Positions 1 through 64,000 of a stretch of DNA of 64,000 bases are shown here, one piece after another (positions within the stretch are counted from its first letter, which is position 1; each line of letters starts with the position of its first letter). Under the pieces are notes generated by a model. The model saw nothing but the letters and a program-made list of their open reading frames with translations. It made no database searches and was not told the origin of the DNA. Origin of the DNA: Gammaproteobacteria bacterium (lineage in GTDB: Bacteria; Pseudomonadota; Gammaproteobacteria; Tenderiales; Tenderiaceae); NCBI GenBank assembly GCA_016200485.1, contig JACQEP010000014.1, positions 124,001 to 188,000 of the forward strand, in the 5' to 3' direction. Made by a program: the position numbers and the translations under genes.

Positions 1-367
1 TAATCTCACGCGCAATCAGCGCCGGCACAAATCCCTGCGCAAAGTGGCCCAGCTTGTCATAATTATTTCGCGCAAAGCCAAGCAGATCCTTCAGATAATC
101 AAATAGCGGCACCTCGGCATACGTGTAATGCCCGCCCACCATCAGGATGATGCAATGAACCAGAATCAACACATAAGCCAACGGCGTTAACCGAAATGAC
201 TTATAGGTCAGCGCCAAAACAACCGCGCCGATCATTGCGGGGATAACTTCCAGGAACCAGGTAAATTGATCTTTGGGATAAGTGCCAGACCAAATCAAAA
301 CAATCAGATAAATGGTAATCCAAGGGTAGATGGCATGTACTCCCTTACGAAATAGAAATCGTGCCAC
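1..367 (-). CDS. yjdF: YjdF/DUF2238-type inner membrane protein, 3' part outside window
   Basis: The minus strand encodes a multi-pass membrane protein that runs off the left edge. Visible signatures are a hydrophobic segment ending in LIVLIWSGTYP, then HYTYAEVPLFDYLKD and DKLGHFAQGFVPALIARE, which match the DUF2238/YjdF family. The molecular role of that family is unknown. No ATG lies near the expected N-terminus. The only plausible in-frame start is GTG at 367-365, inside the 3' end of the neighbouring NERD gene, giving MARFLFRKGVHAIYPW. About 120 residues are visible. It is either translationally coupled to the defence operon or lost its native start when the island arrived. The family call is fairly safe; the start is inferred. 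Confidence 0.8.
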   Translation of the reverse strand, partial: MARFLFRKGVHAIYPWITIYLIVLIWSGTYPKDQFTWFLEVIPAMIGAVVLALTYKSFRLTPLAYVLILVHCIILMVGGHYTYAEVPLFDYLKDLLGFARNNYDKLGHFAQGFVPALIAREI

Positions 368-1421
368 GACATTTTGGGAACTTGTTACAGCCCCAGAACT
401 CTTTTTGATTATTCTCCCCCTTCTTTGTGATGCGCTTCACCATTGATGCGCCGCATTTTGGGCAGTCAGGTACTGACTCATCTACCGGATTAGATTCTGA
501 CTTATCTGGCTTCGAATCCGAAACAGCTGCAACAGCACCGCGGCACTTAGGAAAATCAGAACATCCAAAAAATTCCTTGCCAGGATTCTTACCTTTTTTA
601 GCAGACCGCCTGATCATCTCTTTGCCACATTTAGGGCATTTAGGCATACCGGTGGTATAACCAGTGTCTGGCTCAGCAACAACCACATCACTTTCTTCAA
701 GCCAAAACTTTGCCATATAGTTGATCGTGATCGGTTTGTGCATCAAAACCAGTTTATTCGCAAATGTGTATAAACTTTGCTGTGAGATAACCTTTGCAAG
801 ACTCATAACAGAAGACAAAGAATCATCATTTATGTCATTATTAAAACGCTCCAAGAATTTATCCGCTTTCATCACTGCACTACAGTCATACAGGCCTTTT
901 TTAGGCTTTGTCAGTCTTGACTGTGGTGATATGAGAACAATATTTCGATAATTCGGCCTAAGAGTGATTCCAAGCCTTGTTGGCAAAAGACCATTATCAT
1001 TCAACAAACGCTCTAATAATCTTATATGCCTTTCGTTTTGTGCGATTGGTGAGGGAATGGAATATGGCCTGTTTTCATAAAAATAACTAAAATCACCCTC
1101 ATCAGAAATTGATACGCCATAATTGAAATTCTTTGACTCGATCACATAAATATCGAGCATTCTACCGATCAACAAATGGTCAATCTGAGCGACATCACCA
1201 TCATGCTCAAGCCGAAGATCATGAATTAGAACCCAGTTCTTTTTTTGCTTAAAATCAAAATCAAGATAATAAGCGGATGTCTCCTCGCCCTTCTTGCCAG
1301 AATAAAGATTCTTCAGCTCACGATCGACAAGGCGTTTCTTCTCATCAGGAAAATCGCGCTCAAGCAGGTCAGACAAATAATCGATTCTCGCCTGACTATC
1401 ATCCTTATTTTTAATTATCAT
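345..1421 (-). CDS. NERD-domain nuclease-related protein with two C-terminal zinc ribbons
   Basis: The 358-residue protein begins with a nuclease-related domain (NERD, about residues 40-165). The PD-(D/E)XK-like pattern is visible as QIDHLLIG (D81) followed by VIESKNF (E95, K97). The C-terminus carries two topoisomerase-type C4 zinc ribbons: C262, C265, C287, C293 and C320, C323, C345, C351, each ending in a PKCRG motif. NERD proteins are thought to process DNA, and such ribbons bind single-stranded DNA in topoisomerase I. Activity and target here are inferred. It is the last gene of the restriction operon and overlaps the proposed start of yjdF. It has no signal peptide or membrane segment. 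Confidence 0.85.
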   Translation of the reverse strand: MIIKNKDDSQARIDYLSDLLERDFPDEKKRLVDRELKNLYSGKKGEETSAYYLDFDFKQKKNWVLIHDLRLEHDGDVAQIDHLLIGRMLDIYVIESKNFNYGVSISDEGDFSYFYENRPYSIPSPIAQNERHIRLLERLLNDNGLLPTRLGITLRPNYRNIVLISPQSRLTKPKKGLYDCSAVMKADKFLERFNNDINDDSLSSVMSLAKVISQQSLYTFANKLVLMHKPITINYMAKFWLEESDVVVAEPDTGYTTGMPKCPKCGKEMIRRSAKKGKNPGKEFFGCSDFPKCRGAVAAVSDSKPDKSESNPVDESVPDCPKCGASMVKRITKKGENNQKEFWGCNKFPKCRGTISIS

Positions 1422-1446
1422 TCAACCACCCACTCACCATAACTAA

Positions 1447-1605
1447 TCAGATGTATACTCGGCATCCTGTGTCAGTACAAAAGACGTGCCAGCCCTGCTT
1501 GACTTTAATATTCCACACGCTCAATACGTTACCATTAAGTGTATTTTCTTGGACAGGCGCAGCACGGATTCGCCAATTGGAGCCGTAAAAATGCACCTTA
1601 CGCAC
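1447..1605 (-). CDS. Small ORF between the DpnI-like and NERD genes, possible remnant
   Basis: A 52-codon frame can be read from GTG at 1605. It starts MRKVHFYGSNWRIRAAP and ends FCTDTGCRVYI. The composition looks protein-like, with many alternating hydrophobic residues and two cysteines. It follows the DpnI-like stop codon by one base and precedes the NERD start by 25 bases, so it would be co-transcribed. I do not recognise a family. It could be a genuine small protein, or the separated tail of a longer nuclease split by a frameshift or stop. Confidence 0.3.
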   Translation of the reverse strand: MRKVHFYGSNWRIRAAPVQENTLNGNVLSVWNIKVKQGWHVFCTDTGCRVYI

Positions 1606-1606
1606 A

Positions 1607-2041
1607 TTATTTTTCGTAAAGTACGAAATTTGGCAATTCAGAAAGGCCAATATAATTAAACATCTTGTAATTCGCCCGCCGAGCGGAAGATGATAGCTGA
1701 CGTTTTTTAAGATTGCTCTTTGGAATAAATGGGTAAAAAACAATCCGCTGTTTGTTTTTTCCTTTCTCTTTCCATTTGAAATTCACCAGCAATGGCGGAA
1801 CGATAAAGCCAGACTTTAACACCTTATCCATAATATCCCAGCCCGCACCGAAGATTTCATCTTTTGGCTTGCACTTATTGGTTTTCACTTGTGCGCGAAA
1901 GGCACAACCTGAACATTGAACATCATAGAGGGGGTAATTCGTTGGCAATTGCATCAAAGGCTTGCTACAGTTTGGACATGAAACTAGCCGTATTACCTCA
2001 CGTTCACCGTCATTACCAGATTTATTGTTTCCGGCATTCAT
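1607..2041 (-). CDS. DpnI-like PD-(D/E)XK nuclease domain protein without the winged helix
   Basis: This 144-residue protein resembles the catalytic domain of DpnI, an endonuclease that cuts N6-methyladenine-containing GATC sites. Two CxxC pairs (C22, C25, C43, C46) frame the zinc site. D40 and K53 match the DpnI D...ExK core, but the Glu position is Gln (Q51, in AQVKT). A later stretch, LSSSARRANY, matches the DpnI segment that contains ARRAGW. The C-terminal winged helix through which DpnI also reads methylated DNA is absent, so specificity cannot be carried over. The gene lies nine bases after the HEPN-like gene in the restriction operon. A modification-dependent or accessory nuclease is the likely role, but this is inference. 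Confidence 0.7.
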   Translation of the reverse strand: MNAGNNKSGNDGEREVIRLVSCPNCSKPLMQLPTNYPLYDVQCSGCAFRAQVKTNKCKPKDEIFGAGWDIMDKVLKSGFIVPPLLVNFKWKEKGKNKQRIVFYPFIPKSNLKKRQLSSSARRANYKMFNYIGLSELPNFVLYEK

Positions 2042-2050
2042 ATCATCTGT

Positions 2051-2935
2051 CTACCATTTCGCCCAGCCCAAATCACACAGAATTATCCCAACTGCCTGAA
2101 TCGCAAATTCAGCATCTTGTTCAGTCAGTTGTCGTAACTTCCGCTTCTCTTGTTCGGAGTGTTTTCCTCTAGGATGTAACCTCGAAATTATCCGCGCCGC
2201 GTTTGCGACAATCTCTAATTTTTCTTCCGCAATTTTATCAGCAAGCCCTCCAAGATCGAGACCAGGATTTACTTTCCCTTTACTCTGAAGGTACTTTGAT
2301 AATATTGAGGATGCCGCCTCCCGACATCGGTCAACAACTGAATCCGCACCCGCCCGGAATATTTCCTCCTCCAATTTATCAATATACTCAATGACTGATA
2401 CGCCATCATTCGACAGGATCTTTTCCCTATCTAGTTCAGGTAAAGCGCCGCCGCTCTTTCGAGCGCGCAATGTAATCATTTCATCGCCAATTGCGCTTGT
2501 CTCTATATTGACCAGTGTCCAAATAGTAAAACCGTCTTCTGAGCCCAAAAGAAGTACAGGCTGATCTATTTTTAGCAACTTAAGATGATGTCTTAGTCGA
2601 ATCGATTGAAAAGCATATACATGCTTCCTATTATATGGGCCTATACCAATTTCTGTCCCTAAAGCCGGGTGTGGCCACACATTCCATTGTTGAACTATTG
2701 ACTGATCGGCCTGATAAATTCTTCCTCTTCGAATCCGGCTAGATAAATCGTAGGTCTCTTCCCTAAAAATAAGGCTCGTTGACGGAAGAACATTATATTT
2801 CGCTGGTTGAAATATCGTTTCATGAACAGAAGCAATGGCCACTTGGAGTAATATTGGGCTAGGCCAGACGGGGTGCCCCCAATTTGATTGGGCCTCGTAA
2901 ACAAGGCTTGTATCTCTATCAATCGCGATATTCAT
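2051..2935 (-). CDS. Uncharacterised protein with possible C-terminal HEPN-like helical domain
   Basis: I recognise no family for the 294-residue whole. Residues 1-165 look beta-rich and contain repeated Trp and Pro (NWGHPVWPSP, WNVWPHP). Residues 180-294 are predicted helical from composition. This part contains SRLHPRGKH, giving an R252-x6-H259 spacing inside a helix-rich C-terminus. HEPN ribonucleases of toxin and abortive-infection systems carry an R-x4-6-H motif in such a place, so a HEPN-type RNase is a reasonable hypothesis but unproven. The gene starts 39 bases after hsdM and is followed nine bases later by the DpnI-like gene, so it belongs to the restriction operon. Confidence 0.55.
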   Translation of the reverse strand: MNIAIDRDTSLVYEAQSNWGHPVWPSPILLQVAIASVHETIFQPAKYNVLPSTSLIFREETYDLSSRIRRGRIYQADQSIVQQWNVWPHPALGTEIGIGPYNRKHVYAFQSIRLRHHLKLLKIDQPVLLLGSEDGFTIWTLVNIETSAIGDEMITLRARKSGGALPELDREKILSNDGVSVIEYIDKLEEEIFRAGADSVVDRCREAASSILSKYLQSKGKVNPGLDLGGLADKIAEEKLEIVANAARIISRLHPRGKHSEQEKRKLRQLTEQDAEFAIQAVGIILCDLGWAKW

Positions 2936-2974
2936 GAAGCAGCCTCATCAAGGATGATACCTTCAACACCATTT

Positions 2975-4612
2975 TTATTTATCTGTCTTCTGACTTACGA
3001 TCGGCAAGGGAGATAATCCAAGCGCCCTAAGAAATTCATTGTGGTTATTAGTGGCCCCAACAATTTTCATTTCCAGGTCAACCAGCTCAGCATTTACCAC
3101 CCCAAGATCAATTTTCTCCTCCGTCATGGCGGTGCTGACATAACGCGAAATATTTAGGTTGAAATCGTTTTTCTCGATCTCCTCCATCAACACACGCCGT
3201 GAGTAGCGCGCCTCTTCATTACGGTATTGGTAGGTGCTGACGATCTTGTCGATGTGTTCCGGCAGCAGCTTGTTTTGTCGCTTGCCTTTCTCAAAGTGAT
3301 CGCTGGCGTTGATAAAGAGCACGTCATCTGGTTTTTTGCACCGTTTCAAAACAAGAATACAAACCGGGATGCCGGTAGAGAAAAACAAGTTTGCAGGCAG
3401 ACCGATCACGGTGTCGATATGGCCATCTTTTAGCAGCTTGGTGCGGATGCGTTCTTCCGCGCCGCCACGGAACAGCACGCCGTGGGGCAGAATAATCGCC
3501 ATCACACCGCTATCACTGAGGAAGTGGAAACCGTGCAACAGAAAGGCGAAGTCGGCGGCGGACTTCGGGGCAAGGCCATAGTTCTTGAAGCGAAAATCCT
3601 CGCCCAGTGCATCGTTCGGTTCCCAGCGGTAGCTGAAGGGTGGATTGGCGATCACAGCATCGAATTGCATCTTCTTGGCCGGGTTCATCTCATTGAGAAT
3701 ATCCCAGTCGTTAAGCAATGAGTCGCCGTGGTGTATCTCGAACTCGGTATCCTTCACCCCGTGCAGCAGCATGTTCATGCGCGCCAGGTTGTAAGTGGTG
3801 ATGTTCTTTTCCTGTCCGTAAATCTTTCCGATTGTTCCGCGCTCTTTATGAAGTTGCTTGCGCACATTCAGCAGCAGCGAGCCGGAGCCGCAGGCGAAGT
3901 CCAGCACCTTGCTCAGTTTTTTCTTTTTGCCGTTTTTGGGTTCCTGACTGTCCAGCGTGACGATTTCGGAAAGAATGGTGGAGATCTGCTGCGGGGTATA
4001 GAACTCGCCCGCCTTTTTGCCGGAACCGGCGGCGAATTCGCCGATCAGGTACTCATAGGCATCGCCCAGGATATCGGTGTCGGTGCTGAATTTCGAAATG
4101 CCTTCAGCGATCTTCTGAATGATGGTGCAGAGCTTGGCATTGCGATCTGACGGTTTCTTGCCCAACTTCTCGGAGTGCAGGTTGATTTCCGAAAACAGCC
4201 CCTGAAATGTACTCTCGAATGATTTCTCTTCGATGTACTTGAAGCCCTTCCACAAGGTATCCAGCAGGTCTTTGTGGTGCGTGCGCGCCATTTCGGCAAC
4301 GCTGCTCCAAAGGTGCTGCGGTTCGATCACATAATGCACCTTGAGGCGCATCTGTTTTTCAAAGTCTTCGGCATCTGCGGCGTTCTCTTCGTACCAGATT
4401 GCCAGCGGTGCGCGCCGGTCATCCTTTTGAGGTGTGGGATAGTCTTTGCCCAGCTCCTTCTTCGCCGCCATCTCGTAGTTGTCCGAGAGGTAGCGCAAAA
4501 ACAGGAACGAAAGCATATAGTCGCGAAAGTCGTCGGCATTCATCGCGCCGCGTAATTGGTCGGCGATATCCCAAAGGGTTTTACCGAGTTGGTTGAGTTC
4601 TTCTTTGGTCAT
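2975..4612 (-). CDS. hsdM: Type I restriction-modification DNA methyltransferase subunit HsdM
   Basis: HsdM transfers the methyl group of S-adenosylmethionine to adenine N6 within the bipartite site chosen by HsdS. The 545-residue protein has the N-terminal helical HsdM domain (residues 5-150), then the N6-adenine methylase core. Landmarks are GEFYTPQQIS (202-211), AdoMet motif I DFACGSG (238-244) and catalytic motif IV NPPF (323-326). Length and motifs are normal for a functional enzyme. Its start overlaps the dinD stop by four bases. In classical loci hsdM comes first; here it follows hsdR, hsdS and the accessory genes, so methylase synthesis depends on the same long transcript unless an internal promoter exists. 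Confidence 0.97.
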   Translation of the reverse strand: MTKEELNQLGKTLWDIADQLRGAMNADDFRDYMLSFLFLRYLSDNYEMAAKKELGKDYPTPQKDDRRAPLAIWYEENAADAEDFEKQMRLKVHYVIEPQHLWSSVAEMARTHHKDLLDTLWKGFKYIEEKSFESTFQGLFSEINLHSEKLGKKPSDRNAKLCTIIQKIAEGISKFSTDTDILGDAYEYLIGEFAAGSGKKAGEFYTPQQISTILSEIVTLDSQEPKNGKKKKLSKVLDFACGSGSLLLNVRKQLHKERGTIGKIYGQEKNITTYNLARMNMLLHGVKDTEFEIHHGDSLLNDWDILNEMNPAKKMQFDAVIANPPFSYRWEPNDALGEDFRFKNYGLAPKSAADFAFLLHGFHFLSDSGVMAIILPHGVLFRGGAEERIRTKLLKDGHIDTVIGLPANLFFSTGIPVCILVLKRCKKPDDVLFINASDHFEKGKRQNKLLPEHIDKIVSTYQYRNEEARYSRRVLMEEIEKNDFNLNISRYVSTAMTEEKIDLGVVNAELVDLEMKIVGATNNHNEFLRALGLSPLPIVSQKTDK

Positions 4613-5478
4613 GGCTTTCCATTCTTCTCGTTAGATGGCGGCAGAGTCTTGGTGTTTTTGGCCAGTTTCTTTTCGTCCGATTTCACCCGCCGCTCCAGTT
4701 TTTTCAAATCCTCTTCCGCAGCAAGGCGTTCGGGTTTGATACCGCGCTGCCCCAGCATCTCGCGCACGCTGACATTATTTTGCACATGCTCATCGGTAAT
4801 GGCGCGCTCGCCTTGCAAATTGGCTTGCTCAACATTGTGGTTGGTCATCTCCGTCGCAAGATTTTTGGCGGCAATCGTCAGGGTGGGCAGAAAGTCTGCC
4901 AGCGGACGGCTTTTAACGATGCCGTATTTGTCTTTCATCGCCTGTGTTGTGTGGCCACCGAATAAGGCTTGGTCACCTTGTGAGCGAATACGGCCAAACC
5001 CGGCCTCATCCACCCCGCGCTCATAGATGTTTTGCGACAGGGCCTTTTCCGATTCTTTCAGACGGTCGCGCGCTTCCATACGGGCCTGCAAGCGCATACG
5101 GTCTTCAATCAGCTCCTGCTTGCGGGTTTGCACTGCAAAATAGCTTTGTGCAAAGGCGATCTCGGGTTTGCGCGGGTCGCCGTTCTGGGCAATCAAATAG
5201 CAGGCATAGCGAGTCAGCATGAAGTCATCGATTTCCCGCCTAGCGCCGCTGCCCAACTCGACCATTTTCGTGACGCCACGAAAATGGTCCGAAGCCGCCT
5301 GGCCTGTGGCCTCGCAGGATTCCATGGCGCGGTTGATGGCGGTTTGGAAGTTCTCCCAGCGTGCGTAACCCAGCTGCTCCTGCAGGTCGCGGGCAAACCA
5401 GAACTCGATACCCTCGGCATCGGCGCGTTGTGCTGCCGCTTCAAGATGTTGGTGCAAAATCTGCAGTTGCTTATCCAT
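4609..5478 (-). CDS. dinD: DinD-like DNA-damage-inducible protein D
   Basis: The 289-residue protein matches DinD (BRO-N/DinD family). Its N-terminus has FWFARDLQEQLGYARWENF, a BRO-N-like segment. The middle holds the SHFRGVTK..GARREIDDFMLTRYACYLIAQN region, quoted here with a gap, and the C-terminus is a charged helical tail rich in Lys and Glu. In E. coli, DinD (RcdA) inhibits RecA strand-exchange activity. In other genomes dinD-like genes often sit inside type I restriction loci. Here it overlaps prrC by eight bases upstream and hsdM by four downstream, so translational coupling is likely. A role in dampening RecA or sensing damage during restriction is inferred from context. Confidence 0.88.
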   Translation of the reverse strand: MDKQLQILHQHLEAAAQRADAEGIEFWFARDLQEQLGYARWENFQTAINRAMESCEATGQAASDHFRGVTKMVELGSGARREIDDFMLTRYACYLIAQNGDPRKPEIAFAQSYFAVQTRKQELIEDRMRLQARMEARDRLKESEKALSQNIYERGVDEAGFGRIRSQGDQALFGGHTTQAMKDKYGIVKSRPLADFLPTLTIAAKNLATEMTNHNVEQANLQGERAITDEHVQNNVSVREMLGQRGIKPERLAAEEDLKKLERRVKSDEKKLAKNTKTLPPSNEKNGKP

Positions 5479-6646
5479 GTGATGCCTCTTCAGTCAATTC
5501 CGGGAACAACTCTGGATTGAATCGATAGTTCGCCATAAAGTCATTCAATATTTTTTTGAAATACTGCTTGTTCTCTTCCATCATCTCGCGTGGCTCAAAC
5601 AACGAATAGTTGCCGTGGCTCAGCACGTTGATCAAGCGCGCATGCAGGATGTCATCTTCATCGTCGGCTTCCTGCTTGATACAGGCAGAGAAATTCTTGA
5701 AACCATGAAAGGTGGCTGTCTTTTCCAGAATGCTCCGCAGGATATTGAAGTGGTAGGTGTAGAGGCGATCAGTTTCAACAGCTTCGTGGAGTTGCTTGAG
5801 CAAGGCGACATGGTGGAAAAATGGGGTCTCGTTGGTATAGCGCAGCGTATAACTGCCAGCACCTTTGTCGCTGTTTAGAAAAAATGGTTGAAGCGGATTT
5901 CCCTTTCTGTCATTCAGCGCATTCCACATCACATTGAAAAACAGTGCATGGTGTGACGAAATGACCGCCTTGATTTTGCCGTTGGAATCTTTCAAGAGAT
6001 GTGCCAAATGGGCGGCCACCGCAATCGCATTATTGTCGTCCAGCGATGAGATGGGATCATCGATATAAATGTATTTAACCCACTCATAGACTTCCTGCCC
6101 ATCTATGGCCAGTTGGGCGACCGCGAGGAAGAAACACCAGACAAAGATATTCTCTTCCCCGCGCGATACCTTGATTGGAACAGGGTCGCCGTTTTCATCC
6201 CGGTCGCGAAAGAAGGTGATTTCCCAATCGCCGTAATTGATGAAAAAGTTAAAGTCCGTATAGCGCGCCAACAGCGGGCCGATCCGGTTTTCCATTTCCA
6301 GCTCTTGCAGCCCACCAAAGAAACGCGAGTCGCGGTTCAGGCGCATGACGCGCCGCTCATCATTCTCCAGGTCGTTATCCCAGTAAAAAAGGTCTTCGGT
6401 AAAAGCGTTGAAGTAGAGCGTATCCCGCTGAACCTCATCAATGGTTAACGCATCATTTACACTGTCATTGACCGTCATTGGTCTTGTCGTAACAGTTTTA
6501 CCCAACTCCTTGAATGCCATCGACAGGCGGGTCTTGCCTGTGCCGTTGTAGGCGAATAGCAGGATGTATTTCTTCTCTGCCAGCTTATCGCGCAGGTGGG
6601 TGGCGACTGCGTTGATGTCGGCGAAGGTAGCGAGACCATTGCTCAT
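5471..6646 (-). CDS. prrC: PrrC-like anticodon nuclease with ABC-type NTPase domain
   Basis: PrrC cleaves the tRNA-Lys anticodon loop when phage proteins disable its partner type I restriction enzyme. This 391-residue protein has the expected two halves. The NTPase half shows AYNGTGKT (Walker A, K38), a degenerate signature SRGEEN (161-166) and YIDDPISSLDD (Walker B region, 194-204). The nuclease half has LRSILEK, giving R304 and E308, followed by H344 in VLSHGNYS. That arrangement corresponds to the R-E-H catalytic triad of E. coli PrrC (R320, E324, H356). Length is close to the E. coli protein (396). The start ATG overlaps the stop of a 31-codon micro-ORF that supplies a GGAGG. The call is strong; tRNA specificity is inferred. 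Confidence 0.9.
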   Translation of the reverse strand: MSNGLATFADINAVATHLRDKLAEKKYILLFAYNGTGKTRLSMAFKELGKTVTTRPMTVNDSVNDALTIDEVQRDTLYFNAFTEDLFYWDNDLENDERRVMRLNRDSRFFGGLQELEMENRIGPLLARYTDFNFFINYGDWEITFFRDRDENGDPVPIKVSRGEENIFVWCFFLAVAQLAIDGQEVYEWVKYIYIDDPISSLDDNNAIAVAAHLAHLLKDSNGKIKAVISSHHALFFNVMWNALNDRKGNPLQPFFLNSDKGAGSYTLRYTNETPFFHHVALLKQLHEAVETDRLYTYHFNILRSILEKTATFHGFKNFSACIKQEADDEDDILHARLINVLSHGNYSLFEPREMMEENKQYFKKILNDFMANYRFNPELFPELTEEASHG

Positions 6647-6738
6647 GCGCCCACCTCCTCCATGGCTGGAAAGAGTTGGTGCATCAGGCCTTTTTTATGG
6701 GTTTTAAGTACGGTAAATTGTAGGGTCTGCTTTGTCAT
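6643..6738 (-). CDS. 31-codon micro-ORF duplicating the HsdS C-terminal tail
   Basis: This frame was found by reading the gap between gene X and prrC. It starts at ATG 6738, overlapping the X stop as ATGA, and stops at TGA 6643, overlapping the prrC start as ATGA. Its product contains VLKTHKKGLMHQLFPAMEEV, nearly the same as the HsdS C-terminus ALKTHKKGLMQQLFPAMDEV. The end of the frame encodes GGAGG about eight bases before the prrC ATG. It therefore probably works as a coupling leader for prrC. It is best explained as the relic of an hsdS tail left when gene X was inserted between hsdS and prrC. Confidence 0.75.
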   Translation of the reverse strand: MTKQTLQFTVLKTHKKGLMHQLFPAMEEVGA

Positions 6739-7580
6739 TGTATCACCCCGCCAAACAAATCTCCCTGAGCAGGTCGTTTGCCTACAAGCCCAGAGGAAAC
6801 GGTAAATCCACTTAACTCAGAACTTGATAGTGGCACATCAATTTCAGCATCGTTGTAACTTAAGACCCGGATAACCAGGTATTTGACTTTATTGGTCGGG
6901 CGTTTGACTATCTGAACACGCATGACATCAGTGGTATGAAGTGGCAGAGCGTCCAATTTAACCTTTTCCCAAAATTTACCAGTTAAGTCCTTGTCGAAAT
7001 CGAAGGCGTTTTGATTATCCTCAACAATTTCAATTTTTCCGCGCCACGAGCGCTTGCCTTTCCAATCCGGGCTATGCACGATAATATTTGTTTCACCCAG
7101 ATATAGAAGCTCTTCATCGGGTACCTCTTTGATATACAAATGGAAGTTATTCCGCGGTATAGGAGCAAAATCACCAAGACGAAAAGTATCTATACAATTA
7201 TCTTTCTGGAACTGGTGGTAAATCTTATTTTTCTGTTTAATACATTCTCGTGGAAATTTTTCTGGAATATCCGCCGCTCTTCTTGTAACAAACTCGTTAA
7301 CAGCCCGAACAATTTCGGCGTGCCCTTTTTTTGCCCAATCGTCAGCAGTTTCTCCAGTCAGCAAGGTAATAAACGGGCTAGCTCCAATAAAGCTAATCAA
7401 AAAAAACAGATTGGTTTTCCAGCCTCCTTCCTCCGGAGTGCCAATCTGTATGTCGATAGCAAGACCAAAAACCTCGGTAATTTCTTTATAAGACTCTATG
7501 AAAACAAGAAGTGAATTTGTATTGATTTCATGTTTGCCCTGAAAATTTCCGAAGTGAATTGGCAAGACAAATTCGTTCAT
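6735..7580 (-). CDS. Uncharacterised accessory protein X of the restriction operon
   Basis: I do not recognise this 281-residue protein. The N-terminus (FVLPIHFGNFQGKHEINTNS) is followed by a hydrophobic stretch at about residues 57-75 (NLFFLISFIGASPFITLLTG), which could be a membrane-inserting or buried helix. A helical segment follows, and then a beta-rich C-terminal half ending in GKRPAQGDLFGG. It lies between hsdS and the prrC leader with four-base overlaps on both sides, flanked by two copies of the hsdS tail. The codon composition is more AT-rich than hsdR. Its place suggests a defence or regulatory partner of the anticodon nuclease, but nothing in the sequence proves this. Confidence 0.6.
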   Translation of the reverse strand: MNEFVLPIHFGNFQGKHEINTNSLLVFIESYKEITEVFGLAIDIQIGTPEEGGWKTNLFFLISFIGASPFITLLTGETADDWAKKGHAEIVRAVNEFVTRRAADIPEKFPRECIKQKNKIYHQFQKDNCIDTFRLGDFAPIPRNNFHLYIKEVPDEELLYLGETNIIVHSPDWKGKRSWRGKIEIVEDNQNAFDFDKDLTGKFWEKVKLDALPLHTTDVMRVQIVKRPTNKVKYLVIRVLSYNDAEIDVPLSSSELSGFTVSSGLVGKRPAQGDLFGGVIQ

Positions 7581-8848
7581 GCCGGCACCTCATCCATGGC
7601 AGGGAAAAGCTGCTGCATTAGGCCTTTTTTATGTGTCTTGAGGGCTTCGACTTTTTTGGCTTGGGCGGTGATGAGTCCGTCGAGGGAAGAAAGGCAATCG
7701 GCGATTTTTTGTTGCTCCGGCAGACCTGGAACATTTATGTTTAGCTTTCTAAGTTGGCTTGAATACAGATGAACAACTGAAATCCCTTGAGCCAGTCGAG
7801 CAATCTCTTTCTTTTTGGCGTTGTTCAAGTAATAAGAAAGGAAAACCCCATTCAAGTTTGATCGAATAATATTTAGGTCGCCTCCTAAAGCGATACCACT
7901 ACTCAAAACGCATGAGGCAGTTGCAATATCTTCCTCAGTTTCGCCAGATGCGGGAATAATCACGTCATTTGCTTCACTGAGAACTAATTCATCAGCTGGC
8001 ACATCCGTGTAAGATATAACGGTTTCTATTGTCTCATTGTAATGAGTATAGAGTTCCCCATATCTAATACATGGCTGTTTGCCATTCGGCGATATATCTG
8101 ATTTAGAAACACCCTTACCTTTTGAAAAGGTCGCCACTTTTTCAAGTGGCTTTTCTTCCCACCCTCCCGCCCCTCGAAACTCTGGAAAGCGGCGTTGGGG
8201 GGTGGTTTTGCCTTCAGCGGGGAAGAGTTGTTGCATCAGGCCTTTTTTATGGGTCTTGAGGGCGTCGAGTTTTTGGGTTTGGGCGGTGATCAAATCGTCG
8301 ACGGAAGTGAGGCAATTGGCGATTTTTTGTTGTTCACCTAACTCAGGAAGCGAGACTGTAAGCCTCAGGAAGTCTTTTTTGTTTAACACCCTATTTCTCC
8401 CGGCACCGCCGGGAGAAATAACACCGAGTTTGTAAATAAACTGCTTATCAAGAATTACGTATCGAAAGAATTCTGGAATCGCTACTTTTCTTTTGAAGAC
8501 AAATGTTGGAAAGCGATGAGAAACAAGAGCGCCTGCATCGGCTTGTTGCGCAATGGCAATCGCCCCTTCCCAAGCAAACGTGATGTTTACAATCAAGTCA
8601 TCAGCGCAGACCTCATAGAGATACTCCATCGCGTTCTTTTCAGGATTTTTGAGATGTTTTAAAAAAGTGCCTTTCCCATGGCTACGTATCCCCAATCCCA
8701 AGTAATGATCAACGGGTTTTTTTCTTTCTCGAACAACGGGAGAAAGTGCATCTTCTAACGGCTTGTTTTTCCATTCCGTCGCGTCCCGAAACTCAGTAAA
8801 GCGGCGCACCGGCACCAGTGCCTTTTTACTTTGCTTACTCATACGCAT
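7577..8848 (-). CDS. hsdS: Type I restriction-modification specificity subunit HsdS
   Basis: HsdS recognises the two halves of the target site and bridges HsdM and HsdR. The 423-residue protein has two target-recognition domains (about 15-170 and 225-380). Each is followed by a conserved helical spacer ending in ALKTHKKGLMQQLFPA, at residues 196-211 and about 402-417. This internal repeat is normal for HsdS. It overlaps the hsdR end by 14 bases and the start of gene X by four. A third copy of the tail lies downstream at 6643-6738. Target sequence cannot be predicted from the protein alone. Confidence 0.96.
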   Translation of the reverse strand: MRMSKQSKKALVPVRRFTEFRDATEWKNKPLEDALSPVVRERKKPVDHYLGLGIRSHGKGTFLKHLKNPEKNAMEYLYEVCADDLIVNITFAWEGAIAIAQQADAGALVSHRFPTFVFKRKVAIPEFFRYVILDKQFIYKLGVISPGGAGRNRVLNKKDFLRLTVSLPELGEQQKIANCLTSVDDLITAQTQKLDALKTHKKGLMQQLFPAEGKTTPQRRFPEFRGAGGWEEKPLEKVATFSKGKGVSKSDISPNGKQPCIRYGELYTHYNETIETVISYTDVPADELVLSEANDVIIPASGETEEDIATASCVLSSGIALGGDLNIIRSNLNGVFLSYYLNNAKKKEIARLAQGISVVHLYSSQLRKLNINVPGLPEQQKIADCLSSLDGLITAQAKKVEALKTHKKGLMQQLFPAMDEVPA

Positions 8849-11825
8849 TCAACCCCGATATTTCGCGCCCGCCCGCAAGTTTTTGCAGATAGGGCACCAA
8901 GTCTGCCATCAAGGCCAGTTCGGCTTCACGCCGCGCTTTCCAACCCAGCCCTAGGGGGCTAAGCAGGTCGGTGAGCTGTTCGCCGTCGAATATCATGCGG
9001 CTCATGATGGCATCGACAAAGGCTTGCAGCGCCGCGGATTGCAGGCCGTGCTTGTTGGCGATGTTGGACAGGTCGGCGGCGGCCTTTTGCGCCTTGAAGG
9101 TCTGATAGCCTGCGCGAATCTCTTTTTCATTGAGTGCTTCGCCGGTTTTCAGGCTGTTGATATAGGCGATGATGTCTTCGCGCTCTTCCATCAGATTGGC
9201 GTTGGCGCTGATCAGCTCAATGAGCTGGGCGCGGGTCATCTTTTGCTTGCCGGTTTTCTGCGTGGATTTAGCAATCAGCCCCATGATGTAGTCGTAGTCG
9301 ATGAGGCTGGAGGCGAACAGCACCAGGTCGAATTCCAGTTGTTGCACCTCTGGCCCCGCCTCATCGCCTTTGCCCTGTTTGCGCTTGAGTTCCAGCGCGG
9401 TGTCAAGGTAGGCAGCCTTGAAGCTGCGCAGGGTGTCGGTGGGCAGTTTCTGCTCGATGGTCTGTTTGCTCTGGTCATCGAGGTCGGTGTATTGCTCCAG
9501 TTGGGTCTTGAGCTTTTGCACTTCTTTAAAGTGGTTGATGAATTCCGCCTTGGCGGTGTCGCCCTTGAGGTTGACCACTTGCGAGGGTTCGCAGGGCAGC
9601 CCTTTGGCGGCCATAAAGGTTTCCAGCTTGCCCACGGCGGCTTGGTATTTTTCCACCACCTTGGGGGCGGGATCGACCAGCCAGATTTCCCGCGCGCGGT
9701 CTATGGCTGCGCCGGAAAAGAGTTTGATGGCGTCGTCTACTTCGATCTCCTGATAGCGGAAGTCGAGGATGTTGCCCCAGGGCTTGCTGTCGTTGAGCAC
9801 GCGGTTGGTGCGCGACAGGGCCTGGATCAGGCCGTGGTGTTTGAGGTTTTTATCCACGTACAGGGTGTTGAGGTATTTGGAGTCGAAGCCGGTAAGCAGC
9901 ATGTCCACCACGATGGTGATGTCGATCTTGTTTTGGCGCGGGTAGTCAGCGTTGCTGTACTTCTGATCCTTGATGCGCTGCTGCACGTCCTGATAGTAGA
10001 GGTCGAATTCGTTAATGGTGTGATTGCTGCTGTATTGGAGGTTGTAGTCGTCAATAATGGTTTTGAGCGCGGCTTTCTTTTGCTCCGGCTCTTGTTTGTT
10101 GTCTTCCTTTTCCTGTGCCAGGTCTTCCTGTAGCTGCTGCACGTCTTTGTTGCCTTCTGCCGGTGGCGAGAAGACACAGGCGATGTGCAGCGGCTCGAAG
10201 GTTTCATCTTCGGCCTGTTTTGTTGCCTGCATGGTTTTGAATAGCTCGTAGTATTCAATGGCGTTGTTGATGGAGGCCGTGGCCAGTATCGCGTTAAAGC
10301 GGCGATGGTCGGTGGCGCTGTCGTGCTTTTGCAGTATGGCGTTGATGACGGCATCCGGCGGCGGTGTTTGTCCCTTCTTTGGTTTCTTATCCCCCTCCTT
10401 GCCAAAGTAGTCGATGTGGAAACTCAGTACGTTTTTGTCATCAATGGCGTGGGTGATGGTGTAGGCGTGCAGCTCTTTTTCAAAGATGTCTTTGGTGGTT
10501 ATGAATGAGCCGACATTGCCATCAATCTGCTGATAGGTGGCGTTCTCGTCAAAGATCGGTGTGCCGGTAAAGCCGAACAGTTGCGCCCTGGGGAAGAACT
10601 CTTTGATGGCCTTGTGGTTGTCGCCGAACTGGGAGCGGTGGCATTCGTCGAAGATAAAGACAACGCGCTTGTCACGCATGGGTTCGAGGCGTTCCTTGTA
10701 GGTCTGTTTGCCCTCTTTCTGTTTTGCCTTGTTGCGTTTGCTGTTTTCGTCCAGCGCCAGACCCAGCTTCTGGATGGTGGTGACGATCACCTTGTCGGCG
10801 TAGTCGTCCGACAGCATGCGGCGCACCATGGCTTCGGTGTTGGTGTTGTGCTCGACACAGCCCTCCTGGAATTTGTTGAATTCCTCGCGGGTCTGGCGGT
10901 CGAGGTCTTTGCGGTCCACCACGAACATGCATTTTTCGATGTCGGGGTTGTCCTTCAGCAAGGTGGAGGCCTTGAACGAGGTGAGCGTCTTGCCGCTGCC
11001 GGTGGTGTGCCAGATATAGCCGTTGCCGCGATTCTGGTGGATACATTCAACAATGGCCTTGACCGCATAGATTTGGTAGGGGCGCATGATGAGAATTTTT
11101 TGCTCACTCTGCACCAGAACCATGTAGCGGCTGATCAAGCGGCCCAGGCTGCATTTTTCGAGGAAGTCGTCGGCAAAGTCGTGCAGGTGGGCGATTTTGT
11201 TGTTTTTTTCATCGGCGTGCTGGTAAATGGGCAAAAAGCGTTCTTCGGCGTTGAAGCTGAAGTGCTGGTTGCGGTTATTGGCGAAGTAGCGGGTGTCGCT
11301 TTCATTGCTGACGATGAACAACTGCATGAAACAGAGCAGCGAGTTGGTGTAGCCGTTGCCGGGGTCGTTCTTGTAATCGACAATCTGCTCCATGGCGCGG
11401 CGCGGGCTGATTTGCAGGGATTTCAGCTCGATCTGCACCATCGGCAAGCCGTTGATCAGGAGGATAACGTCGTAGCGATGATGGCTGTTGTCGGTATTGA
11501 TGCGAAGCTGGTTGATGACCTCGAACTCGTTCTTGCACCAGTCCCGGATATTGACCAGCATGTATTCCAGTGGGGTGCCATCTTCGCGGACAAATTTTCC
11601 CTTCTCGCGCAAGGCCTGAGAAGCGGTGAAGACATCGGTGGTGATGATCTCGTCGCGCAGACGGGCGAATTCGGCGTCGGTGAGGTGGACGCGATTGAGG
11701 GCCTCGAACTTCTGGCGGAAGTTTTGCTCAAGGGCGGCCTTGTCGCGGATGTCGTCGCGGTAGGTGTATTTGAGATCGGTTAGCTTGGCGATCAGGCTTT
11801 GTTCGATCTGGTGTTCTGTTGTCAT
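8835..11825 (-). CDS. hsdR: Type I restriction endonuclease subunit HsdR
   Basis: HsdR is the ATP-driven translocase and nuclease of the type I complex. The 996-residue protein begins with a PD-(D/E)XK nuclease domain: D119 in RYDVI, then E133 and K135 in QIELKS, and a QxxxY motif at 147-151. The SF2 helicase core follows: TTGSGKT (274-280), DECH (393-396), TGTP (420-423) and a later TGFDSK. The C-terminal helical domain contacts HsdM. All motifs are present, so the enzyme is probably active. Its ATG overlaps the stop of a short upstream frame that resembles the N-terminus of a different HsdR type. This is the first full gene of the operon. Confidence 0.97.
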   Translation of the reverse strand: MTTEHQIEQSLIAKLTDLKYTYRDDIRDKAALEQNFRQKFEALNRVHLTDAEFARLRDEIITTDVFTASQALREKGKFVREDGTPLEYMLVNIRDWCKNEFEVINQLRINTDNSHHRYDVILLINGLPMVQIELKSLQISPRRAMEQIVDYKNDPGNGYTNSLLCFMQLFIVSNESDTRYFANNRNQHFSFNAEERFLPIYQHADEKNNKIAHLHDFADDFLEKCSLGRLISRYMVLVQSEQKILIMRPYQIYAVKAIVECIHQNRGNGYIWHTTGSGKTLTSFKASTLLKDNPDIEKCMFVVDRKDLDRQTREEFNKFQEGCVEHNTNTEAMVRRMLSDDYADKVIVTTIQKLGLALDENSKRNKAKQKEGKQTYKERLEPMRDKRVVFIFDECHRSQFGDNHKAIKEFFPRAQLFGFTGTPIFDENATYQQIDGNVGSFITTKDIFEKELHAYTITHAIDDKNVLSFHIDYFGKEGDKKPKKGQTPPPDAVINAILQKHDSATDHRRFNAILATASINNAIEYYELFKTMQATKQAEDETFEPLHIACVFSPPAEGNKDVQQLQEDLAQEKEDNKQEPEQKKAALKTIIDDYNLQYSSNHTINEFDLYYQDVQQRIKDQKYSNADYPRQNKIDITIVVDMLLTGFDSKYLNTLYVDKNLKHHGLIQALSRTNRVLNDSKPWGNILDFRYQEIEVDDAIKLFSGAAIDRAREIWLVDPAPKVVEKYQAAVGKLETFMAAKGLPCEPSQVVNLKGDTAKAEFINHFKEVQKLKTQLEQYTDLDDQSKQTIEQKLPTDTLRSFKAAYLDTALELKRKQGKGDEAGPEVQQLEFDLVLFASSLIDYDYIMGLIAKSTQKTGKQKMTRAQLIELISANANLMEEREDIIAYINSLKTGEALNEKEIRAGYQTFKAQKAAADLSNIANKHGLQSAALQAFVDAIMSRMIFDGEQLTDLLSPLGLGWKARREAELALMADLVPYLQKLAGGREISGLNAYE

Positions 11826-12127
11826 ACATCTGCCCTAATGGAGCTTTGCCCCAATAACACTGTCGGCAAAATAAACCTCAGAAGCATATCAGCTTTATAA
11901 TCAAATGGATAAAAATAGGCCGGGCAGGTCTCTGCACACCTCTCACGGATGGCGACGCCTAAGGACTCAAACAGGTTGATGCGCTTTTTGTCCTGCACGA
12001 TCCAGCCAGCGGCGATCAATTTTTGATCGATCGCTTCACGGGTAATCGCCTCGTTTTGGGTGTGCTCGGGTGGTGTCATATTCCCCAGTTTCGATTCTTG
12101 CCCTTCTTCGCTTTTTGGGCGACACAA
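11822..12127 (-). pseudogene. N-terminal remnant of a second, EcoEI-type HsdR
   Basis: The frame encodes about 101 residues. Residues 29-60 (TREAIDQKLIAAGWIVQD, then NLFESLGVAIRE) match the start of EcoEI-type HsdR proteins, where an AGW-VQD and GVAxRE pattern precedes the nuclease domain. After RE the family similarity stops, and an unrelated tail (FDYKADMLLRFILPTVLLGQ) leads to a stop that overlaps the hsdR start as ATGA. It does not resemble the N-terminus of the hsdR next door. I read it as debris of an older restriction system, now possibly serving as a leader ORF. The tail is unexplained. Confidence 0.6.
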
Positions 12128-12292
12128 GCTTTTAGATCATACTTATTAGGGTTGTGTTGGTAAACCTGTATTTTTAGGCAACTTTTCGGTTAAACGCTGT
12201 CACGACGCCACTCCGGCGAGCATGTTCATGATGAGGCGTATTACGATCTCTTTGTCCTTTGGGTCGGATTCTGCCACGAGTAGTGCTACGCC
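12100..12292 (-). pseudogene. Decayed duplicate of the 3' end of the RhuM-Fic gene and its flank
   Basis: This stretch matches the junction at 13665-13712 plus 13876-14000, with the MITE left out. Shared runs include CGGCGAGCATGTTCATGAT, CTTTGTCCTT and GATTCTGCCAC. In minus-strand sense it corresponds to the last 30 or so codons of the Fic gene (13911-14873), its stop region and the following spacer, with substitutions and a small insertion that destroy the frame. The rest of the gap to 12407 shows no gene, repeat or hairpin that I recognise. The copy sits on the far side of the ATPase gene, so that gene is bracketed by direct repeats. Confidence 0.75.
12157..12191. repeat. Cassette-boundary repeat, copy A
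   Basis: About 35 bases containing GGTAAAC and ACTTTTCGG flanking a T-rich centre. Copies occur at 13876-13912 and 14966-15001 in the same orientation. This copy lies beside the decayed Fic tail, between hsdR and the ATPase gene. Confidence 0.75.
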
Positions 12293-12407
12293 TTAGAGTG
12301 CGGACTGGATCGCGGTCATTCCAGTCACCGAAATAGCCCGCTCGTCGCAAAACAGGACGATGATGCGATTTTGCGTGACACGTTGGATTGGCCGATGCTG
12401 CTAATCT

Positions 12408-13592
12408 TCAAGGCTCAAACTCCGGCATTGCACGCCGGATGAATTCATCGAATAACGGCACGGTAAATGCCATCTCGCCATGGGTAGGGCTATAGACCAT
12501 ACCCTTTTTTATGAGGCTGGCTCGCACCGGGCCTAGCGTAGTAATCTTCTCACGCAAGTTGTCGGCGATATCTCCCGTTCGGTAGGGCCCGGGACCAAGC
12601 TCTGCCATGGCGCGCAAATACTGCTTCTCCCTGGGCGTGAGGCGATCAAACCGCACCCGAAAGAAGTTCTCATCGAGGCGTTTACTCACCACATTCGTGG
12701 TTTGAAGCACGTCTTGCAGGGTGATCGGCGAGACTGTTGCATGATTCCACACTTGGTAGCCCCACTCCTGCAGAAAATAGGGATAGCCTTTGGTCATCCG
12801 GTAAATTTCGTACAGGGCGGTGGGCTCAATCGACTCACCAGCCGCTTCAATTGGCTCCCGAAGTGCTTTAGCGGCATCCGTCTCCGCCAGCGGTCCAACG
12901 TCTGGAAAATTGAACAATCGTTCTGCGTAAGACTTCGACTCTCCTGCCAGCCCGGGAAGAATCGCAAGACCCGCACCGATGAGCACCAAGGGAAGCTGGC
13001 GCTGCTGCATCTTATGCATGGCCATGATCAACGCACTCAACTCTGACGTATTCAGATACTGAAGCTCGTCGATCAGGATGACCACGGCGGAGCCGCGTTC
13101 TTCCGCAGCCTCGGCAACCGCAGTAAAAAGATTGGGCAGATCCACTTCGAGATCGCCACTATCCGCGGCACCGGACTCAGGTTCGATATCGACGCCGATA
13201 TCGATCTCGCCCACCTTGATCCGAATGGCGCCAACAAAGTTCTTGAGCACAGCGAGTCCGCGCCGCGCCTTGTTCCCCGCCCCGGCGAGCCTATCAAGCT
13301 CGAACAACAGACGGCGCAGATGTGGTGCCAGCAGTGCAGCCAGCGACTTGCCCTGATGGGCCTCCACCAGAATGGTGCGATAGCCGTCATCTCGGGCCAA
13401 TCGCTCTATTTCATTGAGCAGCACGGTTTTCCCGACCCCGCGCAGCCCCGTCAGAAGCAGACTCTTTTCCGGGCGCCTGGCGCGCATCCTCCCCAGCAGC
13501 ACGCGGGCCTGTTCGAGGATGCTGTCCCGACCGGCCAACTCTGGCGGAGGCGAGCCTGCGCCGGGGGAGAAAGGGTTGCTGATTCTGTCCAT
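12408..13592 (-). CDS. AAA/STAND-like ATP-binding protein with C-terminal winged helix
   Basis: The 394-residue protein belongs to the AAA_16/Orc-like ATPases often called ATP-binding protein. After NPFSPGAGSPPPELAGRD, Walker A is GLRGVGKT at about residue 50 and Walker B is VVILIDELQYL at about 175. A GAGL sensor-like segment and a helical lid follow. The last 90 residues look like a winged helix (LTPREKQYLRAMAELGPGPY). Its cellular role is unknown; relatives occur in defence islands and beside toxin genes. ATG 13592 is chosen over TTG 13601 because it better fits the family N-terminus. Direct repeats lie on both sides and a dyad lies upstream, suggesting an independently mobilised and regulated module. 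Confidence 0.8.
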   Translation of the reverse strand: MDRISNPFSPGAGSPPPELAGRDSILEQARVLLGRMRARRPEKSLLLTGLRGVGKTVLLNEIERLARDDGYRTILVEAHQGKSLAALLAPHLRRLLFELDRLAGAGNKARRGLAVLKNFVGAIRIKVGEIDIGVDIEPESGAADSGDLEVDLPNLFTAVAEAAEERGSAVVILIDELQYLNTSELSALIMAMHKMQQRQLPLVLIGAGLAILPGLAGESKSYAERLFNFPDVGPLAETDAAKALREPIEAAGESIEPTALYEIYRMTKGYPYFLQEWGYQVWNHATVSPITLQDVLQTTNVVSKRLDENFFRVRFDRLTPREKQYLRAMAELGPGPYRTGDIADNLREKITTLGPVRASLIKKGMVYSPTHGEMAFTVPLFDEFIRRAMPEFEP

Positions 13593-13621
13593 GCCGTTCA
13601 ACCTATATCAATTTATTCACG

Positions 13622-13645
13622 TTTATACGCCAACGATCGTATAAA
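13622..13645. promoter_or_regulatory. Inverted repeat upstream of the ATPase gene
   Basis: TTTATACG and CGTATAAA form a perfect 8-bp dyad with an 8-base spacer, 30 bases before the ATPase start. The surrounding sequence is strongly AT-rich and would hold the minus-strand promoter. A repressor-binding operator is likely; the protein that binds it is unknown. Confidence 0.5.
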
Positions 13646-13712
13646 TTCAAATAAATCCCTATAAACTAGGCTTTGCCTTTTTGGCGGCATAAGCCTTTGA
13701 ATCATATTTAAT

Positions 13713-13874
13713 TTAAGGATACTCTGATTAATTCCTTCGGCGTCATTCCCGCCCCCGATCGGAGTCGAGGGCAAGCTCCAGCGGGAATCCAGTCACTCAT
13801 TGAATTAAAAGCTGTAGATTCCGGGTCTGCGCTGCACTTCGCCCGGAACGACGAATTAATCAGAGGTTCCTTAA
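13713..13874. mobile_element. MITE-like palindromic element, 162 bp
   Basis: The element is bounded by 22-bp terminal inverted repeats, each containing CTCTGATTAATTC, with two mismatches between arms. Internal dyads resemble the GTCATTCCCG / CGGGAATCCAG type of dispersed repeat. No open reading frame of note is present. The homologous sequence at 12140-12160 lacks it and runs directly from the ATCATA(C/T)TTA segment to TTGGTAAAC, so 12140-12160 is effectively an empty site. It inserted after the duplication that created the two flanks, or was lost from one copy. Confidence 0.85.
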
Positions 13875-13875
13875 G

Positions 13876-13912
13876 TTGGTAAACGCTTATGTTTTTAGGC
13901 CACTTTTCGGTT
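13876..13912. repeat. Cassette-boundary repeat, copy B
   Basis: Second copy of the GGTAAAC...ACTTTTCGG repeat. It ends on the stop codon of the RhuM-Fic gene and starts two bases after the MITE-like element. Confidence 0.75.
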
Positions 13913-14873
13913 ATGCCACCACCCCGGCGAGCATGTTCATGATCAGGCGTATCACGATTTCTTTGTCCTTGGGGTCTGATTCTGCCACCAGCAGCGCCAG
14001 AGCGGCCAAGCCTACGTCATTCATCACTAGCTCGCCGTTACGGAACAACTGTCCGTTGCGGTTCAGGAAATCCACGAACAAGAACGATCCGATACGTTTG
14101 TTGCCGTCGCTGAATGGATGGTTCTTGATGACAAAATACAGCAGGTGGGCGGCCTTGGATTCTATGCTGGGATACGCGGGCTCACCGAACACGCTTTGTT
14201 CCAGATTACCGAGAATCGATACGAGCCCCGCTTCGCGAACTTGGCCGAATAATGCAGTTGCTTCCTTGCGCGCTATGAGGTTCTGCTTTAATTCAACAAT
14301 CGCGGCCTCCGCTTCGACTTGGGAAGGTAACACCCCGCCGGCAATACCCTTGGGTTCGGTTAACAGCCCCTCGTCATAGCGTTGCAGCAGTAGGAAGGTT
14401 TGGGTGTAGCGGGCGATGACATCCACCAATCCCCGCCCCTGTTCGGTGGTGAGCACTTCCCCGGCAGCGGCTTTGCGCACGAGCGACAATGCTGCTTCTA
14501 GCTCGCGGGCGTTTTGCTCAAAGCGTTGGCGATTGAGTGTGTAGCCGCGGGTTAGGTGTTCCTTCAAAATCCGGGTGGCCCACTGGCGAAAATGCACACC
14601 CTCACGGGATTTAACGCGGTAGCCGACTGAAATAACAACATCGAGGTTGTAGAACTTGACGGGCTTATCCGAACCGGCAATGTGCAAATTTTGCACATTG
14701 CTTTCTTCCTCTAACTCACCATCACCGAACGCGTTTCGGAGATGCTTGGTAATGACGGACCGCTCACGTCCAAAAAGCTCGCTAAGCTGTGCCTGATTCA
14801 GCCACACAGTTTCCCGGTCCACCCGTACCTCGATAGTCCCACCGGGGCCCTCGTAAATTGCAATGTCCGTCAT
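13911..14873 (-). CDS. RhuM-Fic/DOC family protein
   Basis: The 320-residue protein joins an N-terminal RhuM-type domain (about 1-120: VWLNQAQLSELFGRERSVI, then FYNLDVVISVGYRVKS) to a C-terminal Fic domain. The Fic motif is HPFSDGNKR at about residues 245-255, close to the canonical HPFxxGNGR but with Lys for Gly. Fic enzymes usually transfer AMP or other phosphate groups to target proteins. The start ATG 14873 is chosen because GGGAGGG lies just upstream and the product then starts MTDIAIYEG as in the family. It is monocistronic between direct repeats. A toxin-like or stress role is probable; the target is unknown and no antitoxin gene is adjacent. Confidence 0.88.
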   Translation of the reverse strand: MTDIAIYEGPGGTIEVRVDRETVWLNQAQLSELFGRERSVITKHLRNAFGDGELEEESNVQNLHIAGSDKPVKFYNLDVVISVGYRVKSREGVHFRQWATRILKEHLTRGYTLNRQRFEQNARELEAALSLVRKAAAGEVLTTEQGRGLVDVIARYTQTFLLLQRYDEGLLTEPKGIAGGVLPSQVEAEAAIVELKQNLIARKEATALFGQVREAGLVSILGNLEQSVFGEPAYPSIESKAAHLLYFVIKNHPFSDGNKRIGSFLFVDFLNRNGQLFRNGELVMNDVGLAALALLVAESDPKDKEIVIRLIMNMLAGVVA

Positions 14874-14965
14874 TGTATAACCCTCCCTGTTAATCAAGCG
14901 GTAATCTATTGTTATTACTATATTTTTAGCTGCTATACCTTTCAGGCCATACCGAATGAGGCTGG

Positions 14966-15001
14966 CTCGGTAAACGTGTATTTTCAGGTCACTTTTCGGC
15001 C
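14966..15001. repeat. Cassette-boundary repeat, copy C
   Basis: Third copy of the repeat, upstream of the RhuM-Fic gene. With copy B it brackets that gene as direct repeats. It probably is the trailing edge of a lost neighbouring cassette. Confidence 0.7.
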
Positions 15002-15027
15002 AACACACCAGCGATTCTACCCGTTTC

Positions 15028-15056
15028 TTGACCAAAGAACGACCGTTCTATAGACT
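15028..15056 (+). promoter_or_regulatory. Promoter and GAAC-N4-GTTC operator of the LexA-like gene
   Basis: TTGACC (15028-15033) and TAGACT (15051-15056) are spaced by 17 bases. AGAAC-GACC-GTTCT (15036-15049) fills the spacer, so a bound repressor would block RNA polymerase. The dyad resembles the GAAC-N4-GTTC LexA box of Gram-positive bacteria rather than the CTGT-N8-ACAG box of Enterobacteria. The ATG follows the -10 box by seven bases. Confidence 0.7.
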
Positions 15057-15063
15057 GATTTTC

Positions 15064-15642
15064 ATGAATAACGATGACCTCTACCTGAGCAAGCTCCAGG
15101 ACTATTACGCCACGCATAAGGTGCTGCCGCCCTATTCCACCTTGATGCAGCTGGTGGGGTTTCGCTCCAAGAGTCCGGTGGCGGCGTTGGTGGGCCGGTT
15201 GAAACTGGCGGGATTTTTGGAATCGACGCCGGATAAGCGGCTGCGGCCGGGCAAGCGGTTTTTCGAGCGGCCGATTTATGAAAGCGTGCGGGCGGGCTTT
15301 CCCAGTCCGGCGGCGGATGCGCAGCATGATGCACTGACGATTGATGATTATCTGGTGGAGCATCCTTCGCAAACGGTGTTGGTGACGGTGAAGGGTGATT
15401 CGATGATCGGTGCCGGGATTCACAGCGGCGATGTCGTGGTGGTGGAAAAAGGCGCACCGGCGAAGCTGGGCGACATTGTGATCGCACTGGTCGATAACGA
15501 GTTTACGTTGAAATATCTCGATAAGGAAAATGGCAAGTATGTGTTGCGTCCGGCGAATCTTGCGTATCCGGTGATTCATCCGCGGGGTGAAATGGAAGTG
15601 TTTGGCGTGGTGGTGGGTCAGTTTCGTAAGTACGTGCGCTGA
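15064..15642 (+). CDS. LexA-like S24 self-cleaving repressor
   Basis: The 192-residue protein has an N-terminal LexA-type winged helix (about residues 14-55, YSTLMQLVGFRSKSPVAALV) and a C-terminal S24 peptidase domain. The A77-G78 cleavage bond lies in SVRAGFPSP. The catalytic pair is S113 in GDSMIGAG and K150 in NEFTLKYL. UmuD proteins are shorter and lack the DNA-binding domain, so this is a repressor. The ATG lies seven bases after the -10 box with no Shine-Dalgarno sequence, so the mRNA is probably leaderless. A Y-family polymerase stub lies downstream. It probably represses itself and once controlled that polymerase. Confidence 0.88.
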   Translation: MNNDDLYLSKLQDYYATHKVLPPYSTLMQLVGFRSKSPVAALVGRLKLAGFLESTPDKRLRPGKRFFERPIYESVRAGFPSPAADAQHDALTIDDYLVEHPSQTVLVTVKGDSMIGAGIHSGDVVVVEKGAPAKLGDIVIALVDNEFTLKYLDKENGKYVLRPANLAYPVIHPRGEMEVFGVVVGQFRKYVR

Positions 15643-15739
15643 AAAATTCCTTTAGTACCTTCTCCCTCAGGGAGAGGGAATGTTTCGACTTCAGCGAAGT
15701 AATCAAAATGAGTTCCGATTCATGCTTATTTCCGACTAG

Positions 15740-15832
15740 CCCAATGCCGTGGCCTACGTGGACGCTGATTGTTTTTTTACCTCTTGTGAAGTGGCGCGGC
15801 GGCCGGAGTTGCTTGCGTCGCCGGGTGTATGA
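15740..15832 (+). pseudogene. N-terminal stub of a Y-family (UmuC/DinB-like) DNA polymerase
   Basis: The plus strand encodes NAVAYVDADCFFTSCEVARR and then PELLASPG before a TGA. This matches the conserved N-terminus of Y-family polymerases (VDxxxFFxSCExxxxP). Everything after about 30 codons is missing and there is a stop just before the stub. The rest of 15643-15995 holds a short TCTCC/GGAGA hairpin at 15661-15675, a palindrome ACTGTGTTAACAGT near 15909 and no gene. The polymerase was once paired with the LexA-like repressor and has decayed by deletion. Confidence 0.75.
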
Positions 15833-15995
15833 TGTCGAGTCACTCTCGCAGATACTGTTATCTACGAGACTGAATCCCAATGTATTGATGCTGTATAAAT
15901 ACAATGTCTTACTGTGTTAACAGTACGTTTATATCGAAAAAAGGGTTTTATTAAGCATCGGAAGAAGGGCTGGAACGGATTGCTCTTCTCCGAAT

Positions 15996-18900
15996 TTATA
16001 CCCGCCGCCGATACCGCCCCACCACATCATATAACGCTTGGGTAATCTGCCCGAGGGTACAGTCCTTGGAGGCGTCCATCAATACGGCGAAGGTGTTACC
16101 GCCTTCAGTGACGACGGTCTTAATGCGTTCGATGGCATCTGCGGATGCACGTGTGTGGTATTGTTTGAACTCAGTGACGGTGTCGATCTGGGCCTGTTTT
16201 TCGGTTTCGTCGGAGCGGATCAGTTTGGCGGATTGTACGGCGGCATCCCTCTCGGTATGCGACAAGAAGGTGTTAACACCCACAATTGGCAGGCGGCCAT
16301 CGTGTTTGCGTTGCTCATAGTACAGGCTTTCATCCTGAATCTTACCGCGCTGATAAAGCGTTTCCATTGCACCTAGAACACCGCCACGTTCGGACAGCCG
16401 CTGGAATTCTTGGTACACCGTTTCCTCGACCAGATCGGTCAGCTTATCGATAATGAATGAGCCTTGATTGGGATTTTGATTGAAGTTCAGCCCGAGCTCG
16501 CGATTGATGATCATTTGAATCGCCAGCGCTCGGCGCACGGATTCTTCTGTGGGCGTAGTAAGCGCCTCATCATAGGCGTTGGTATGCAAACTATTGCAGT
16601 TATCATAAATCGCATATAACGCTTGAAGTGTTGTACGAATATCGTTGAAGCCCAAGGTTTGCGCATGCAGGGTACGGCCTGATGTCTGGATGTGATATTT
16701 CAATTTCTGGCTGCGCTCATTGGCATTGTAGATATCACGCATCGCACGTGCCCAAATCCGGCGCGCGACGCGGCCGATGACGGCATATTCCGGGTCCATG
16801 CCGTTGCTGAAGAAGAAACTCATTTGCGGGGCGAAGTCATCGACCTTCATGCCACGAGCCAGATAATATTCTACTAGTGTGAACCCATTGGCGAGTGTGA
16901 ATGCAAGTTGCGTGACAGGATTTGCACCGGCCTCTGCAATGTGATAACCGCTGATCGATACGCTGTAATAATTACGGACATTGTTGGCGATAAAATATTC
17001 CTGAATATCGCCCATCATGCGCAGGCCAAGCTCCAGCGGGAAGATGCATTCATTTTGGGCTTGGTCTTCTTTCAGGATATCCGCCTGCAGAGTGCCACGA
17101 ATCACTTTCAGCGTTTCACTGCGAATCTTCTGGTAAACATCCGCCGCTACCAGTTGATCGCCCGTGACGCCGAGCATGCCTAAGCCGAGACCATCATTGC
17201 CTGGTGGCAAATCACCTTGATAGTGCGGTCGAGCCTGATCTTTATAAAGTTTGGCGATTTTCTTCTCGGCCTGTGCCCACTGCCCGTTGGCGCGCAGATA
17301 TTTTTCCACTTGCTGATCAATTGCCGTATTCAAAAACCAGGCAAGGATGATGGGTGCCGGGCCGTTGATGGTCATAGAAACTGAGGTTGAAGGTTGGCAA
17401 AGATCAAAGCCGGAATAGAGCTTCTTCATGTCATCAAGATTGGTGATCGAAACGCCCGACATACCGATGCGGCCATAAATATCAGGGCGCGGTGCGGCGT
17501 CTTCGCCATAAAGCGTGATCGGATCAAAGGCGGTGGAAAGACGAATCGATTTCTGGCCCAAGGCCAGATAATGGAAACGCCGATTGGTGCGCTCGGGCGT
17601 ACCCTCACCGGCAAACATACGGGTGGGATCTTCTTCTTCACGGCGGTAAGGGAAAACACCGGCAGTATACGGATAGGCGCCGGGCAGATTTTCCTTCAAT
17701 AAAAAGCGCAGCTGTTCGCCCCAGTTTTCATAGTCCGGCACGGCGATCTTGGGAATCTGTAACCGGCTCAGACTCTCCACATAATTATCGCCGCTGAACT
17801 CCTGACCACGAACGCTATAGCTGTAATGCTCGGCCTGCATGCTAGCCTTGATTTCCGGCCATTGTTGTAACAATGACATGGATTCATCTGTCAACTGCGC
17901 TAGGGCGGCATTATATTTACCCCGTAGGGCGGCGAGTGTCTTGTCCTTTTCCTTGTCGATTTCAGCGTCTGGATATCGCGCCAGCGGTTGGGGTAAAGCA
18001 CGATCTGCCAGCGCCTCTAATGTTTGATAAAAACTGTAGGCCTGCGCCACTGTGCTCACTTGTTGTTCAATAGTATTTCCCTGCGCTAAACCATTTTCAC
18101 TGATTTGCGCCAGATAATGAGTTCGATGTGGTGGAATCAGGCCGCTATCTGATTGTGTTGTATGCTGGGCAAGTGGCAGTTCGATTCCGTTGGCTAGAGA
18201 CCAGACCCCTGCTTGTCCTGGCAATTGGCTCAAGCGATCACAAAGGCCGATGAGCAACTGTTGAATACCTGGATCATGCCAATTGCTGGCCACGGTGGCA
18301 TACACCGGCACTTCATTGTCGCCAAGCTTGAATGCCTTGTGATCACGCCGCCATTGGCGGCGAATATCGCGCAACGCATCCTGCGCGCCACGCTTGTCGG
18401 ATTTGTTCAAGACCACGATATCGGCATAGTCGAGCATTTGAATCTTTTCCAACTGACTCGGTGCGCCGTATTCATTGGTCATCACATACAGGGATAAATC
18501 AACTTGCTCAACGATGCCAACATCGGCCTGACCAATACCGGCAGTTTCCACCAGGATCAAGCCATAGCCTAGTGATTTCAGGAAGGCGATACAGTCGTTG
18601 AGTTTGTCGCTAATCGCAAAATTACGGCGTCGCGTCGCCATCGACCGCATATAGAGCCGTTCATTGCCGAGACTGTTAAGCCGGATCCGGTCACCGAGTA
18701 ATGCACCTCCGCTCTTGTCACGGGTGGGGTCAATCGCTAGTATCGCGATGTGCAGATCGGGGAAACAATGCAGCAGATAATGCAGCAATTCATCCATAAC
18801 ACTGCTCTTACCGGCGCCACCGGTGCCGGTAATCCCAACCACGGGCACAGGACGAATCGTAGCGTTGGGTCTGGGCAGATGTTTGGCCGTGATCTCTCCC

Positions 18901-19439
18901 TGCTCAATCATCGTTAACCATTGGCCAATGGCGAAATGATCGTCAAGCGTAAATTTCTGTTCCAGTTTTCGGAGCTGCACTGCAAGCTGCGTGCGCTTCA
19001 GGATATCCTGCCCCATGCCTTCCAGCCCGAGCTGGCGCCCTTCTTCCGGGCTATAAATCTTTTCGACGCCATATTTTTCCAGCGCTGCGGCCTCATCGGC
19101 GGTAATCGTGCCGCCACCGCCGCCAAAGACACGGATACGTTCAGCACCGGCTTGCCGGAGGCGATCAATTAAATATTGGAAAAATTCAACATGCCCGCCC
19201 TGATAGGAACTGATGGCGATGCCATCGACGTCTTCCTGTAAGGCAGCCCGCACAATCTCATCGACACTGCGATTGTGGCCGAGGTGTACCACCTCCGCCC
19301 CTTGATCCTGAAGGATACGGCGAATGATATTGATCGCCGAATCGTGCCCATCAAAGATGGAGGTCGCCGTGATAAAACGTAAGGGAATGACTGGCAGACT
19401 GGATTTCGACTTGCCCTTCGTTTTAACTATCCTTTTCAT
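15996..19439 (-). CDS. icmF: Fused isobutyryl-CoA mutase IcmF
   Basis: IcmF interconverts isobutyryl-CoA and n-butyryl-CoA, and some forms also isovaleryl-CoA and pivaloyl-CoA, using adenosylcobalamin. The 1147-residue protein has the full fusion: a B12-binding domain with IFDGHDSA (base-off His at H32), SSYQGG and FGGGGG; a MeaB-like G-protein chaperone with GTGGAGKSS (K211) and VVLNKSDK; and a TIM-barrel mutase domain to the C-terminus. The canonical DxHxxG ends in Ala here. It is transcribed away from the leucine-degradation operon with a 251-base gap between starts, so shared regulation is plausible. Substrate choice cannot be settled from sequence reading. Confidence 0.95.
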   Translation of the reverse strand: MKRIVKTKGKSKSSLPVIPLRFITATSIFDGHDSAINIIRRILQDQGAEVVHLGHNRSVDEIVRAALQEDVDGIAISSYQGGHVEFFQYLIDRLRQAGAERIRVFGGGGGTITADEAAALEKYGVEKIYSPEEGRQLGLEGMGQDILKRTQLAVQLRKLEQKFTLDDHFAIGQWLTMIEQGEITAKHLPRPNATIRPVPVVGITGTGGAGKSSVMDELLHYLLHCFPDLHIAILAIDPTRDKSGGALLGDRIRLNSLGNERLYMRSMATRRRNFAISDKLNDCIAFLKSLGYGLILVETAGIGQADVGIVEQVDLSLYVMTNEYGAPSQLEKIQMLDYADIVVLNKSDKRGAQDALRDIRRQWRRDHKAFKLGDNEVPVYATVASNWHDPGIQQLLIGLCDRLSQLPGQAGVWSLANGIELPLAQHTTQSDSGLIPPHRTHYLAQISENGLAQGNTIEQQVSTVAQAYSFYQTLEALADRALPQPLARYPDAEIDKEKDKTLAALRGKYNAALAQLTDESMSLLQQWPEIKASMQAEHYSYSVRGQEFSGDNYVESLSRLQIPKIAVPDYENWGEQLRFLLKENLPGAYPYTAGVFPYRREEEDPTRMFAGEGTPERTNRRFHYLALGQKSIRLSTAFDPITLYGEDAAPRPDIYGRIGMSGVSITNLDDMKKLYSGFDLCQPSTSVSMTINGPAPIILAWFLNTAIDQQVEKYLRANGQWAQAEKKIAKLYKDQARPHYQGDLPPGNDGLGLGMLGVTGDQLVAADVYQKIRSETLKVIRGTLQADILKEDQAQNECIFPLELGLRMMGDIQEYFIANNVRNYYSVSISGYHIAEAGANPVTQLAFTLANGFTLVEYYLARGMKVDDFAPQMSFFFSNGMDPEYAVIGRVARRIWARAMRDIYNANERSQKLKYHIQTSGRTLHAQTLGFNDIRTTLQALYAIYDNCNSLHTNAYDEALTTPTEESVRRALAIQMIINRELGLNFNQNPNQGSFIIDKLTDLVEETVYQEFQRLSERGGVLGAMETLYQRGKIQDESLYYEQRKHDGRLPIVGVNTFLSHTERDAAVQSAKLIRSDETEKQAQIDTVTEFKQYHTRASADAIERIKTVVTEGGNTFAVLMDASKDCTLGQITQALYDVVGRYRRRV

Positions 19440-19567
19440 GGCGCTCCTTTGATTTTTTAATTCAAACTATTTGGTCTTCATATATAGTATTTCGGTTTAG
19501 AGCCGTTTATTAATTAGCGTAGATATTGAAAATTAATACCATTGTAATTAAATTGTTTATTAATCTA

Positions 19568-19604
19568 CTGAAAAATGCGATGCGCCACTCAGCGCGTTTT
19601 TCAG
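19568..19604. promoter_or_regulatory. Inverted repeat in the icmF / thiolase divergent region
   Basis: CTGAAAAA and TTTTTCAG form an 8-bp dyad, extended by GCG/CGC with one wobble pair. It lies about midway in the 251-base gap between divergent genes. It could be an operator for both promoters or a dispersed hairpin. A smaller dyad, ACCAA-ACC-TTGGT, lies at about 19669-19681 just before the thiolase ribosome-binding site. Confidence 0.4.
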
Positions 19605-19690
19605 CAGGTTGATACAACATGGACAGGTACCCTAACAATGGCAACACTTCCTAAATATTTCTTATAGACCAAACCTTGGTGAGGTAACCC

Positions 19691-20878
19691 ATGGCCACCG
19701 ATAGCATTGTCATCGTCGCTGCCAAACGCACTCCGATTGGCGCCCTCATGGGCCAGTTTGGCGATTTGAGCGCTCCTGAGCTGGGAGCGGCCGCCATACG
19801 CGCCGTTTTGGCCAGTTCCGGACTCAAGGCAGAGGAAATCGACGAAGTGTTGTTTGGCTGCGTGTTGCCCGCCGGCCTGGGCCAGGCTCCGGCACGTCAG
19901 GCAGCCCTTAAGGCAGGGTTACCCGTGGCCACACCCTGCACCACAGTCAATAAGGTTTGCGGCTCGGGGATGAAGGCTGTCATGCTCGGCTTCGACGCTA
20001 TCGCGGCTGGATCAGCCAAAATTGTGTTAGCAGGCGGCATGGAATCAATGAGCAACGCGCCCTATCTGGTACAAAAAGCGCGCCAGGGTTTGCGTTTTGG
20101 CCACGCCGAATTTCTCGATCACATGTTGTATGACGGTTTGCAGAACGCCTATGACGGTCAACCGATGGGCATGTTCGCCGAACGTTGTGTTGAGAAATTT
20201 AAATTCAGCCGTGAACAACAAGATGTCTATGCCGCTGAATCAGTCACCCGCGCATTAGCCGCCAGTAATGGCGATGCCTTCCACGATGAGATTACACCGG
20301 TAACAGTGACCACACGCAAAGGTGAGCAGGTCATCGATAAAGACGAGACGCCGTTCAAGTGCGACATAAGCAAGATTCCAAAGCTCAAGCCAGCGTTCCG
20401 GCCGAAGGATGGCACCGTCACAGCGGCGAGCTCAGCGTCGATCTCCGATGGTGCAGCGGCGGTGATCTTGATGTTGGAAAGTGAGGCCAACGCGCGTGGT
20501 ATTAAACCATTGGCACGAATTGTGGCATACGCCAGCCATGCCATGGCGCCGGAAGATTTCACCATTGCGCCGATTTCCGCCGTGCAGAAGGTTTGCCAAA
20601 AGGCGGGCTGGCAAGATAAAGACATCGATCTTTATGAGATCAACGAGGCCTTTGCTGCGGTGGCGATGGCCGCGATTCACGAATTGAAACTTGATCGTGC
20701 CAAGGTCAATGTCAACGGTGGTGCTTGCGCCTTGGGTCATCCAATTGGAGCTACCGGCACTCGCATCCTGGTAACCTTGCTACATAGCTTGGCTAAGCGT
20801 AATCTGAATCGAGGTGTGGCTTCGTTATGCATTGGTGGTGGCGAGGCGACAGCGATTGCTATCGAGAGAATCAGCTAG
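19691..20878 (+). CDS. Acetyl-CoA C-acetyltransferase (thiolase)
   Basis: This enzyme cleaves acetoacetyl-CoA with CoA to two acetyl-CoA, or runs the reverse. The 395-residue sequence is a typical biosynthetic/degradative thiolase. The nucleophile is C90 in [11 protein letters not shown]. Later come [21 protein letters not shown] (catalytic His) and CIGGGEATA (second Cys). GAGG lies six bases before the ATG. It is the first gene of the liu-type operon. With the acetoacetyl-CoA synthetase at 24955, it would turn the acetoacetate released by HMG-CoA lyase into acetyl-CoA. Confidence 0.95.
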
Positions 20879-20889
20879 CGGAATCAGAC

Positions 20890-22497
20890 ATGGCCGTCAT
20901 CAAATCAAAAATTGACATTCACTCGGAAAAGTTCTCCGAAAATGCGGCTTACATGCGGTTACAGGTAGATGACTTGAAGGAAAAGCTGGAACAAGTCTCT
21001 ATCGGTGGTTCAGTACAAATGCGCGAAAATCACATCAAGCGCGGCAAGCTGCTGGTACGTGATCGCATCCGCACCCTACTCGATCTCGATAGCTTGTTTA
21101 TGGAATTCTCGGCCCTCGCCGCCCATGGCATATACGGTAATGACGTGCCGAGTGCGGGCATCATCACGGGTATCGGCCTCGTACATGGCCAGGAAGTCGT
21201 TATCGTCGCCAACGATGCCACAGTCAAAGGCGGAACTTACTATCCATTGACGGGCAAGAAACACCTCCGCGCCCAGGAAATCGCCGAGCAAAATCGCCTG
21301 CCCTGCATTTACCTCGTCGACTCAGGTGGCGCTTTTTTACCAATGCAGGATGAGGTTTTTCCAGATCGCGATAACTTTGGCCGCGTTTTTTATAACCAGG
21401 CACGCATGTCAGCCAAAGGAATTCCCCAAATTGCAGTGGTCATGGGTTCATGCACTGCGGGCGGCGCTTATGTGCCGGCAATGTCCGATGAAGCGGTGAT
21501 CGTCAAAAATCAAGGCACTATTTTTCTTGGAGGTCCGCCGCTGGTTAAAGCGGCAACAGGTGAAATTGTCGATGCCGAAGCATTGGGTGGTGCCGACGTG
21601 CACACGCGTATTTCCGGCGTCACCGATCACCTTGCAGACAACGATCAGCATGCACTCCATCTCACCCGAGATATCATCGCCAACCTCAATTGGCAAAAAA
21701 CAAGTCAGCTTAAACGTCGTGAAGCAGTGGAACCACTTTACGATGCAATAGAACTTTACGGCATCGTTTCTCACGATTTACGGGTGCACTATGATATACG
21801 TGAGGTAATTGCCAGAATTGTTGATGGCTCTGAGCTGCATGAATTTAAACAGATGTTCGGTCAAACACTCGTCTGTGGCTTCGCTCATATTCACGGTTAT
21901 CCAGTCGGTATTATCGCCAATAATGGCATTCTTTTTTCCGACTCCGCGCTCAAAGGCACGCATTTTATTGAACTTTGCAACAAGCGAAAAATTCCGCTCG
22001 TCTTTTTGCAAAATATTTCCGGCTTTATGATCGGCAAAAAATATGAGCATGAAGGGATCGCAAAACACGGCGCCAAGATGGTCGCGGCTGTTTCCTGCGC
22101 TGAAGTACCCAAATTCACAGTCATCATCGGCGGCTCGTTTGGCGCCGGTAATTACGCCATGTGTGGTCGCGCCTATGGCCCCCGCCAGTTATGGATGTGG
22201 CCCAATGCCCGCATCTCGGTGATGGGCGGTGAAACGGCCGCCAATCTACTGAATCAAGTAAAAAAGGACAGCATGGAGCGCCAAGCTAAATCTTGGAGCG
22301 AAGACGATGCAGAAGGCTATATGAACGCCACGCGCGATCAATTCGCCACCCAGAGCCATCCTTATTACGCCACTGCCCGGTTGTGGGACGATGGCATCAT
22401 TGATCCAATCCAGACACGGGATTATTTAGGCATGGGTATCGCTGCAGCGTTGAATGCCCCTATTCCTGATACACACTATGGCATCTTCAGGATGTAG
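20890..22497 (+). CDS. liuB: Methylcrotonoyl-CoA carboxylase carboxyltransferase (beta) subunit
   Basis: LiuB transfers CO2 from carboxybiotin to 3-methylcrotonyl-CoA in leucine and isovalerate breakdown. The 535-residue protein carries both crotonase-like carboxyltransferase halves. Signatures are [41 protein letters not shown] and [19 protein letters not shown], all typical for the MCC beta family. ATG 20890 follows the thiolase stop by 11 bases. The biotinylated alpha subunit (liuD), needed for activity, is not in this window, so the holoenzyme must draw on a gene elsewhere or borrow another biotin carboxylase. Confidence 0.95.
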
Positions 22498-22503
22498 ATT
22501 GAC

Positions 22504-23280
22504 ATGACGACTCAAATCATCATTGATCGCACCCCCAATGGTGTTTACACCCTCTGCCTCAACCGGCCCGATCGCCACAACGCCTTCAATGCCGAATTGA
22601 TTGATGAATTGCTGACTGCCTTGCAACAAATCCATGCGGATGCCGATGCGCGGGTTTTGATTGTTACTGGCAAAGGAAAATCGTTCTCGGCCGGGGCCGA
22701 TCTGGATTGGATGCGTGGCTCGGCGCAATATAATGCAGTCAAAAATCGTGCTGATGCCAATAAACTCGCGCAATTGATGCGCACCATCTACGAGCTCAAG
22801 GTTCCCACCATCGCCCGTGTTAACGGCCCGGCCTATGGTGGTGGTTTAGGATTGATCGCCTGCTGCGATATCGCCATTGCAGCGGCAAGCGCCCAATTCG
22901 CGTTTACCGAAGTGCGGCTTGGTTTGGTGCCGGCGGTAATCGCGCCCTACGTTTTACAGGCCATCGGTCTGCGCCAATCGAGAAGATATTTTTTGAGCGC
23001 AGAGCCATTTACCAGCACGGAGGCGCATCATATTGGTCTGATACACGAAGTTGCTGCTGATGACAAACTCGATGAGCGAGTTCAGCATCAAGCCGGCCAT
23101 CTGCTCAAGGCGGGGCCGATTGCCTTGCAACAATGCAAACGCATGCTGCAACAAATAACGGGCAATAGTCATAATGAACGCGAACTGGTGGAATTGATCG
23201 CCCATCTCCGCACCTCACCTGAAGCACAACAAGGCATGACGGCATTCTTCGACAAACGACAACCGCCCTGGATTAAATAA
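22504..23280 (+). CDS. liuC: Methylglutaconyl-CoA hydratase (enoyl-CoA hydratase family)
   Basis: The 258-residue crotonase-fold enzyme probably hydrates 3-methylglutaconyl-CoA to HMG-CoA. Landmarks are LNRPDRHNAFN near the N-terminus, SAGADLDWMR (oxyanion hole region) and GPAYGGGLGLIACCDIAIA, followed by FTEVRLGLVPAVIAPYV. Assignment to LiuC rather than a generic enoyl-CoA hydratase rests on its place between liuB (six-base gap) and liuE (11-base gap). It is typical in length. Confidence 0.88.
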   Translation: MTTQIIIDRTPNGVYTLCLNRPDRHNAFNAELIDELLTALQQIHADADARVLIVTGKGKSFSAGADLDWMRGSAQYNAVKNRADANKLAQLMRTIYELKVPTIARVNGPAYGGGLGLIACCDIAIAAASAQFAFTEVRLGLVPAVIAPYVLQAIGLRQSRRYFLSAEPFTSTEAHHIGLIHEVAADDKLDERVQHQAGHLLKAGPIALQQCKRMLQQITGNSHNERELVELIAHLRTSPEAQQGMTAFFDKRQPPWIK

Positions 23281-23291
23281 GGCGGATCACG

Positions 23292-24191
23292 ATGACTCTG
23301 CCCCATCGCGTCAAGATCGTTGAAGTCGGACCCCGCGACGGCCTGCAAAACGAAGTCACAGCCATAGATACCGCCACCAAGGTGGAATTTATCAATCAAT
23401 TATCGGCCACTGGCCTGTCCGTTATCGAAGCGACCAGCATGGTTAACCCCAAGTGGGTGCCACAACTCGCCGATGCTGAAGCGGTATTCAGCCAAATCAA
23501 GCGCCATGCCGGTGTTTCCTACCCGGTGCTGATACCCAATCTTCAAGGTCTGGAACGCGCTATCGCTGTTGGTGCTGATCATGTCGCGGTATTTACTGCG
23601 GCCTCAGAGACTTTCAATCAGAAGAACATCAATTGCTCCATTGACGAGTCGCTGCAACGATTTGAACCGGTCATGGCCTTAGCGAAAGCCAACAACATTC
23701 AGGTGCGTGGCTATATCTCCTGCGTGCTGGGTTGCCCCTATGAAGGCAAAATAAATCCCGAAAAGGTGGCTAACGTCGCCACGAGACTCCATACCTTAGG
23801 CTGCGCGGAAATCTCGCTTGGCGATACCATTGGCGTTGGCACGCCACTACAAGCACAAGATATACTGCGTCGAGTGAGCAAGCATGTACCAATGCATGAA
23901 TTAGCAGTGCATTTTCACGATACGCGTGGTCAAGCGCTGGCCAATATTTACGCATGCCTGCAACTGGGTATTGCGACGATCGACACCTCGGTTGCCGGCC
24001 TGGGTGGCTGCCCTTACGCCAACGGCGCCACAGGCAATGTCGCAACTGAAGATGTTATCTACATGTTGCATGGGATGGGGATCGAGACCGGTGTTGATCT
24101 CGCAGCGCTAATCAAGGCCGGGCATTTCATTTGTGAAAAACTTGGCCGCCCTATAAACAGTAAACTTGGACGCATAGGATTACCATCATGA
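23292..24191 (+). CDS. liuE: Hydroxymethylglutaryl-CoA lyase
   Basis: HMG-CoA lyase splits HMG-CoA to acetyl-CoA and acetoacetate, the last specific step of leucine breakdown. The 299-residue TIM barrel shows VGPRDGLQNE (catalytic Arg and Asp), the metal ligands in LAVHFHDTRGQAL and the active-site Cys loop GLGGCPYANGATGN. It overlaps the next gene by four bases (ATGA), so translation is coupled to the SDR. Confidence 0.95.
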   Translation: MTLPHRVKIVEVGPRDGLQNEVTAIDTATKVEFINQLSATGLSVIEATSMVNPKWVPQLADAEAVFSQIKRHAGVSYPVLIPNLQGLERAIAVGADHVAVFTAASETFNQKNINCSIDESLQRFEPVMALAKANNIQVRGYISCVLGCPYEGKINPEKVANVATRLHTLGCAEISLGDTIGVGTPLQAQDILRRVSKHVPMHELAVHFHDTRGQALANIYACLQLGIATIDTSVAGLGGCPYANGATGNVATEDVIYMLHGMGIETGVDLAALIKAGHFICEKLGRPINSKLGRIGLPS

Positions 24192-24958
24192 ACTTCAATC
24201 AATGCAAGGCAATTGTCACTGGCGGCGCCTCTGGCCTCGGCCTGGCGGTTTCAAAAACAATCATCGCCAATGGCGGCGAGGTTGTTGTGCTCGATATCCA
24301 TCCCGAACGTAACGCCACCACGGTCTCTGCGCTGGGATCAAAGGCGCATTTCATCGCCACGGATGTCACCTCGGAAAAAGCTGTGGATAACGCCGTTACC
24401 GAAGCGGCAAAAAGAATGGGCACTATTACGCTTGCTGTCAATTGCGCGGGCATTGCCCCTGCCCGCCGGGTACTAGCGAAGGATGGGCTGATCAGCACGA
24501 TGGAATTTGAACAGGTGATCAAGATCAATCTCATCGGCACCTTCACGGTCTGTCGCGCGGCTGCCAATGTCATGCAACACAATGAACCCAGCGGCGCCAG
24601 TCAGGAGCGAGGTGTGATTATCAACACTGCATCTGTCGCTGCCTTTGAGGGGCAGATTGGACAAGCTGCTTACTCTGCTTCCAAAGGTGGCGTGGTCAGT
24701 ATGGCGCTGCCGCTGGCGCGTGAATTTGCCCGCATTGGTGTGCGGGTGATAACCATTGCCCCCGGCTTATTTGAAACCCCGATGTTTGACACCTTGCCGG
24801 TCGAGGCGCGCACCGCACTGGCTGTTAATATCCCGTTCCCGAATCGGTTGGGACATCCGCAGGAATTCGCCGATCTGGTACGCCATATCTATGAAAACCC
24901 CATGCTTAACGGCGAAGTGATACGACTGGATGGGGCTCTGCGCATGCAGCCCAAATGA
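24188..24958 (+). CDS. 3-hydroxyacyl-CoA dehydrogenase type 2-like SDR
   Basis: The 256-residue short-chain dehydrogenase has the cofactor loop TGGASGLG, the NCAG motif and the catalytic S...YxxxK seen as NTASVAAFEGQ and YSASKGG. The full pattern, including APGLFETPMF and the C-terminal LDGALRMQPK, resembles the HSD10 type 2 dehydrogenases. Those oxidise 3-hydroxy-2-methylbutyryl-CoA in isoleucine breakdown, with NAD as acceptor. An Asp at the end of beta-2 (VLDIHPE) supports NAD. Its operon place suggests the cluster also handles isoleucine intermediates, with the thiolase finishing the route. Confidence 0.88.
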   Translation: MNFNQCKAIVTGGASGLGLAVSKTIIANGGEVVVLDIHPERNATTVSALGSKAHFIATDVTSEKAVDNAVTEAAKRMGTITLAVNCAGIAPARRVLAKDGLISTMEFEQVIKINLIGTFTVCRAAANVMQHNEPSGASQERGVIINTASVAAFEGQIGQAAYSASKGGVVSMALPLAREFARIGVRVITIAPGLFETPMFDTLPVEARTALAVNIPFPNRLGHPQEFADLVRHIYENPMLNGEVIRLDGALRMQPK

Positions 24959-26919
24959 ACGACCGTGAGTCACCTCTATGGCGACCTTCGCCTGAGCGCA
25001 TTGCTCAGGCGAACATGACACGCTTCATTGAATTTATACGTCATGAGACAGCACTAGCGATTTCTGATTATCCGGCGTTATATCAGTGGTCCATCGAACA
25101 CCCAGAAATGTTTTGGCCCGCCGTATGGCGCTTTTGCGATATCAAGGCCTCACAACCATGGCGTAACGTGCTCCAACAGCCCGCGACCATGCCTGGCGCC
25201 CTCTGGTTTGAAGGTGCGCGCCTTAGCTTCGCAGAAAATCTCCTGCGCCGCCGTGATGATAAAGCCGCAATAATTTTTTGGTCAGAGGATTATCAGCGTC
25301 GCAGTCTTTCCTATGCCGAACTCTATTCGGCCGTTGCCAAACTGGCTGCCGCAATGCGCGCAGCCGGGATAAAAGTTGGGGATCGAGTTGCCGGTTATTT
25401 ACCTAATCTACCGGAAACCATCATCGCCATGCTCGCCACCACCAGTATTGGTGCCATCTGGTCGTCATGCTCGCCTGATTTTGGTGTCACCGGCACTGTC
25501 GAGCGATTTTCCCAAATCGAACCAAAACTTTTATTCTGCGCTGATGGCTATTACTTTAAAGGCGGCCGACACGATTCACTGGCGCGCATTGCCGAGATAG
25601 TCCAATCGCTGCCTACCTTAAAACGTGTGATTGTGATCCCCTACCTGGATGCCATGCCTGACAGTCAGGCGATTCGCAATGGAACGCACTACCAGGATTT
25701 CATCAACGGTATCACGGAAACCGAAATTGTCTTCGAACAACTCCCCTTCGATCACCCGCTCTATATCCTCTACTCCTCTGGCACCACCGGCTTGCCAAAA
25801 TGTATTGTCCACGGCGCTGGTGGCACATTGATACAACATTTAAAAGAATTGATACTGCACACGGACCTCAAGACGGACGACCGCATTTTTTATTACACCA
25901 CCTGTGGCTGGATGATGTGGAATTGGCTGGTCAGTAGCCTGACAACAGGCGCTACGGTCTTGCTCTATGATGGGTCGCCTTTCCATCCTCATACTGAAAT
26001 CCTGTTTGATTACGCCCAACAAGAAAACATGAGTATTTTCGGCACCAGCGCCAAATATCTCTCCGCACTGGAAAAGAGTGGCGCGCTTCCAGGTAAACAC
26101 TATAATCTGAACCGGCTCAAAGCCATGTTATCGACCGGCTCGCCGCTAGCACCGGAATCATTTGAGTTTGTCTATCGCGAGATAAAGTCCGATTTGCAAC
26201 TCTCATCCATCTCCGGCGGTACCGATATTGTTTCCTGCTTCGCCCTCGGCAATCCGCTGCTACCCGTCTATCGCGGAGAATTACAATGCCGTGGCCTGGG
26301 TATGAAGGTGGCCATTTACGATGAGAATGGCAAACCGATACGTGGGACCGCCGGAGAACTGGTCTGCGAGGCGCCTACTCCTTCGATGCCCATTTATTTC
26401 TGGAACGATCCTGATGGTAAGCGTTATCGCTCTGCGTATTTTGAGCGCTTTCCAGGCATTTGGGCCCACGGCGATTATGCTGCACTCACTAAGCACGATG
26501 GCCTGATCGTCCATGGCCGTTCGGATACCGTCTTGAATCCCGGCGGGGTACGCATCGGCACCGCTGAAATTTATCGCCAAGTGGAGAAATTGCCAGAAGT
26601 CATGGAAAGCATCGCCATTGGCCAGGAGTGGCGCGATGATGTTCGAATTATACTTTTTGTTAAACTCCGTGAGGACATGAAACTCACAGAGGAGCTTAGC
26701 AACCGCATCAAGGCCACGATCCGGAGCAACACCACACCGCGCCATGTACCTGCTAAAATCATTCAAGTGACGGACGTTCCGCGCACCATCAGTGGCAAGA
26801 TCGTCGAACTGGCGGTGCGCAACATTGTCCACAATCGACCAGTGACTAACATTGAGGCGCTGGCTAACCCAAAGGCGCTCGATTTATACAAAAACTTATC
26901 CGAGCTACAAACAGATTGA
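24955..26919 (+). CDS. Acetoacetyl-CoA synthetase
   Basis: This 654-residue ANL-superfamily ligase activates acetoacetate to acetoacetyl-CoA with ATP. It starts with the ACAS_N-type segment (IEFIRHE, WSIEHPEMFWPAVW). The P-loop is LYSSGTTGLPKCI, then comes TTCGWMMWNW. Adenylate motifs ISGGTDIVSCF and HGRSDTVLNPGGVRIG follow, and the C-terminal Lys loop is TISGKIVE. This pattern is that of acetoacetyl-CoA rather than acetyl-CoA synthetases. It overlaps the SDR stop as ATGA. It would recover the acetoacetate made by LiuE. Confidence 0.93.
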   Translation: MNDRESPLWRPSPERIAQANMTRFIEFIRHETALAISDYPALYQWSIEHPEMFWPAVWRFCDIKASQPWRNVLQQPATMPGALWFEGARLSFAENLLRRRDDKAAIIFWSEDYQRRSLSYAELYSAVAKLAAAMRAAGIKVGDRVAGYLPNLPETIIAMLATTSIGAIWSSCSPDFGVTGTVERFSQIEPKLLFCADGYYFKGGRHDSLARIAEIVQSLPTLKRVIVIPYLDAMPDSQAIRNGTHYQDFINGITETEIVFEQLPFDHPLYILYSSGTTGLPKCIVHGAGGTLIQHLKELILHTDLKTDDRIFYYTTCGWMMWNWLVSSLTTGATVLLYDGSPFHPHTEILFDYAQQENMSIFGTSAKYLSALEKSGALPGKHYNLNRLKAMLSTGSPLAPESFEFVYREIKSDLQLSSISGGTDIVSCFALGNPLLPVYRGELQCRGLGMKVAIYDENGKPIRGTAGELVCEAPTPSMPIYFWNDPDGKRYRSAYFERFPGIWAHGDYAALTKHDGLIVHGRSDTVLNPGGVRIGTAEIYRQVEKLPEVMESIAIGQEWRDDVRIILFVKLREDMKLTEELSNRIKATIRSNTTPRHVPAKIIQVTDVPRTISGKIVELAVRNIVHNRPVTNIEALANPKALDLYKNLSELQTD

Positions 26920-26930
26920 GTGATCATCAT

Positions 26931-27923
26931 ATGAATAAATTTCGCGCCTTCCGCATCCACGCAGATACCAATGGGACCCGCGCCGGTATTGAGCAACTGA
27001 GCCTGGACGATCTCACCTCGGGTGATGTCATTATTGAGGCTGAATACTCGGGCGTTAATTACAAAGACGCCCTCGCCGCTACCGGCACGGGCAAGATCTT
27101 GCGCCGCTCGCCATTAGTGGGCGGCATTGATGTCGCGGGTACTGTGATTGAGTCCGGTTACCCGCAATTTCATCCCGGCGATCCGGTGCTGATTAGCGGG
27201 TCTGGCCTAAGCGAAATTTACGATGGCGGTTACGCTGAATACGTGCGAGTGCCTGCCAACTGTGTTATTCCATTGCCAGCCGGATTAACCTTGTTTGAGT
27301 CAATGGTACTGGGAACGCCCGCGCTTACCTCCGCCCTAGCCCTGCATCGCATGGAACAGCTCGGCCAGGAACCGGGCAAAGGCCCAATCCTGATCACCGG
27401 CGCTAGCGGTGGCGTTGGTAACCTTGCCGTATCCATTTTCGCCTCGCGTGGATATCACGTCACCGCTGTTACCGGAAAACCAGAGCTTAAAGACCAACTC
27501 ATCGCACTGGGCGCCACTGAGGTTATCAACCGTCATGATTTGAAAATGGGCACCCGGCCACTGGAAAAAGCCCTCTGGGGTGGCGCGGTCGACACAGTCG
27601 GTGGCGAAACGCTGGCCTGGTTGACACGCACCGTTAATGAGTGGGGCAATATCGCCAGCATCGGCTTGGCCGGGGGCAGTGAGCTGAATACTACCGTAAT
27701 GCCATTCATCTTGCGCGGCGTCAGCATACTCGGCATTAATTCCACCACCTGTAGCAGCACCCTGCGACGTCAACTTTGGCAACAACTCGGTAGTGAATTA
27801 AAACCCAAACGTCTGGATTTAATTCACCAGGGGACAATCACTATGGAACAACTGATGCCAGCCTTCCAGAAAATACTTGCCGGAAAGCTACATGGCCGAA
27901 CAATAGTCAAAATCAGGAATTAG
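26931..27923 (+). CDS. YhdH-like NADPH-dependent acryloyl-CoA/quinone reductase (MDR family)
   Basis: The 330-residue zinc-free medium-chain reductase resembles YhdH/AcuI, which reduces acryloyl-CoA to propionyl-CoA. Visible are SGVNYKDALAATGTGKI, GGIDVAGTV, the hinge segment GTPALTSALALHRME and the nucleotide loop ITGASGGVGNLAVSIF. ATG 26931 is preferred over TTG 26916, which would overlap the upstream stop. It ends the liu operon and overlaps the convergent FapA gene by 11 bases. In this setting it may detoxify an unsaturated acyl-CoA side product; the substrate is inferred. Confidence 0.88.
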   Translation: MNKFRAFRIHADTNGTRAGIEQLSLDDLTSGDVIIEAEYSGVNYKDALAATGTGKILRRSPLVGGIDVAGTVIESGYPQFHPGDPVLISGSGLSEIYDGGYAEYVRVPANCVIPLPAGLTLFESMVLGTPALTSALALHRMEQLGQEPGKGPILITGASGGVGNLAVSIFASRGYHVTAVTGKPELKDQLIALGATEVINRHDLKMGTRPLEKALWGGAVDTVGGETLAWLTRTVNEWGNIASIGLAGGSELNTTVMPFILRGVSILGINSTTCSSTLRRQLWQQLGSELKPKRLDLIHQGTITMEQLMPAFQKILAGKLHGRTIVKIRN

Positions 27924-29925
27924 AGGCTGTGCCCGAAGAAACAAAAATTACAGCTTTGATTTCAGTATCGAGGCTGAATACACCCGGGCCCATCTCATGG
28001 GTTACATCATAGCTAACCTCATTAATACTCACTGTCACCCCAGGATAAACACTTTTTTTCACAACAATTTTAGACCCTCCGGCATCAGCGATTTTCTGCT
28101 TTATTCCCTCAATCGATTTCTTTATCGCCTCTATCTCTTGCTGTTTCAGCGCTCTTGTTGCCGCCACTTTGGCAAGGATTGCTTGACTGTCACCCATGGG
28201 ATAATGTTTATGACGATATTCAATTTGATCAAGCTGCTCAAGCTCCTTATTCTTCACTTCGAAATCGGCCTCAAGCTTATTAAATTCACGTCTGGTTTCT
28301 TGCGAAAAACCAACTTTCACAATCGTCTTGGAATAAATTTTTGACCCTAGACATGCCGATTCAATTCTATTATGCGCGGTAACGACCCCACCAATTATAG
28401 AGGCCTTGGCATTTTCAGCGCCGACCACAATGTCGCCATTCGATCCAATTTCGCTGTTAATAATGCTGCCATGCACCGTAAGATGGCCATTAATGAAAAC
28501 TTTTGCGTTTTCTATGAATCCAACATTCACCTCACCTGGCGCGAAAACCTCGCTCTTCATTCCACGAATTCCGCCCTTGATTAAAACATCGCCACCTGAT
28601 CTCACATCAGCGTCTTCAATATTATTATCGATAATGATTTCTCTTTTACTCTCCAGCTTAAATCCTGGCTCAACAAATCCTGTCACATGAACCGGGATAT
28701 CACTATGCACATTGCCTGTCTTTTGACCAATATCACCATTGATTTCAAGAACCTCTACTATATACAAACTTCTAGTACTAATAATCAGCGCACCATCCTT
28801 GTCAGCAATCAACCTGCCGTGCTCATCCTTATGCAACCCATCCAGTTCAATCTCAATTTCTTTGGGTTGTTTTGCCTCTATTACTTCACCTGTCACCAAT
28901 CGCCCATCAGCCGCATTTTTGGCCTCCAGCAAGTAACCCACCTTATCGCCTTTTTTTACATTCCATGGATAACTCTTTTCCCGAAAATCAATGCGGCCAC
29001 CGGCAAGCTCCATCCCCGCATTTTTATTATCGTAGCTGAGTACAAGACGCGCATCTTTGCCGTCCTGTACAGGCACCCCCTTGGCTACAAGAACCTGGCT
29101 CACAGATCCAATTTTCTTGCCACTCGATAATTGCTCTGCCTTAACCAGCGCCTCTTGAATTGCATTTTCATCGATCCCATGTCGTACTCCGTGAGTCTCC
29201 AACAGAGCGGCTATATGAGAACTTTGAATCGGTGTATCGGAAATTGACTTGGCATAAATATCAAGATGCACTTCCATCGCATCTTCTGAAATCGAAACTC
29301 CTGGTTCCACGCTGAGCGCAACAGATCCGCCACTGACATCATATTTAATACTCCCCAGCCATTTCGCCTGATATTGTTCACCCTTATCTGTTGTCGATGT
29401 TTCAATACCTATACCCATTCGCGGAAAATTATTGGCTCCGGCTTTGGTGGGAATCGTTTTTCCGAGCACATTTTTACCTTCTTTCCCGCTGGTGGCGGGT
29501 TGATAAGTCGCAATAATCTCACCCGGGAGAACAGCACAATTGTTATGTTTTATCTGCTCTTCGTCCAATAGCCAAATCAGGACACCGTCTTCGCCAAGCA
29601 CAGGCTTTTCACCTGCGGCGATGCAAAGATTTTCCTTGGGGGTGGCTTTACGAAACTTGTTTTTTGACGGGGGGTCGAATTGTAATGTGCCAGCATGAAA
29701 AGCATCGATAATCTCGCCAATCTTGGCATTATCGATGCCCTGAGTCAGTTTCTGTTTCTTGAGTTCTTTCAGAACGTCGTCGACGGTGACAGGCTTACCC
29801 CCATTTTGAGGCGCTGTGATCTCGTCGAGATAAACCATGAATTGATCCTCGGAGAGGAGCAGACGAAAGCTGCCGTCGACGGCGGGCTTAGCGTCATCCG
29901 CTGTTTCTTGTGGGGGAACACCCAT
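27913..29925 (-). CDS. FapA/DUF342 family protein
   Basis: The 670-residue protein belongs to the DUF342 family named flagellar assembly protein A. It has an N-terminal alpha/beta region, then a long right-handed beta-helix-like polymer-forming section around residues 380-520. That section has repeats such as ADVRSGGDVLIKGGIRG, SEVFAPGEVNVGFIENAKV and NGHLTVHGSIINSEIGSNGD. A coiled-coil segment (about 550-620, rich in Lys, Glu and Gln) and a beta-rich tail follow. ATG 29925 is chosen because GAGG lies eight bases upstream. Relatives affect flagella or surface structures, but no flagellar genes are adjacent. A PilZ gene is next upstream. Exact function is unknown. Confidence 0.85.
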   Translation of the reverse strand: MGVPPQETADDAKPAVDGSFRLLLSEDQFMVYLDEITAPQNGGKPVTVDDVLKELKKQKLTQGIDNAKIGEIIDAFHAGTLQFDPPSKNKFRKATPKENLCIAAGEKPVLGEDGVLIWLLDEEQIKHNNCAVLPGEIIATYQPATSGKEGKNVLGKTIPTKAGANNFPRMGIGIETSTTDKGEQYQAKWLGSIKYDVSGGSVALSVEPGVSISEDAMEVHLDIYAKSISDTPIQSSHIAALLETHGVRHGIDENAIQEALVKAEQLSSGKKIGSVSQVLVAKGVPVQDGKDARLVLSYDNKNAGMELAGGRIDFREKSYPWNVKKGDKVGYLLEAKNAADGRLVTGEVIEAKQPKEIEIELDGLHKDEHGRLIADKDGALIISTRSLYIVEVLEINGDIGQKTGNVHSDIPVHVTGFVEPGFKLESKREIIIDNNIEDADVRSGGDVLIKGGIRGMKSEVFAPGEVNVGFIENAKVFINGHLTVHGSIINSEIGSNGDIVVGAENAKASIIGGVVTAHNRIESACLGSKIYSKTIVKVGFSQETRREFNKLEADFEVKNKELEQLDQIEYRHKHYPMGDSQAILAKVAATRALKQQEIEAIKKSIEGIKQKIADAGGSKIVVKKSVYPGVTVSINEVSYDVTHEMGPGVFSLDTEIKAVIFVSSGTASNS

Positions 29926-30052
29926 AACAGCAGCCTCATGAAATAACACACAATAAATACCATAATAAGATTATCGGCACAATATACTGATTTATTAGAG
30001 GTGTTGCCTGTGATAAGCAAACCCCACATATCATTCGCATACCGGAGTACTT

Positions 30053-30163
30053 ATGCAAGAGATAGATACAGGGATGCCTCTTGGGACCGAGAATAAGTGG
30101 CTAAACTACGCAGAAAAACAAGATATCACGCGTTATGCTTTTCAAAACTCCGCTTCGATTTAA
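30053..30163 (+). CDS. Possible 36-codon ORF, antisense to the end of the PilZ gene
   Basis: A plus-strand frame MQEIDTGMPLGTENKWLNYA... ends in NSASI. GGAG lies eight bases before the ATG. It overlaps the 3' end of the PilZ gene by 38 bases in antisense. I recognise no family. It may be chance; the evidence is only the start context and unbiased composition. Confidence 0.2.
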   Translation: MQEIDTGMPLGTENKWLNYAEKQDITRYAFQNSASI

Positions 30164-30569
30164 TATTGGGAAACTTGTCTGCATAACGCTTGATCCATTC
30201 CAATGCCGCCTGCTCACCCGTTAAATAACGGCCTTCCTTGAGTTCGACCTCACGCTTGTAGTGCTCGATATGGCAAATTTGCTCTACCATCCGCGCCTGA
30301 AAGGCTTCTTCAGAATCAATGAATGCAGCCCCGACATCATAGTGATCGCCACGTTTACGACACCACTTTACACGGGCGTGCGTTTCAAATGCTGGCTGCA
30401 CAAAGGGAATCTTGATCGCGATGACAGTGCCCGCTTTAACCCGCACCTTGGCGCGGAAAGACAAACCGCCAAAGCTGACGTTATTGAGGTATTCAGTATC
30501 GTTGATCGCCAATTCATCAATCTGAAACTGAATCGGGATATCCGAGGGATGACGTATATATTCACGCAT
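30126..30569 (-). CDS. PilZ-domain cyclic-di-GMP-binding protein
   Basis: The 147-residue protein is a single PilZ domain with a helical C-terminal extension. The binding motifs are seen in degenerate form: REYIRHPSDIPIQF for RxxxR and NNVSFGGLSF for (D/N)xSxxG. The barrel continues through IKIPFVQPAFETHARVKWCR and VGAAF. One of the usual arginines is not aligned in the standard place, so affinity for c-di-GMP is uncertain. It is probably a cytosolic effector. The gap on its 3' side to FapA (200 bases) holds only the weak 36-codon frame. Confidence 0.85.
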   Translation of the reverse strand: MREYIRHPSDIPIQFQIDELAINDTEYLNNVSFGGLSFRAKVRVKAGTVIAIKIPFVQPAFETHARVKWCRKRGDHYDVGAAFIDSEEAFQARMVEQICHIEHYKREVELKEGRYLTGEQAALEWIKRYADKFPNIKSKRSFEKHNA

Positions 30570-30672
30570 AACCGCCTACTCCTCAATTCATAATCTGCTG
30601 AAGACTAAGCAACTCCGGCCAAGGGCCAATGTGCCAACATATTTGACTTAGCAAATCCAAATCAATTCAGGA

Positions 30673-31698
30673 TTAATGCACACCACACAATACCTTATAA
30701 ATATCATTGATTAATTTTGGGCCACGGTATATCAATCCAGTATACAACTGAACCAACTTGGCGCCAGCATTAATCTTGGCCAATGCATCTGCGCCACTCA
30801 TGATCCCACCGGCGGCGATAATCGGCACTTCTTCACCCAATATCCGATGCAATTGACGCACAACCTCTGTCGAGCGCTGCATCAGCGGTGCTCCACTCAG
30901 CCCTCCCTGCTGATCGGCATCGGCGAGATTTTCCACCCCCTGACGTGAAATCGTCGTATTGGTTGCAATCACTGCATCCACTTTGTATTGGAGAAAAGCT
31001 TCACTGATAACGACGATTTGTTCATCAGTCATATCCGGCGCAATTTTCACTGCCAGCGGCACATAACGTTGATGCGTATCTATCAGACGCCGTTGTTCTT
31101 CCTTCAAGCGTTCCAGCAAACCACCAATCATGGCTTCACTTTGCAATTGCCGCAAATTGGCGGTATTCGGCGATGAAATATTAACCGTGATATAACTAGC
31201 ATAGGGATAGACGCGGCGTAGACAATAGAGATAATCATCCACTGCCTTTTCAATCGGCGTATCAAAGTTTTTACCGATATTGATACCCAATATGCCCCGG
31301 TACCGAGCCCGCTTCACATTGGCAATCAGGGCATCGACCCCATGATTGTTAAATCCCATGCGATTGATAATCGCCTCGGCCTCCGGCAGACGAAATAAGC
31401 GTGGCTTGGGATTCCCCGACTGCGGTCTTGGTGTGATGGTCCCAATTTCAATGAACCCAAAGCCCAATGCCGCCAAGGCATCAATATACTCACCATTTTT
31501 ATCCAGCCCGGCTGCCAAACCCACTGGCGAGGGAAAATCAAGGCCCATCACTCTCACGGGCCTCGTTTTGACGGTATAAGCAAAAGGTTTTATGCCAAAG
31601 CGCTCGGCAATCCGCGCTGCACCTAAAGCTGCATGATGTGCAACTTCAGGTTCCAGAGCGAATGCCAGAGGTCTAAGCAGGCGATAGAAATCCGCCAT
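30673..31698 (-). CDS. pyrD: Dihydroorotate dehydrogenase, quinone-dependent class 2
   Basis: PyrD oxidises dihydroorotate to orotate at the inner membrane, passing electrons to quinone. The 341-residue protein has the N-terminal amphipathic membrane-binding helices of class 2 enzymes ([19 protein letters not shown]). The barrel carries [37 protein letters not shown], the catalytic loop VNISSPNT and IAAGGIMSG for FMN phosphate. Length is normal. It stands between cysC and the PilZ gene without clear functional ties to them. Confidence 0.97.
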
Positions 31699-31723
31699 AA
31701 GATTCAGTTCCGGAGATTGATAT

Positions 31724-32326
31724 TTATTTCACAATGCTGCGACTGCGCAGTGTATTAATCACTTGATCAACACTCTGCTCCAAGCTTTGCTCGCCAGTAT
31801 TAACGGCGATCTCGGGTTTCAGCGGCTCTTCATAAGGGGAACTGATACCAGTGAAATGTGGAATCTCTCCCGCTCTCGCCTTTTTATACAAACCTTTAAC
31901 GTCACGCTCTTCACAGATATCGAGTGCACATTTGCAATAGATCTCGATGAAATCACCCTCTTTCACCAACGCCCGGACGGCATCGCGATCAGAACGAAAT
32001 GGAGAAATAAATGCCGTTAATGCTATAACACCGGCCTCTACGAATAATTTACCGACTTCACCAATACGACGGATATTTTCGGTGCGGTCTTTATCGGAAA
32101 ACCCGAGATCCTTGCACAAGCCATGACGAATATTATCGCCATCAAGGACGTAGGTACGGCATCCCATTTGGTGCAAGCGATCTTCCACCGCATGGGCCAG
32201 AGTTGATTTACCTGCTCCGGACAAGCCAGTGAACCATAAAATGGCGCTGCGATGGCCATTTTGCTGCTCACGATCGTCACGCTTGATCGTCGCCTGATGC
32301 CATTGGATGTTTTTAGAGACCGTCAT
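31724..32326 (-). CDS. cysC: Adenylylsulfate kinase
   Basis: CysC phosphorylates adenylyl sulfate to PAPS in assimilatory sulfate reduction. The 200-residue kinase has the P-loop [11 protein letters not shown], the [16 protein letters not shown] substrate loop, [10 protein letters not shown] and the [13 protein letters not shown] segment with the phosphorylated-serine region. It is stand-alone, not fused to CysN. The upstream gene encodes an SLC13-type anion permease, so the two may form a sulfate uptake and activation pair. Confidence 0.97.
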
Positions 32327-32425
32327 ACATCACCTTAACTGTTTGATTTTAAATGGGTAATGATCATTTCCGCCGATTGTCGGAAATCGCTACGGCATTT
32401 TACACCAAAGCCTCAACCGTGGTCA

Positions 32426-34195
32426 TCAAAACGGCCAGATCATGGGGATCATAAACACAGCCACCGCTCCTAACAGGATCGTCAACGGTATCCCCATCCG
32501 CAGGAAATCGCTGAACCGATATCCTCCAGGTCCGTAGACCATCAGATTGGTCTGATAACCGATGGGCGTGGAAAATCCCAGCGATGCCGCGAACATTACT
32601 GCAACGGCAAAGGGTATGAAATTAACATGCAGTTTATCGGCAACCGAGATTGCAATCGGAAACATCAACACCGCCGCTGCATTATTGGTAATCAGCTCGG
32701 TAATCAATATCGTCGAAAAATAAATCAGTACCAGCGCCAGCCAAGGCTGATCGGCAATTTGCAGCACCAACTCCCCAAGACGCGTCGCCGCGCCACTATT
32801 CTGCAGCGCTTCACCCAATGCAAAAGAGGCTGCAATCACAATCAACACCTGCCAATCGACCGAACGTCGCGCCGTATTACCACTTAGGCACTGGGTCATG
32901 ATCATCGCTCCAGCGGCCAGCATGGCGGCCTGTAACATCGATAACAGATCAAAACCAACAGCGAGCACCATCGCCACCAAGATGCCAAGTGCGAGTGGCG
33001 CCCGTTGATGTTGGGGCGGTGTTGAGTCTTCGAGACAGCTCACCAAAAAGAAATCACGTGAATTACGGTAGCGTTCGGCAAAGGTCGGTGATCCTTCCAG
33101 CAGCAAGGTATCCCCTGCCTGCAACACGATATCACCAATCTTGCGCTTGATTTGTTCACCATTGCGGGCTACAGCAATGATCGCCGCGTTATATTGAGTA
33201 CGGAACCGGCCCTCCCGAATTGTCTTACCCACCAGCGGGCAAGAATCTGAAACGACTGCCTCGATTAGACAACGCTCCTTGCGTGGTGCATCGAGTTTGA
33301 ATACCTGATCCGTCGCCGGCTTCAATCCCCGTATCTTTTGTAAATCGATAATTGAGTCGACAACGCCCGCAAAGACCAGGCGATCATTGGCATTAAGAAT
33401 AGTCTGTGGCGCCACGGCGGGAAGGATATGTTCTCCCCGCTCAATTTCGATCAGATACATTCCCGGCAACTGGCGTAAACCTGCCGCCTCGATCGTTTTT
33501 CCTACTAGCTGACTACCCGCCTCGACCATCATCTCCACAGTGTATTGCCGGGCATCGGCTAACTGGGAGATCGGCGATTGACGATTGGGCAACAACCAGC
33601 GTCCCGCAATCAGGATATATATCAACGCCAATACAGTACAGGGTATCCCGAGCCAGGCGAGATCAAACAATCCGAAACCGGCGCCATCGCCCGCATGTTT
33701 TTTCACCAAGCCATTGACGACGAGGTTGGTACTGGTGCCAATCAAGGTGATAGTGCCACCGACAACCGCCGCATAACTCAGTGGCATCAGTAACTTTGAC
33801 ACAGGCACCTGATGTTTTTTTGCCCAATCCGTCACTGCCGGGATCATCATCGCCACTAGAGGCGTGTTATTCAAAAAGGCGCTGAGTGCCGCTACCGGCG
33901 CCATCATGCGCAATTGTGCACCACTGATCGATTTTGGTTGCCCAAACAAATAGTGAGCGATCCATTGTATCGCCCCTGTTTCGCGCATCGCTGCGGAAAC
34001 AATGAACAACACACCGACAGTGACCATACCTTCGTTGGCCAAGCCCTCAAGCGCCTGTTGTGGCGACAACACCCCGGCCACAAGCAACAAGGTAAGCCCG
34101 CCCATCAGAACCACATCCACCGCCCAGCGAGTCATGACCAAAGTTCCAATACACAAGGCAATGACAGCGAGCGTAAACCACGCTTCCCAGCTCAT
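32426..34195 (-). CDS. SLC13/DASS-type anion permease with two TrkA-C domains
   Basis: The 589-residue inner membrane protein has about 11-12 hydrophobic segments split by a soluble central region. That region (about 205-390) holds two TrkA-C-type domains, seen as GSQLVGKTIEAAGLRQLPG and DSCPLVGKTIREGRFR. The transport core carries SAFLNNTPLVAMMIP and TLIGTSTNLVVNGL in the first half and LITNNAAAVLMFPIA with TPIGYQTNLMVYGPG in the second; these are the paired SNT-type motifs of the family. Relatives move sulfate or dicarboxylates with sodium. cysC downstream (100-base gap) favours sulfate, but this is inference. Confidence 0.9.
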   Translation of the reverse strand: MSWEAWFTLAVIALCIGTLVMTRWAVDVVLMGGLTLLLVAGVLSPQQALEGLANEGMVTVGVLFIVSAAMRETGAIQWIAHYLFGQPKSISGAQLRMMAPVAALSAFLNNTPLVAMMIPAVTDWAKKHQVPVSKLLMPLSYAAVVGGTITLIGTSTNLVVNGLVKKHAGDGAGFGLFDLAWLGIPCTVLALIYILIAGRWLLPNRQSPISQLADARQYTVEMMVEAGSQLVGKTIEAAGLRQLPGMYLIEIERGEHILPAVAPQTILNANDRLVFAGVVDSIIDLQKIRGLKPATDQVFKLDAPRKERCLIEAVVSDSCPLVGKTIREGRFRTQYNAAIIAVARNGEQIKRKIGDIVLQAGDTLLLEGSPTFAERYRNSRDFFLVSCLEDSTPPQHQRAPLALGILVAMVLAVGFDLLSMLQAAMLAAGAMIMTQCLSGNTARRSVDWQVLIVIAASFALGEALQNSGAATRLGELVLQIADQPWLALVLIYFSTILITELITNNAAAVLMFPIAISVADKLHVNFIPFAVAVMFAASLGFSTPIGYQTNLMVYGPGGYRFSDFLRMGIPLTILLGAVAVFMIPMIWPF

Positions 34196-34284
34196 TAACT
34201 CCTCAATCTCACGCTAGTAATTAGAAAGCACTGTAGTTGATTAACCTTTAAATTACCATTAATCCTGGTTATCCGTCACAAACA

Positions 34285-34310
34285 ACAAGGCCGACATTTG
34301 TCGGCCTTGT
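34285..34310 (-). terminator. Transcription terminator after the chemoreceptor gene
   Basis: A perfect 12-bp stem (ACAAGGCCGACA and its complement) with a two-base loop. On the minus strand it is followed by a T-rich run (TTGTTTGTG). It lies 24 bases after the chemoreceptor stop codon. Confidence 0.75.
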
Positions 34311-34333
34311 CATGTCACCTAATAGCTAAGGGA

Positions 34334-37084
34334 TCAAAACTCTTCCCACTCGCCATCGGCATCCCCGCCAGCTGCCGGCTTAGCCTTACGAGCTGGGGCT
34401 GGGGCTGCCGTTGCAGGCTTGGCTGCCTTGCGTACCGGAGGAGCAGCAGGTGCCGCTTTACGAACCGGAGCCGCTGCAGATGCTTTAGCCTTATGACGAA
34501 CTGGCGGAGCTTCCACGACTTGATCCACCTTGAACTGACCGACCAGATCCTGCAGGGTTTCGGCTTGATTGGCCATCGATTCGCTGGCGGCAGCCGCCTC
34601 TTCGACCAAGGCCGCATTTTGCTGTGTCACAGATTCCAGTTGCGAAATCGCCTTGTTGATTTGATCGATACCTGCAGCCTGCTCCTGACCTGCCGCCGCA
34701 ATCTCGGCGATAATATCGCTAACCTTCTTGGAGGCGACCACGATTTCTTCAAGTGTCTTACCTGAAGCATCGACCAAGCGGCTGCCTTCATCGACTTTCG
34801 ATACACTATCCTTGATCAGCGTCTTGATTTCCTTCGCTGCAGCCGCGCTGCGTTGCGCCAGACTACGTACCTCACCGGCCACCACCGCAAAACCGCGACC
34901 TTGCTCACCGGCACGAGCCGCTTCTACTGCCGCATTCAGAGCCAACAAGTTGGTTTGGAAGGCAATTTCATCAATGACACTGATGATGTCTTCGATCTTC
35001 TTACTACTGGCGTTAATTTCAGTCATTGCCCGTACTGCATCACCGACCACTTCCCCACCTTTTTCGGCTTGTTGACGAGCACTGCTGGCCAACTGATTGG
35101 CCTGACGCGCATTATCGGCATTCTGCTTGACGACACTGGTCATTTCTTCCATGGTCGATGCAGTTTCCTCAATTGACGACGCCTGTTCTTCGGTACGCTG
35201 ACTCAGATCGGCATTACCCTTTGAAATTTCAGATGCGCCACCCGCAATACTATTGGCGGACTCTGTGATCTCAGTGATCATATTCTGCAACTTGTTCATT
35301 GAGCTATTCAGGGCATCACAAAGCACAGCGAATTCGCCTTCGTAAGCGCCTTCCATTGTTTGGGTCAAGTCACCCTCGGCCAGACTCTGCATGACACGGA
35401 TCGATTCGGTCAGTGGTTCAACGATTGCCTGCAACATCGAGTTAACGCCGTCACCGAGAACTTTCATAAATCCTGAATAGCGACTGGCATCAATGCGCTT
35501 ATCAAGCTGACCCGCTGAGGCGGCTTCAATCAGCCCCTGCAACTGAGCCTCTGCATCCTTCTGTTCGGTGATATCACGCCACTCCACCATGTTACCCATG
35601 TACTCACCCTTCGGACCGATAATCATTGTGGCATTAACCTCAAACTGAAGGTCAGCCACCTTGATTTCAGCCTTGGCGGGCAGGCGCTGCTTATCCTTAA
35701 GCAAGGCACGCTGGTGAGCCGGATTCTTGTGGAACATATCAATACACTTACCAATCAGATTGCGCGCTTCAAATCCCGGGAATGCTTGACGTAAGACGCC
35801 CTCCCTCTTGACCAGCATTTCTACTACTGCTGGATTCACATAAGTGATCGTTAGATCAGCATCGCACAGCATTATATTGGTGCTAGCTCCGTTAACAGCT
35901 GATTGCAAACGAGCAACATCAAGCTCTTTTTGCCTGGTTTCAGTCACATCGGACCACTCAAGGCTATTACCTACATACTCACCCGCACCATTCATGATTG
36001 CGGTCACGTTGATGCGAAAAATTAACGGTCCAACGGCGATATCAGTCGAGTAAGGCAGATTACTTGGATTTCCGAGCAGCTTGCGTTGATGTGAAGGATC
36101 CTTGTGGAAAATATCGATACAGGTACCGATCAGTTTATCGACGCTGAAACCGCGATACAAAGAGCGCAACTTGTCTTCGTGCTTGCGCAGAAGTTCTAGC
36201 GTTGATTTATTGGCATAGGTAATAACAAGATCACGGTCGATTCGCATCATCGCTGTCATAGCGCCTTCGACCGATCCTTGTAGGCGCACCACCTCATCTT
36301 CCCGAGCGCGCAATGTTGTTACATCGGACCATTCCAAGGTATTACCGACATATTTACCTTCAAGATTATTAATGGCATTGACACAAATATGGAAAGTCAA
36401 CGGACCGACTTTAATATCGGTTTCAAAGGGCAAATTCGATGGATCGGACAACAGCTTGCGCTGATGCGCCGGATTCTTATGGAAAATATCGATGCAAGTC
36501 CCCACCAGTCGCTCTGGATCAAAGGAGGGATAAAGAGATTTCAGCGCCTGACCATGTTCACGCATCAACGCTTTGGTTTGCTCATTGGAATAAGTGATGA
36601 CCAAATCGCGATCGATTGTCATCATCGCTGTTTGAGCGCCGTCAATGGCCGTTTGTAAACGCGATGCCTGCTCTTCTTTCTGTCGCTTTTCCGTGACGTC
36701 ATGCCATTGCACAACATAACCAAGGCGCTTGCCCTCGCGATCGACCAGAACGCGGGTCTCGTGCTCGAACACAAAGTGTCCCGGCTTGATTTCACCCTGC
36801 CGTTTATCACCCGGGCGTAAATTTTCCAACAAACGTTTAATTGCACTAGGGTCGCGATGATAACGGTGAATACTTCCCCCCATCACCTCTGCCACTTTGA
36901 ATCCCGGCAGATATTTCGCCAACTCAGATTCAACAGCAGTCAGCACTTCGCGTGCCTTGCGATTTATAAACACCACATTCTCATTTGCATCTGCCATCAT
37001 GATGTTGATGGGGGCGTTTTCGAGAATGTCTTTCAATACGTCCAGATTTTCAACGACACCGACTGCCTGAGTTTGATTGTCCAT
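34334..37084 (-). CDS. Soluble methyl-accepting chemotaxis protein with four PAS domains
   Basis: The 916-residue chemoreceptor has no transmembrane segment. Four PAS domains occupy about residues 10-130, 140-260, 265-385 and 390-510; the middle three share a motif of the form [17 protein letters not shown] and a downstream [18 protein letters not shown]. HAMP-like helices follow (about 525-620), then the signalling hairpin with [20 protein letters not shown] and [19 protein letters not shown] flexible Ala-Pro-Lys linker ends in EWEEF, which matches the xWxxF pentapeptide that tethers CheR and CheB. It probably senses redox or a small cytosolic ligand. No other chemotaxis gene is nearby. Confidence 0.93.
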
Positions 37085-37140
37085 TGCGCGTTCACCCTAG
37101 TCCTTTACCGTTTGCCAATAACTCTTGAGAAAATGAACAT

Positions 37141-37158
37141 TTGGAGCAGGCGCTCCAA
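37141..37158. other. Small inverted repeat upstream of the chemoreceptor
   Basis: TTGGAGC and GCTCCAA form a perfect 7-bp stem with loop AGGC, 57 bases upstream of the chemoreceptor start and 100 bases before the end of the antiporter start-to-stop region. It may be the antiporter-side attenuator or an operator; there is no T-run on either strand. Confidence 0.3.
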
Positions 37159-37256
37159 ACTGTGATCAGCTTCTCCAGAATCCACCCTTCTGGCTTCGTT
37201 ATCGACCGGTCTTTTTGGAACTTAACCATGTAAAAAGAAAGAAATAGAAACTTGTT

Positions 37257-39236
37257 TTAACCGGAGATCAAGACCCCTTCGGCACGGACAATATCTTCAG
37301 GCGTTCCATAAAGCACTAAGGTGTCTCCTGGCTGAAGCTGCATCAATGGACTTGGATTTGAACCGCGCACCCCACCTCTACGCACTGCGGTAACCGTAAT
37401 ATTGATGGTCTCTAATTCCAAAGCCCCTAATGACTTACCCACCGCATAGGCCTTGGGTGGGAGAGTCACTGAATGTAACCGTTCCTTAAAGGGTTCAACC
37501 CCCTCGACCGAGTCCGGATCCTGCCCCGGGAAGAAAGCCCTGAGCAAGTGATAACGGTCGTTTCTGACCGCCTGCATCCGCCGTAGGATCCGGGTCACTG
37601 GCAAATTCAATAGCAGGAATAGGTGCGACCCCAACATCAGTGCCGCCTCCAGGGTCTCTGGCACCACCTCCGTCGCCCCGGCATTTTGTAAACGCTCTAG
37701 CGCCGAATCATCGCTGGTTCGTACCAACACCGGAATGTCAGGCCGCACATTCCGTACATTGATCAACACCTTCTCTGCCGCCGGGACATCATCATAGGTA
37801 ATCACCACTGCACGTGCGGTGGCCAGGCCAGCTGCCTGCAAAATATTATGATGTGTCGAGTCCCCATAGCTCGCGGGTTCGCCCGCCTCTTTCGCTTCAT
37901 TGACACGACTGGCGTCCAAATCCAGTGCGACGTATTGGAAACCTTCCTGTTCCAACAAATGGCCAATGTTTTGTCCGGTACGGCCATAGCCACAAATAAT
38001 TACATGCCCTGCCAATCCTTGAGATGCGTTTTGAATATCATCAAGAATTTCCTGTCGGTTTCGACTGTAACTTTCCGCACAAAATATTTTGGCCATCACT
38101 CCATTTCTTTGTAATAGAAAAGGCGCTAGCGCCATGCTCAACACCATGGTTGCCGCGATAATGTGGGTCAAATTTTCCGTGAATAAACCGGAGGCAAAGG
38201 CCAACATTAACAATGCCAACCCAAACTCACCCGATTGTCCCAGTACAATCCCGGTTCGCAATGCAACTCCTTTAGGAGCGCCATCCATCATGGTGACCCA
38301 CATGATCGAAATAATTTTAAATAATGTCACCACCAGCAAGAGCAATAGAATCCAATGTAAATTGGAAAAAATCGCCGGCAAATCCAGCAACATCCCGATG
38401 CTGATAAAGAATAAACCCATCAACACATCGCGGAATGGACGAATATCGGCCTCAACCTGGTGTTTAAATTCGGTCTCGCCAATCATCATGCCCGCCAGGA
38501 AGCCACCTAACGCCATTGATAATCCAGACGCCTGCGTGATCCATGCTGCCGCCAATGCAAATAACAAGGCCGTCAGCGTAAATAACTCTGCGGAGTGAAA
38601 TGCGGCAATCGCACGAAACAAGGGGCGTAATAATTTATACCCCAACCACATCATGACCACGATGACCACGACACCCTTGATCAGCGCCAACACCAATTCA
38701 GACGCCAACGAACTGGTATCACCCGCAGCCAGGGCGGGAATCAAGATCAGGAAGGGAACTACCGCGAGATCCTGAAATAAAAGAATCCCAACGGCCAAGC
38801 GACCATGACGGGAGTTGATTTCCAACTGCTCGGTCAATTGCCGGATCACGATGGCGGTCGATGACATCGCCAGCATCCCACCGAGTACGACAGCAGACTC
38901 CCCCGGCAAGCCAATCAACCAGGCGATCGCCCCGACAACTGCTGTGGTTACGACGACCTGGGCCGCCCCCAATCCCAGGACGACGCGCTTCATCGCCATC
39001 AAGATGGGGAGCGAAAACTCCAGACCTACCGTAAATAACAGGAAGACAACGCCAAACTCAGCCAGGAACTGCACATCTTCGGTGCGAGGGATGAGTTTAA
39101 ACCCCTCAGGTCCGATGAAAGCACCCACGACAAAATAAGCCAGCGCCGAAGGCAGTCGATAGCGTTTACATACGGCGACCGCCACTACTGCGGTGGTCAA
39201 TAACATCACAACCTGCCAAAGAACTCCGTGTTCCAT
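37257..39236 (-). CDS. CPA2 family cation:proton antiporter with RCK domains (KefB/YbaL-like)
   Basis: The 659-residue protein has about 12 transmembrane helices (residues 1-380), then a TrkA-N domain with GYGRTGQNIGHLLEQEG (dinucleotide-binding) and a TrkA-C domain at the end (GKSLGALELETINITV). The membrane part has FLLFTVGLEFS and ALGGFLAGMMIGETE typical of CPA2/Kef proteins. Such antiporters expel potassium or sodium under pH or electrophile stress, gated by nucleotides. ATG 39236 is chosen over GTG 39251. No KefF or KefG partner is adjacent, so glutathione control is not shown. Confidence 0.9.
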   Translation of the reverse strand: MEHGVLWQVVMLLTTAVVAVAVCKRYRLPSALAYFVVGAFIGPEGFKLIPRTEDVQFLAEFGVVFLLFTVGLEFSLPILMAMKRVVLGLGAAQVVVTTAVVGAIAWLIGLPGESAVVLGGMLAMSSTAIVIRQLTEQLEINSRHGRLAVGILLFQDLAVVPFLILIPALAAGDTSSLASELVLALIKGVVVIVVMMWLGYKLLRPLFRAIAAFHSAELFTLTALLFALAAAWITQASGLSMALGGFLAGMMIGETEFKHQVEADIRPFRDVLMGLFFISIGMLLDLPAIFSNLHWILLLLLVVTLFKIISIMWVTMMDGAPKGVALRTGIVLGQSGEFGLALLMLAFASGLFTENLTHIIAATMVLSMALAPFLLQRNGVMAKIFCAESYSRNRQEILDDIQNASQGLAGHVIICGYGRTGQNIGHLLEQEGFQYVALDLDASRVNEAKEAGEPASYGDSTHHNILQAAGLATARAVVITYDDVPAAEKVLINVRNVRPDIPVLVRTSDDSALERLQNAGATEVVPETLEAALMLGSHLFLLLNLPVTRILRRMQAVRNDRYHLLRAFFPGQDPDSVEGVEPFKERLHSVTLPPKAYAVGKSLGALELETINITVTAVRRGGVRGSNPSPLMQLQPGDTLVLYGTPEDIVRAEGVLISG

Positions 39237-39329
39237 CCCGTTATCGCCCACTCAATCCCAGATTAAAATCGACATTTAATTTCAACATCTTAATTCATCG
39301 GCCCCATCAATACACCTCTGAGCTGCAGC

Positions 39330-39361
39330 AGGGCGTTAAACCTCCGAAAATCGAGTATAAT
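39330..39361 (+). promoter_or_regulatory. Probable sigma-70 promoter of the DUF502 gene
   Basis: A perfect TATAAT lies at 39356-39361, 50 bases before the ATG. The hexamer 17 bases upstream (GCGTTA) is only a weak -35 box, so an activator or an extended -10 contact may be used. Confidence 0.5.
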
Positions 39362-39411
39362 CTGCGGGCTCAGTATCCTAAAGAATCCGCAGTAGCGAGG
39401 CAGTATCGAAC

Positions 39412-40116
39412 ATGGCATCACCATCAAAATCCAAATTTCTACCTCATCTCCAGCGCTATCTGATCACCGGAATTCTGACCGTGATCCCGATCTGGATCAC
39501 CTGGATCATTTTCAACTTCATCATGGAAAAGTTGCGAAACATCAGTCTTCCCTGGATCAATGCCCTATCTGACCTGAGTGCGCCAGCGCTTCCCCCTTTT
39601 GCCCGATGGCTGACCGATCCGTTGTTTCAGAGTACCTTCGCTGTCATGATCACGCTACTGGGACTTTATACTTTGGGCTGGTTCGCCAATCGGGTCATTG
39701 GCAAAAAACTTATTGAACTGATCGAGCAACTGATCGGACGCATTCCGTTTGTGCAAACCATTTATGGCTCGACTAAGAAATTGCTTACCGTGTTACAACA
39801 AAAACCAGGTGGCGATGTCCAGCGCGTGGTTTTGATCGAATTTCCTTCGTCCGACATGAAAACGGTTGGTCTCGTGACCCGGATTCTTATAGATGAAACC
39901 ACAGGCCGGGAATTGGCTGCCGTCTATGTACCCACCACTCCAAACCCAACCTCGGGGTATCTGGAAATTGTGCCTGTGGAAAGACTGATTTCGACTGACT
40001 GGACCATGGAACAAGCCATGACCTTTGTGATTTCAGGTGGCGCGGTCGCCCCTGAACATATCCATTACTTCAATAGCGCACCTAAACCGCCTGTTCAGGG
40101 AAAAATAGCAGACTGA
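39412..40116 (+). CDS. DUF502 family membrane protein
   Basis: The 234-residue protein has two transmembrane helices, at about residues 15-38 and 64-88, and a soluble C-terminal domain. Family marks are the N-terminal LITGILTVIPIWITWIIF, GRIPFVQTIYGSTKKLLTVL and the later VYVPTTPNPTSGYLEIVP. DUF502 proteins are widespread in Proteobacteria and often lie beside aspS. Their function is not established. The stop codon lies inside the stem of the terminator that follows. Confidence 0.93.
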   Translation: MASPSKSKFLPHLQRYLITGILTVIPIWITWIIFNFIMEKLRNISLPWINALSDLSAPALPPFARWLTDPLFQSTFAVMITLLGLYTLGWFANRVIGKKLIELIEQLIGRIPFVQTIYGSTKKLLTVLQQKPGGDVQRVVLIEFPSSDMKTVGLVTRILIDETTGRELAAVYVPTTPNPTSGYLEIVPVERLISTDWTMEQAMTFVISGGAVAPEHIHYFNSAPKPPVQGKIAD

Positions 40117-40147
40117 TAGAATCCCGATCATCGGTATTCTATCAGTC
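40111..40147. terminator. Bidirectional terminator-like hairpin
   Basis: GACTGATAGAAT pairs with ATTCTATCAGTC over 12 bp, and the enclosed CCGA/TCGG adds four more pairs. It includes the stop codon of the DUF502 gene and lies 42 bases from the stop of the convergent transglycosylase gene. There is no T-run, so strength depends on stem stability. Confidence 0.65.
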
Positions 40148-40188
40148 ACTGGATTTGGTTTAGAAGATATATAGAAAGATTGCTAAAA

Positions 40189-40989
40189 CTAGGCGCCGCG
40201 TGCCACGCCTTCGCTTATGGCGACGAAACGCTGATTAAATGGTTTGATGACACCATTCATATTACGCTTCACCTTCACCACATACTTGAAACTAGACGCC
40301 TCAGAAATAGATCGCGAACCCGACAGCCCGATATTGTACGCCACCAACAATTGGTCCGTAGTGCGGGTCTTTTCCTTCAACATCAACAAGAACTTCGAAG
40401 CCACGCTGATATTGAATTTATCGTCGCTCATCAAATGGGCGATCAATTCCTCATCACTGCGATATTCCACAGGCTCATCCATATATTGGAACACGTCGCG
40501 AGCCGCAGTCACTTTCACCTGCATGACACCGTATGAACGCTTACCCACAGGCGCCGACATATGGCCAATTCGACCCAACAAACCCGCCGCAGTCTCCTGC
40601 ATCATGACCGCTTGCAACAACTCAGCATGAGCCTCGCCACCATCGGCATAACCGACTTCATAGGCCATCTTGAGCAGGGATTGCTGCTGTTCGGTCAACC
40701 AGCTCTTGCTCACGGGATTCCAGAACATGCCCGCTTCGGACTGGTCACCCTGCACACCTTTGGCAAAGGCGTCCAGACCAAAAAGACCGCTAATGACATG
40801 GTCCCGATCAACCATGGAAATATTTTGGTTAAGGCACGCCTCACCGTTGGCAGAGGCATTTTTAGGCTCGGACATCAGCACCATGCTTGCGCTGGTCAAC
40901 GCCACAACGCCGCTGACCATCATGGTGCGCAAACGTACGTTCTTACTAATGTCAGTACGTTTCTGAAATTTTCGTTTAGCGTCAGCCAT
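40189..40989 (-). CDS. Lytic transglycosylase-like (SLT domain) protein
   Basis: The 266-residue protein has a positively charged N-terminus, one signal/anchor helix (about 22-40) and a lysozyme-like domain. Domain marks are AVMMQETAAG (E132 as the likely catalytic acid), RSYGVMQVKV, NISVASKFLLMLKEK and LLVAYNIGLSGS. Such enzymes cleave peptidoglycan glycan strands. ATG 40989 is chosen over GTG 41004, because GAGG then lies at a normal distance. The long upstream region looks structured and may control expression. Confidence 0.85.
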   Translation of the reverse strand: MADAKRKFQKRTDISKNVRLRTMMVSGVVALTSASMVLMSEPKNASANGEACLNQNISMVDRDHVISGLFGLDAFAKGVQGDQSEAGMFWNPVSKSWLTEQQQSLLKMAYEVGYADGGEAHAELLQAVMMQETAAGLLGRIGHMSAPVGKRSYGVMQVKVTAARDVFQYMDEPVEYRSDEELIAHLMSDDKFNISVASKFLLMLKEKTRTTDQLLVAYNIGLSGSRSISEASSFKYVVKVKRNMNGVIKPFNQRFVAISEGVARGA

Positions 40990-40999
40990 CTCTCTATAC

Positions 41000-41150
41000 C
41001 TCACTCAATTGGCCCTGATTTTCTCCTCCGCTTTCCCGTCGCCAAATTCCATCTCGGGGAAAACGATGTCTTCTGCTCCCTATGGGGGAAACCAGAAGGG
41101 GTGAGTCCTTTCGGGTTACTTGCTTTCAGTTAGAGCAGCCTAAGCTGCTT
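41000..41150 (-). promoter_or_regulatory. Candidate structured 5' leader of the transglycosylase gene
   Basis: Read on the minus strand, successive complementary pairs appear: AGCAGC-TTAG-GCTGCT; CTTCTG...CAGAAG enclosing CCC...GGG; CATC...GATG; and TTTCCC with GGGAAA. The last G-rich strand, GGGAAAGCGGAGG, lies 30-40 bases before the start codon. The arrangement suggests an RNA that switches between folds. I do not recognise a known riboswitch class. The remaining gap up to 41354 is AT-rich and shows no gene. Confidence 0.4.
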
Positions 41151-41354
41151 GTTCAACATAGAAGGCATTCTAGCACGATCACGGGTTTCGCTCAATTTTA
41201 TATTACTTTTCAATAGGTTAAAGTGTGAACTTGAGCATATTTTTAATGCCAATTCATATAAAATCAATAAGTTATGGCCATTATCGGATATGGATTTCGG
41301 GGCAAGGATAACTATTTGTTTTTATTGCTTATAATTAAATGTTATAACAATTCT

Positions 41355-42011
41355 TCAATATTTACGCAAAAAAATACACCGTTCCCGTAACCAAGTGAGC
41401 CCACGCTCCTGAAATCGTGGGTTATATTCCAGCACCTCTACCGGCCCCAGGTCTTCGATAGCAAACGCCCTCCCAAAGGCATCCTTCACCTCATCCACCA
41501 TCACCGCAAAAGGTGGACCGGACATGAGCCCAGCATCATACTCCATGGTAATCAACAGGATTTTGGCGGTCGGGGGGAGGATGTCACTCAGATGCTGCTG
41601 GTAACGGCGCCGCAACTCACGTGGGAAAGCCACCATCGCGGCTCGGTCATACACTGCTCTGATGTCTGAGAGATCATCGGGGGTCAGATCAAAGAAATCG
41701 CCTTCCAGGAGGGTGATCCCGGGAGTGGTATGGGCCAAAAAAGGGCCTTGCTGCTGCACCGACCATGTTCCACCCGTCTCACGGATGAACTCAGCGATGG
41801 CGGTCTCACTCCCCTCAATCCCCATCACTGAATGCCCCTGCTCACGCAGCCACAGCATGTCTCGTGACTTGCCACAGAGGGGTACAAATACACTTCCCTT
41901 GCCATGAAGCATCAATGTCGGCCAATGCTTCGTCAGGTACGGATTGTATTCAGCCTGATGAAACCCGATCTGTCCTTGTTGCCACCGCTCGCGCCAGAAT
42001 TCCAGATCCAT
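41355..42011 (-). CDS. tpm: Thiopurine S-methyltransferase family protein
   Basis: The 218-residue class I methyltransferase has the family N-terminus FWRERWQQGQIGFHQ, the AdoMet loop VFVPLCGKSRDMLWL and VMGIEGSETAI. Later come YDRAAMVAFPRELR and LLITMEYD. Bacterial TPMT enzymes methylate thiopurines and, in several species, selenium or tellurium compounds. It begins three bases after the stop of the DUF2797 gene, so co-transcription is likely. Confidence 0.94.
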   Translation of the reverse strand: MDLEFWRERWQQGQIGFHQAEYNPYLTKHWPTLMLHGKGSVFVPLCGKSRDMLWLREQGHSVMGIEGSETAIAEFIRETGGTWSVQQQGPFLAHTTPGITLLEGDFFDLTPDDLSDIRAVYDRAAMVAFPRELRRRYQQHLSDILPPTAKILLITMEYDAGLMSGPPFAVMVDEVKDAFGRAFAIEDLGPVEVLEYNPRFQERGLTWLRERCIFLRKY

Positions 42012-42014
42012 CGA

Positions 42015-42836
42015 TTAATACTCAAACTCGACTTTATAGCCACCAAACTTACGAATGTTAATCACACCGCTATCCAAAATTAGATATTGCCCCTTAATTC
42101 CCTGAAGTATTCCTGAAATATTCTCCGTCTTATCAAAATCCAGCGATTTAACCTTTTCTGGATATTGCAACACGGGATAATTGATCGCAGTGATTTTAAC
42201 GTCAGATAAAAGCTCAATCGCGGCGCCACCAAAACGATCTATCAAGGGGTCGATTTCGGGTTTACATCGCTGAAGCAGATCGTCACGGATTGCCAATAAA
42301 TCGAGAGTCTCATTTTCTCCGCGTAACATCTTGCGCCAATCGGTACGATCAGCGACATGCTGTTTCAGCACAACCTCCATCAGCCCTGATTGAAAACGGT
42401 TTTGTACCTTAAACACGGGTAATGCCTGCGTCGCTCCCTGATCTATCCAGCGCGTCGGTACCTGATTCTGACGGGTAATCCCTACCTTGACTCCCGAAGA
42501 ATTCGCGAGATAGACAATATGCGGTTGAAAACAATGCGCCTTCGCCCATTCAGGCTCACGGCAGGTCCCCTGATCGAAATGACAGGTTTCGGGTTTAACA
42601 ATACAAGAATCACATTCAGCCAAGGAACGCATACAAGGGAAACAATAACCCTGTTGAAAACTTTTACTTGTCTTTCGGCCACAATGGATACAATTAATCT
42701 CGCCGGAAAACCGCAGCACCAGTTTCTTGCCCAATAATGGATTTAATTCAATACTATTTTCCCCAAGCAATAAGCAATAATTCACTGGCGTTGCCAGCAA
42801 CACTGGCATTTTGCGAAGATTACCGATCACCAGCAT
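42015..42836 (-). CDS. DUF2797 protein with zinc-finger and GIY-YIG-like segment
   Basis: The 273-residue protein has a cysteine-rich centre with several CxxC pairs (INCIHCGRK, YCFPCMRSL, CDSC). A segment HIVYLANSSGVKVGITR then RWIDQGATQA follows. This second part resembles the GIY-YIG nuclease fold (Tyr strand, KVGIT strand, Arg helix), and a Glu in LMEVVLKQH could be the metal ligand. The family has no assigned function. It sits between pepN and tpm with gaps of five and three bases, so it belongs to a pepN-DUF2797-tpm transcript. Confidence 0.85.
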   Translation of the reverse strand: MLVIGNLRKMPVLLATPVNYCLLLGENSIELNPLLGKKLVLRFSGEINCIHCGRKTSKSFQQGYCFPCMRSLAECDSCIVKPETCHFDQGTCREPEWAKAHCFQPHIVYLANSSGVKVGITRQNQVPTRWIDQGATQALPVFKVQNRFQSGLMEVVLKQHVADRTDWRKMLRGENETLDLLAIRDDLLQRCKPEIDPLIDRFGGAAIELLSDVKITAINYPVLQYPEKVKSLDFDKTENISGILQGIKGQYLILDSGVINIRKFGGYKVEFEY

Positions 42837-42841
42837 ATCAC

Positions 42842-45499
42842 CTAGACTAACGCCTTGCTGACCACTTCATAGAGATCGTTTGATAAGCCAGGAATAGCAA
42901 GCAGTTTCTGCAATTGCGTCTGCATCAACGCCTGGCGCTCAACGCCATAACGTCGCCAATGAATCAATGGCGTCACAATTCTCGCTGCCACTTGTGGATT
43001 GAGCGAATTCAAGGTCGCTACAACATCGGCCAACAACTTATAACCTTCGCCGTCTGCCTGATGGAATCTCACCAAGTTTCCTTGTGCAAATGCCCCGATC
43101 AGTGAACGTACCTTATTCGGGTTCTTTATATTAAATGCCGGATGTTGTTGCAATTCGATTACTTTATGCACGGTGCCCGGCAAACGGGACAGCGCTTGCA
43201 ACATCAACCATTTATCTACCACCAATGGTTGCTGCTGCCATTTCTGGTAAAAGGCATCAAACGCCTGTTGCTGCTCAGAACAGTCAATATGACTCAGACT
43301 GGATAGTGCGGCAATGACATCCGTCATATTGTCGGAGCGCTGAAATTGATCGTAACCGCGCGCTATGTCTGCCTTGTCTCCCACAGTCCCCAGCAAGGCC
43401 AGACTCAGATTACGCATCCGCCGCTTACCGATGGCGTCCGGATCAATTGAATAATGCTTCCCCTGATCGTATTTGCGATACAGTGTTTCCAGACGTTCCC
43501 CAAAACGGCGCGCCAGTGCCTGTATCAAATACCAACGGGCACCATGAATGGCTTCGGGATCAACGGGGTGGATAAAATCACATATATAGCTTTCTTTGGG
43601 CAGTGTTAACGCTTCTGCCAATAAATTCTTGTCTGCATTTTCATCATGCAACAAACGCTCATAGGCACCCAAAAATACCTGTGCAGATTCACCCAACGCC
43701 GAAAGATCGAAATTGGCGGTTTTCTGCCATTGCCCTACTAACTCTCTTATCACTCGCAATGCCAACTGCTGGCCGGCATCCCAGCGATTAAACTCATCGC
43801 TATCATTCGCCATCAAAAAGGCAAGATCGCTATCGGTATAGGAAAACTCCAACTTGATAGGCGATGAAAAGTGTCGATTCAGTGAGGGTACCGGACGTTT
43901 TTTTATACTGGAAAATACAAAAGTCTGTTCCGCATCACGCAATTCAAGCACACGGCTCTCAGCTGAAGCCGAGACTTCCCCCGAAAGCTGCAAAGGCAAC
44001 GCCTGGCCGGTTTCATCCAGCAATCCGGTCACGATTGGAATGTGAAAAGGTTGCTTGATGGGCTGACCTGGGGTTTCCGGGCAACTTTGCTGGAATTTTA
44101 ATCTGTAGCGCTGTGCTTTCTGGTCATACTCATCTACAACCTTGACCAGTGGGGTACCCGCCTGGCTATACCAGCGTTTAAATTGCGAAAGGTTAACTTG
44201 GTTGGCATCCTCCATGGCAGCAACAAAATCTTCCGTAGTCACCGCCTGGCCATCATGGCGCTCGAAATACAGGTCACTGCCGCGACGAAACCCTTCTTTC
44301 CCCACCAGCGTACGAATCATCCGCACCACTTCGGCGCCTTTTTCGTAAACGGTGAGCGTATAAAAATTATTGATCTCGACATAGGATTCCGGACGTACGG
44401 GATGAGCCATTGGCCCGGCGTCCTCAGTAAACTGCATACTCCGCAACTGGTTTACTTCTTCAATTCGCTTCACTGCATGCGAAAACATGTCGCCACTGAA
44501 TTCTTGGTCACGAAACACCGTGAATCCTTCCTTAAGACTTAACTGGAACCAGTCCCGGCAGGTAACTCGATTCCCCGACCAATTATGAAAATACTCGTGA
44601 CCAATCACACCTTCGATATTCAGATAATCTGCATCGGTTGCCGTATCGGGGTCAGCCAATACAAACTTTGAATTAAAGACATTCAACCCTTTATTCTCCA
44701 TCGCCCCCATATTGAAGTCATCAACGGCTACGATCATATAAATATCAAGATCGTATTCCCGACCAAATACTTCTTCATCCCATCTCATGGAACGTTTGAG
44801 CGAGCGCATCGCGTGGTCGCATTTGTTGATATTATGCGCCTCCACATAAATGCGTAGACAAACCTTCCGTCCGGAGCGAGTGACAAACTCATCGTCGATA
44901 TAGCTCAGGTTTCCGGCCACCAACGCAAACAAATAACAGGGTTTCTTAAATGGATCCTGCCAACGCGCCCAATGACGTCCCCCTTCCAGTTCGCCAGATG
45001 CCTCCAAATTGCCATTGGACAACAGCACCGGATAACGCTCCTTATCGGCGACCAGGGTCGTAGTGAACGACGACATCACATCAGGACGATCCAGGTAATA
45101 GGTGATGCGGCGAAAACCTTCCGCCTCACATTGCGTACAAAAATTGCCGCCGGAAAGATATAGCCCTTCAAGAGCCGTATTTTCTTTTGGATTTATGCGA
45201 GTAGTTATTTCCAGAAAAAAGGAAGTTGGCAATGATGTTATCGTCAGCGATTCATCGTCAACTTGATAGGCATCTTCAGCAAGCACATTCCCATCAAGGA
45301 TAACGCTTAACAGATCAAGATCCTGACCCGCTAATATCAATGCTGACTTATTATCGGCACGCCGCCGTATTTTCATTGATGACTTGACCACGGTTGCGGT
45401 CTCATCGAGATCAAAATGCAGATCTATGCTGTCGATAATAAAGTCTGGTAGCGTATAGTCCTTCAAATAAATCGTCTTGGGTGTTGAATCATTCATCAT
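42842..45499 (-). CDS. pepN: Aminopeptidase N
   Basis: PepN is a zinc exopeptidase that removes N-terminal residues from peptides in the cytosol. The 885-residue enzyme has the substrate-binding GAMENKGLNVFN and the zinc motif HEYFHNWSGNRVTC with the distal Glu in LKEGFTVFRDQEF. The C-terminal helical repeat domain is complete. Length fits the gammaproteobacterial type (870-890). mltB starts upstream with only two bases between its stop and the pepN ATG. Confidence 0.97.
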   Translation of the reverse strand: MMNDSTPKTIYLKDYTLPDFIIDSIDLHFDLDETATVVKSSMKIRRRADNKSALILAGQDLDLLSVILDGNVLAEDAYQVDDESLTITSLPTSFFLEITTRINPKENTALEGLYLSGGNFCTQCEAEGFRRITYYLDRPDVMSSFTTTLVADKERYPVLLSNGNLEASGELEGGRHWARWQDPFKKPCYLFALVAGNLSYIDDEFVTRSGRKVCLRIYVEAHNINKCDHAMRSLKRSMRWDEEVFGREYDLDIYMIVAVDDFNMGAMENKGLNVFNSKFVLADPDTATDADYLNIEGVIGHEYFHNWSGNRVTCRDWFQLSLKEGFTVFRDQEFSGDMFSHAVKRIEEVNQLRSMQFTEDAGPMAHPVRPESYVEINNFYTLTVYEKGAEVVRMIRTLVGKEGFRRGSDLYFERHDGQAVTTEDFVAAMEDANQVNLSQFKRWYSQAGTPLVKVVDEYDQKAQRYRLKFQQSCPETPGQPIKQPFHIPIVTGLLDETGQALPLQLSGEVSASAESRVLELRDAEQTFVFSSIKKRPVPSLNRHFSSPIKLEFSYTDSDLAFLMANDSDEFNRWDAGQQLALRVIRELVGQWQKTANFDLSALGESAQVFLGAYERLLHDENADKNLLAEALTLPKESYICDFIHPVDPEAIHGARWYLIQALARRFGERLETLYRKYDQGKHYSIDPDAIGKRRMRNLSLALLGTVGDKADIARGYDQFQRSDNMTDVIAALSSLSHIDCSEQQQAFDAFYQKWQQQPLVVDKWLMLQALSRLPGTVHKVIELQQHPAFNIKNPNKVRSLIGAFAQGNLVRFHQADGEGYKLLADVVATLNSLNPQVAARIVTPLIHWRRYGVERQALMQTQLQKLLAIPGLSNDLYEVVSKALV

Positions 45500-45501
45500 C
45501 G

Positions 45502-46479
45502 TTACTTCTCTGCATTAATAATGCTGTCAGCCAGTGTGCCCACAGAAACCGCAAACTTTTCAGAGCGGTTCCAATTCAATATTGCCCGGAAATTGCTATA
45601 GATCAGAAAGGTTCTGCCGCCGGGGCCATCAGGCTGGATCAAATGGGCGGCAAGCTCTCTTTGTGACAGGTTCTTACCATTTAACCGTCGCACACCCAAC
45701 GCCTGCCATTCAGGCAATAATTTACTTTGCTCATACCCAAACATTGCCGGATCGATTCCCTCGGGGACAATCACCTCACGTCCCCAAGTCATATGATCCT
45801 GCCAACCAACCTGAGAAAGATAATTTGCCGCAGAGGCAAGCACATCGGCGGTCGAGTTCCAAATATCGATACGTTGATCACCATCAAAATCAACGGCGTA
45901 TTTAAGGAAGGTGCTGGGCATGAATTGTGACTGTCCCATTGCCCCCGCCCAGGAGCCAATCATCTTTTCCGGTTCAATATGTCCCTGATCAACAATCGTC
46001 AGCGCATCTAGTAATTGGCTACGAAAGAATTCACTGCGTCGCCCATCATAAGCCAAGGTGGCTAGTGCCGCGATAATTGGAAAACCACCCGTTGAGCGCC
46101 CATACTCGGTCTCCATCCCCCAGAACGCCAACAGATACTGGGGCTGTACTCCGTAACGCTTCCTGATGTCATTAAAAAGTTGCCGATATTCGCGGTATCG
46201 CTGCCTACCCCTATTAATGCGCCGTTTCGTTACTGCATGTTGTACATATTGATCCAAGGTCAACTTGAATTCGGGTTGGCTGCGATCCAGCTCAATCACA
46301 CGATCAATATGACGAACATCAGCAAAGGCACGTTCCAGCGTCGCAGGCTTGATGCCGCGAGACAGCGCCTCTTGTTTAAACTGATCCAGCCAGACTTCGA
46401 ACGGCACGGCATTTTGTGCCGCCGCCACAGACATCATGCCCAACCACAGGGACATCCCCAGAACCCAATACCGCATCAT
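45502..46479 (-). CDS. mltB: Lytic murein transglycosylase B
   Basis: MltB cleaves murein glycan strands with formation of 1,6-anhydro ends. The 325-residue protein has a signal peptide (MMRYWVLGMSLWLGMMSVAAA) and no lipobox Cys at the cleavage site, so it is probably soluble periplasmic. Catalytic Glu is in AFWGMETEYGRSTGG. Also present are SWAGAMGQSQFMPSTF and YAVDFDGDGR-like YAVDFDGDQRIDIW. ATG 46479 is chosen over GTG 46497. The gene is divergent from the thioredoxin-like gene. Confidence 0.94.
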   Translation of the reverse strand: MMRYWVLGMSLWLGMMSVAAAQNAVPFEVWLDQFKQEALSRGIKPATLERAFADVRHIDRVIELDRSQPEFKLTLDQYVQHAVTKRRINRGRQRYREYRQLFNDIRKRYGVQPQYLLAFWGMETEYGRSTGGFPIIAALATLAYDGRRSEFFRSQLLDALTIVDQGHIEPEKMIGSWAGAMGQSQFMPSTFLKYAVDFDGDQRIDIWNSTADVLASAANYLSQVGWQDHMTWGREVIVPEGIDPAMFGYEQSKLLPEWQALGVRRLNGKNLSQRELAAHLIQPDGPGGRTFLIYSNFRAILNWNRSEKFAVSVGTLADSIINAEK

Positions 46480-46608
46480 TTGCCCGTTATCCCCCACCCA
46501 ACCATTCTACAGATACCGAATTCGAATTCGCACACCATATGTCCTATTTTTCCTTATCTGCGGTCAAGGTTACAATCAGTTTTTACATTTAACCTCTGGA
46601 GTTGCGTC

Positions 46609-47187
46609 ATGGCCTTAACCCCTTCAACAATGCTGGATCTTGATACCCAAGCCCCAGATTTTTGTCTCCCCGATCCAACAGGCAAATTGTTTCGCCGTGA
46701 TGATTTCAAGACCGCCAAGGGACTGCTCGTTATATTCATGTGCAATCACTGTCCCTACGTCAAACACATCAGAGCAGCGTTAGCCAGCTTTGCCAAGGGA
46801 TATCAGGCCAAAGGGTTAGCGATTGTGGGAATCAATAGTAACGATGCCAGTAAATATCCCGATGACAGCCCTGAAAAGATGGCAGAGGAACTCCGCGCCG
46901 CAGGATATACTTTCACTTATTTGTATGATGAGACACAACGTGTGGCGCAAGAATATCACGCCGCATGTACTCCGGATTTCTTTTTGTTCAATCAACAACA
47001 AAAATTGGTATACCGTGGTCAATTTGACGATAGTCGACCGAAGAATGACATTCCTGTGACCGGTCGTGACCTGCGCACGGCTGTAGACGCATTACTCGGC
47101 GGCAAGCCAATCTCCGCCGATCAAAAACCGAGTATTGGCTGCAATATTAAATGGAAACCCGGCAATGAGCCGGATTATTTCGGCTAG
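46609..47187 (+). CDS. Thioredoxin-like (AhpC/TSA-type) protein
   Basis: The 192-residue protein has a thioredoxin fold with CNHCPYVKHI as the CxxC-like active site, preceded by LLVIFM. TPDFFLFN supplies the conserved cis-Pro region after CT. It matches the thioredoxin family protein group common in Proteobacteria and cyanobacteria, whose substrates are unknown. There is no signal peptide, so it is cytosolic. It converges on mtnC, with six bases between stops. Confidence 0.9.
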   Translation: MALTPSTMLDLDTQAPDFCLPDPTGKLFRRDDFKTAKGLLVIFMCNHCPYVKHIRAALASFAKGYQAKGLAIVGINSNDASKYPDDSPEKMAEELRAAGYTFTYLYDETQRVAQEYHAACTPDFFLFNQQQKLVYRGQFDDSRPKNDIPVTGRDLRTAVDALLGGKPISADQKPSIGCNIKWKPGNEPDYFG

Positions 47188-47193
47188 TTACCT

Positions 47194-47883
47194 TTAATTG
47201 CCAACCGCTACCAGATCGATCTGATCAAAGCTCGCCACTTGGCGATGACTTGAAACCAAAGCAACCGGTTCGCGGACAAGCTGTATTGTCCGCATGCCGG
47301 TCGCGGCCGCGGCATCAAGTTCTTCCTTGATATCTGACAGAAACAAGATTTCATTCGCTGAGCAGCCAATATCTTCCATGATATGGCGATAAGCCGATTC
47401 TTCCCGCTTGGAACCAATATTAGTATCAAAGTAACCACTGAACAGTGGCCTCAGATCGCCAAATTCGCTGTAACCAAACAATAGCTTTTGTGCATCCACC
47501 GAACCGGAAGAAAAGACAAACAATTGCAGACCGTTTGCATGCCATTGCTTAAGATATTCTACCGCATCTGGATAAACGTGGCCCTTGAAGGCGCCGCCTT
47601 CAAAACCCGCTTTCCATATCATGCCTTGTAACGATTTCAGCGGCGTGATTTTTTTATCTTCGTCAATCCAACGAATCAATTGCTCGATCAATTGCGCTTG
47701 GGTCCATGATGCATCGCCGACCAGTTCCCGCACCTCTTCAAGAATTTTCAGAACCTTTGAATTTTTGTGTTCCGCTTTTACATATTCAGCAAGGTGCTGA
47801 CGCGCATAGGGAAACAACACGTCCTTCACAAAAGACAAGGATGAAGTCGTGCCTTCAATATCGGTGACGATGGCTTTAATCAC
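47194..47883 (-). CDS. mtnC: Enolase-phosphatase E1 of methionine salvage
   Basis: MtnC enolises and dephosphorylates 2,3-diketo-5-methylthiopentyl-1-phosphate. The 229-residue HAD phosphatase has the nucleophile motif TDIEGTTSS, the second motif FVFSSGSV, the Lys-containing GSKREESAY and LFLSDIKEELDAA. GTG 47883 is taken as start because it gives the family N-terminus MIKAIVTDIEG. It follows mtnD by seven bases. mtnA, mtnB and mtnP are not in the window. Confidence 0.95.
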   Translation of the reverse strand: MIKAIVTDIEGTTSSLSFVKDVLFPYARQHLAEYVKAEHKNSKVLKILEEVRELVGDASWTQAQLIEQLIRWIDEDKKITPLKSLQGMIWKAGFEGGAFKGHVYPDAVEYLKQWHANGLQLFVFSSGSVDAQKLLFGYSEFGDLRPLFSGYFDTNIGSKREESAYRHIMEDIGCSANEILFLSDIKEELDAAAATGMRTIQLVREPVALVSSHRQVASFDQIDLVAVGN

Positions 47884-47890
47884 ATGCCGC

Positions 47891-48436
47891 TCAGAATTGT
47901 TCAAAAGTGGGAAACAATTTAGCAATCGGGTCGCCAGTATATTGTGCCACCCAGCCCTCGGGCGTGGTAAACAACCGAATACACTTAAACTTGGGCGCGC
48001 TTCCCATATCAAACCAATGTTTGGCATTGGCAGGGACGCTGATTAAATCACCTTGCTCACAACGTATGCCGTACACTTTGTCAGCGGCGTGGATGTAGAA
48101 CAGGCCTTTACCCTCAACAAAGAAACGCACTTCAAAATCGGTATGGATGTGCTCATCGAGAAACTTCTTACGCAAGGCTTCACGGTCAGGATGGTCGGGC
48201 TTGAGGCTGATCACATCCACCGATTGAAAGTCATATTCTTCCATCAGTTGATCCACCGATTCGCGGTACGCCTCGATGACCTCATCCTGACTGGCGTCTA
48301 CATGCAAGGGCTGGGCGGCCTGCCAGCGCTCAAAACGCACACCAGCGCCATGCAATCGCGTTGCAATCGCATCGTAATGGCTGATGGTCTCAAATTGACC
48401 CGGATTTTGGGCATCAAATACCTTCAATAGACTCAT
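47891..48436 (-). CDS. mtnD: Acireductone dioxygenase
   Basis: MtnD oxidises acireductone to the 2-keto precursor of methionine with iron; the nickel form makes methylthiopropionate, CO and formate instead. The 181-residue cupin has HIHTDFEVRFFVEG (two His and Glu metal ligands) and the second His in PANAKHWFDMG. ATG 48436 is chosen from the family start MSLLKVFD. The nickel uptake locus a few kilobases away makes the metal choice interesting, but there is no direct link. Confidence 0.95.
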   Translation of the reverse strand: MSLLKVFDAQNPGQFETISHYDAIATRLHGAGVRFERWQAAQPLHVDASQDEVIEAYRESVDQLMEEYDFQSVDVISLKPDHPDREALRKKFLDEHIHTDFEVRFFVEGKGLFYIHAADKVYGIRCEQGDLISVPANAKHWFDMGSAPKFKCIRLFTTPEGWVAQYTGDPIAKLFPTFEQF

Positions 48437-48605
48437 GGCCTCACCCTTGATAGCTATAAGAGCCGACATTCTAGGCCATCGCCAGCCACCAACCAAGCCT
48501 TATCTGGGTACTTTATAAACAGCCCCAGGAAGCCGATAACTATAATAAGGGAGTCACAAACTGTAATTTCCAAGGCAGGGAAATACGCAATTCGGAGGGC
48601 AACCG

Positions 48606-48971
48606 ATGAAAAAGCGTAATTATATGATATTGATAGCTTTATTTTCCTGGACAGGATTAGCCTGCAGCTACGAAATCCTGCCCGCCGATGAAGCGGAACA
48701 GGATTGCTATGGTAGGGCCATGGTTGGTCTGGATTCGGTGATAAATTCCCGTCTCGGCGTACCTGCCGAACACGCCCTGGAATTAGCGAGGGTTCAGACT
48801 AAAAGCGCCTCGACTCCTCGCTATTCCCAAGACATGCTCCGCACGATCCTCGACGCCTATTTATGGGAACAATCGCCCCATAGTTATGCCGTCAAGATAT
48901 TCTACCGTTGCGCCTATGAGCGCAATTCATCGCTGCACAGCGCCAAGAATAACTGGCTAAACGGCGATTAA
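48606..48971 (+). CDS. Small secreted protein of unknown function
   Basis: The 121-residue protein has a signal peptide (KKRNYMILIALFSWTGLA) followed by CSYE. The Cys is at a lipobox-like place, but GLAC departs from the usual L-[AS]-[GA]-C. Mature sequence has two further cysteines (DCYGRAM and YRCAYER), which may pair in the periplasm. GGAGGG lies at a good distance before the ATG. I recognise no family. It converges on the FKBP gene with five bases between stops. Confidence 0.65.
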   Translation: MKKRNYMILIALFSWTGLACSYEILPADEAEQDCYGRAMVGLDSVINSRLGVPAEHALELARVQTKSASTPRYSQDMLRTILDAYLWEQSPHSYAVKIFYRCAYERNSSLHSAKNNWLNGD

Positions 48972-48976
48972 GACAA

Positions 48977-49657
48977 TTACTTCGTCTTGATATCCAGCAA
49001 CTCGACCTCAAACACCAAGGTCGAATTTGGCCCGATTGTGCCACCCGTTCCTTTTGGTCCATAGGCCAGATTTGAGGGAATAAAGATTTGCCATTTTGAA
49101 CCCTTGGGCATCATCGGAATCGCTTCCTGCCAACCAGGGATGACCTGATTCACCGGGAACGAGGCGGGTTCGCCGCGTTTATAGGAACTATCAAATTCCG
49201 TACCATTGATTAAAGTGCCGCGATAATTGACCGTTACCGTATCCGTGGCTTTTGGTTTTGGTCCTTTACCTTCCTGGATGACCTTGTATTGCAAACCGCT
49301 GGCCGTCGTCTTCACGCCCGGTTTTTTACCATTTTCCGCCAGAAAGGCTTCGCCTTCGCGCTTATTCTTGTCACCCGTCTGCTGCGCTACCTGAGCCTGC
49401 TTCTGCTGAAACTCATTCAGCACTGCACGCATTTCCTCTTCTTTGAGCTTGGGCGTACCGCCTTTCATAACATCCTGCATCGCTTGCGAAAACGCATCCA
49501 CATCCAACGGTACTCCTTCCTGTTTCAGCTGATGGCTAAACTGGGCGCCGATGGTATAGCTCAAACGTTGTTCATAAGTCTTAAGCTCGGCGGCTACGGC
49601 CTGTCCACCCATGACAACCGCCACAATCCCGGCCACCGCTAATTTCTGATATTTCAT
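48977..49657 (-). CDS. FKBP-type peptidyl-prolyl isomerase, FkpA/Mip-like
   Basis: The 226-residue protein has a signal peptide ending in VAA, an N-terminal dimerisation helix domain (LSYTIGAQFSHQLKQEG to QQKQAQ) and a C-terminal FKBP domain. Active-site residues are in VTVNYRGTLINGTEFDSSY, GWQEAIPMMPKGSKW and LVFEVELLDI. It is a periplasmic isomerase and chaperone of the FkpA/Mip group, soluble because no lipobox is present. Confidence 0.95.
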   Translation of the reverse strand: MKYQKLAVAGIVAVVMGGQAVAAELKTYEQRLSYTIGAQFSHQLKQEGVPLDVDAFSQAMQDVMKGGTPKLKEEEMRAVLNEFQQKQAQVAQQTGDKNKREGEAFLAENGKKPGVKTTASGLQYKVIQEGKGPKPKATDTVTVNYRGTLINGTEFDSSYKRGEPASFPVNQVIPGWQEAIPMMPKGSKWQIFIPSNLAYGPKGTGGTIGPNSTLVFEVELLDIKTK

Positions 49658-49756
49658 ACCCGTCCCTCGGTTGGAGTTAAACCCTTATGGTGACATAATT
49701 CATAAGAACTTTGGAACCTGCCGCTATATAAGGATTAGGAAAATCTAAATATTGCC

Positions 49757-50584
49757 ATGATGCGATCGCAACGAACCCTTAATCTACGCCTGGCCTTGCT
49801 GGCAATGGCTTGGCTTTGCGGCCCCCTCCACGCCGAAGATGAAATCAGCGGCGCCGAGACCAATGCCAGTCACGACACTGGCGCTCAACAGAACCCTTCT
49901 TACCGGGCAAAACTCATGTCGCAACTGGTGCCTGATCGCATCTCTGCCGGAGAAAATGTTGTTGCTATTGTGCAGTACCAAAATAAAAGTGGCACACCGT
50001 GGACGTCTAATGGTGATTATTACCTGGCTCCGATCAGTGGCGAACCTTGGCTAACACGAATCGACCTGCCCCAAGGCAAAACCATTACCGCCGGTGAAAC
50101 TGTCACCTTTCGTATTACTATGACCGCGCCCTTGCATCCGGGCGAATACCCACTGCAATGGCAAATGCATCAAGGCAAAACCAGTTTCGGCGAACCCACG
50201 TCTTCCGTCCGACTTAAAGTAGTCCAACCTCTACAACCTTGGGACGACGCCGAGTTTGTCTATCAGGATGTCCCCCAAAAGATGAACGCCAATCGCGATT
50301 ACAATGTCGTATTACAATTTAAAAATACAGGAAAAACCAGTTGGACCAAGAGTCAGTATGCATTGGCAACCACTGAGGCCAGTGACGACCTTACCTGGAC
50401 CATCAGCCGTATCGAACTTCCTGGCAACACCCTACTCAGGCCGGGTGGGTTTCAGACATTTCGCTTCACAGTGAGAGCCCCCGCCACTCCCGGCCAATAC
50501 CCGTTTCAGTGGCAATTACTCCATCTACCCACCAATCGCTTCGGTGCAGGCAGCGATAAGCTGAATATCGACGTTATCCCTTAG
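49757..50584 (+). CDS. Secreted protein with two NBR1-like FW/Ig-type domains
   Basis: The 275-residue protein has a signal peptide (LRLALLAMAWLCGPLHA) and two tandem beta-sandwich domains, at about residues 50-155 and 160-275. Each shows a pattern of QYQNKSGTPW or QFKNTGKTSWT, then a RIDLP/RIELP strand and HPGEYPLQWQM / TPGQYPFQWQL. The aromatic pattern resembles FW (four-tryptophan) domains of the NBR1 type found in some bacterial surface proteins. Function is unknown. Its stop overlaps the convergent nikO stop by 11 bases. Confidence 0.75.
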   Translation: MMRSQRTLNLRLALLAMAWLCGPLHAEDEISGAETNASHDTGAQQNPSYRAKLMSQLVPDRISAGENVVAIVQYQNKSGTPWTSNGDYYLAPISGEPWLTRIDLPQGKTITAGETVTFRITMTAPLHPGEYPLQWQMHQGKTSFGEPTSSVRLKVVQPLQPWDDAEFVYQDVPQKMNANRDYNVVLQFKNTGKTSWTKSQYALATTEASDDLTWTISRIELPGNTLLRPGGFQTFRFTVRAPATPGQYPFQWQLLHLPTNRFGAGSDKLNIDVIP

Positions 50585-51698
50585 GGTTATTTTGATTCTC
50601 TGACACATGTGGATGACCACGGTCATCCACATGGACATGAAAATGTTCGCCGTCATGACTATGGTCATCGCCGTGATCATGTGAATGATCGTGAGGGTGT
50701 GGATGAGGATGCACATGTGGCCGTGACAATAAGGAGCCAGCGGTAGCCGGTCCCTTAACCGCATCTATACGCAACAATTCATGAATATGCGTATCTTTGA
50801 CATCATCATGCAAATGAGTATGTCCATGAGGATGAAAATGGATATGGACATGATCATGATCACCCGGCCCATGGGCATGACGATGCGCATGCAGGAAACT
50901 GGCGATAATCCGTTTATGCTCCGCATCCATCTGCCCACTACTGAGCTTTTCATGCAACAACTCATGCGTCATCAGCGCCAGCGGCAACTCAAGATGATTC
51001 GTCTCCAGCAACTCGCGGTCATAGAGGATGTTTGATGCTGGGCCATCGGCGACAAACTGGCCTCCAGAAAGCACAAGACAACGATCGCACACGTCCAACG
51101 CAATATCCAGATCGTGCGTGCAAAGCAACATCGTCTTATTCGACTTCTTCAACCAGTCAATCAGCCTGCGACGATTAAGCGGGTCCATATTCGTTGATGG
51201 TTCATCGAAAACCAAAATATCCGGCTGATATGAAAGCACGGTTGCCAGCGCCAGACGCTTGCGCTCACCAAACGACAAATGGAACGATGAGCGCTGTTCA
51301 AACCCTTTCAGCCCGACTGTCTCCAGCGCTTCATCGACGCGATGCTGAATTTCATCGCGCGGCAGACCAAGATTCAGAGGACCGAAGGCAACATCATCAA
51401 ATACCGTCGGACAAAACAATTGATCATCCGGATCTTGAAAGACTATGCCAACCTTGCGGCGGATTTCCTTCAGATTGTCCTTGCGCACTTCAAGACCACT
51501 GACCATTACCTTGCCAGAAGTTGCCAACGAGACACCATTCAATAAACTCATGAAGGTTGATTTGCCGGCGCCATTCGGCCCGATCAACGCAACTTTTTCG
51601 CCTTTGCGAATTGTACAATTGGCGCCTTTGAGCACTTCACGTCCGTCAGGATAAGTGAAGTGAACGTTTTCTACTTGAATCGCATTATCGGCCGCCAT
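50574..51698 (-). CDS. nikO: ECF nickel/cobalt transporter ATPase with His-rich tail
   Basis: NikO drives import by the energy-coupling-factor transporter NikMQO. The 374-residue protein has an ABC ATPase domain: GPNGAGKSTF (Walker A), LSFGERKRLALA (signature) and ILVFDEPSTNMD (Walker B). The last 110 residues hold more than 30 His in HxH runs (HVHPHPHPHDHSHDHGDDHS), a likely metal store. ATG 51698 is chosen because GGAGG is nine bases upstream, whereas it abuts ATG 51707. nikQ ends 15 bases before it. The tail and NikR in the locus favour nickel over cobalt. Confidence 0.93.
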   Translation of the reverse strand: MAADNAIQVENVHFTYPDGREVLKGANCTIRKGEKVALIGPNGAGKSTFMSLLNGVSLATSGKVMVSGLEVRKDNLKEIRRKVGIVFQDPDDQLFCPTVFDDVAFGPLNLGLPRDEIQHRVDEALETVGLKGFEQRSSFHLSFGERKRLALATVLSYQPDILVFDEPSTNMDPLNRRRLIDWLKKSNKTMLLCTHDLDIALDVCDRCLVLSGGQFVADGPASNILYDRELLETNHLELPLALMTHELLHEKLSSGQMDAEHKRIIASFLHAHRHAHGPGDHDHVHIHFHPHGHTHLHDDVKDTHIHELLRIDAVKGPATAGSLLSRPHVHPHPHPHDHSHDHGDDHSHDGEHFHVHVDDRGHPHVSENQNNPKG

Positions 51699-51713
51699 GA
51701 TCTGCATCCTCCG

Positions 51714-52502
51714 TTAGTACCAGCTGTGAACAGCCGCTTGAAAGCGTCCACTAAATTCGCTACACAACACCAATACTGCCAGTGACACCATCACAATCGA
51801 CTTGATGTAATCCTTGCCTGCGGCGTGAAATTCCAATAACGAATGCAATTCGCCTTGATAGCCCTTCGATAGCATCGCCTTGAATACACGCTCAGTCCGT
51901 TCGAAACTACGAATCAGCAAAGTCCCGACAAATCCGCCCATCACGCGAATGGTATAGGCGTTCGGTCTTTTAATGAAACCACGCGCCTTCATTGCCGTAT
52001 CCATCCGCTCCATTTCGGCCAGAAAGACGAAAATATAGCGGTAAGTGAACAGCAGCAGCTGTACGAGTACATGTGGACATTTGAGCCGTTGCAGCGCAAA
52101 CATGGCTACGTCAAAACGGCTGGTACCGAATATCGCCAGCGCGCACATGACGATGGTCACGCCTTTAATGACAATTAACAACGCCAGCCGGATACCTTCC
52201 CAGGCAAAATCCATCCCGAGAAACTGACCATGATCGTGCCCCGGATAGGACAAGGGCAGAATGATAAAAAAAGGCAACAGAAACATGACGACCCATTGCA
52301 ACAACTTGGCGACGAAGGCCACAGGAATTCGCGATAAGAAAATCATGACACTCGCCAAAGTCAACGCCATCACGGCAACAGGCAGCGTCTGAATGAAAGC
52401 GATCGCGGCGATAAACACGCCAACCGACACTATTTTAAATCGGGGATCCCACCGTTGCAGCGAGGAGCTGACATGGGCATGACGATCAATATCCAGAATC
52501 AC
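51714..52502 (-). CDS. nikQ: ECF transporter transmembrane T-component
   Basis: The 262-residue inner membrane protein has about five hydrophobic helices and the cytoplasmic coupling motif with RSFERTERVFKAMLSKGYQG (the second Ala-Arg-Gly-like box) and MKARGFIKR. It links NikM to NikO. Its start lies four bases after the nikM stop. Family: CbiQ/NikQ. Confidence 0.93.
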   Translation of the reverse strand: MILDIDRHAHVSSSLQRWDPRFKIVSVGVFIAAIAFIQTLPVAVMALTLASVMIFLSRIPVAFVAKLLQWVVMFLLPFFIILPLSYPGHDHGQFLGMDFAWEGIRLALLIVIKGVTIVMCALAIFGTSRFDVAMFALQRLKCPHVLVQLLLFTYRYIFVFLAEMERMDTAMKARGFIKRPNAYTIRVMGGFVGTLLIRSFERTERVFKAMLSKGYQGELHSLLEFHAAGKDYIKSIVMVSLAVLVLCSEFSGRFQAAVHSWY

Positions 52503-52506
52503 AGCA

Positions 52507-53124
52507 CTAACCTGCCCGTTGCTTCATGGTTTCTCCCAGAATTTCAGGACGAACCCGCAACAAGAAACTCACGCAGGCACCCGCCACGGCACCTTCAACC
52601 ACCATCAGCATAGCATGATAACCAAGTACCAGTTTCGCAGTGCCCATGAACTCTTCACCGGTCGTTAACAGCGCCAACGCCAAGATACATCCGGAAAAGA
52701 AAATTCCTGCGGCACCCGCCAGTGACCCGAACACAATTTCACTGTTGGGAAATTTCACCAAACGGCGCAGTTGCCAGATCCCGGCAGCCAACAATGCACC
52801 GCCGCCGAGCATAGTGCTATTCACACCAATGACACTAACACCGCCATGCCCGAGCATGGCATGCAATACTACTGCCAGCATAATCGCGGGAAATGCCCGC
52901 CAACCGAGAATAATACCGACCAGGCCATTGAGTATTAGATGCACGCTGGTCGCACCCAGCGGAATGTGAATCAGATTGGCGACGAAAAAAACCGCAGTGA
53001 TGACCGCAATCTTGGGGATCTCTTCCATGTCGACCTTGCGCAAGGTCGCTGCCGCCAACAACGCCGTCGTTCCGAAACCGATGCCCAAGACGGCAGGGGA
53101 TAATACACCGTCAGAAATATGCAT
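52507..53124 (-). CDS. nikM: ECF transporter substrate-binding component NikM/CbiM
   Basis: The 205-residue membrane protein begins MHISDGVLS. In this family Met1 and His2 reach into the core to bind Ni or Co, and a later His (in VLHAMLGHGGVSVIG) completes the site. About six hydrophobic segments follow. It is the first gene of the nikM-nikQ-nikO transcript. A NikR-like operator lies 89 bases upstream. A GGAGGC/GCCTCC hairpin at 53164-53181 sits in the leader. Confidence 0.94.
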   Translation of the reverse strand: MHISDGVLSPAVLGIGFGTTALLAAATLRKVDMEEIPKIAVITAVFFVANLIHIPLGATSVHLILNGLVGIILGWRAFPAIMLAVVLHAMLGHGGVSVIGVNSTMLGGGALLAAGIWQLRRLVKFPNSEIVFGSLAGAAGIFFSGCILALALLTTGEEFMGTAKLVLGYHAMLMVVEGAVAGACVSFLLRVRPEILGETMKQRAG

Positions 53125-53212
53125 AACGCTAACGCCTCCTCACTACCGTGCGCCATTATTATGGGAGGCATCAAGGCCTCCTCCGGCTACTTACTTTGGC
53201 GCTGAACGGATA

Positions 53213-53240
53213 GTAACACGAATTTTAAATCTGTTGCTAC
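53213..53240. promoter_or_regulatory. NikR-like operator upstream of nikMQO
   Basis: A 28-bp partial dyad with half-sites GTAACA and TTGCTAC around the core CGAATTTTAAAT. The overall length and core agree with the E. coli NikR operator, in which six-base half-sites are spaced by 16 bases. It begins eight bases before the nikL stop codon and lies in the promoter region of nikM. Confidence 0.8.
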
Positions 53241-53247
53241 CCAGAGG

Positions 53248-53907
53248 TTAGCGGTCGTTAACGGGCTTTTCTTTAGTAGATGAGGGATTCTCGCGGCGGG
53301 ATTTAAAAAACACCCACAAACCAAATACACCAAAAATATATCCAATACTTCCTATGACTTGCGTTAGGCTGTCGTGTTGTTTTAATTCTTCAATGGATCT
53401 CACAAGCGGCATCACCGCCTCAGAGACGGCTTTGTTCACTACCCGATGCAGCTCAGCGGCATCCACCCCCGTCGAGACAGTCACAGGCGATGCATCAGCC
53501 GTCGAAACTTTCTTGGCACCGGATGGTGTCTGCGGTTTCTCGGTTATCGCAGCCGGGGCCACGCCTAGATCAGCGGCGGGAACCAGCCACTCCGCACGAT
53601 GCCCCATACCGGCATCGACAGTGATTTTAAGATCAAACTGTCCCGGGATCGGAAATTCGAAATGTCCCTGTTTGTCGGTCATCCCCTCGGTCACTGATTT
53701 ACCGTTTGAGTCAAAAACATTCACTTTGCTATCTCGGGCTTTTGTACCATCGACGAAGTAACTATCAACCAACACCTTGCCAGATTCAGCGAAGGCAAAG
53801 ATGTTTAACTTGTGGGCCTGCGCGGGTGTGGCGAATACCATACCGAACACTGCCACCAGCACTGTATGTCTAAATAACCGGTAAACCCGCTTTCTAAGCT
53901 CTGACAT
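53248..53907 (-). CDS. nikL: Nickel transport accessory protein NikL (CbiL-like)
   Basis: The 219-residue protein has a signal peptide (LVAVFGMVFATPAQAHK) and a mature N-terminus starting with His-Lys. A beta-sandwich domain follows (KVLVDSYFVDGTKARDSKV, GHFEFPIP, DLKITVDAGMGHRAEW), then a linker and a C-terminal transmembrane helix (IGSIGYIFGVFGLWVFF). The NikL/CbiL group extends ECF transporters and provides the small extra membrane subunit. ATG 53907 is chosen over TTG 53922. It is 87 bases after nikK and probably co-transcribed. Confidence 0.88.
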   Translation of the reverse strand: MSELRKRVYRLFRHTVLVAVFGMVFATPAQAHKLNIFAFAESGKVLVDSYFVDGTKARDSKVNVFDSNGKSVTEGMTDKQGHFEFPIPGQFDLKITVDAGMGHRAEWLVPAADLGVAPAAITEKPQTPSGAKKVSTADASPVTVSTGVDAAELHRVVNKAVSEAVMPLVRSIEELKQHDSLTQVIGSIGYIFGVFGLWVFFKSRRENPSSTKEKPVNDR

Positions 53908-53994
53908 CGACCGAACTCTCAATTAACTTGCAGACCGCGCAATAATGACATAGGGCGGCCATCGCCGCCCTAATATCATGCCAAAATTCGGCGC

Positions 53995-54789
53995 TTATTT
54001 CATATCATGGGTCTTGACCCACAGCAGGGCACCGACTTCCACGGGATAGTCTTTACCTTCGTGCTTCAATTTTTTGTCGCCTTCGTTAAGCGCGGCAAAC
54101 CCCCACCATCCCGCCTTAGGCATGGCATACGTAAATACACCGTTGCTGTCCGCCTTAACTACTTGAGTGACCATCGGACCCGCAGGGGCTTTTAATTTAC
54201 CGTCCTGGTTATAGTACTCAACTTCAACCTCGCCATTCGGCACCGGTTTGCCGTTCATCTTGATCACGCCCTGGAACACGTTATTAGTCCACAGGCCGTA
54301 AGGGCGGGTCAACGGCACAATTTCAGCTTTAAGGCCGACCTCTTGATCCCAACCCTCTTCCAAACCAAAACCATCGACGATCACCTTGGTGTAATGCACG
54401 ATGAACTTGTCTTCAGAGGGCTCCCAATAGGGCTGTGGCTCAACATAGAAAATATAATCGCCCGGCTTTTTGATATCGTATTTGGCGGTAAGCGTCGTCA
54501 GCATGTGTCCCTCGGCATCTTTCCGCTGTTTCGGCTGCAAGCTGGGAATTAAATCTTGTTTCTGGCCTTCACTATTCATCACACCGAACTGAACCGGCTT
54601 GGCCATATTCATGCCATGACCTTCGAACGGATGCCAAAACAGCACGTCCAGGTTCAATTGCCGCGACTCGCCCTGCTCAACCATATCGTCGGACGGAATA
54701 ATCATCTGGAAATGTGCATGTGCCGTCGATGCCAGCGAAAATCCCGCTGCTGCCAAAATGCCGCCAACCACTTTATGAATCTGATGCAT
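53995..54789 (-). CDS. DUF4198/NikK-like periplasmic metal-uptake protein
   Basis: The 264-residue protein has a signal peptide ending STAHAHF, so the mature protein starts with His. The rest is beta-rich with DUF4198 features: [44 protein letters not shown] and GWWGFAALN. NikK proteins bind nickel in the periplasm and feed the NikMQO/NikL importer; the location supports that role. GGAGAC precedes the ATG. A NikR-type operator lies 82 bases upstream of the start. Confidence 0.87.
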
Positions 54790-54870
54790 TTTTGTCTCCT
54801 CTCAATTACGATAAACGCGAATATTTCTCATTTATATTTAAATCAAACACAATGACCGCAAAATTTGACA

Positions 54871-54898
54871 GTGCTACGAATTTTAAATATCGTAACAC
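54871..54898. promoter_or_regulatory. NikR-like operator between nikK and the outer-membrane barrel
   Basis: The 28-bp dyad has arms GTGCTACGA and TCGTAACAC with the AT-rich core ATTTTAAATA. Length, half-site spacing and core closely follow the E. coli NikR site. It shares the run CGAATTTTAAAT with the site at 53213. It lies between divergent genes, so one site could control both promoters. Confidence 0.85.
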
Positions 54899-54981
54899 AG
54901 TACTTTTAAGAGGGGCAAGCCACGAATCACGAATACTACTGGTCAGACATGGCTGCCATTTAGCCATCATGGGAGCAGCAA

Positions 54982-54996
54982 GCGACAATTTGTCGC
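54982..54996. promoter_or_regulatory. Palindrome upstream of the outer-membrane barrel
   Basis: GCGACAA-T-TTGTCGC is a perfect 15-base palindrome 129 bases before the barrel start. It is probably an operator for a second regulator. The remaining part of the 335-base gap between divergent genes shows no gene. Confidence 0.45.
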
Positions 54997-55124
54997 ATGG
55001 CTATATGACTGAATTGTAACGTAGCATTTATATTGGTTTAAGTTCAAAACCCTGTGCCGACAACCCAAATATTGCAACAACAAACTCTTATATTCCATCA
55101 AAAGTGTTAGGGGAGTTAAAATTA

Positions 55125-56171
55125 ATGAAAAGCAGAAATCTTATCCGCAGTTCTGTCACGCTCATCGCCTGCTCAATGGCAGCTTCCACCGCTTACGCCA
55201 AGGGCGGCATCGACACTGAATACGCTGATATCCACATCACCGGCGGAGCCGCTGGTGGTTACTATGCCTCGAACCGCGAAGTCACGCGCCAAAACGATCA
55301 AAACCGGCTGTCGGACTTTTTGCTTGGCATACACGCCATCACCAAGGAAGAACAAGTCGAGCTGAGCGGTGGCATCGGTATCCTGCCGTCATATTCCTTG
55401 CTTGATGACGGAGTCGATACTGCCGGAAATACGACAGCGCTTCAGTATGCGACCATCGCCGTACATCCAGTGGAGAATTTGACCCTCGAAATGGGCCGCA
55501 TCTCGTCCAATGTCGGCTACGAAAACACCCAATCCTTCCTCAATGCCCATTCCATTGGTTCAGTACAATCAGTAGCACAACCAGGTTACTTCCCAGGTAC
55601 ACGTTTGACCTATGGCAACGATGCCCTTTCAGCGTACGTTGAGCAAAGTGACGACACTTATACCGCGCCGAGTGCCGCATCCACAGGCCATGCCTGGGCC
55701 GCGGGCGCCATGGGCGAAGTGAGTGGCATCAGTTATGTCGTCGGCTACCAAAACTACTCTGGTCTCAGAACGCTCACTGACGTGATTTTAAGCGGCAAGA
55801 TCATGGACATGGATGTGACATTCGCATATGACCGCATTAGCCTCACCGAAGCCGCGTTAGCAGCACCCACTGACAAAGATCATGCCGAAAGTATTGCCCT
55901 TTATTTCTCAGGCCCAACCTTCGACAAGGTTGCCATCCCGTTTAGATTGGAACGCTTTGACGATCACGGTAATGGCATCTACGGCAACGCTAATGGCGCT
56001 GGCGGCAAAGGGCATTCGATCACAATCACTCCGACCTGGAATTTCACGGAGAATGCCTATATCCGCACCGATTTCTCCTACCTGAAGTTTGAAAACAAAA
56101 TACTGACCGACGTTAACGGCTTGGAGGATAACCGCTTCATGTTCGTGCTGCAGGTGGGTTATAAGCTATAA
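55125..56171 (+). CDS. Outer-membrane beta-barrel protein (porin-like), probably linked to nickel uptake
   Basis: The 348-residue protein has a signal peptide (TLIACSMAASTAYA) and an alternating pattern of strands to the C-terminus, which ends FVLQVGYKL. A hydrophobic last residue of this kind is not the classical Phe but suits outer-membrane insertion. I place it with porin-2/OmpL-like barrels; a close match is not recognised. ATG 55125 is chosen because GGGGAG lies ten bases upstream. It diverges from nikK across the NikR-type operator and ends at a terminator shared with nikR. Passage of nickel chelates is an inference from location. Confidence 0.75.
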   Translation: MKSRNLIRSSVTLIACSMAASTAYAKGGIDTEYADIHITGGAAGGYYASNREVTRQNDQNRLSDFLLGIHAITKEEQVELSGGIGILPSYSLLDDGVDTAGNTTALQYATIAVHPVENLTLEMGRISSNVGYENTQSFLNAHSIGSVQSVAQPGYFPGTRLTYGNDALSAYVEQSDDTYTAPSAASTGHAWAAGAMGEVSGISYVVGYQNYSGLRTLTDVILSGKIMDMDVTFAYDRISLTEAALAAPTDKDHAESIALYFSGPTFDKVAIPFRLERFDDHGNGIYGNANGAGGKGHSITITPTWNFTENAYIRTDFSYLKFENKILTDVNGLEDNRFMFVLQVGYKL

Positions 56172-56200
56172 AAGAACGTTTTTAACTTTGTGATGTTGGC

Positions 56201-56228
56201 GAAAGGGCAGCCCTCGAGCTGCCCTTTC
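56201..56228. terminator. Bidirectional terminator between the barrel gene and nikR
   Basis: GAAAGGGCAG pairs perfectly with CTGCCCTTTC around loop CCCTCGAG. On the plus strand it is followed by TGTTTAT. The A/T-rich flanks suit termination of both convergent genes. Confidence 0.85.
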
Positions 56229-56240
56229 TGTTTATAATTG

Positions 56241-56708
56241 CTATTTATGGTGATGCGGATGAGGATGTTCATGATCATGCTGTTCCTGCTTTGAGGGCAA
56301 TGATTGACCTGTCGTCGTCATCGTCAACTTACCATGTTTAACACCACGTATCGCCACCAGTTGATCGGCGAACGTCCGCAGCACCTGCCCCTTGCCCTGC
56401 ACCACCAACACCTCCAGGCAGTTATGATGATCCAGATGAATATGCAACACCGATTTAATATCGCCAGGAAACGAATGTTGCAAATGCGTCAAATTGGCCG
56501 ATAAGTCACGCGTGTGGTGGTCATAAACAATCGTAATCGTACCGACTGTCTCTTCATCAGCCGCCCACTCCTCTTCTACCATGTGATCGCGGATCAGATC
56601 GCGAATCGCCTCGGATCGGCTGGCATAGCCTTTTTTCTCGATCTGTTTATCAAATCGTTGTAGCAGATCTTCCTCAATCGAAACCCCGAATCGCACCAAC
56701 TCGCTCAT
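56241..56708 (-). CDS. nikR: Nickel-responsive regulator NikR
   Basis: NikR is a ribbon-helix-helix repressor that binds DNA when its ACT-like domain holds nickel. The 155-residue protein has the RHH domain ([20 protein letters not shown]) and the metal domain with H78, H89, H91 and C97 in LQHSF and HIHLDHHNC. These match E. coli H76, H87, H89 and C95. The C-terminus adds a His-rich tail ([12 protein letters not shown]) not needed for the core fold. It is convergent with the barrel gene. Its predicted sites are at 53213 and 54871. Confidence 0.96.
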
Positions 56709-56815
56709 TACACCTCCATGACTTCCTCAATGCTGATGTCACAGTCTACCTTAGGCATGCTCGGCCATACAGTCGAAAATCCCATGCCCATAATAGTGGA
56801 TTAAAATGTTTATTA

Positions 56816-56831
56816 AAATAGTTAACTATTT
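56816..56831. promoter_or_regulatory. AT-rich palindrome upstream of nikR and the small membrane ORF
   Basis: AAATAGTT followed by AACTATTT is a perfect 16-base palindrome in the divergent gap. It could be an operator for either nikR or the small membrane peptide. It does not resemble the NikR site. Confidence 0.45.
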
Positions 56832-56924
56832 CGAAAATTTGGTGTATGTTTATTTTGCATTTCCCAGTGAAATGCTCAGTAATGACTAGGCCATTGATAA
56901 CAAACGAAAATTGGGGAGAACCTT

Positions 56925-57038
56925 ATGTCAAATAATACACGTCGTAAATCTGCCGCTGATACCGACCTGATGATTCTGATCCCGTTGGCGTGCATTATCT
57001 CAGTCGTCGCTTTTGTTGCTGCATCCATGTTCCACTAA
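56925..57038 (+). CDS. 37-residue single-pass membrane peptide
   Basis: The peptide reads MSNNTRRKSAADTDLMILIP and then LACIISVVAFVAASMFH. It has a short basic N-terminus and one hydrophobic helix (about residues 16-34). GGGGAG lies nine bases before the ATG, and a strong terminator follows the stop by 22 bases, so it has its own transcription unit. The positive-inside rule places the N-terminus in the cytosol. I do not recognise a family. Small one-helix subunits of respiratory complexes or stress peptides are possible parallels. Confidence 0.75.
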   Translation: MSNNTRRKSAADTDLMILIPLACIISVVAFVAASMFH

Positions 57039-57060
57039 GCCGTAGCGGTCCCACAGCGAG

Positions 57061-57094
57061 AGCCCTTGCGATTCTGGTCGTAAGGGCTTTTTTA
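57061..57094 (+). terminator. Rho-independent terminator of the small membrane ORF
   Basis: AGCCCTT pairs with AAGGGCT across a 14-base loop and is followed by a run of six T. It separates the small ORF from sohB. Confidence 0.9.
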
Positions 57095-57153
57095 TTGCCT
57101 ACAGCCGGGATACTCTTAGCGCCTTTCCAGCATGCAACAACCAGGAGTAGACC

Positions 57154-58146
57154 GTGACCGAATTTTTCACTGATTACGGGCTTTTTTTAGCCAAGACCAT
57201 CACCCTCATTGCCACAATTCTGGCCACTGTATTCGTCATCGTTGCCGTGACCGGGCGCAGCCGGGAAGAAGGCCGTGAAAAACTCGAGATCAAAAAACTC
57301 AACGATAAATATCGTCAGATGGCACATCTGTTACACACCCGCATTCTGCCGAAGACAGACCTCAAGAAATATTTGCACCAGGAAAAGAAAATCGAAAAGA
57401 AGCTCGCCAAAGACACTACACCTCGACGCCGAATATTTGTCTTGAACTTCGATGGCGACATCCGCGCCTCGGCTGTCACCTCGCTGCGTGAAGAAATCAC
57501 GGCAATACTAATGATCGCCACGCCTAACGATGAAGTCGTGGTCCGCATTCATAGCGGCGGTGGTATGGTGCATGCGTATGGGCTTGCCGCTTCACAATTA
57601 ATGCGCATCAAGCAACACAACATTCCGTTGACCGTGGCCATCGACAAAATCGCCGCCAGCGGCGGTTATTTGATGGCCTGCGTCGCCAACCACATCATTG
57701 CCGCGCCATTCGCAATTGTCGGTTCCATTGGCGTTATCGCGCAGGTCCCGAATTTTCATCGCCTGCTCAAAAAACATGACATCGATTTCGAACAAATTAC
57801 CGCCGGTGAATACAAACGAACACTCACTATATTTGGCGAAAATACAGATAAAGGCCGCGCCAAATTCAAGGAAGAAATCGAAGACACTCATTCCCTGTTT
57901 AAAGAATTTATCCGCGAACATCGGCCCCAGGTGGATGTCGAATTGGTGGGTTCCGGTGAACACTGGCCCGCAAAGCGCGGGATGCAACTCAAACTGGTGG
58001 ATGAACTCATGGCCAGTGACGACTATCTGATGAGCAAACGCGAAAACGCCGATTTGTTTGAGATAACCTACCGCCAGCGACTCCCCTTGGCGGCCCGGCT
58101 GGGACACTTTATCCAAGGTAACGTAGATAAGTTATTGAATTCCTGA
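57154..58146 (+). CDS. sohB: Inner-membrane S49 family protease SohB
   Basis: The 330-residue protease has an N-terminal membrane helix (about residues 8-30), a SohB N-terminal domain and an S49 peptidase domain. The catalytic Ser is in IAASGGYLMACVA and the Lys in AGEYKRTLT. IHSGGGMVHAYG forms the oxyanion region. The start codon is GTG. SohB is the short relative of signal-peptide peptidase SppA and sits beside the membrane. Its substrate is not known. Confidence 0.94.
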   Translation: MTEFFTDYGLFLAKTITLIATILATVFVIVAVTGRSREEGREKLEIKKLNDKYRQMAHLLHTRILPKTDLKKYLHQEKKIEKKLAKDTTPRRRIFVLNFDGDIRASAVTSLREEITAILMIATPNDEVVVRIHSGGGMVHAYGLAASQLMRIKQHNIPLTVAIDKIAASGGYLMACVANHIIAAPFAIVGSIGVIAQVPNFHRLLKKHDIDFEQITAGEYKRTLTIFGENTDKGRAKFKEEIEDTHSLFKEFIREHRPQVDVELVGSGEHWPAKRGMQLKLVDELMASDDYLMSKRENADLFEITYRQRLPLAARLGHFIQGNVDKLLNS

Positions 58147-58192
58147 CAAGACCTTTCTATATGTACAGTTTTAGCTTACGATGTTATAGTTG

Positions 58193-58344
58193 TATATAAG
58201 GTATATCTTATATAGATTACCCTGAGTGTGCTACTGAATTGTAAAACCTTGTAAACTTTCAGTTTACATTATTGAAGTTTATTGGGATTATGTGCCAAAA
58301 TAAATCCTGAGCAATCAACTCAGGATTTAACCCCTCCAGGAGGA
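58193..58344 (+). promoter_or_regulatory. Regulatory region and hairpin leader of iscR
   Basis: Three dyads occur in series: TATATAAG/CTTATATA (58193-58214), GTAAACT-TTC-AGTTTAC (58251-58267) and an 11-bp hairpin TAAATCCTGAG/CTCAGGATTTA with a seven-base loop (58301-58329). CCTCC-A-GGAGG follows at 58334-58344, so the Shine-Dalgarno sequence lies next to its own complement. No match to the E. coli type 1 IscR site was seen. Translational control of iscR is a possibility. Confidence 0.55.
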
Positions 58345-58352
58345 TACAAAAA

Positions 58353-58844
58353 ATGAAACTTTCGACCAAAGGCCGGTACGCAGTCACTGCAATGTTGGAT
58401 CTCGCCCTCAATGCCAATGAAGGCAAACGGGTCACATTGGCGGATATCTCCGAAGTCCAGGGCATCTCTCTTTCGTACCTGGAACAACTGTTCGCTCGCC
58501 TCCGCCGCGCCAAACTGGTGCAAGGTACCCGTGGTCCTGGTGGTGGCTATCGCCTGGGCCGTGCTGCCAACCAGATCTCCATCGCCCAAATCATCACCGC
58601 CGTTGATGAAAAAGTAGACATCACTGCCTGTGGCGGCAAAGCCGACTGTAAAGATGGCGCGCCCTGCCTGACTCACGAGCTGTGGAATGAACTAAGCCGG
58701 GAAATCTTTAGTTTCCTCGACAACATCACCCTCGGTGAACTCGTCGAGCGCAAAGGTAAATTCGAGCCGGGTAGCAATGCACGCATTACGGCCACGATTG
58801 AAACCCGTAGCGACAGCAAAAAGCGTACGGCCACGGTGGCATAA
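58353..58844 (+). CDS. iscR: Iron-sulfur cluster regulator IscR
   Basis: IscR is an Rrf2-type repressor that binds a [2Fe-2S] cluster and reports cluster supply. The 163-residue protein has the winged helix ([41 protein letters not shown]) and the cluster ligands C93, C99, C105 and H108 in the [16 protein letters not shown] region. The spacing equals E. coli IscR. It starts the isc operon and would repress it when clusters are abundant. Confidence 0.97.
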
Positions 58845-58877
58845 CGGTCTGGTTGATTATTACACAGCAGGTTAAAA

Positions 58878-60098
58878 ATGGCATTGCAGCTACCAATCTA
58901 TCTTGATTACGCCGCGACCACTCCGGTGGATGAACGCGTCGCTGAAAAGATGTGTCAATATCTGACGAAAGGCGGGGTTTTCGGTAACCCCGCCTCACGC
59001 TCGCATCGTTTTGGCTGGGATGCAGAAAATGCTGTTGAGGATGCTCGTAATCAGGTCGCGATGCTGATCAATGCCGATCCTAGAGAAATTGTCTGGACGT
59101 CGGGAGCCACCGAGTCGGACAATCTCGCGATCCGGGGCGCCGCCACTTTTTATCAGCAACGCGGCCGACACATCATTACCTGCAAGACCGAACACAAGGC
59201 CGTGCTCGATACCTGCCGTCATCTGGAACGTCAAGGTTTCACAGTAACGTATCTTGATCCGGAACCTAATGGCCTGATCAATCTCAGCACGCTTGAAGGT
59301 GCATTACGCGATGATACGATCCTGGTGTCGATCATGCACGTCAATAATGAAATTGGGGTCATTCAGGACATCGAGGCGATTGGAAATTTAACCCGGAGCC
59401 GTGGCATCCTGTTCCATGTCGATGCCGCACAAAGCGCGGGTAAGATTGCGATTGATTTGACCAAGCTCAATGTCGATCTGATGTCATTTTCAGCGCACAA
59501 AATTTACGGCCCGAAAGGCTGTGGTGCGCTCTATGTTCGGCGCAAACCACGTGTGCGACTCGAGGCATTAACTTTTGGCGGCGGACACGAACGTGGTTTG
59601 CGCTCCGGCACCTTGCCTACGCATCAGATCGTAGGCATGGGTGAGGCCTTCCGTATCGCACGCGAAGAAATGGCGGAAGATAATCGCCGGATACTGATGT
59701 TACGTAACCGTCTCTGGAATGGCATCAAGTCATTGGAAGAAGTACACCTCAATGGCGATTTTGAGCGCCGCGTGGCAGGTAATCTCAATGCCAGTTTTAA
59801 TTTTGTTGAAGGTGAATCTTTGATCATGGCACTCAAAGACATCGCCGTCTCTTCTGGATCAGCGTGTACCTCATCCAGCCTGGAGCCTTCTTATGTGCTG
59901 CGGGCGATTGGACGCGAAGATGAACTGGCTCATAGCTCAATCCGGTTTAGCATCGGCCGCTACACAACGGCGGAAGAAATCGATTACACGATCCAATTGA
60001 TCCGCGACAAGGTCAATAAACTGCGTGATTTGTCGCCCCTTTGGGAAATGTTCAAAGAAGGGGTCGATCTCAAGCAGGTGCAGTGGGCCGCGCACTGA
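58878..60098 (+). CDS. iscS: Cysteine desulfurase IscS
   Basis: IscS removes sulfur from cysteine for cluster and tRNA thiolation pathways. The 406-residue class V aminotransferase has the PLP Lys K208 in [20 protein letters not shown] and the mobile-loop Cys C330 in [16 protein letters not shown]. Length and active residues agree with housekeeping IscS. It lies 33 bases after iscR. Confidence 0.97.
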
Positions 60099-60126
60099 TT
60101 TAGCGGCGAGACAAGGAGTTTACGAT

Positions 60127-60513
60127 ATGTCATATAGCGAAAAAGTCATCGATCACTACGAAAATCCGCGCAATGTCGGCTCTTTCGACAAAGGCGATGT
60201 CACCGTTGGAACTGGAATGGTGGGCGCACCAGCCTGTGGCGATGTCATGAAACTACAGATCAAGGTCAATGACCAGGGCGTGATCGAAGATGCGCGCTTC
60301 AAGACCTATGGCTGTGGCTCTGCCATTGCATCAAGTTCCTTGCTCACCGAATGGGTCAAGGGCAAAACGCTGGACGAGGCAAAGCAAATCAAAAATGTAG
60401 ACATTGCAACCGAACTGGCGTTGCCGCCCGTCAAGATCCACTGTTCGGTGCTTGCCGAAGATGCCATCAAGGCAGCGATCTCCGATTATCAAAGTAAAAA
60501 CAAGACCAATTAA
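60127..60513 (+). CDS. iscU: Iron-sulfur cluster scaffold IscU
   Basis: IscU holds clusters during assembly. The 128-residue protein has the three ligands C37 (PACGD), C63 (YGCGS) and C106 (IHCSV). It also keeps LPPVK (99-103), the segment that HscA recognises in IscU. ATG 60127 follows iscS by 28 bases with AAGGAG upstream. A terminator follows directly, so iscA, hscB, hscA and fdx are not in this operon. Confidence 0.97.
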   Translation: MSYSEKVIDHYENPRNVGSFDKGDVTVGTGMVGAPACGDVMKLQIKVNDQGVIEDARFKTYGCGSAIASSSLLTEWVKGKTLDEAKQIKNVDIATELALPPVKIHCSVLAEDAIKAAISDYQSKNKTN

Positions 60514-60536
60514 ACGTTGCTGTAACCCCTCCTCAT

Positions 60537-60577
60537 CAGGGCGTCGGACCCTCCTACCGCGCCCTGTTTTCTTTTTT
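60537..60577 (+). terminator. Rho-independent terminator after iscU
   Basis: CAGGGCG pairs with CGCCCTG over seven bases around a 16-base loop, followed by TTTTCTTTTTT. It ends the iscRSU transcript. Confidence 0.9.
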
Positions 60578-60641
60578 CTTCCCCTGCTTTACCAAATGTA
60601 GTTAAGATTGGATATCAATATCCTCGACGGATGTCCATGCC

Positions 60642-61448
60642 ATGCCCAATCCTCCAGAGGTGGTTCTTCATCACAGTGAAAATGAAGACGGCATAATCCA
60701 GATACGCCAGGATCACTCGACCCGTGCCCTGTATTTTGCGAGCACGGCCAAGCAAAGTGCCATGGACCTTGCTGCGCCTGAGCGTCTGGTGTTGAGCTAT
60801 ACACGGGCGATGATGTCATGCCTGCTGCTAACATCGAATCCGAATTCAATCTTATTGATTGGGCTGGGCGGTGGTTCACTCGCCCGCTTCTTGCTGCATC
60901 ATTTTCCAGAGTGCCGGATCGATGCGATAGAACGCCGATCAGCGGTGATCAAACTCGCATATGGATATTTCTGCCTGCCCGAACAGGAGCGCTTGCATAT
61001 TCATCATGCCGATGGCCGTACCTTTCTTAACCATCAGGCGGCGACATTCAAGAGCTATGACCTGATCCTGGTCGATGCCTTTGAACACAATGGCATTTCC
61101 AACAGCATCAAAAATCAAGATTTCTTTTTACGCTGCCGCCGCGCGCTGAATGAACACGGGACTCTGGCCTTGAATTTGTGGACACAAGAGACGGATCAGT
61201 TCCACGACACCCTGAATCATCTTGATCGCGCATTTGAAAACAATCTATTGTTCCTGCCCGTTGACGGACGAGACAATCTCATCGTCTTTGCCGGACAAAA
61301 CATGACTCAGCGCTTTAAGCCCCGTCGCTTAAAACCATTGGCACAACAGCTGGAGGACAAAATGGCGTTTGAAGCACCTGCATTCCTGCATCAAATACGC
61401 CGCAATTATCGCTGGCGCCGCTGGGCAAGCTTTTTTGGATTCAGATAG
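60642..61448 (+). CDS. Spermidine synthase-like methyltransferase-fold protein
   Basis: The 268-residue protein has the Rossmann core of polyamine synthases: ILLIGLGGGSLARFLL for nucleotide binding, IDAIERRSAVIKLA, HHADGRTFL and YDLILVDAFEHNGIS. True spermidine synthases show a GGGDG loop and an Asp pair for the amine; here GGGSL replaces it. The protein therefore belongs to the SpeE-like proteins of unknown substrate. It has no membrane segment. Confidence 0.8.
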   Translation: MPNPPEVVLHHSENEDGIIQIRQDHSTRALYFASTAKQSAMDLAAPERLVLSYTRAMMSCLLLTSNPNSILLIGLGGGSLARFLLHHFPECRIDAIERRSAVIKLAYGYFCLPEQERLHIHHADGRTFLNHQAATFKSYDLILVDAFEHNGISNSIKNQDFFLRCRRALNEHGTLALNLWTQETDQFHDTLNHLDRAFENNLLFLPVDGRDNLIVFAGQNMTQRFKPRRLKPLAQQLEDKMAFEAPAFLHQIRRNYRWRRWASFFGFR

Positions 61449-61497
61449 AGTCTATTCAAGAACTCAAAAGGGTACAGCACAAGTCAAAATCAGCCGT

Positions 61498-61525
61498 AGG
61501 GGCGATTCATGAATCGCCCCTACAT
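61498..61525. repeat. 28-bp perfect palindrome, probable dispersed hairpin
   Basis: GTAGGGGCGATTCA is followed directly by its reverse complement. Palindromes of this GTAGGGGCGA...TCGCCCCTAC type are common as dispersed repeats in proteobacteria. It lies in the gap between two convergent genes and may also end transcription. Only one copy is in the window. Confidence 0.75.
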
Positions 61526-61579
61526 AAATTCAGATATTCGCTGCAGTACGCTCTTCAGTGAATTATTGAACAAGAAAAC

Positions 61580-62164
61580 TTACTTTTTTCCTGTATCCCA
61601 CCAAGCTGCCGGCGAACCCTCATGCGGCACGCTATGGCAGCGTTCACACACTAAAAGGCTAAATGACACCTTGTCGTGACAACGACCACAATATTCGCCC
61701 TTGAGGATTTTCTCCATTGAGATCGGATTGGCATTGTATTGGGGGATAAATATTTCCGGATGACAGTTGCTACAGGCCAACCATTGCGTATGCGCAAGAT
61801 GCGGGAAGCGAACATGGGGCATATTGGCCGTATTCTTGCGAATAATGTCCATATCCATTTCCATCATTTGATCGCTACCTTTACCATTGAGACTGACGCG
61901 CGGTGTGATCTTGCCGCTACGAATCGCCTTCACCCAATCCACCTGGCCGCGACGATCCAAGGGAAAATCAACCATTGCCTCTCCCGGTTCCTGCAATATG
62001 CGAATAGCATCATTCTCAGGATCGTGGATACCATCCTCCGCCAGAGGCTTGGTTTTGTAGATATCAGCCGCCCCCCCTGCCATAGGCAAGGCGAGACACA
62101 GTATCGATACCAGGGTCAAAAATACATTTCGTACGATCAGCCCCTTTGGAAAAAACTTGTGCAT
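61580..62164 (-). CDS. Three-haem periplasmic c-type cytochrome
   Basis: The 194-residue protein has a signal peptide (NVFLTLVSILCLALPMAGGA) and three CxxCH haem sites: CSNCH, CGRCH and CERCH in the C-terminal third. HVRFPHLAHTQWLA supplies two extra His as possible sixth ligands, as in the c7/c3-type family. The N-terminal 80 residues before the haem region are not of a known fold. It would carry electrons in the periplasm. Its partner is not visible; the gene is monocistronic between convergent and divergent neighbours. Confidence 0.88.
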   Translation of the reverse strand: MHKFFPKGLIVRNVFLTLVSILCLALPMAGGAADIYKTKPLAEDGIHDPENDAIRILQEPGEAMVDFPLDRRGQVDWVKAIRSGKITPRVSLNGKGSDQMMEMDMDIIRKNTANMPHVRFPHLAHTQWLACSNCHPEIFIPQYNANPISMEKILKGEYCGRCHDKVSFSLLVCERCHSVPHEGSPAAWWDTGKK

Positions 62165-62333
62165 TATGAGTTTCAGTCTTGTTTGTTAGATTGTGACTAG
62201 GAACATAATTTTTTTCGCCATCAAATACAAGCCTCGTCTAAAAATAGCGACATAATTAACCCGGTCTTGTCACTCATCATAAAACCCTGGACAATAGCTG
62301 GCCTTTGAAGACCATTTGAGCAAGGATGTATAT

Positions 62334-62894
62334 ATGCCCCACACTTTTATCCGCCCGCTAACACGTCTGATCGGCCTGTGTCTCTTCACACTCGTCATCT
62401 CTGTCGCCCAGGCTGAGGAATCCACGTTGGCTGCACTGGAGAAGCAGGCGGCTGCCGGTGACGTGCAGGCGCAATTAGCGCTGGCGGACCGCTATTATAA
62501 AGGGGAAGGTGTGGTCAAGAATACGGCTAAAGCCGCTCACTGGTATCAAGGGCTCGCTGAGAAAGGCTTTGTCCAGGCACAACTGACGCTGGGTTTGATG
62601 CACATCAAGGGTGATGGCGTTGTGCAAGACGATAAGAAGGCCATCCATTGGCTCACTCAAGCCGCCGAGAATAAATCATCTGCTGCCCAGCATTTACTGG
62701 GGATTGCTTATGCCGAGGGCCATGGCGTAACCGCCGACCCCATCAAGGCCTACATGTGGTTTGAAATTGCCGCGGTGATGGAATACCCGAACGCAGTTGA
62801 GTCGCGCCGGGAACTGGCCGCAAAAATGAACACGAATGATATTAAGCGCGCTGAACAGATGGCCTCTGAATGGTGGATACAACACCATCAATAA
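62334..62894 (+). CDS. Secreted Sel1-repeat protein
   Basis: The 186-residue protein has a signal peptide (LIGLCLFTLVISVAQAEE) and about three Sel1 repeats, such as ALADRYYKGEGVVKN and LLGIAYAEGHGVTAD. Each repeat is a 36-residue helix pair of the TPR-like group and mediates protein contacts. ATG 62334 with AAGGA upstream is preferred over TTG 62316. It converges on a second, longer Sel1 gene only eight bases away. Confidence 0.88.
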   Translation: MPHTFIRPLTRLIGLCLFTLVISVAQAEESTLAALEKQAAAGDVQAQLALADRYYKGEGVVKNTAKAAHWYQGLAEKGFVQAQLTLGLMHIKGDGVVQDDKKAIHWLTQAAENKSSAAQHLLGIAYAEGHGVTADPIKAYMWFEIAAVMEYPNAVESRRELAAKMNTNDIKRAEQMASEWWIQHHQ

Positions 62895-62902
62895 CAATTA
62901 TC

Positions 62903-64000
62903 TTAACGCTGTGAAAAGACTGCGCTGACGCGTAGTGTATTTGAAAGCGATGCCGAGAACATAGCATCGATCGCATTCAATTCTTCCTGTGCCTTGCTAT
63001 GGCCGTGCTGCTGGGCCATGTGCAGCCATTTCAATGCCTCATCGATACTTTGGGCAACACCCCAACCATTACGATAGAGTATGCCCAGATAGTATTCGGA
63101 ATCGACATCACCACTCTGCGCTGATTGCGTGAACAATTGCGCCGCTTTGCTGTAATCCTGTTCCACGCCCTCGCCCGTCAGATATAACAGGGCAAGATTG
63201 AATTGGGCGGAGGTCTCCCCTTGCTCAGCGGCCAAGCGATACCATTGGGCCGCCTTGCCGATGTCTGTGGTCACTCCCATGCCTTTGTGATACATATAAC
63301 CGATACTGGTTTGTGCCTTGGCATACCCCTGGCTCGCCGCATTGTGGAACCAGATCAAGGCTTGATCATAGTTTTGTTCCACGCCAGTGCCGGTACGATA
63401 CATATAACCAAGATTGGTCTGTGCGGCGGTATGCCCTTGCACTGCTGCCTTCTGGAACCATTGCGCAGCCAGCGGAAAGTTCACAGCGATGCCTTCACCA
63501 TTGAAGTACATGAAGGCAATACTGGCCTGCGCTTCGGCATGGCCCTGCGCAGCGGCTTTTTGCAACCACTCCATGGCCAGCGCATAATCACGGGGCAGTC
63601 CTTCGCCTCTTTTATACATGTAACCCACGCTGTACTGGGCAAAGCTATAACCCTGATCTGCTGACTTGCGATACCAGCTAACGGCCTGATTCAGATCCCG
63701 CGCGACACCCTCGCCGTAGTAATACATATCACCCACGGTATATTGAGCCGCGGCGAAACCGCTATCCGCCGATTTACGCAGCCACTTCAGCGCCAGCCAG
63801 CTATCGCGAGGAACCCCTTCACCCTTGCTATACATGAAGCCAAGACTGAACTGGGCATAGGCAAATCCTTGAACTGCCGCCTTGCGATACCACTTGGCGG
63901 CTTCTTGAAAATTCTGGGTGACTTTTTCACCATAATAAAACTGATCAGCGACGATGCTCTGTTCCGCAGGGCTGGTAAGGTCCATCAGGTTGCTGGCACA
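62903..64000 (-). CDS. Sel1-repeat protein, N-terminus outside window
   Basis: At least eight Sel1 repeats are visible, each with AQ-(S/T)-x-G-x-MY and GxGV-x-x-(D/N) features, for example AQYTVGDMYYYGEGVARD. The C-terminal 35 residues are not repetitive. An ATG exists at 63985, but the frame is open to the window end and reads CASNLMDLTSPAEQS. The Cys there could be a lipobox residue of a longer lipoprotein. The repeats probably act as a scaffold. The partner gene is the convergent Sel1 gene at 62334. Confidence 0.88.
   Translation of the reverse strand, partial: CASNLMDLTSPAEQSIVADQFYYGEKVTQNFQEAAKWYRKAAVQGFAYAQFSLGFMYSKGEGVPRDSWLALKWLRKSADSGFAAAQYTVGDMYYYGEGVARDLNQAVSWYRKSADQGYSFAQYSVGYMYKRGEGLPRDYALAMEWLQKAAAQGHAEAQASIAFMYFNGEGIAVNFPLAAQWFQKAAVQGHTAAQTNLGYMYRTGTGVEQNYDQALIWFHNAASQGYAKAQTSIGYMYHKGMGVTTDIGKAAQWYRLAAEQGETSAQFNLALLYLTGEGVEQDYSKAAQLFTQSAQSGDVDSEYYLGILYRNGWGVAQSIDEALKWLHMAQQHGHSKAQEELNAIDAMFSASLSNTLRVSAVFSQR

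Follow-up and report, generated by a model that had tools for sequence, protein, structure and literature searches.

The window analysed here is a 64,000-nucleotide stretch of contig JACQEP010000014.1 from a gammaproteobacterium, and its minus strand carries a type I restriction-modification (R-M) locus in which hsdM (2975..4612, encoding the N6-adenine methylase), hsdS (7577..8848, encoding the specificity subunit) and hsdR (8835..11825) all look intact. Extra genes lie between hsdS and hsdM: one for a DinD-family protein (4609-5478; NCBIfam PRK11525, PADLOC PDC-S13), placed between hsdM and a PrrC-like gene; the PrrC-like gene itself (5471-6646), whose 391-aa AAA_13 product has a strong PADLOC PrrC match (E = 1e-138) and is a possible anticodon-nuclease guard; and, between the latter and hsdS, one for a 281-aa protein (6735-7580) with no match in Pfam, NCBIfam, PADLOC or PHROG. 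On the other side of hsdM, also on the minus strand, are a gene for a conserved hypothetical protein of 294 aa (2051..2935) and, 9 bp downstream of it and co-directional, a 144-aa open reading frame (ORF) with an ATG start (1607..2041), which is the DpnI-like gene considered here. The original prediction had described this ORF as encoded with a type I adenine methylase; hsdM indeed lies upstream, with the 294-aa gene in between. Relatives of the 294-aa protein were also found on Burkholderiales and Nitrosospira plasmids (27-35% identity), in one case with DUF262 and zorA genes close by. The DpnI-like gene is followed directly, on its downstream side, by a gene for a protein with a NERD domain and two topoisomerase-type zinc ribbons (345-1421; G+C 0.40).

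The 144-aa protein matched the Pfam family DpnI (PF06044) over residues 16-138 (E = 3.1e-12; 46.9 bits, with a cut-off of 26.7), no other Pfam family exceeded its own cut-off, and no Mrr profile was present among the Pfam matches up to E = 0.5. The winged helix of DpnI (DpnI_C, PF17726) was absent from the Pfam scan of this protein, which stops before the point where that domain would start in DpnI; DpnI_C was found in all four DpnI-type proteins scanned for comparison (L036, L038, L056 and L057). A sequence search of the PDB retrieved DpnI (4esj) with E = 5.4e-4 for the single sequence and 1.2e-5 for the family profile. When the AF2 model of the protein (pLDDT 85.8, pTM 0.80) was compared using Foldseek, 4kyw_A ranked first (E = 3.4e-7, probability 1.00, TM 0.76 by query length), and the three best PDB fold matches were all DpnI, 4kyw and 4esj included; the next plausible fold neighbours, archaeal Hjc resolvases, were far behind (TM 0.3-0.4). 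Near-full-length relatives at 53-78% identity, recovered by scanning genome contigs with the protein, rule out a chance ORF. We take the 144-aa protein to be a real single-domain relative of DpnI belonging to a distinct subfamily, which has QxK in place of ExK and is new within a known kind of enzyme, the DpnI relatives; no paper describing this lineage was found in a literature search that had most subscription journals outside its reach.

Residues were matched to DpnI by sequence alignment, in which the catalytic core D40-X10-Q51-X-K53 (1883..1924, minus strand) falls on D53...E64-x-K66 of DpnI; the codons, checked by eye, are at 1922-1924 (D40), 1889-1891 (Q51) and 1883-1885 (K53). Glu13 (2003-2005, minus strand) corresponds to the helix-1 glutamate E25, and D40 is bracketed by a four-cysteine motif, C22-x2-C25 and C43-x2-C46 (1904..1978, minus strand), a presumed zinc site. 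Among 36 aligned catalytic domains (25 of the window's group, 2 distant single-domain proteins and 9 of DpnI type), the equivalents of E25, D53, K66 and the four cysteines were invariant in 36/36. The ExK position, by contrast, is Q in all 27 single-domain proteins, the 2 distant ones included, and E in 9/9 DpnI-type proteins, and in the tree, where the branch leading to DpnI is long, the Q and E groups are split by a branch with 98-100 support, that is, by one change. For two pairs of relatives, each 86% identical, dN/dS was 0.064 and 0.050; in the window gene itself the synonymous changes were saturated. These data argue strongly for an intact active site under strong constraint in the QxK group. 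MspJI and EcoKMrr are moreover described as using QxK for catalysis, and the motif is predicted to do so in active BisI-family enzymes (PMC12707154, PMC4926085). Because Q is invariant in the lineage, the other catalytic and four-cysteine positions are kept and QxK is catalytic elsewhere, the glutamine is probably not a defect, and the 144-aa protein is probably active. The stand-alone DpnI-type catalytic domain with QxK that was originally predicted is thus confirmed by the Pfam match, the missing DpnI_C and the alignment, with the DpnI fold recovered in the predicted structure and no conserved residue lost among the homologues.

A family profile search of 380 Patescibacteria genomes gave eight single-domain matches and two full-length DpnI-type proteins. 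Relatives occur here and there in Patescibacteria, DPANN and Nitrososphaerota and in a few Gammaproteobacteria, a sporadic spread across distant phyla at 62-78% identity. A horizontal origin of the DpnI-like gene is likely, because it was absent in 55/55 sampled relatives of the host, its G+C is low (0.40 versus 0.50 for the window) and the nearest relative on the tree comes from a Diapherotrites MAG. A second single-domain QxK lineage, about 28-34% identical to the 144-aa protein, was found in a gammaproteobacterium (L002) and on an Azospirillum plasmid (L024). Carriage by viruses was considered and rejected, as viral contigs held no relative of either lineage, phage records held none and PHROG gave no match; plasmid carriage was likewise rejected, the distant Azospirillum relative being the only one among plasmids. 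In one relative (L059, L051) the pocket region is interrupted by an in-frame TGA, reflecting a broken gene or an assembly error.

The methyl pocket of DpnI is formed by Leu129, Arg135 and Trp138, with Gly140 required so that the Trp can pack; the proximal guanine is contacted by Arg135 and Asn48, the distal guanine by Arg126, and the minor groove by Ser17 and Gln18 (PMC4117772). The corresponding loop of the 144-aa protein carries L116, R122, Y125 and M127 (1661..1696, minus strand), aligned with L129, R135, W138 and G140, respectively. Across the window's group, the positions of Leu129 and Arg135 are each kept in 24/25 proteins, that of W138 is Tyr in 24/25 and that of G140 is Met in 25/25, while the Asn48 position is N or S and the Arg126 position K, M, H or N; the clade lacks G140 and the contacts that R126, S17 and Q18 make. 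In DpnI, W138Y keeps partial activity, and Tyr and His are found at this position in natural homologues (PMC4117772). The pocket would therefore appear still to take methyl groups, with Tyr making room for Met and the outer bases read differently, and the target site probably departs from strict Gm6ATC. The L002/L024 lineage pairs QxK and the lack of a winged helix with a full DpnI-type pocket (R126, W138 and G140), suggesting, for a root placed on the DpnI side, that the winged helix had been lost and Glu replaced by Gln before the pocket changed.

On this basis we favour, with moderate confidence, the reading that the 144-aa protein is a stand-alone, single-domain, m6A-dependent (type IV-like) nuclease with a specificity altered from Gm6ATC. 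The active site would consist of E13, D40, Q51 and K53 with a divalent metal, and the catalytic domain alone would read the substrate, Tyr125, Arg122 and Leu116 forming the m6A pocket; the changed distal guanine and minor groove contacts would direct it to a site other than strict Gm6ATC. We infer cleavage activity, m6A dependence and specificity alike from the sequence, and with most methyl-pocket positions kept, modification sensing, as proposed in the original prediction, appears to be the likeliest role. The protein would probably cut methylated foreign DNA without help, and modification-dependent nucleases have been argued to occur without a methylase of their own (PMC11037411). Damage to the winged helix of full-length DpnI strongly weakens DNA binding by its catalytic domain (PMC4117772), and thus a lone catalytic domain may bind DNA weakly unless this is compensated.

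A DpnI-fold nuclease that no longer depends on methylation, but recognises unmodified sites or DNA structures and might serve, for instance, in repair or in the general defence of DNA, is an unlikely alternative that nevertheless deserves weighing. Changes in the W/G pair and in the distal guanine and minor-groove contacts would suit it, as would the position of the Hjc resolvases as next fold neighbours and the frequent location of the Patescibacteria gene after a tRNA synthetase or other housekeeping genes. However, the equivalents of L129 and R135 and an aromatic residue at 138 are almost invariant, a site-specific nuclease with no mark by which to spare its host would need protection, yet no constant methylase partner was seen, and a patchy distribution, with only eight single-domain proteins in 380 Patescibacteria, is unlike that of a repair enzyme.

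The neighbourhoods of the relatives bear on the suggestion that the protein is targeted by a partner. They contain tRNA synthetases, asparagine synthase, a clamp-loader-type ATPase, an ERCC4-type nuclease and NYN proteins, and the loci of about 25 relatives, some on short contigs, revealed no constant neighbour or methylase partner; across the same loci there is thus no obligatory cognate methylase, a feature of type IV systems. The 294-aa gene was rejected as a fixed partner, since it was not seen beside DpnI-like relatives. R-M genes do occur near the window gene and at several of these loci, namely type I genes in the window and at L011, L016 and L017, HsdS and an OLD-like ATPase at L063, and an AlwI-type nuclease and a CcrM-like methylase at L062. 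At a further one (L058), a 615-aa protein combining HSDR_N and an N6 methylase (4335-6182) with an adjacent HsdS, in a BcgI-like arrangement, is encoded beside a DpnI-like relative. At L062 (6466-9522), the DpnI-like ORF overlaps the end of the CcrM-like methylase gene, with the AlwI-family nuclease adjacent, and its pocket loop, RKRFTTIKKSGRELWMF, looks locally frame-shifted.

These R-M genes would fit an accessory subunit of the adjoining systems, with HsdM, HsdS or another m6A methylase providing the targeting or the trigger. Three hsdM loci were counted among 24 relatives versus about 0.1 expected from the presence of HsdM in 78/362 Patescibacteria genomes (about 90 genes), giving P of about 1e-4 to 3e-4, a rough statistic given short MAG contigs, cut flanks and loci that are not independent. 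For most relatives, however, no R-M gene is visible, the R-M systems that do occur are of different types, the neighbours at L007, L009, L010 and L014 are housekeeping genes, and the clustering of unrelated defence genes in shared islands explains the excess without any joint mechanism. Because the relatives are scattered and share no constant neighbour, a partner for the DpnI-like protein is unlikely, contrary to one of the options in the original prediction, and we regard the accessory role as quite improbable. A catalytically dead m6A reader, raised as one possibility in the original prediction and suggested by the Glu to Gln replacement at a DpnI metal ligand, merits very little credence, as nothing beyond this Gln favours it, whereas E, D, Q and K are invariant and the QxK precedents are active.

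An m6A-dependent nuclease of the kind we favour has to coexist with the methylation of its own host. The original prediction held that the protein must ignore the HsdM mark unless a partner targets it; that the mark is ignored is true of any surviving cell and is not special to this one. For DpnI itself, Gm6ATC is the only sequence read; a type I mark set in some other context is therefore not necessarily a substrate, and the marks of the host's own HsdM would be spared by their different sequence context. A conflict with host Dam was rejected: the sole D12-type (Dam-family-like) methylase found in the host genome (L025, 1411-2172) scores below the dam cut-off and is encoded beside a gene resembling that of a Mu-like phage head protein. 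Nor was any depletion of Dam-family methylases seen, strong ones being present in 2/25 QxK carriers versus 24/362 background genomes, a comparison of no statistical power in which the carriers are MAGs and the methylases were classed by family rather than by site. As the carriers do not avoid Dam-family methylases, strict Gm6ATC reading is slightly weakened.

A fuller account, which we put forward tentatively and hold to be possible rather than probable, is that of a horizontally spread family of minimal m6A-dependent nucleases, mostly of ultrasmall bacteria and archaea, in which coupled changes of W138 to Tyr and G140 to Met, together with the loss of R126, shifted specificity from Gm6ATC, in which one domain of about 16 kDa both reads and cuts, and which in some genomes sits beside m6A-writing R-M systems whose marks are spared. 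If active, the protein would rank as unusually small for an m6A-dependent nuclease of DpnI type, with a single domain for reading and cutting and probably a new sequence context; it could find use in the mapping of adenine methylation and would give Patescibacteria and DPANN a layer of defence, and the origin or loss of the two-domain double check of DpnI would become testable.

With the DpnI/Dam-replacing family (PF06044; 4esj, 4kyw; Neisseria Drg), the 144-aa protein has in common the predicted catalytic fold, the four-cysteine site, the helix-1 glutamate and the catalytic D and K; it also shares with DpnI the Leu, Arg and aromatic residue of the m6A pocket and an equivalent of Asn48. It differs from DpnI in lacking the winged helix, in having Q for E64, Tyr for W138 and Met for G140, in the loss of the R126, S17 and Q18 equivalents and in being about 110 residues shorter. 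The second QxK lineage (L002, L024) likewise combines QxK with four cysteines, a GE helix and no winged helix, but retains R126, W138 and G140 of the DpnI-type pocket. The modification-dependent PD-QxK nucleases of the MspJI, Mrr and BisI types share the D-X(10-12)-QxK active site and are linked to the 144-aa protein here at the level of the PD-(D/E)XK superfamily; in MspJI and Mrr the reader is a separate SRA or winged-helix domain. The winged-helix fusion m6A-dependent type IV enzymes (PMC11037411) have the same proposed role, m6A-dependent restriction without a methylase of their own, but possess a winged-helix reader, which the 144-aa protein does not.

What the first reader, a model, noticed from the sequence alone, without database searches (positions are those of the whole stretch)
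56925..57038. 37-residue membrane peptide with its own terminator
A one-helix peptide has a strong ribosome-binding site, an AT-rich palindrome upstream and a good terminator, so it is very probably expressed. It is too short for most annotation pipelines and I know no family for it.
Basis: seen in the sequence. Interest (0 to 1): 0.55.

Follow-up and report, generated by a model that had tools for sequence, protein, structure and literature searches.

The report
New family of one-helix membrane microproteins
A 37-residue membrane peptide missed by annotation libraries is a real, conserved gene and belongs to an unnamed family of tiny one-helix proteins that occur in several copies per genome in some Gammaproteobacteria.

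Summary
ORF 56925-57038 encodes a 37-aa one-helix protein with a good RBS and a strong terminator (57060-57093). The frame is conserved: five other species of its family (three genera) carry it beside sohB, under purifying selection; a sixth has a decayed remnant. The 16-bp AT palindrome is the -35 region of a conserved promoter and is fully palindromic only here. A conserved inverted repeat lies at the expected transcript start.

I extracted 73 distinct proteins of 31-41 aa, each with an Asp at the start of its one hydrophobic helix and a stop 21-25 residues later. Genomes carry one to five copies at unrelated loci. No convincing Pfam, NCBIfam or PDB relative was found. The family occurs in a few gammaproteobacterial families and is nearly absent elsewhere.

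Most likely it is an inner-membrane accessory peptide (cytoplasmic N-terminus) that packs against a larger membrane protein through a conserved helix face. The partner is unknown; that step is inference.

The parts
56925..57038 (+). 37-aa one-helix membrane protein (sub-family A); helix about residues 10-36, Asp14 at the start of the hydrophobic stretch
   Evidence: purifying selection; helix; family motif
56913..56918 (+). Shine-Dalgarno GGGGAG
   Evidence: an SD-like motif was found for all 65 extracted members by a script that also uses SD to choose the start
56822..56850 (+). likely promoter TTAACT-17-TATGTT; exact TTAACT in 5 of 6 orthologous loci, TTAACA in the sixth
   Evidence: not listed by the consensus scan
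56816..56831 (.). perfect AT palindrome AAATAGTTAACTATTT; overlaps the -35 region; palindromy not conserved
56857..56875 (+). inverted repeat GCATTTC-CCAGT-GAAATGC at the expected transcript start: 5' mRNA hairpin or operator; counterpart in 4 of 5 relatives compared, with changed but complementary arms
57060..57093 (+). intrinsic terminator; a strong terminator also follows 5 of 5 intact orthologues
56241..56708 (-). nikR, divergent upstream neighbour
57154..58146 (+). sohB, S49 protease, downstream neighbour beyond the terminator

Best explanation
The ORF is a genuine stand-alone gene for an inner-membrane microprotein. Its short positively charged N-terminus stays in the cytoplasm, one helix crosses the membrane, and almost nothing protrudes. 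It belongs to an unnamed, multi-copy family of such proteins. It most likely acts as an accessory peptide: the conserved face of the helix (about positions +3/+4, +7, +10, +14, +17/+18, +21 from the Asp) packs against a larger membrane protein, or against itself, and stabilises or tunes it. Different copies would serve different partners or conditions. Shown by sequence: coding, conservation, transcription-unit signals, family, near-constant helix length. Inferred: expression, topology, partner binding. Unknown: the partner.
For: Orthologues in the same setting; dN 0.14-0.37 against dS 0.91 to saturation in 15 pairs; conserved promoter and 5' inverted repeat; terminator at 6 of 6 sub-A loci and at 44 of 64 members against 3 of 128 shuffles at -12 kcal/mol. 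Family: 73 of 73 distinct proteins stop 21-25 residues after the Asp and carry at least one K/R before it, while 12 of 73 carry K/R in the C half, which fits N-in. Conservation along the helix peaks at 100 degrees per residue, P = 0.006 against shuffled positions. Copies at unrelated loci, mostly with own terminators, argue for a role not tied to one operon.
Against: No partner is indicated by gene neighbourhood; neighbours differ between sub-families. The periodicity test ignores relatedness of the sequences. Members were collected with profiles built from earlier members, so the motif is partly selected for; the Asp is the anchor of the alignment and its 73 of 73 is by construction. The gene is dispensable: one relative keeps only a remnant and four of 11 genomes lack it. 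Codon bias towards ribosomal-protein codons is weak: P 0.03, 0.27 and 0.03 for the three copies of this genome.
Confidence: 0.5

Rival explanations
1. A structural subunit of one respiratory or energy-transducing complex, like CydX, CydH or CcoM, made from a separate gene.
For: Size and single helix are alike; CydX is described as 37 aa (abstract in listing; passages) and CcoM as a 36-aa subunit of the cbb3 oxidase (abstract passage).
Against: No cytochrome bd subunit I in this genome (control positive in 10 of 14 named genomes). No PDB chain of such a subunit matches the family profile up to E = 10. Several copies per genome fit a single complex poorly.
Confidence: 0.15
2. [quoted passage not shown]
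For: Short hydrophobic peptide, apparently monocistronic, multi-copy, structured 5' leader; type I toxins of E. coli are mostly 18-51 aa (passage).
Against: Good RBS and clear purifying selection; no Rfam family in the window; no match in plasmids, phages or viral contigs. An antisense RNA cannot be excluded by sequence alone.
Confidence: 0.12
3. A small homo-oligomeric channel or pore.
For: Small residues at +6 and +18 and a conserved helix face.
Against: Within the membrane stretch of this member only Cys23 and Ser26 are polar before the last few residues; no direct evidence for oligomers.
Confidence: 0.1
4. A leader peptide or attenuator for sohB: translation of the ORF controls the terminator in front of the protease gene.
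For: The terminator lies between the ORF and sohB; same order in relatives.
Against: Selection is on the amino-acid sequence of the helix, and members of the other sub-families are not upstream of sohB.
Confidence: 0.04

Closest known systems
CydX / CydH and CcoM (one-helix subunits of terminal oxidases)
   Same: About 30-40 aa, one membrane helix, easily overlooked by annotation
   Different: Those belong to one complex; CydX is encoded mainly in cydAB operons (passages). Here: several dispersed copies, no cytochrome bd in the genome, no sequence match
Regulatory one-helix microproteins such as MgrB, AcrZ, KdpF (recalled, from no call)
   Same: Single-helix inner-membrane peptides that bind a larger membrane protein
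   Different: No sequence match in Pfam or NCBIfam; partner unknown; multi-copy with an Asp-started helix of near-constant length
Type I toxins (Hok, TisB, Ibs) and TimP
   Same: Short hydrophobic membrane peptides from short mRNAs
   Different: Strong conservation across genera, no antisense partner seen, no match in mobile-element collections

Membership tests
Any curated protein family (Pfam-A, NCBIfam) | match above the curated cut-off | tested here: not met
   Only isolated single-member hits at E 0.02-0.08 among 19 members and among 47 members; the window peptide itself has none
CydX / CydH | cytochrome bd oxidase in the genome | tested here: not met
   PF01654 absent from this genome, control positive in 10 of 14 named genomes
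CcoM (cbb3 oxidase) | sequence similarity to the CcoM chain | tested here: inconclusive
   No such chain among PDB matches up to E = 10; the CcoM paper is not held; that CcoM is in the PDB is recalled
Type I toxin | antisense RNA antitoxin | not testable with these tools
   Rfam: 0 matches in the window; a new antisense RNA would be missed
Type I toxin | toxic when overexpressed | not testable with these tools
   needs an experiment
Phage or mobile-element peptide | relatives in phages, plasmids or viral contigs | tested here: not met
   No match for the window peptide or its orthologue alignment; PHROGs: five families with one member each, best E 0.005
The family described here | 31-41 aa, K/R before an Asp at the start of one hydrophobic helix, stop 21-25 residues after it | tested here: met

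The most novel reading that the evidence does not exclude
The copies are interchangeable one-helix subunits: each is switched on by its own promoter and swaps into the same membrane machine, changing its behaviour, so that some Gammaproteobacteria carry a small repertoire of plug-in membrane peptides. A bolder version: the Asp-started helix mimics the ion-carrying helix of MotB/ExbD-type proteins and caps MotA/ExbB-type proton channels (in L124 a MotA/ExbB-family gene lies 0.3 kb downstream of a family member).
Probability: 0.08. Interest if true: 0.8.

Novelty: new variant of a known kind. Interest (0 to 1): 0.5.

Why it matters
It turns one unannotated 37-codon ORF into a definable protein family with a motif, conserved neighbourhoods and a profile that can be searched, so that expression, partner and phenotype can be tested directly. 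It also shows that annotation can miss whole multi-copy families of membrane microproteins.

Tried and rejected
Rejected or without result: CydX/CydH (no cytochrome bd); sohB leader peptide; phage or plasmid origin; Rfam leader elements; tRNA genes in the window or at three loci with tandem pairs. The promoter scan was no better than shuffles. Looking by eye for a conserved NikR-type operator in the alignment gave nothing clear. The codon-usage test was weak; its reference set included three ORFs on the opposite strand of the ribosomal contig that are probably spurious, so it should carry little weight. The leave-one-cluster-out motif test put 70 of 73 sequences in one cluster and is circular because members were found by profile; I do not use it.

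Rows dropped: hits in long frames were taken as chance: 9 of 23 matching genomes have only long-frame hits (169-367 codons), 2 of 15, 3 of the 4 matching genomes other than the own one, and the fourth (36-codon frame) was read and shows no start or SD of the family type. The 65 loci plus nine proteins give the 73 distinct proteins; the G004 remnant and two later members were left out of the counts. One of the 65 (L184) had too little downstream sequence for the terminator test.

I read passages only of PMC10433244, PMC7667032 and PMC4325964. This covers only the held open-access library.

Full report
What is there. The ORF at 56925-57038 reads MSNNTRRKSAADTDLMILIPLACIISVVAFVAASMFH. A Shine-Dalgarno GGGGAG (56913-56918) precedes it, and an intrinsic terminator of -20.3 kcal/mol lies at 57060-57093, before sohB at 57154. 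AlphaFold2 predicts one helix over residues 10-36, mean pLDDT 84.3. The upstream gene is nikR on the other strand; nickel/cobalt-transport genes lie beyond it.

Is the frame conserved? A tblastn of 56 genomes (own included) found intact orthologues in G006, G003, G005, G010 and G001 at 62-69% identity, and a weaker match in G004. Four of the five show the nikR / peptide / sohB / iscR order; in G010 the contig starts just before the peptide, so nikR is not seen. G004 has the place but only a remnant without a start codon, whose frame runs on past the usual stop. Of the other four genomes of the taxonomic family, G007, G008 and G009 (drafts, 77-88% complete) show no nikR at all, and G002 has nikR beside a different gene without the peptide. 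So 6 of 11 genomes keep it, own included. Among the six intact genes 15 pairs give dN 0.14-0.37 and dS from 0.91 to saturation, with codon-position differences 171/87/288 over 543 codon pairs.

Control signals. The alignment of the upstream regions shows TTAACT-17-TATGTT-like promoters, with exact TTAACT in five of six loci. In G005 the promoter (TTAACA) and the inverted repeat sit further up, separated from the RBS by an inserted stretch of about 300 bases; a relative of it (80% over 297 bases) lies in the window's own genome on contig C4 (L030:10908-11202). Just after the -10 lies an inverted repeat with a 5-base loop whose arms change together: GCATTTC/GAAATGC here, CATTCC/GGAATG in G006, G005 and G010, TATTCC/GGAATA in G001; G003 lacks that form. 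Whether it works as a 5' mRNA stabiliser or as an operator cannot be told, since both keep complementarity.

A family. Profiles grown step by step (alignments A1, A3, A4, A5) were run on genomes. With A1, 12 of 369 class-level genomes matched at E <= 0.01, the best outside the own family at 5.6e-6 and 1.1e-5 per genome. With A4, 23 of 369 matched at E <= 0.02, 9 of them only in long frames. Within taxonomic families: 10 of 11 genomes of the own family at E <= 0.05, 6 of 6 of f82, 15 of 20 of f72, of which 13 in short frames, and 2 of 3 of f37. Phylum-wide, 5 of 398 genomes matched, own included, and none of the other four is convincing. I read out 65 members with start and SD and nine more: 73 distinct proteins of 31-41 aa. 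All have 8-17 residues before the Asp and 21-25 after it. The stop codon is not part of the profile search, so the near-constant length is independent support. Consensus, clusters weighted equally: [KR]-x-A-S-x-D-D-x-x-I-V-x-G-L-A-x-I-x-x-x-L-x-x-[LV]-[AG]-x-x-[LM]. A terminator at or below -12 kcal/mol follows 44 of 64 members against 3 of 128 mononucleotide shuffles; members without one are mostly in f82 and f72 and include this genome's own C4 copy. Closer pairs in f72 and f82 also show low pN against pS.

Sub-families have settled places of their own: A between nikR and sohB; B mostly between a substrate-binding-protein gene behind a TonB-receptor gene and trmO, with fabA further on; C upstream of an M61 peptidase gene; D convergent with a SAM-methyltransferase gene; in f72 a tandem pair near birA. 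This genome holds A (C14), a B-like copy (C4) and C (C9). No common pathway emerges.

How it probably works. All 73 carry K or R before the Asp and only 12 carry one in the C half, which by the positive-inside rule (established knowledge) suggests a cytoplasmic N-terminus. Conserved positions recur with helical period (100 degrees, P = 0.006), as expected of a helix that packs on one face. I therefore favour an accessory peptide that binds a larger membrane protein. This is inference.

Compared with the known. There is no convincing Pfam, NCBIfam or PDB relative; PHROGs gave only single weak matches. CydX and CydH are excluded for this genome by the absence of cytochrome bd. The toxin reading is not excluded but unsupported. 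As far as these libraries and four paper searches show, the family is unnamed.

Noticed in passing
50574-51707 (-) and 56241-56708 (-): The nickel/cobalt-transport ATPase has a long His-rich C-terminal tail, and NikR a His-rich end ([12 protein letters not shown]): possible metal-binding extensions.
   Followed up: no
55104-56171 (+): A BBP2-type porin gene beside the nickel genes and nikR; relatives have a gene of like size at the same place without a BLASTP match to it. Possibly an outer-membrane nickel porin.
   Followed up: partly
L004 / L022 upstream of the peptide; L030:10908-11202: A dispersed repeat of about 300 bases, 80% alike between two genomes, inserted between promoter and RBS of the G005 copy.
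   Followed up: partly
L124, L125, L135: A gene whose first helix looks MotB/ExbD-like by eye lies 0.7-1.4 kb from family members in two taxonomic families; in L124 a MotA/ExbB-family gene lies between. May be coincidence.
   Followed up: partly
L129, L133, L134: Tandem pairs of family members about 0.6-1.7 kb apart in family f72, near birA where read.
   Followed up: partly
61580-62164 (-): Cytochrome c7-like multihaem protein, conserved near the isc region in relatives.
   Followed up: no
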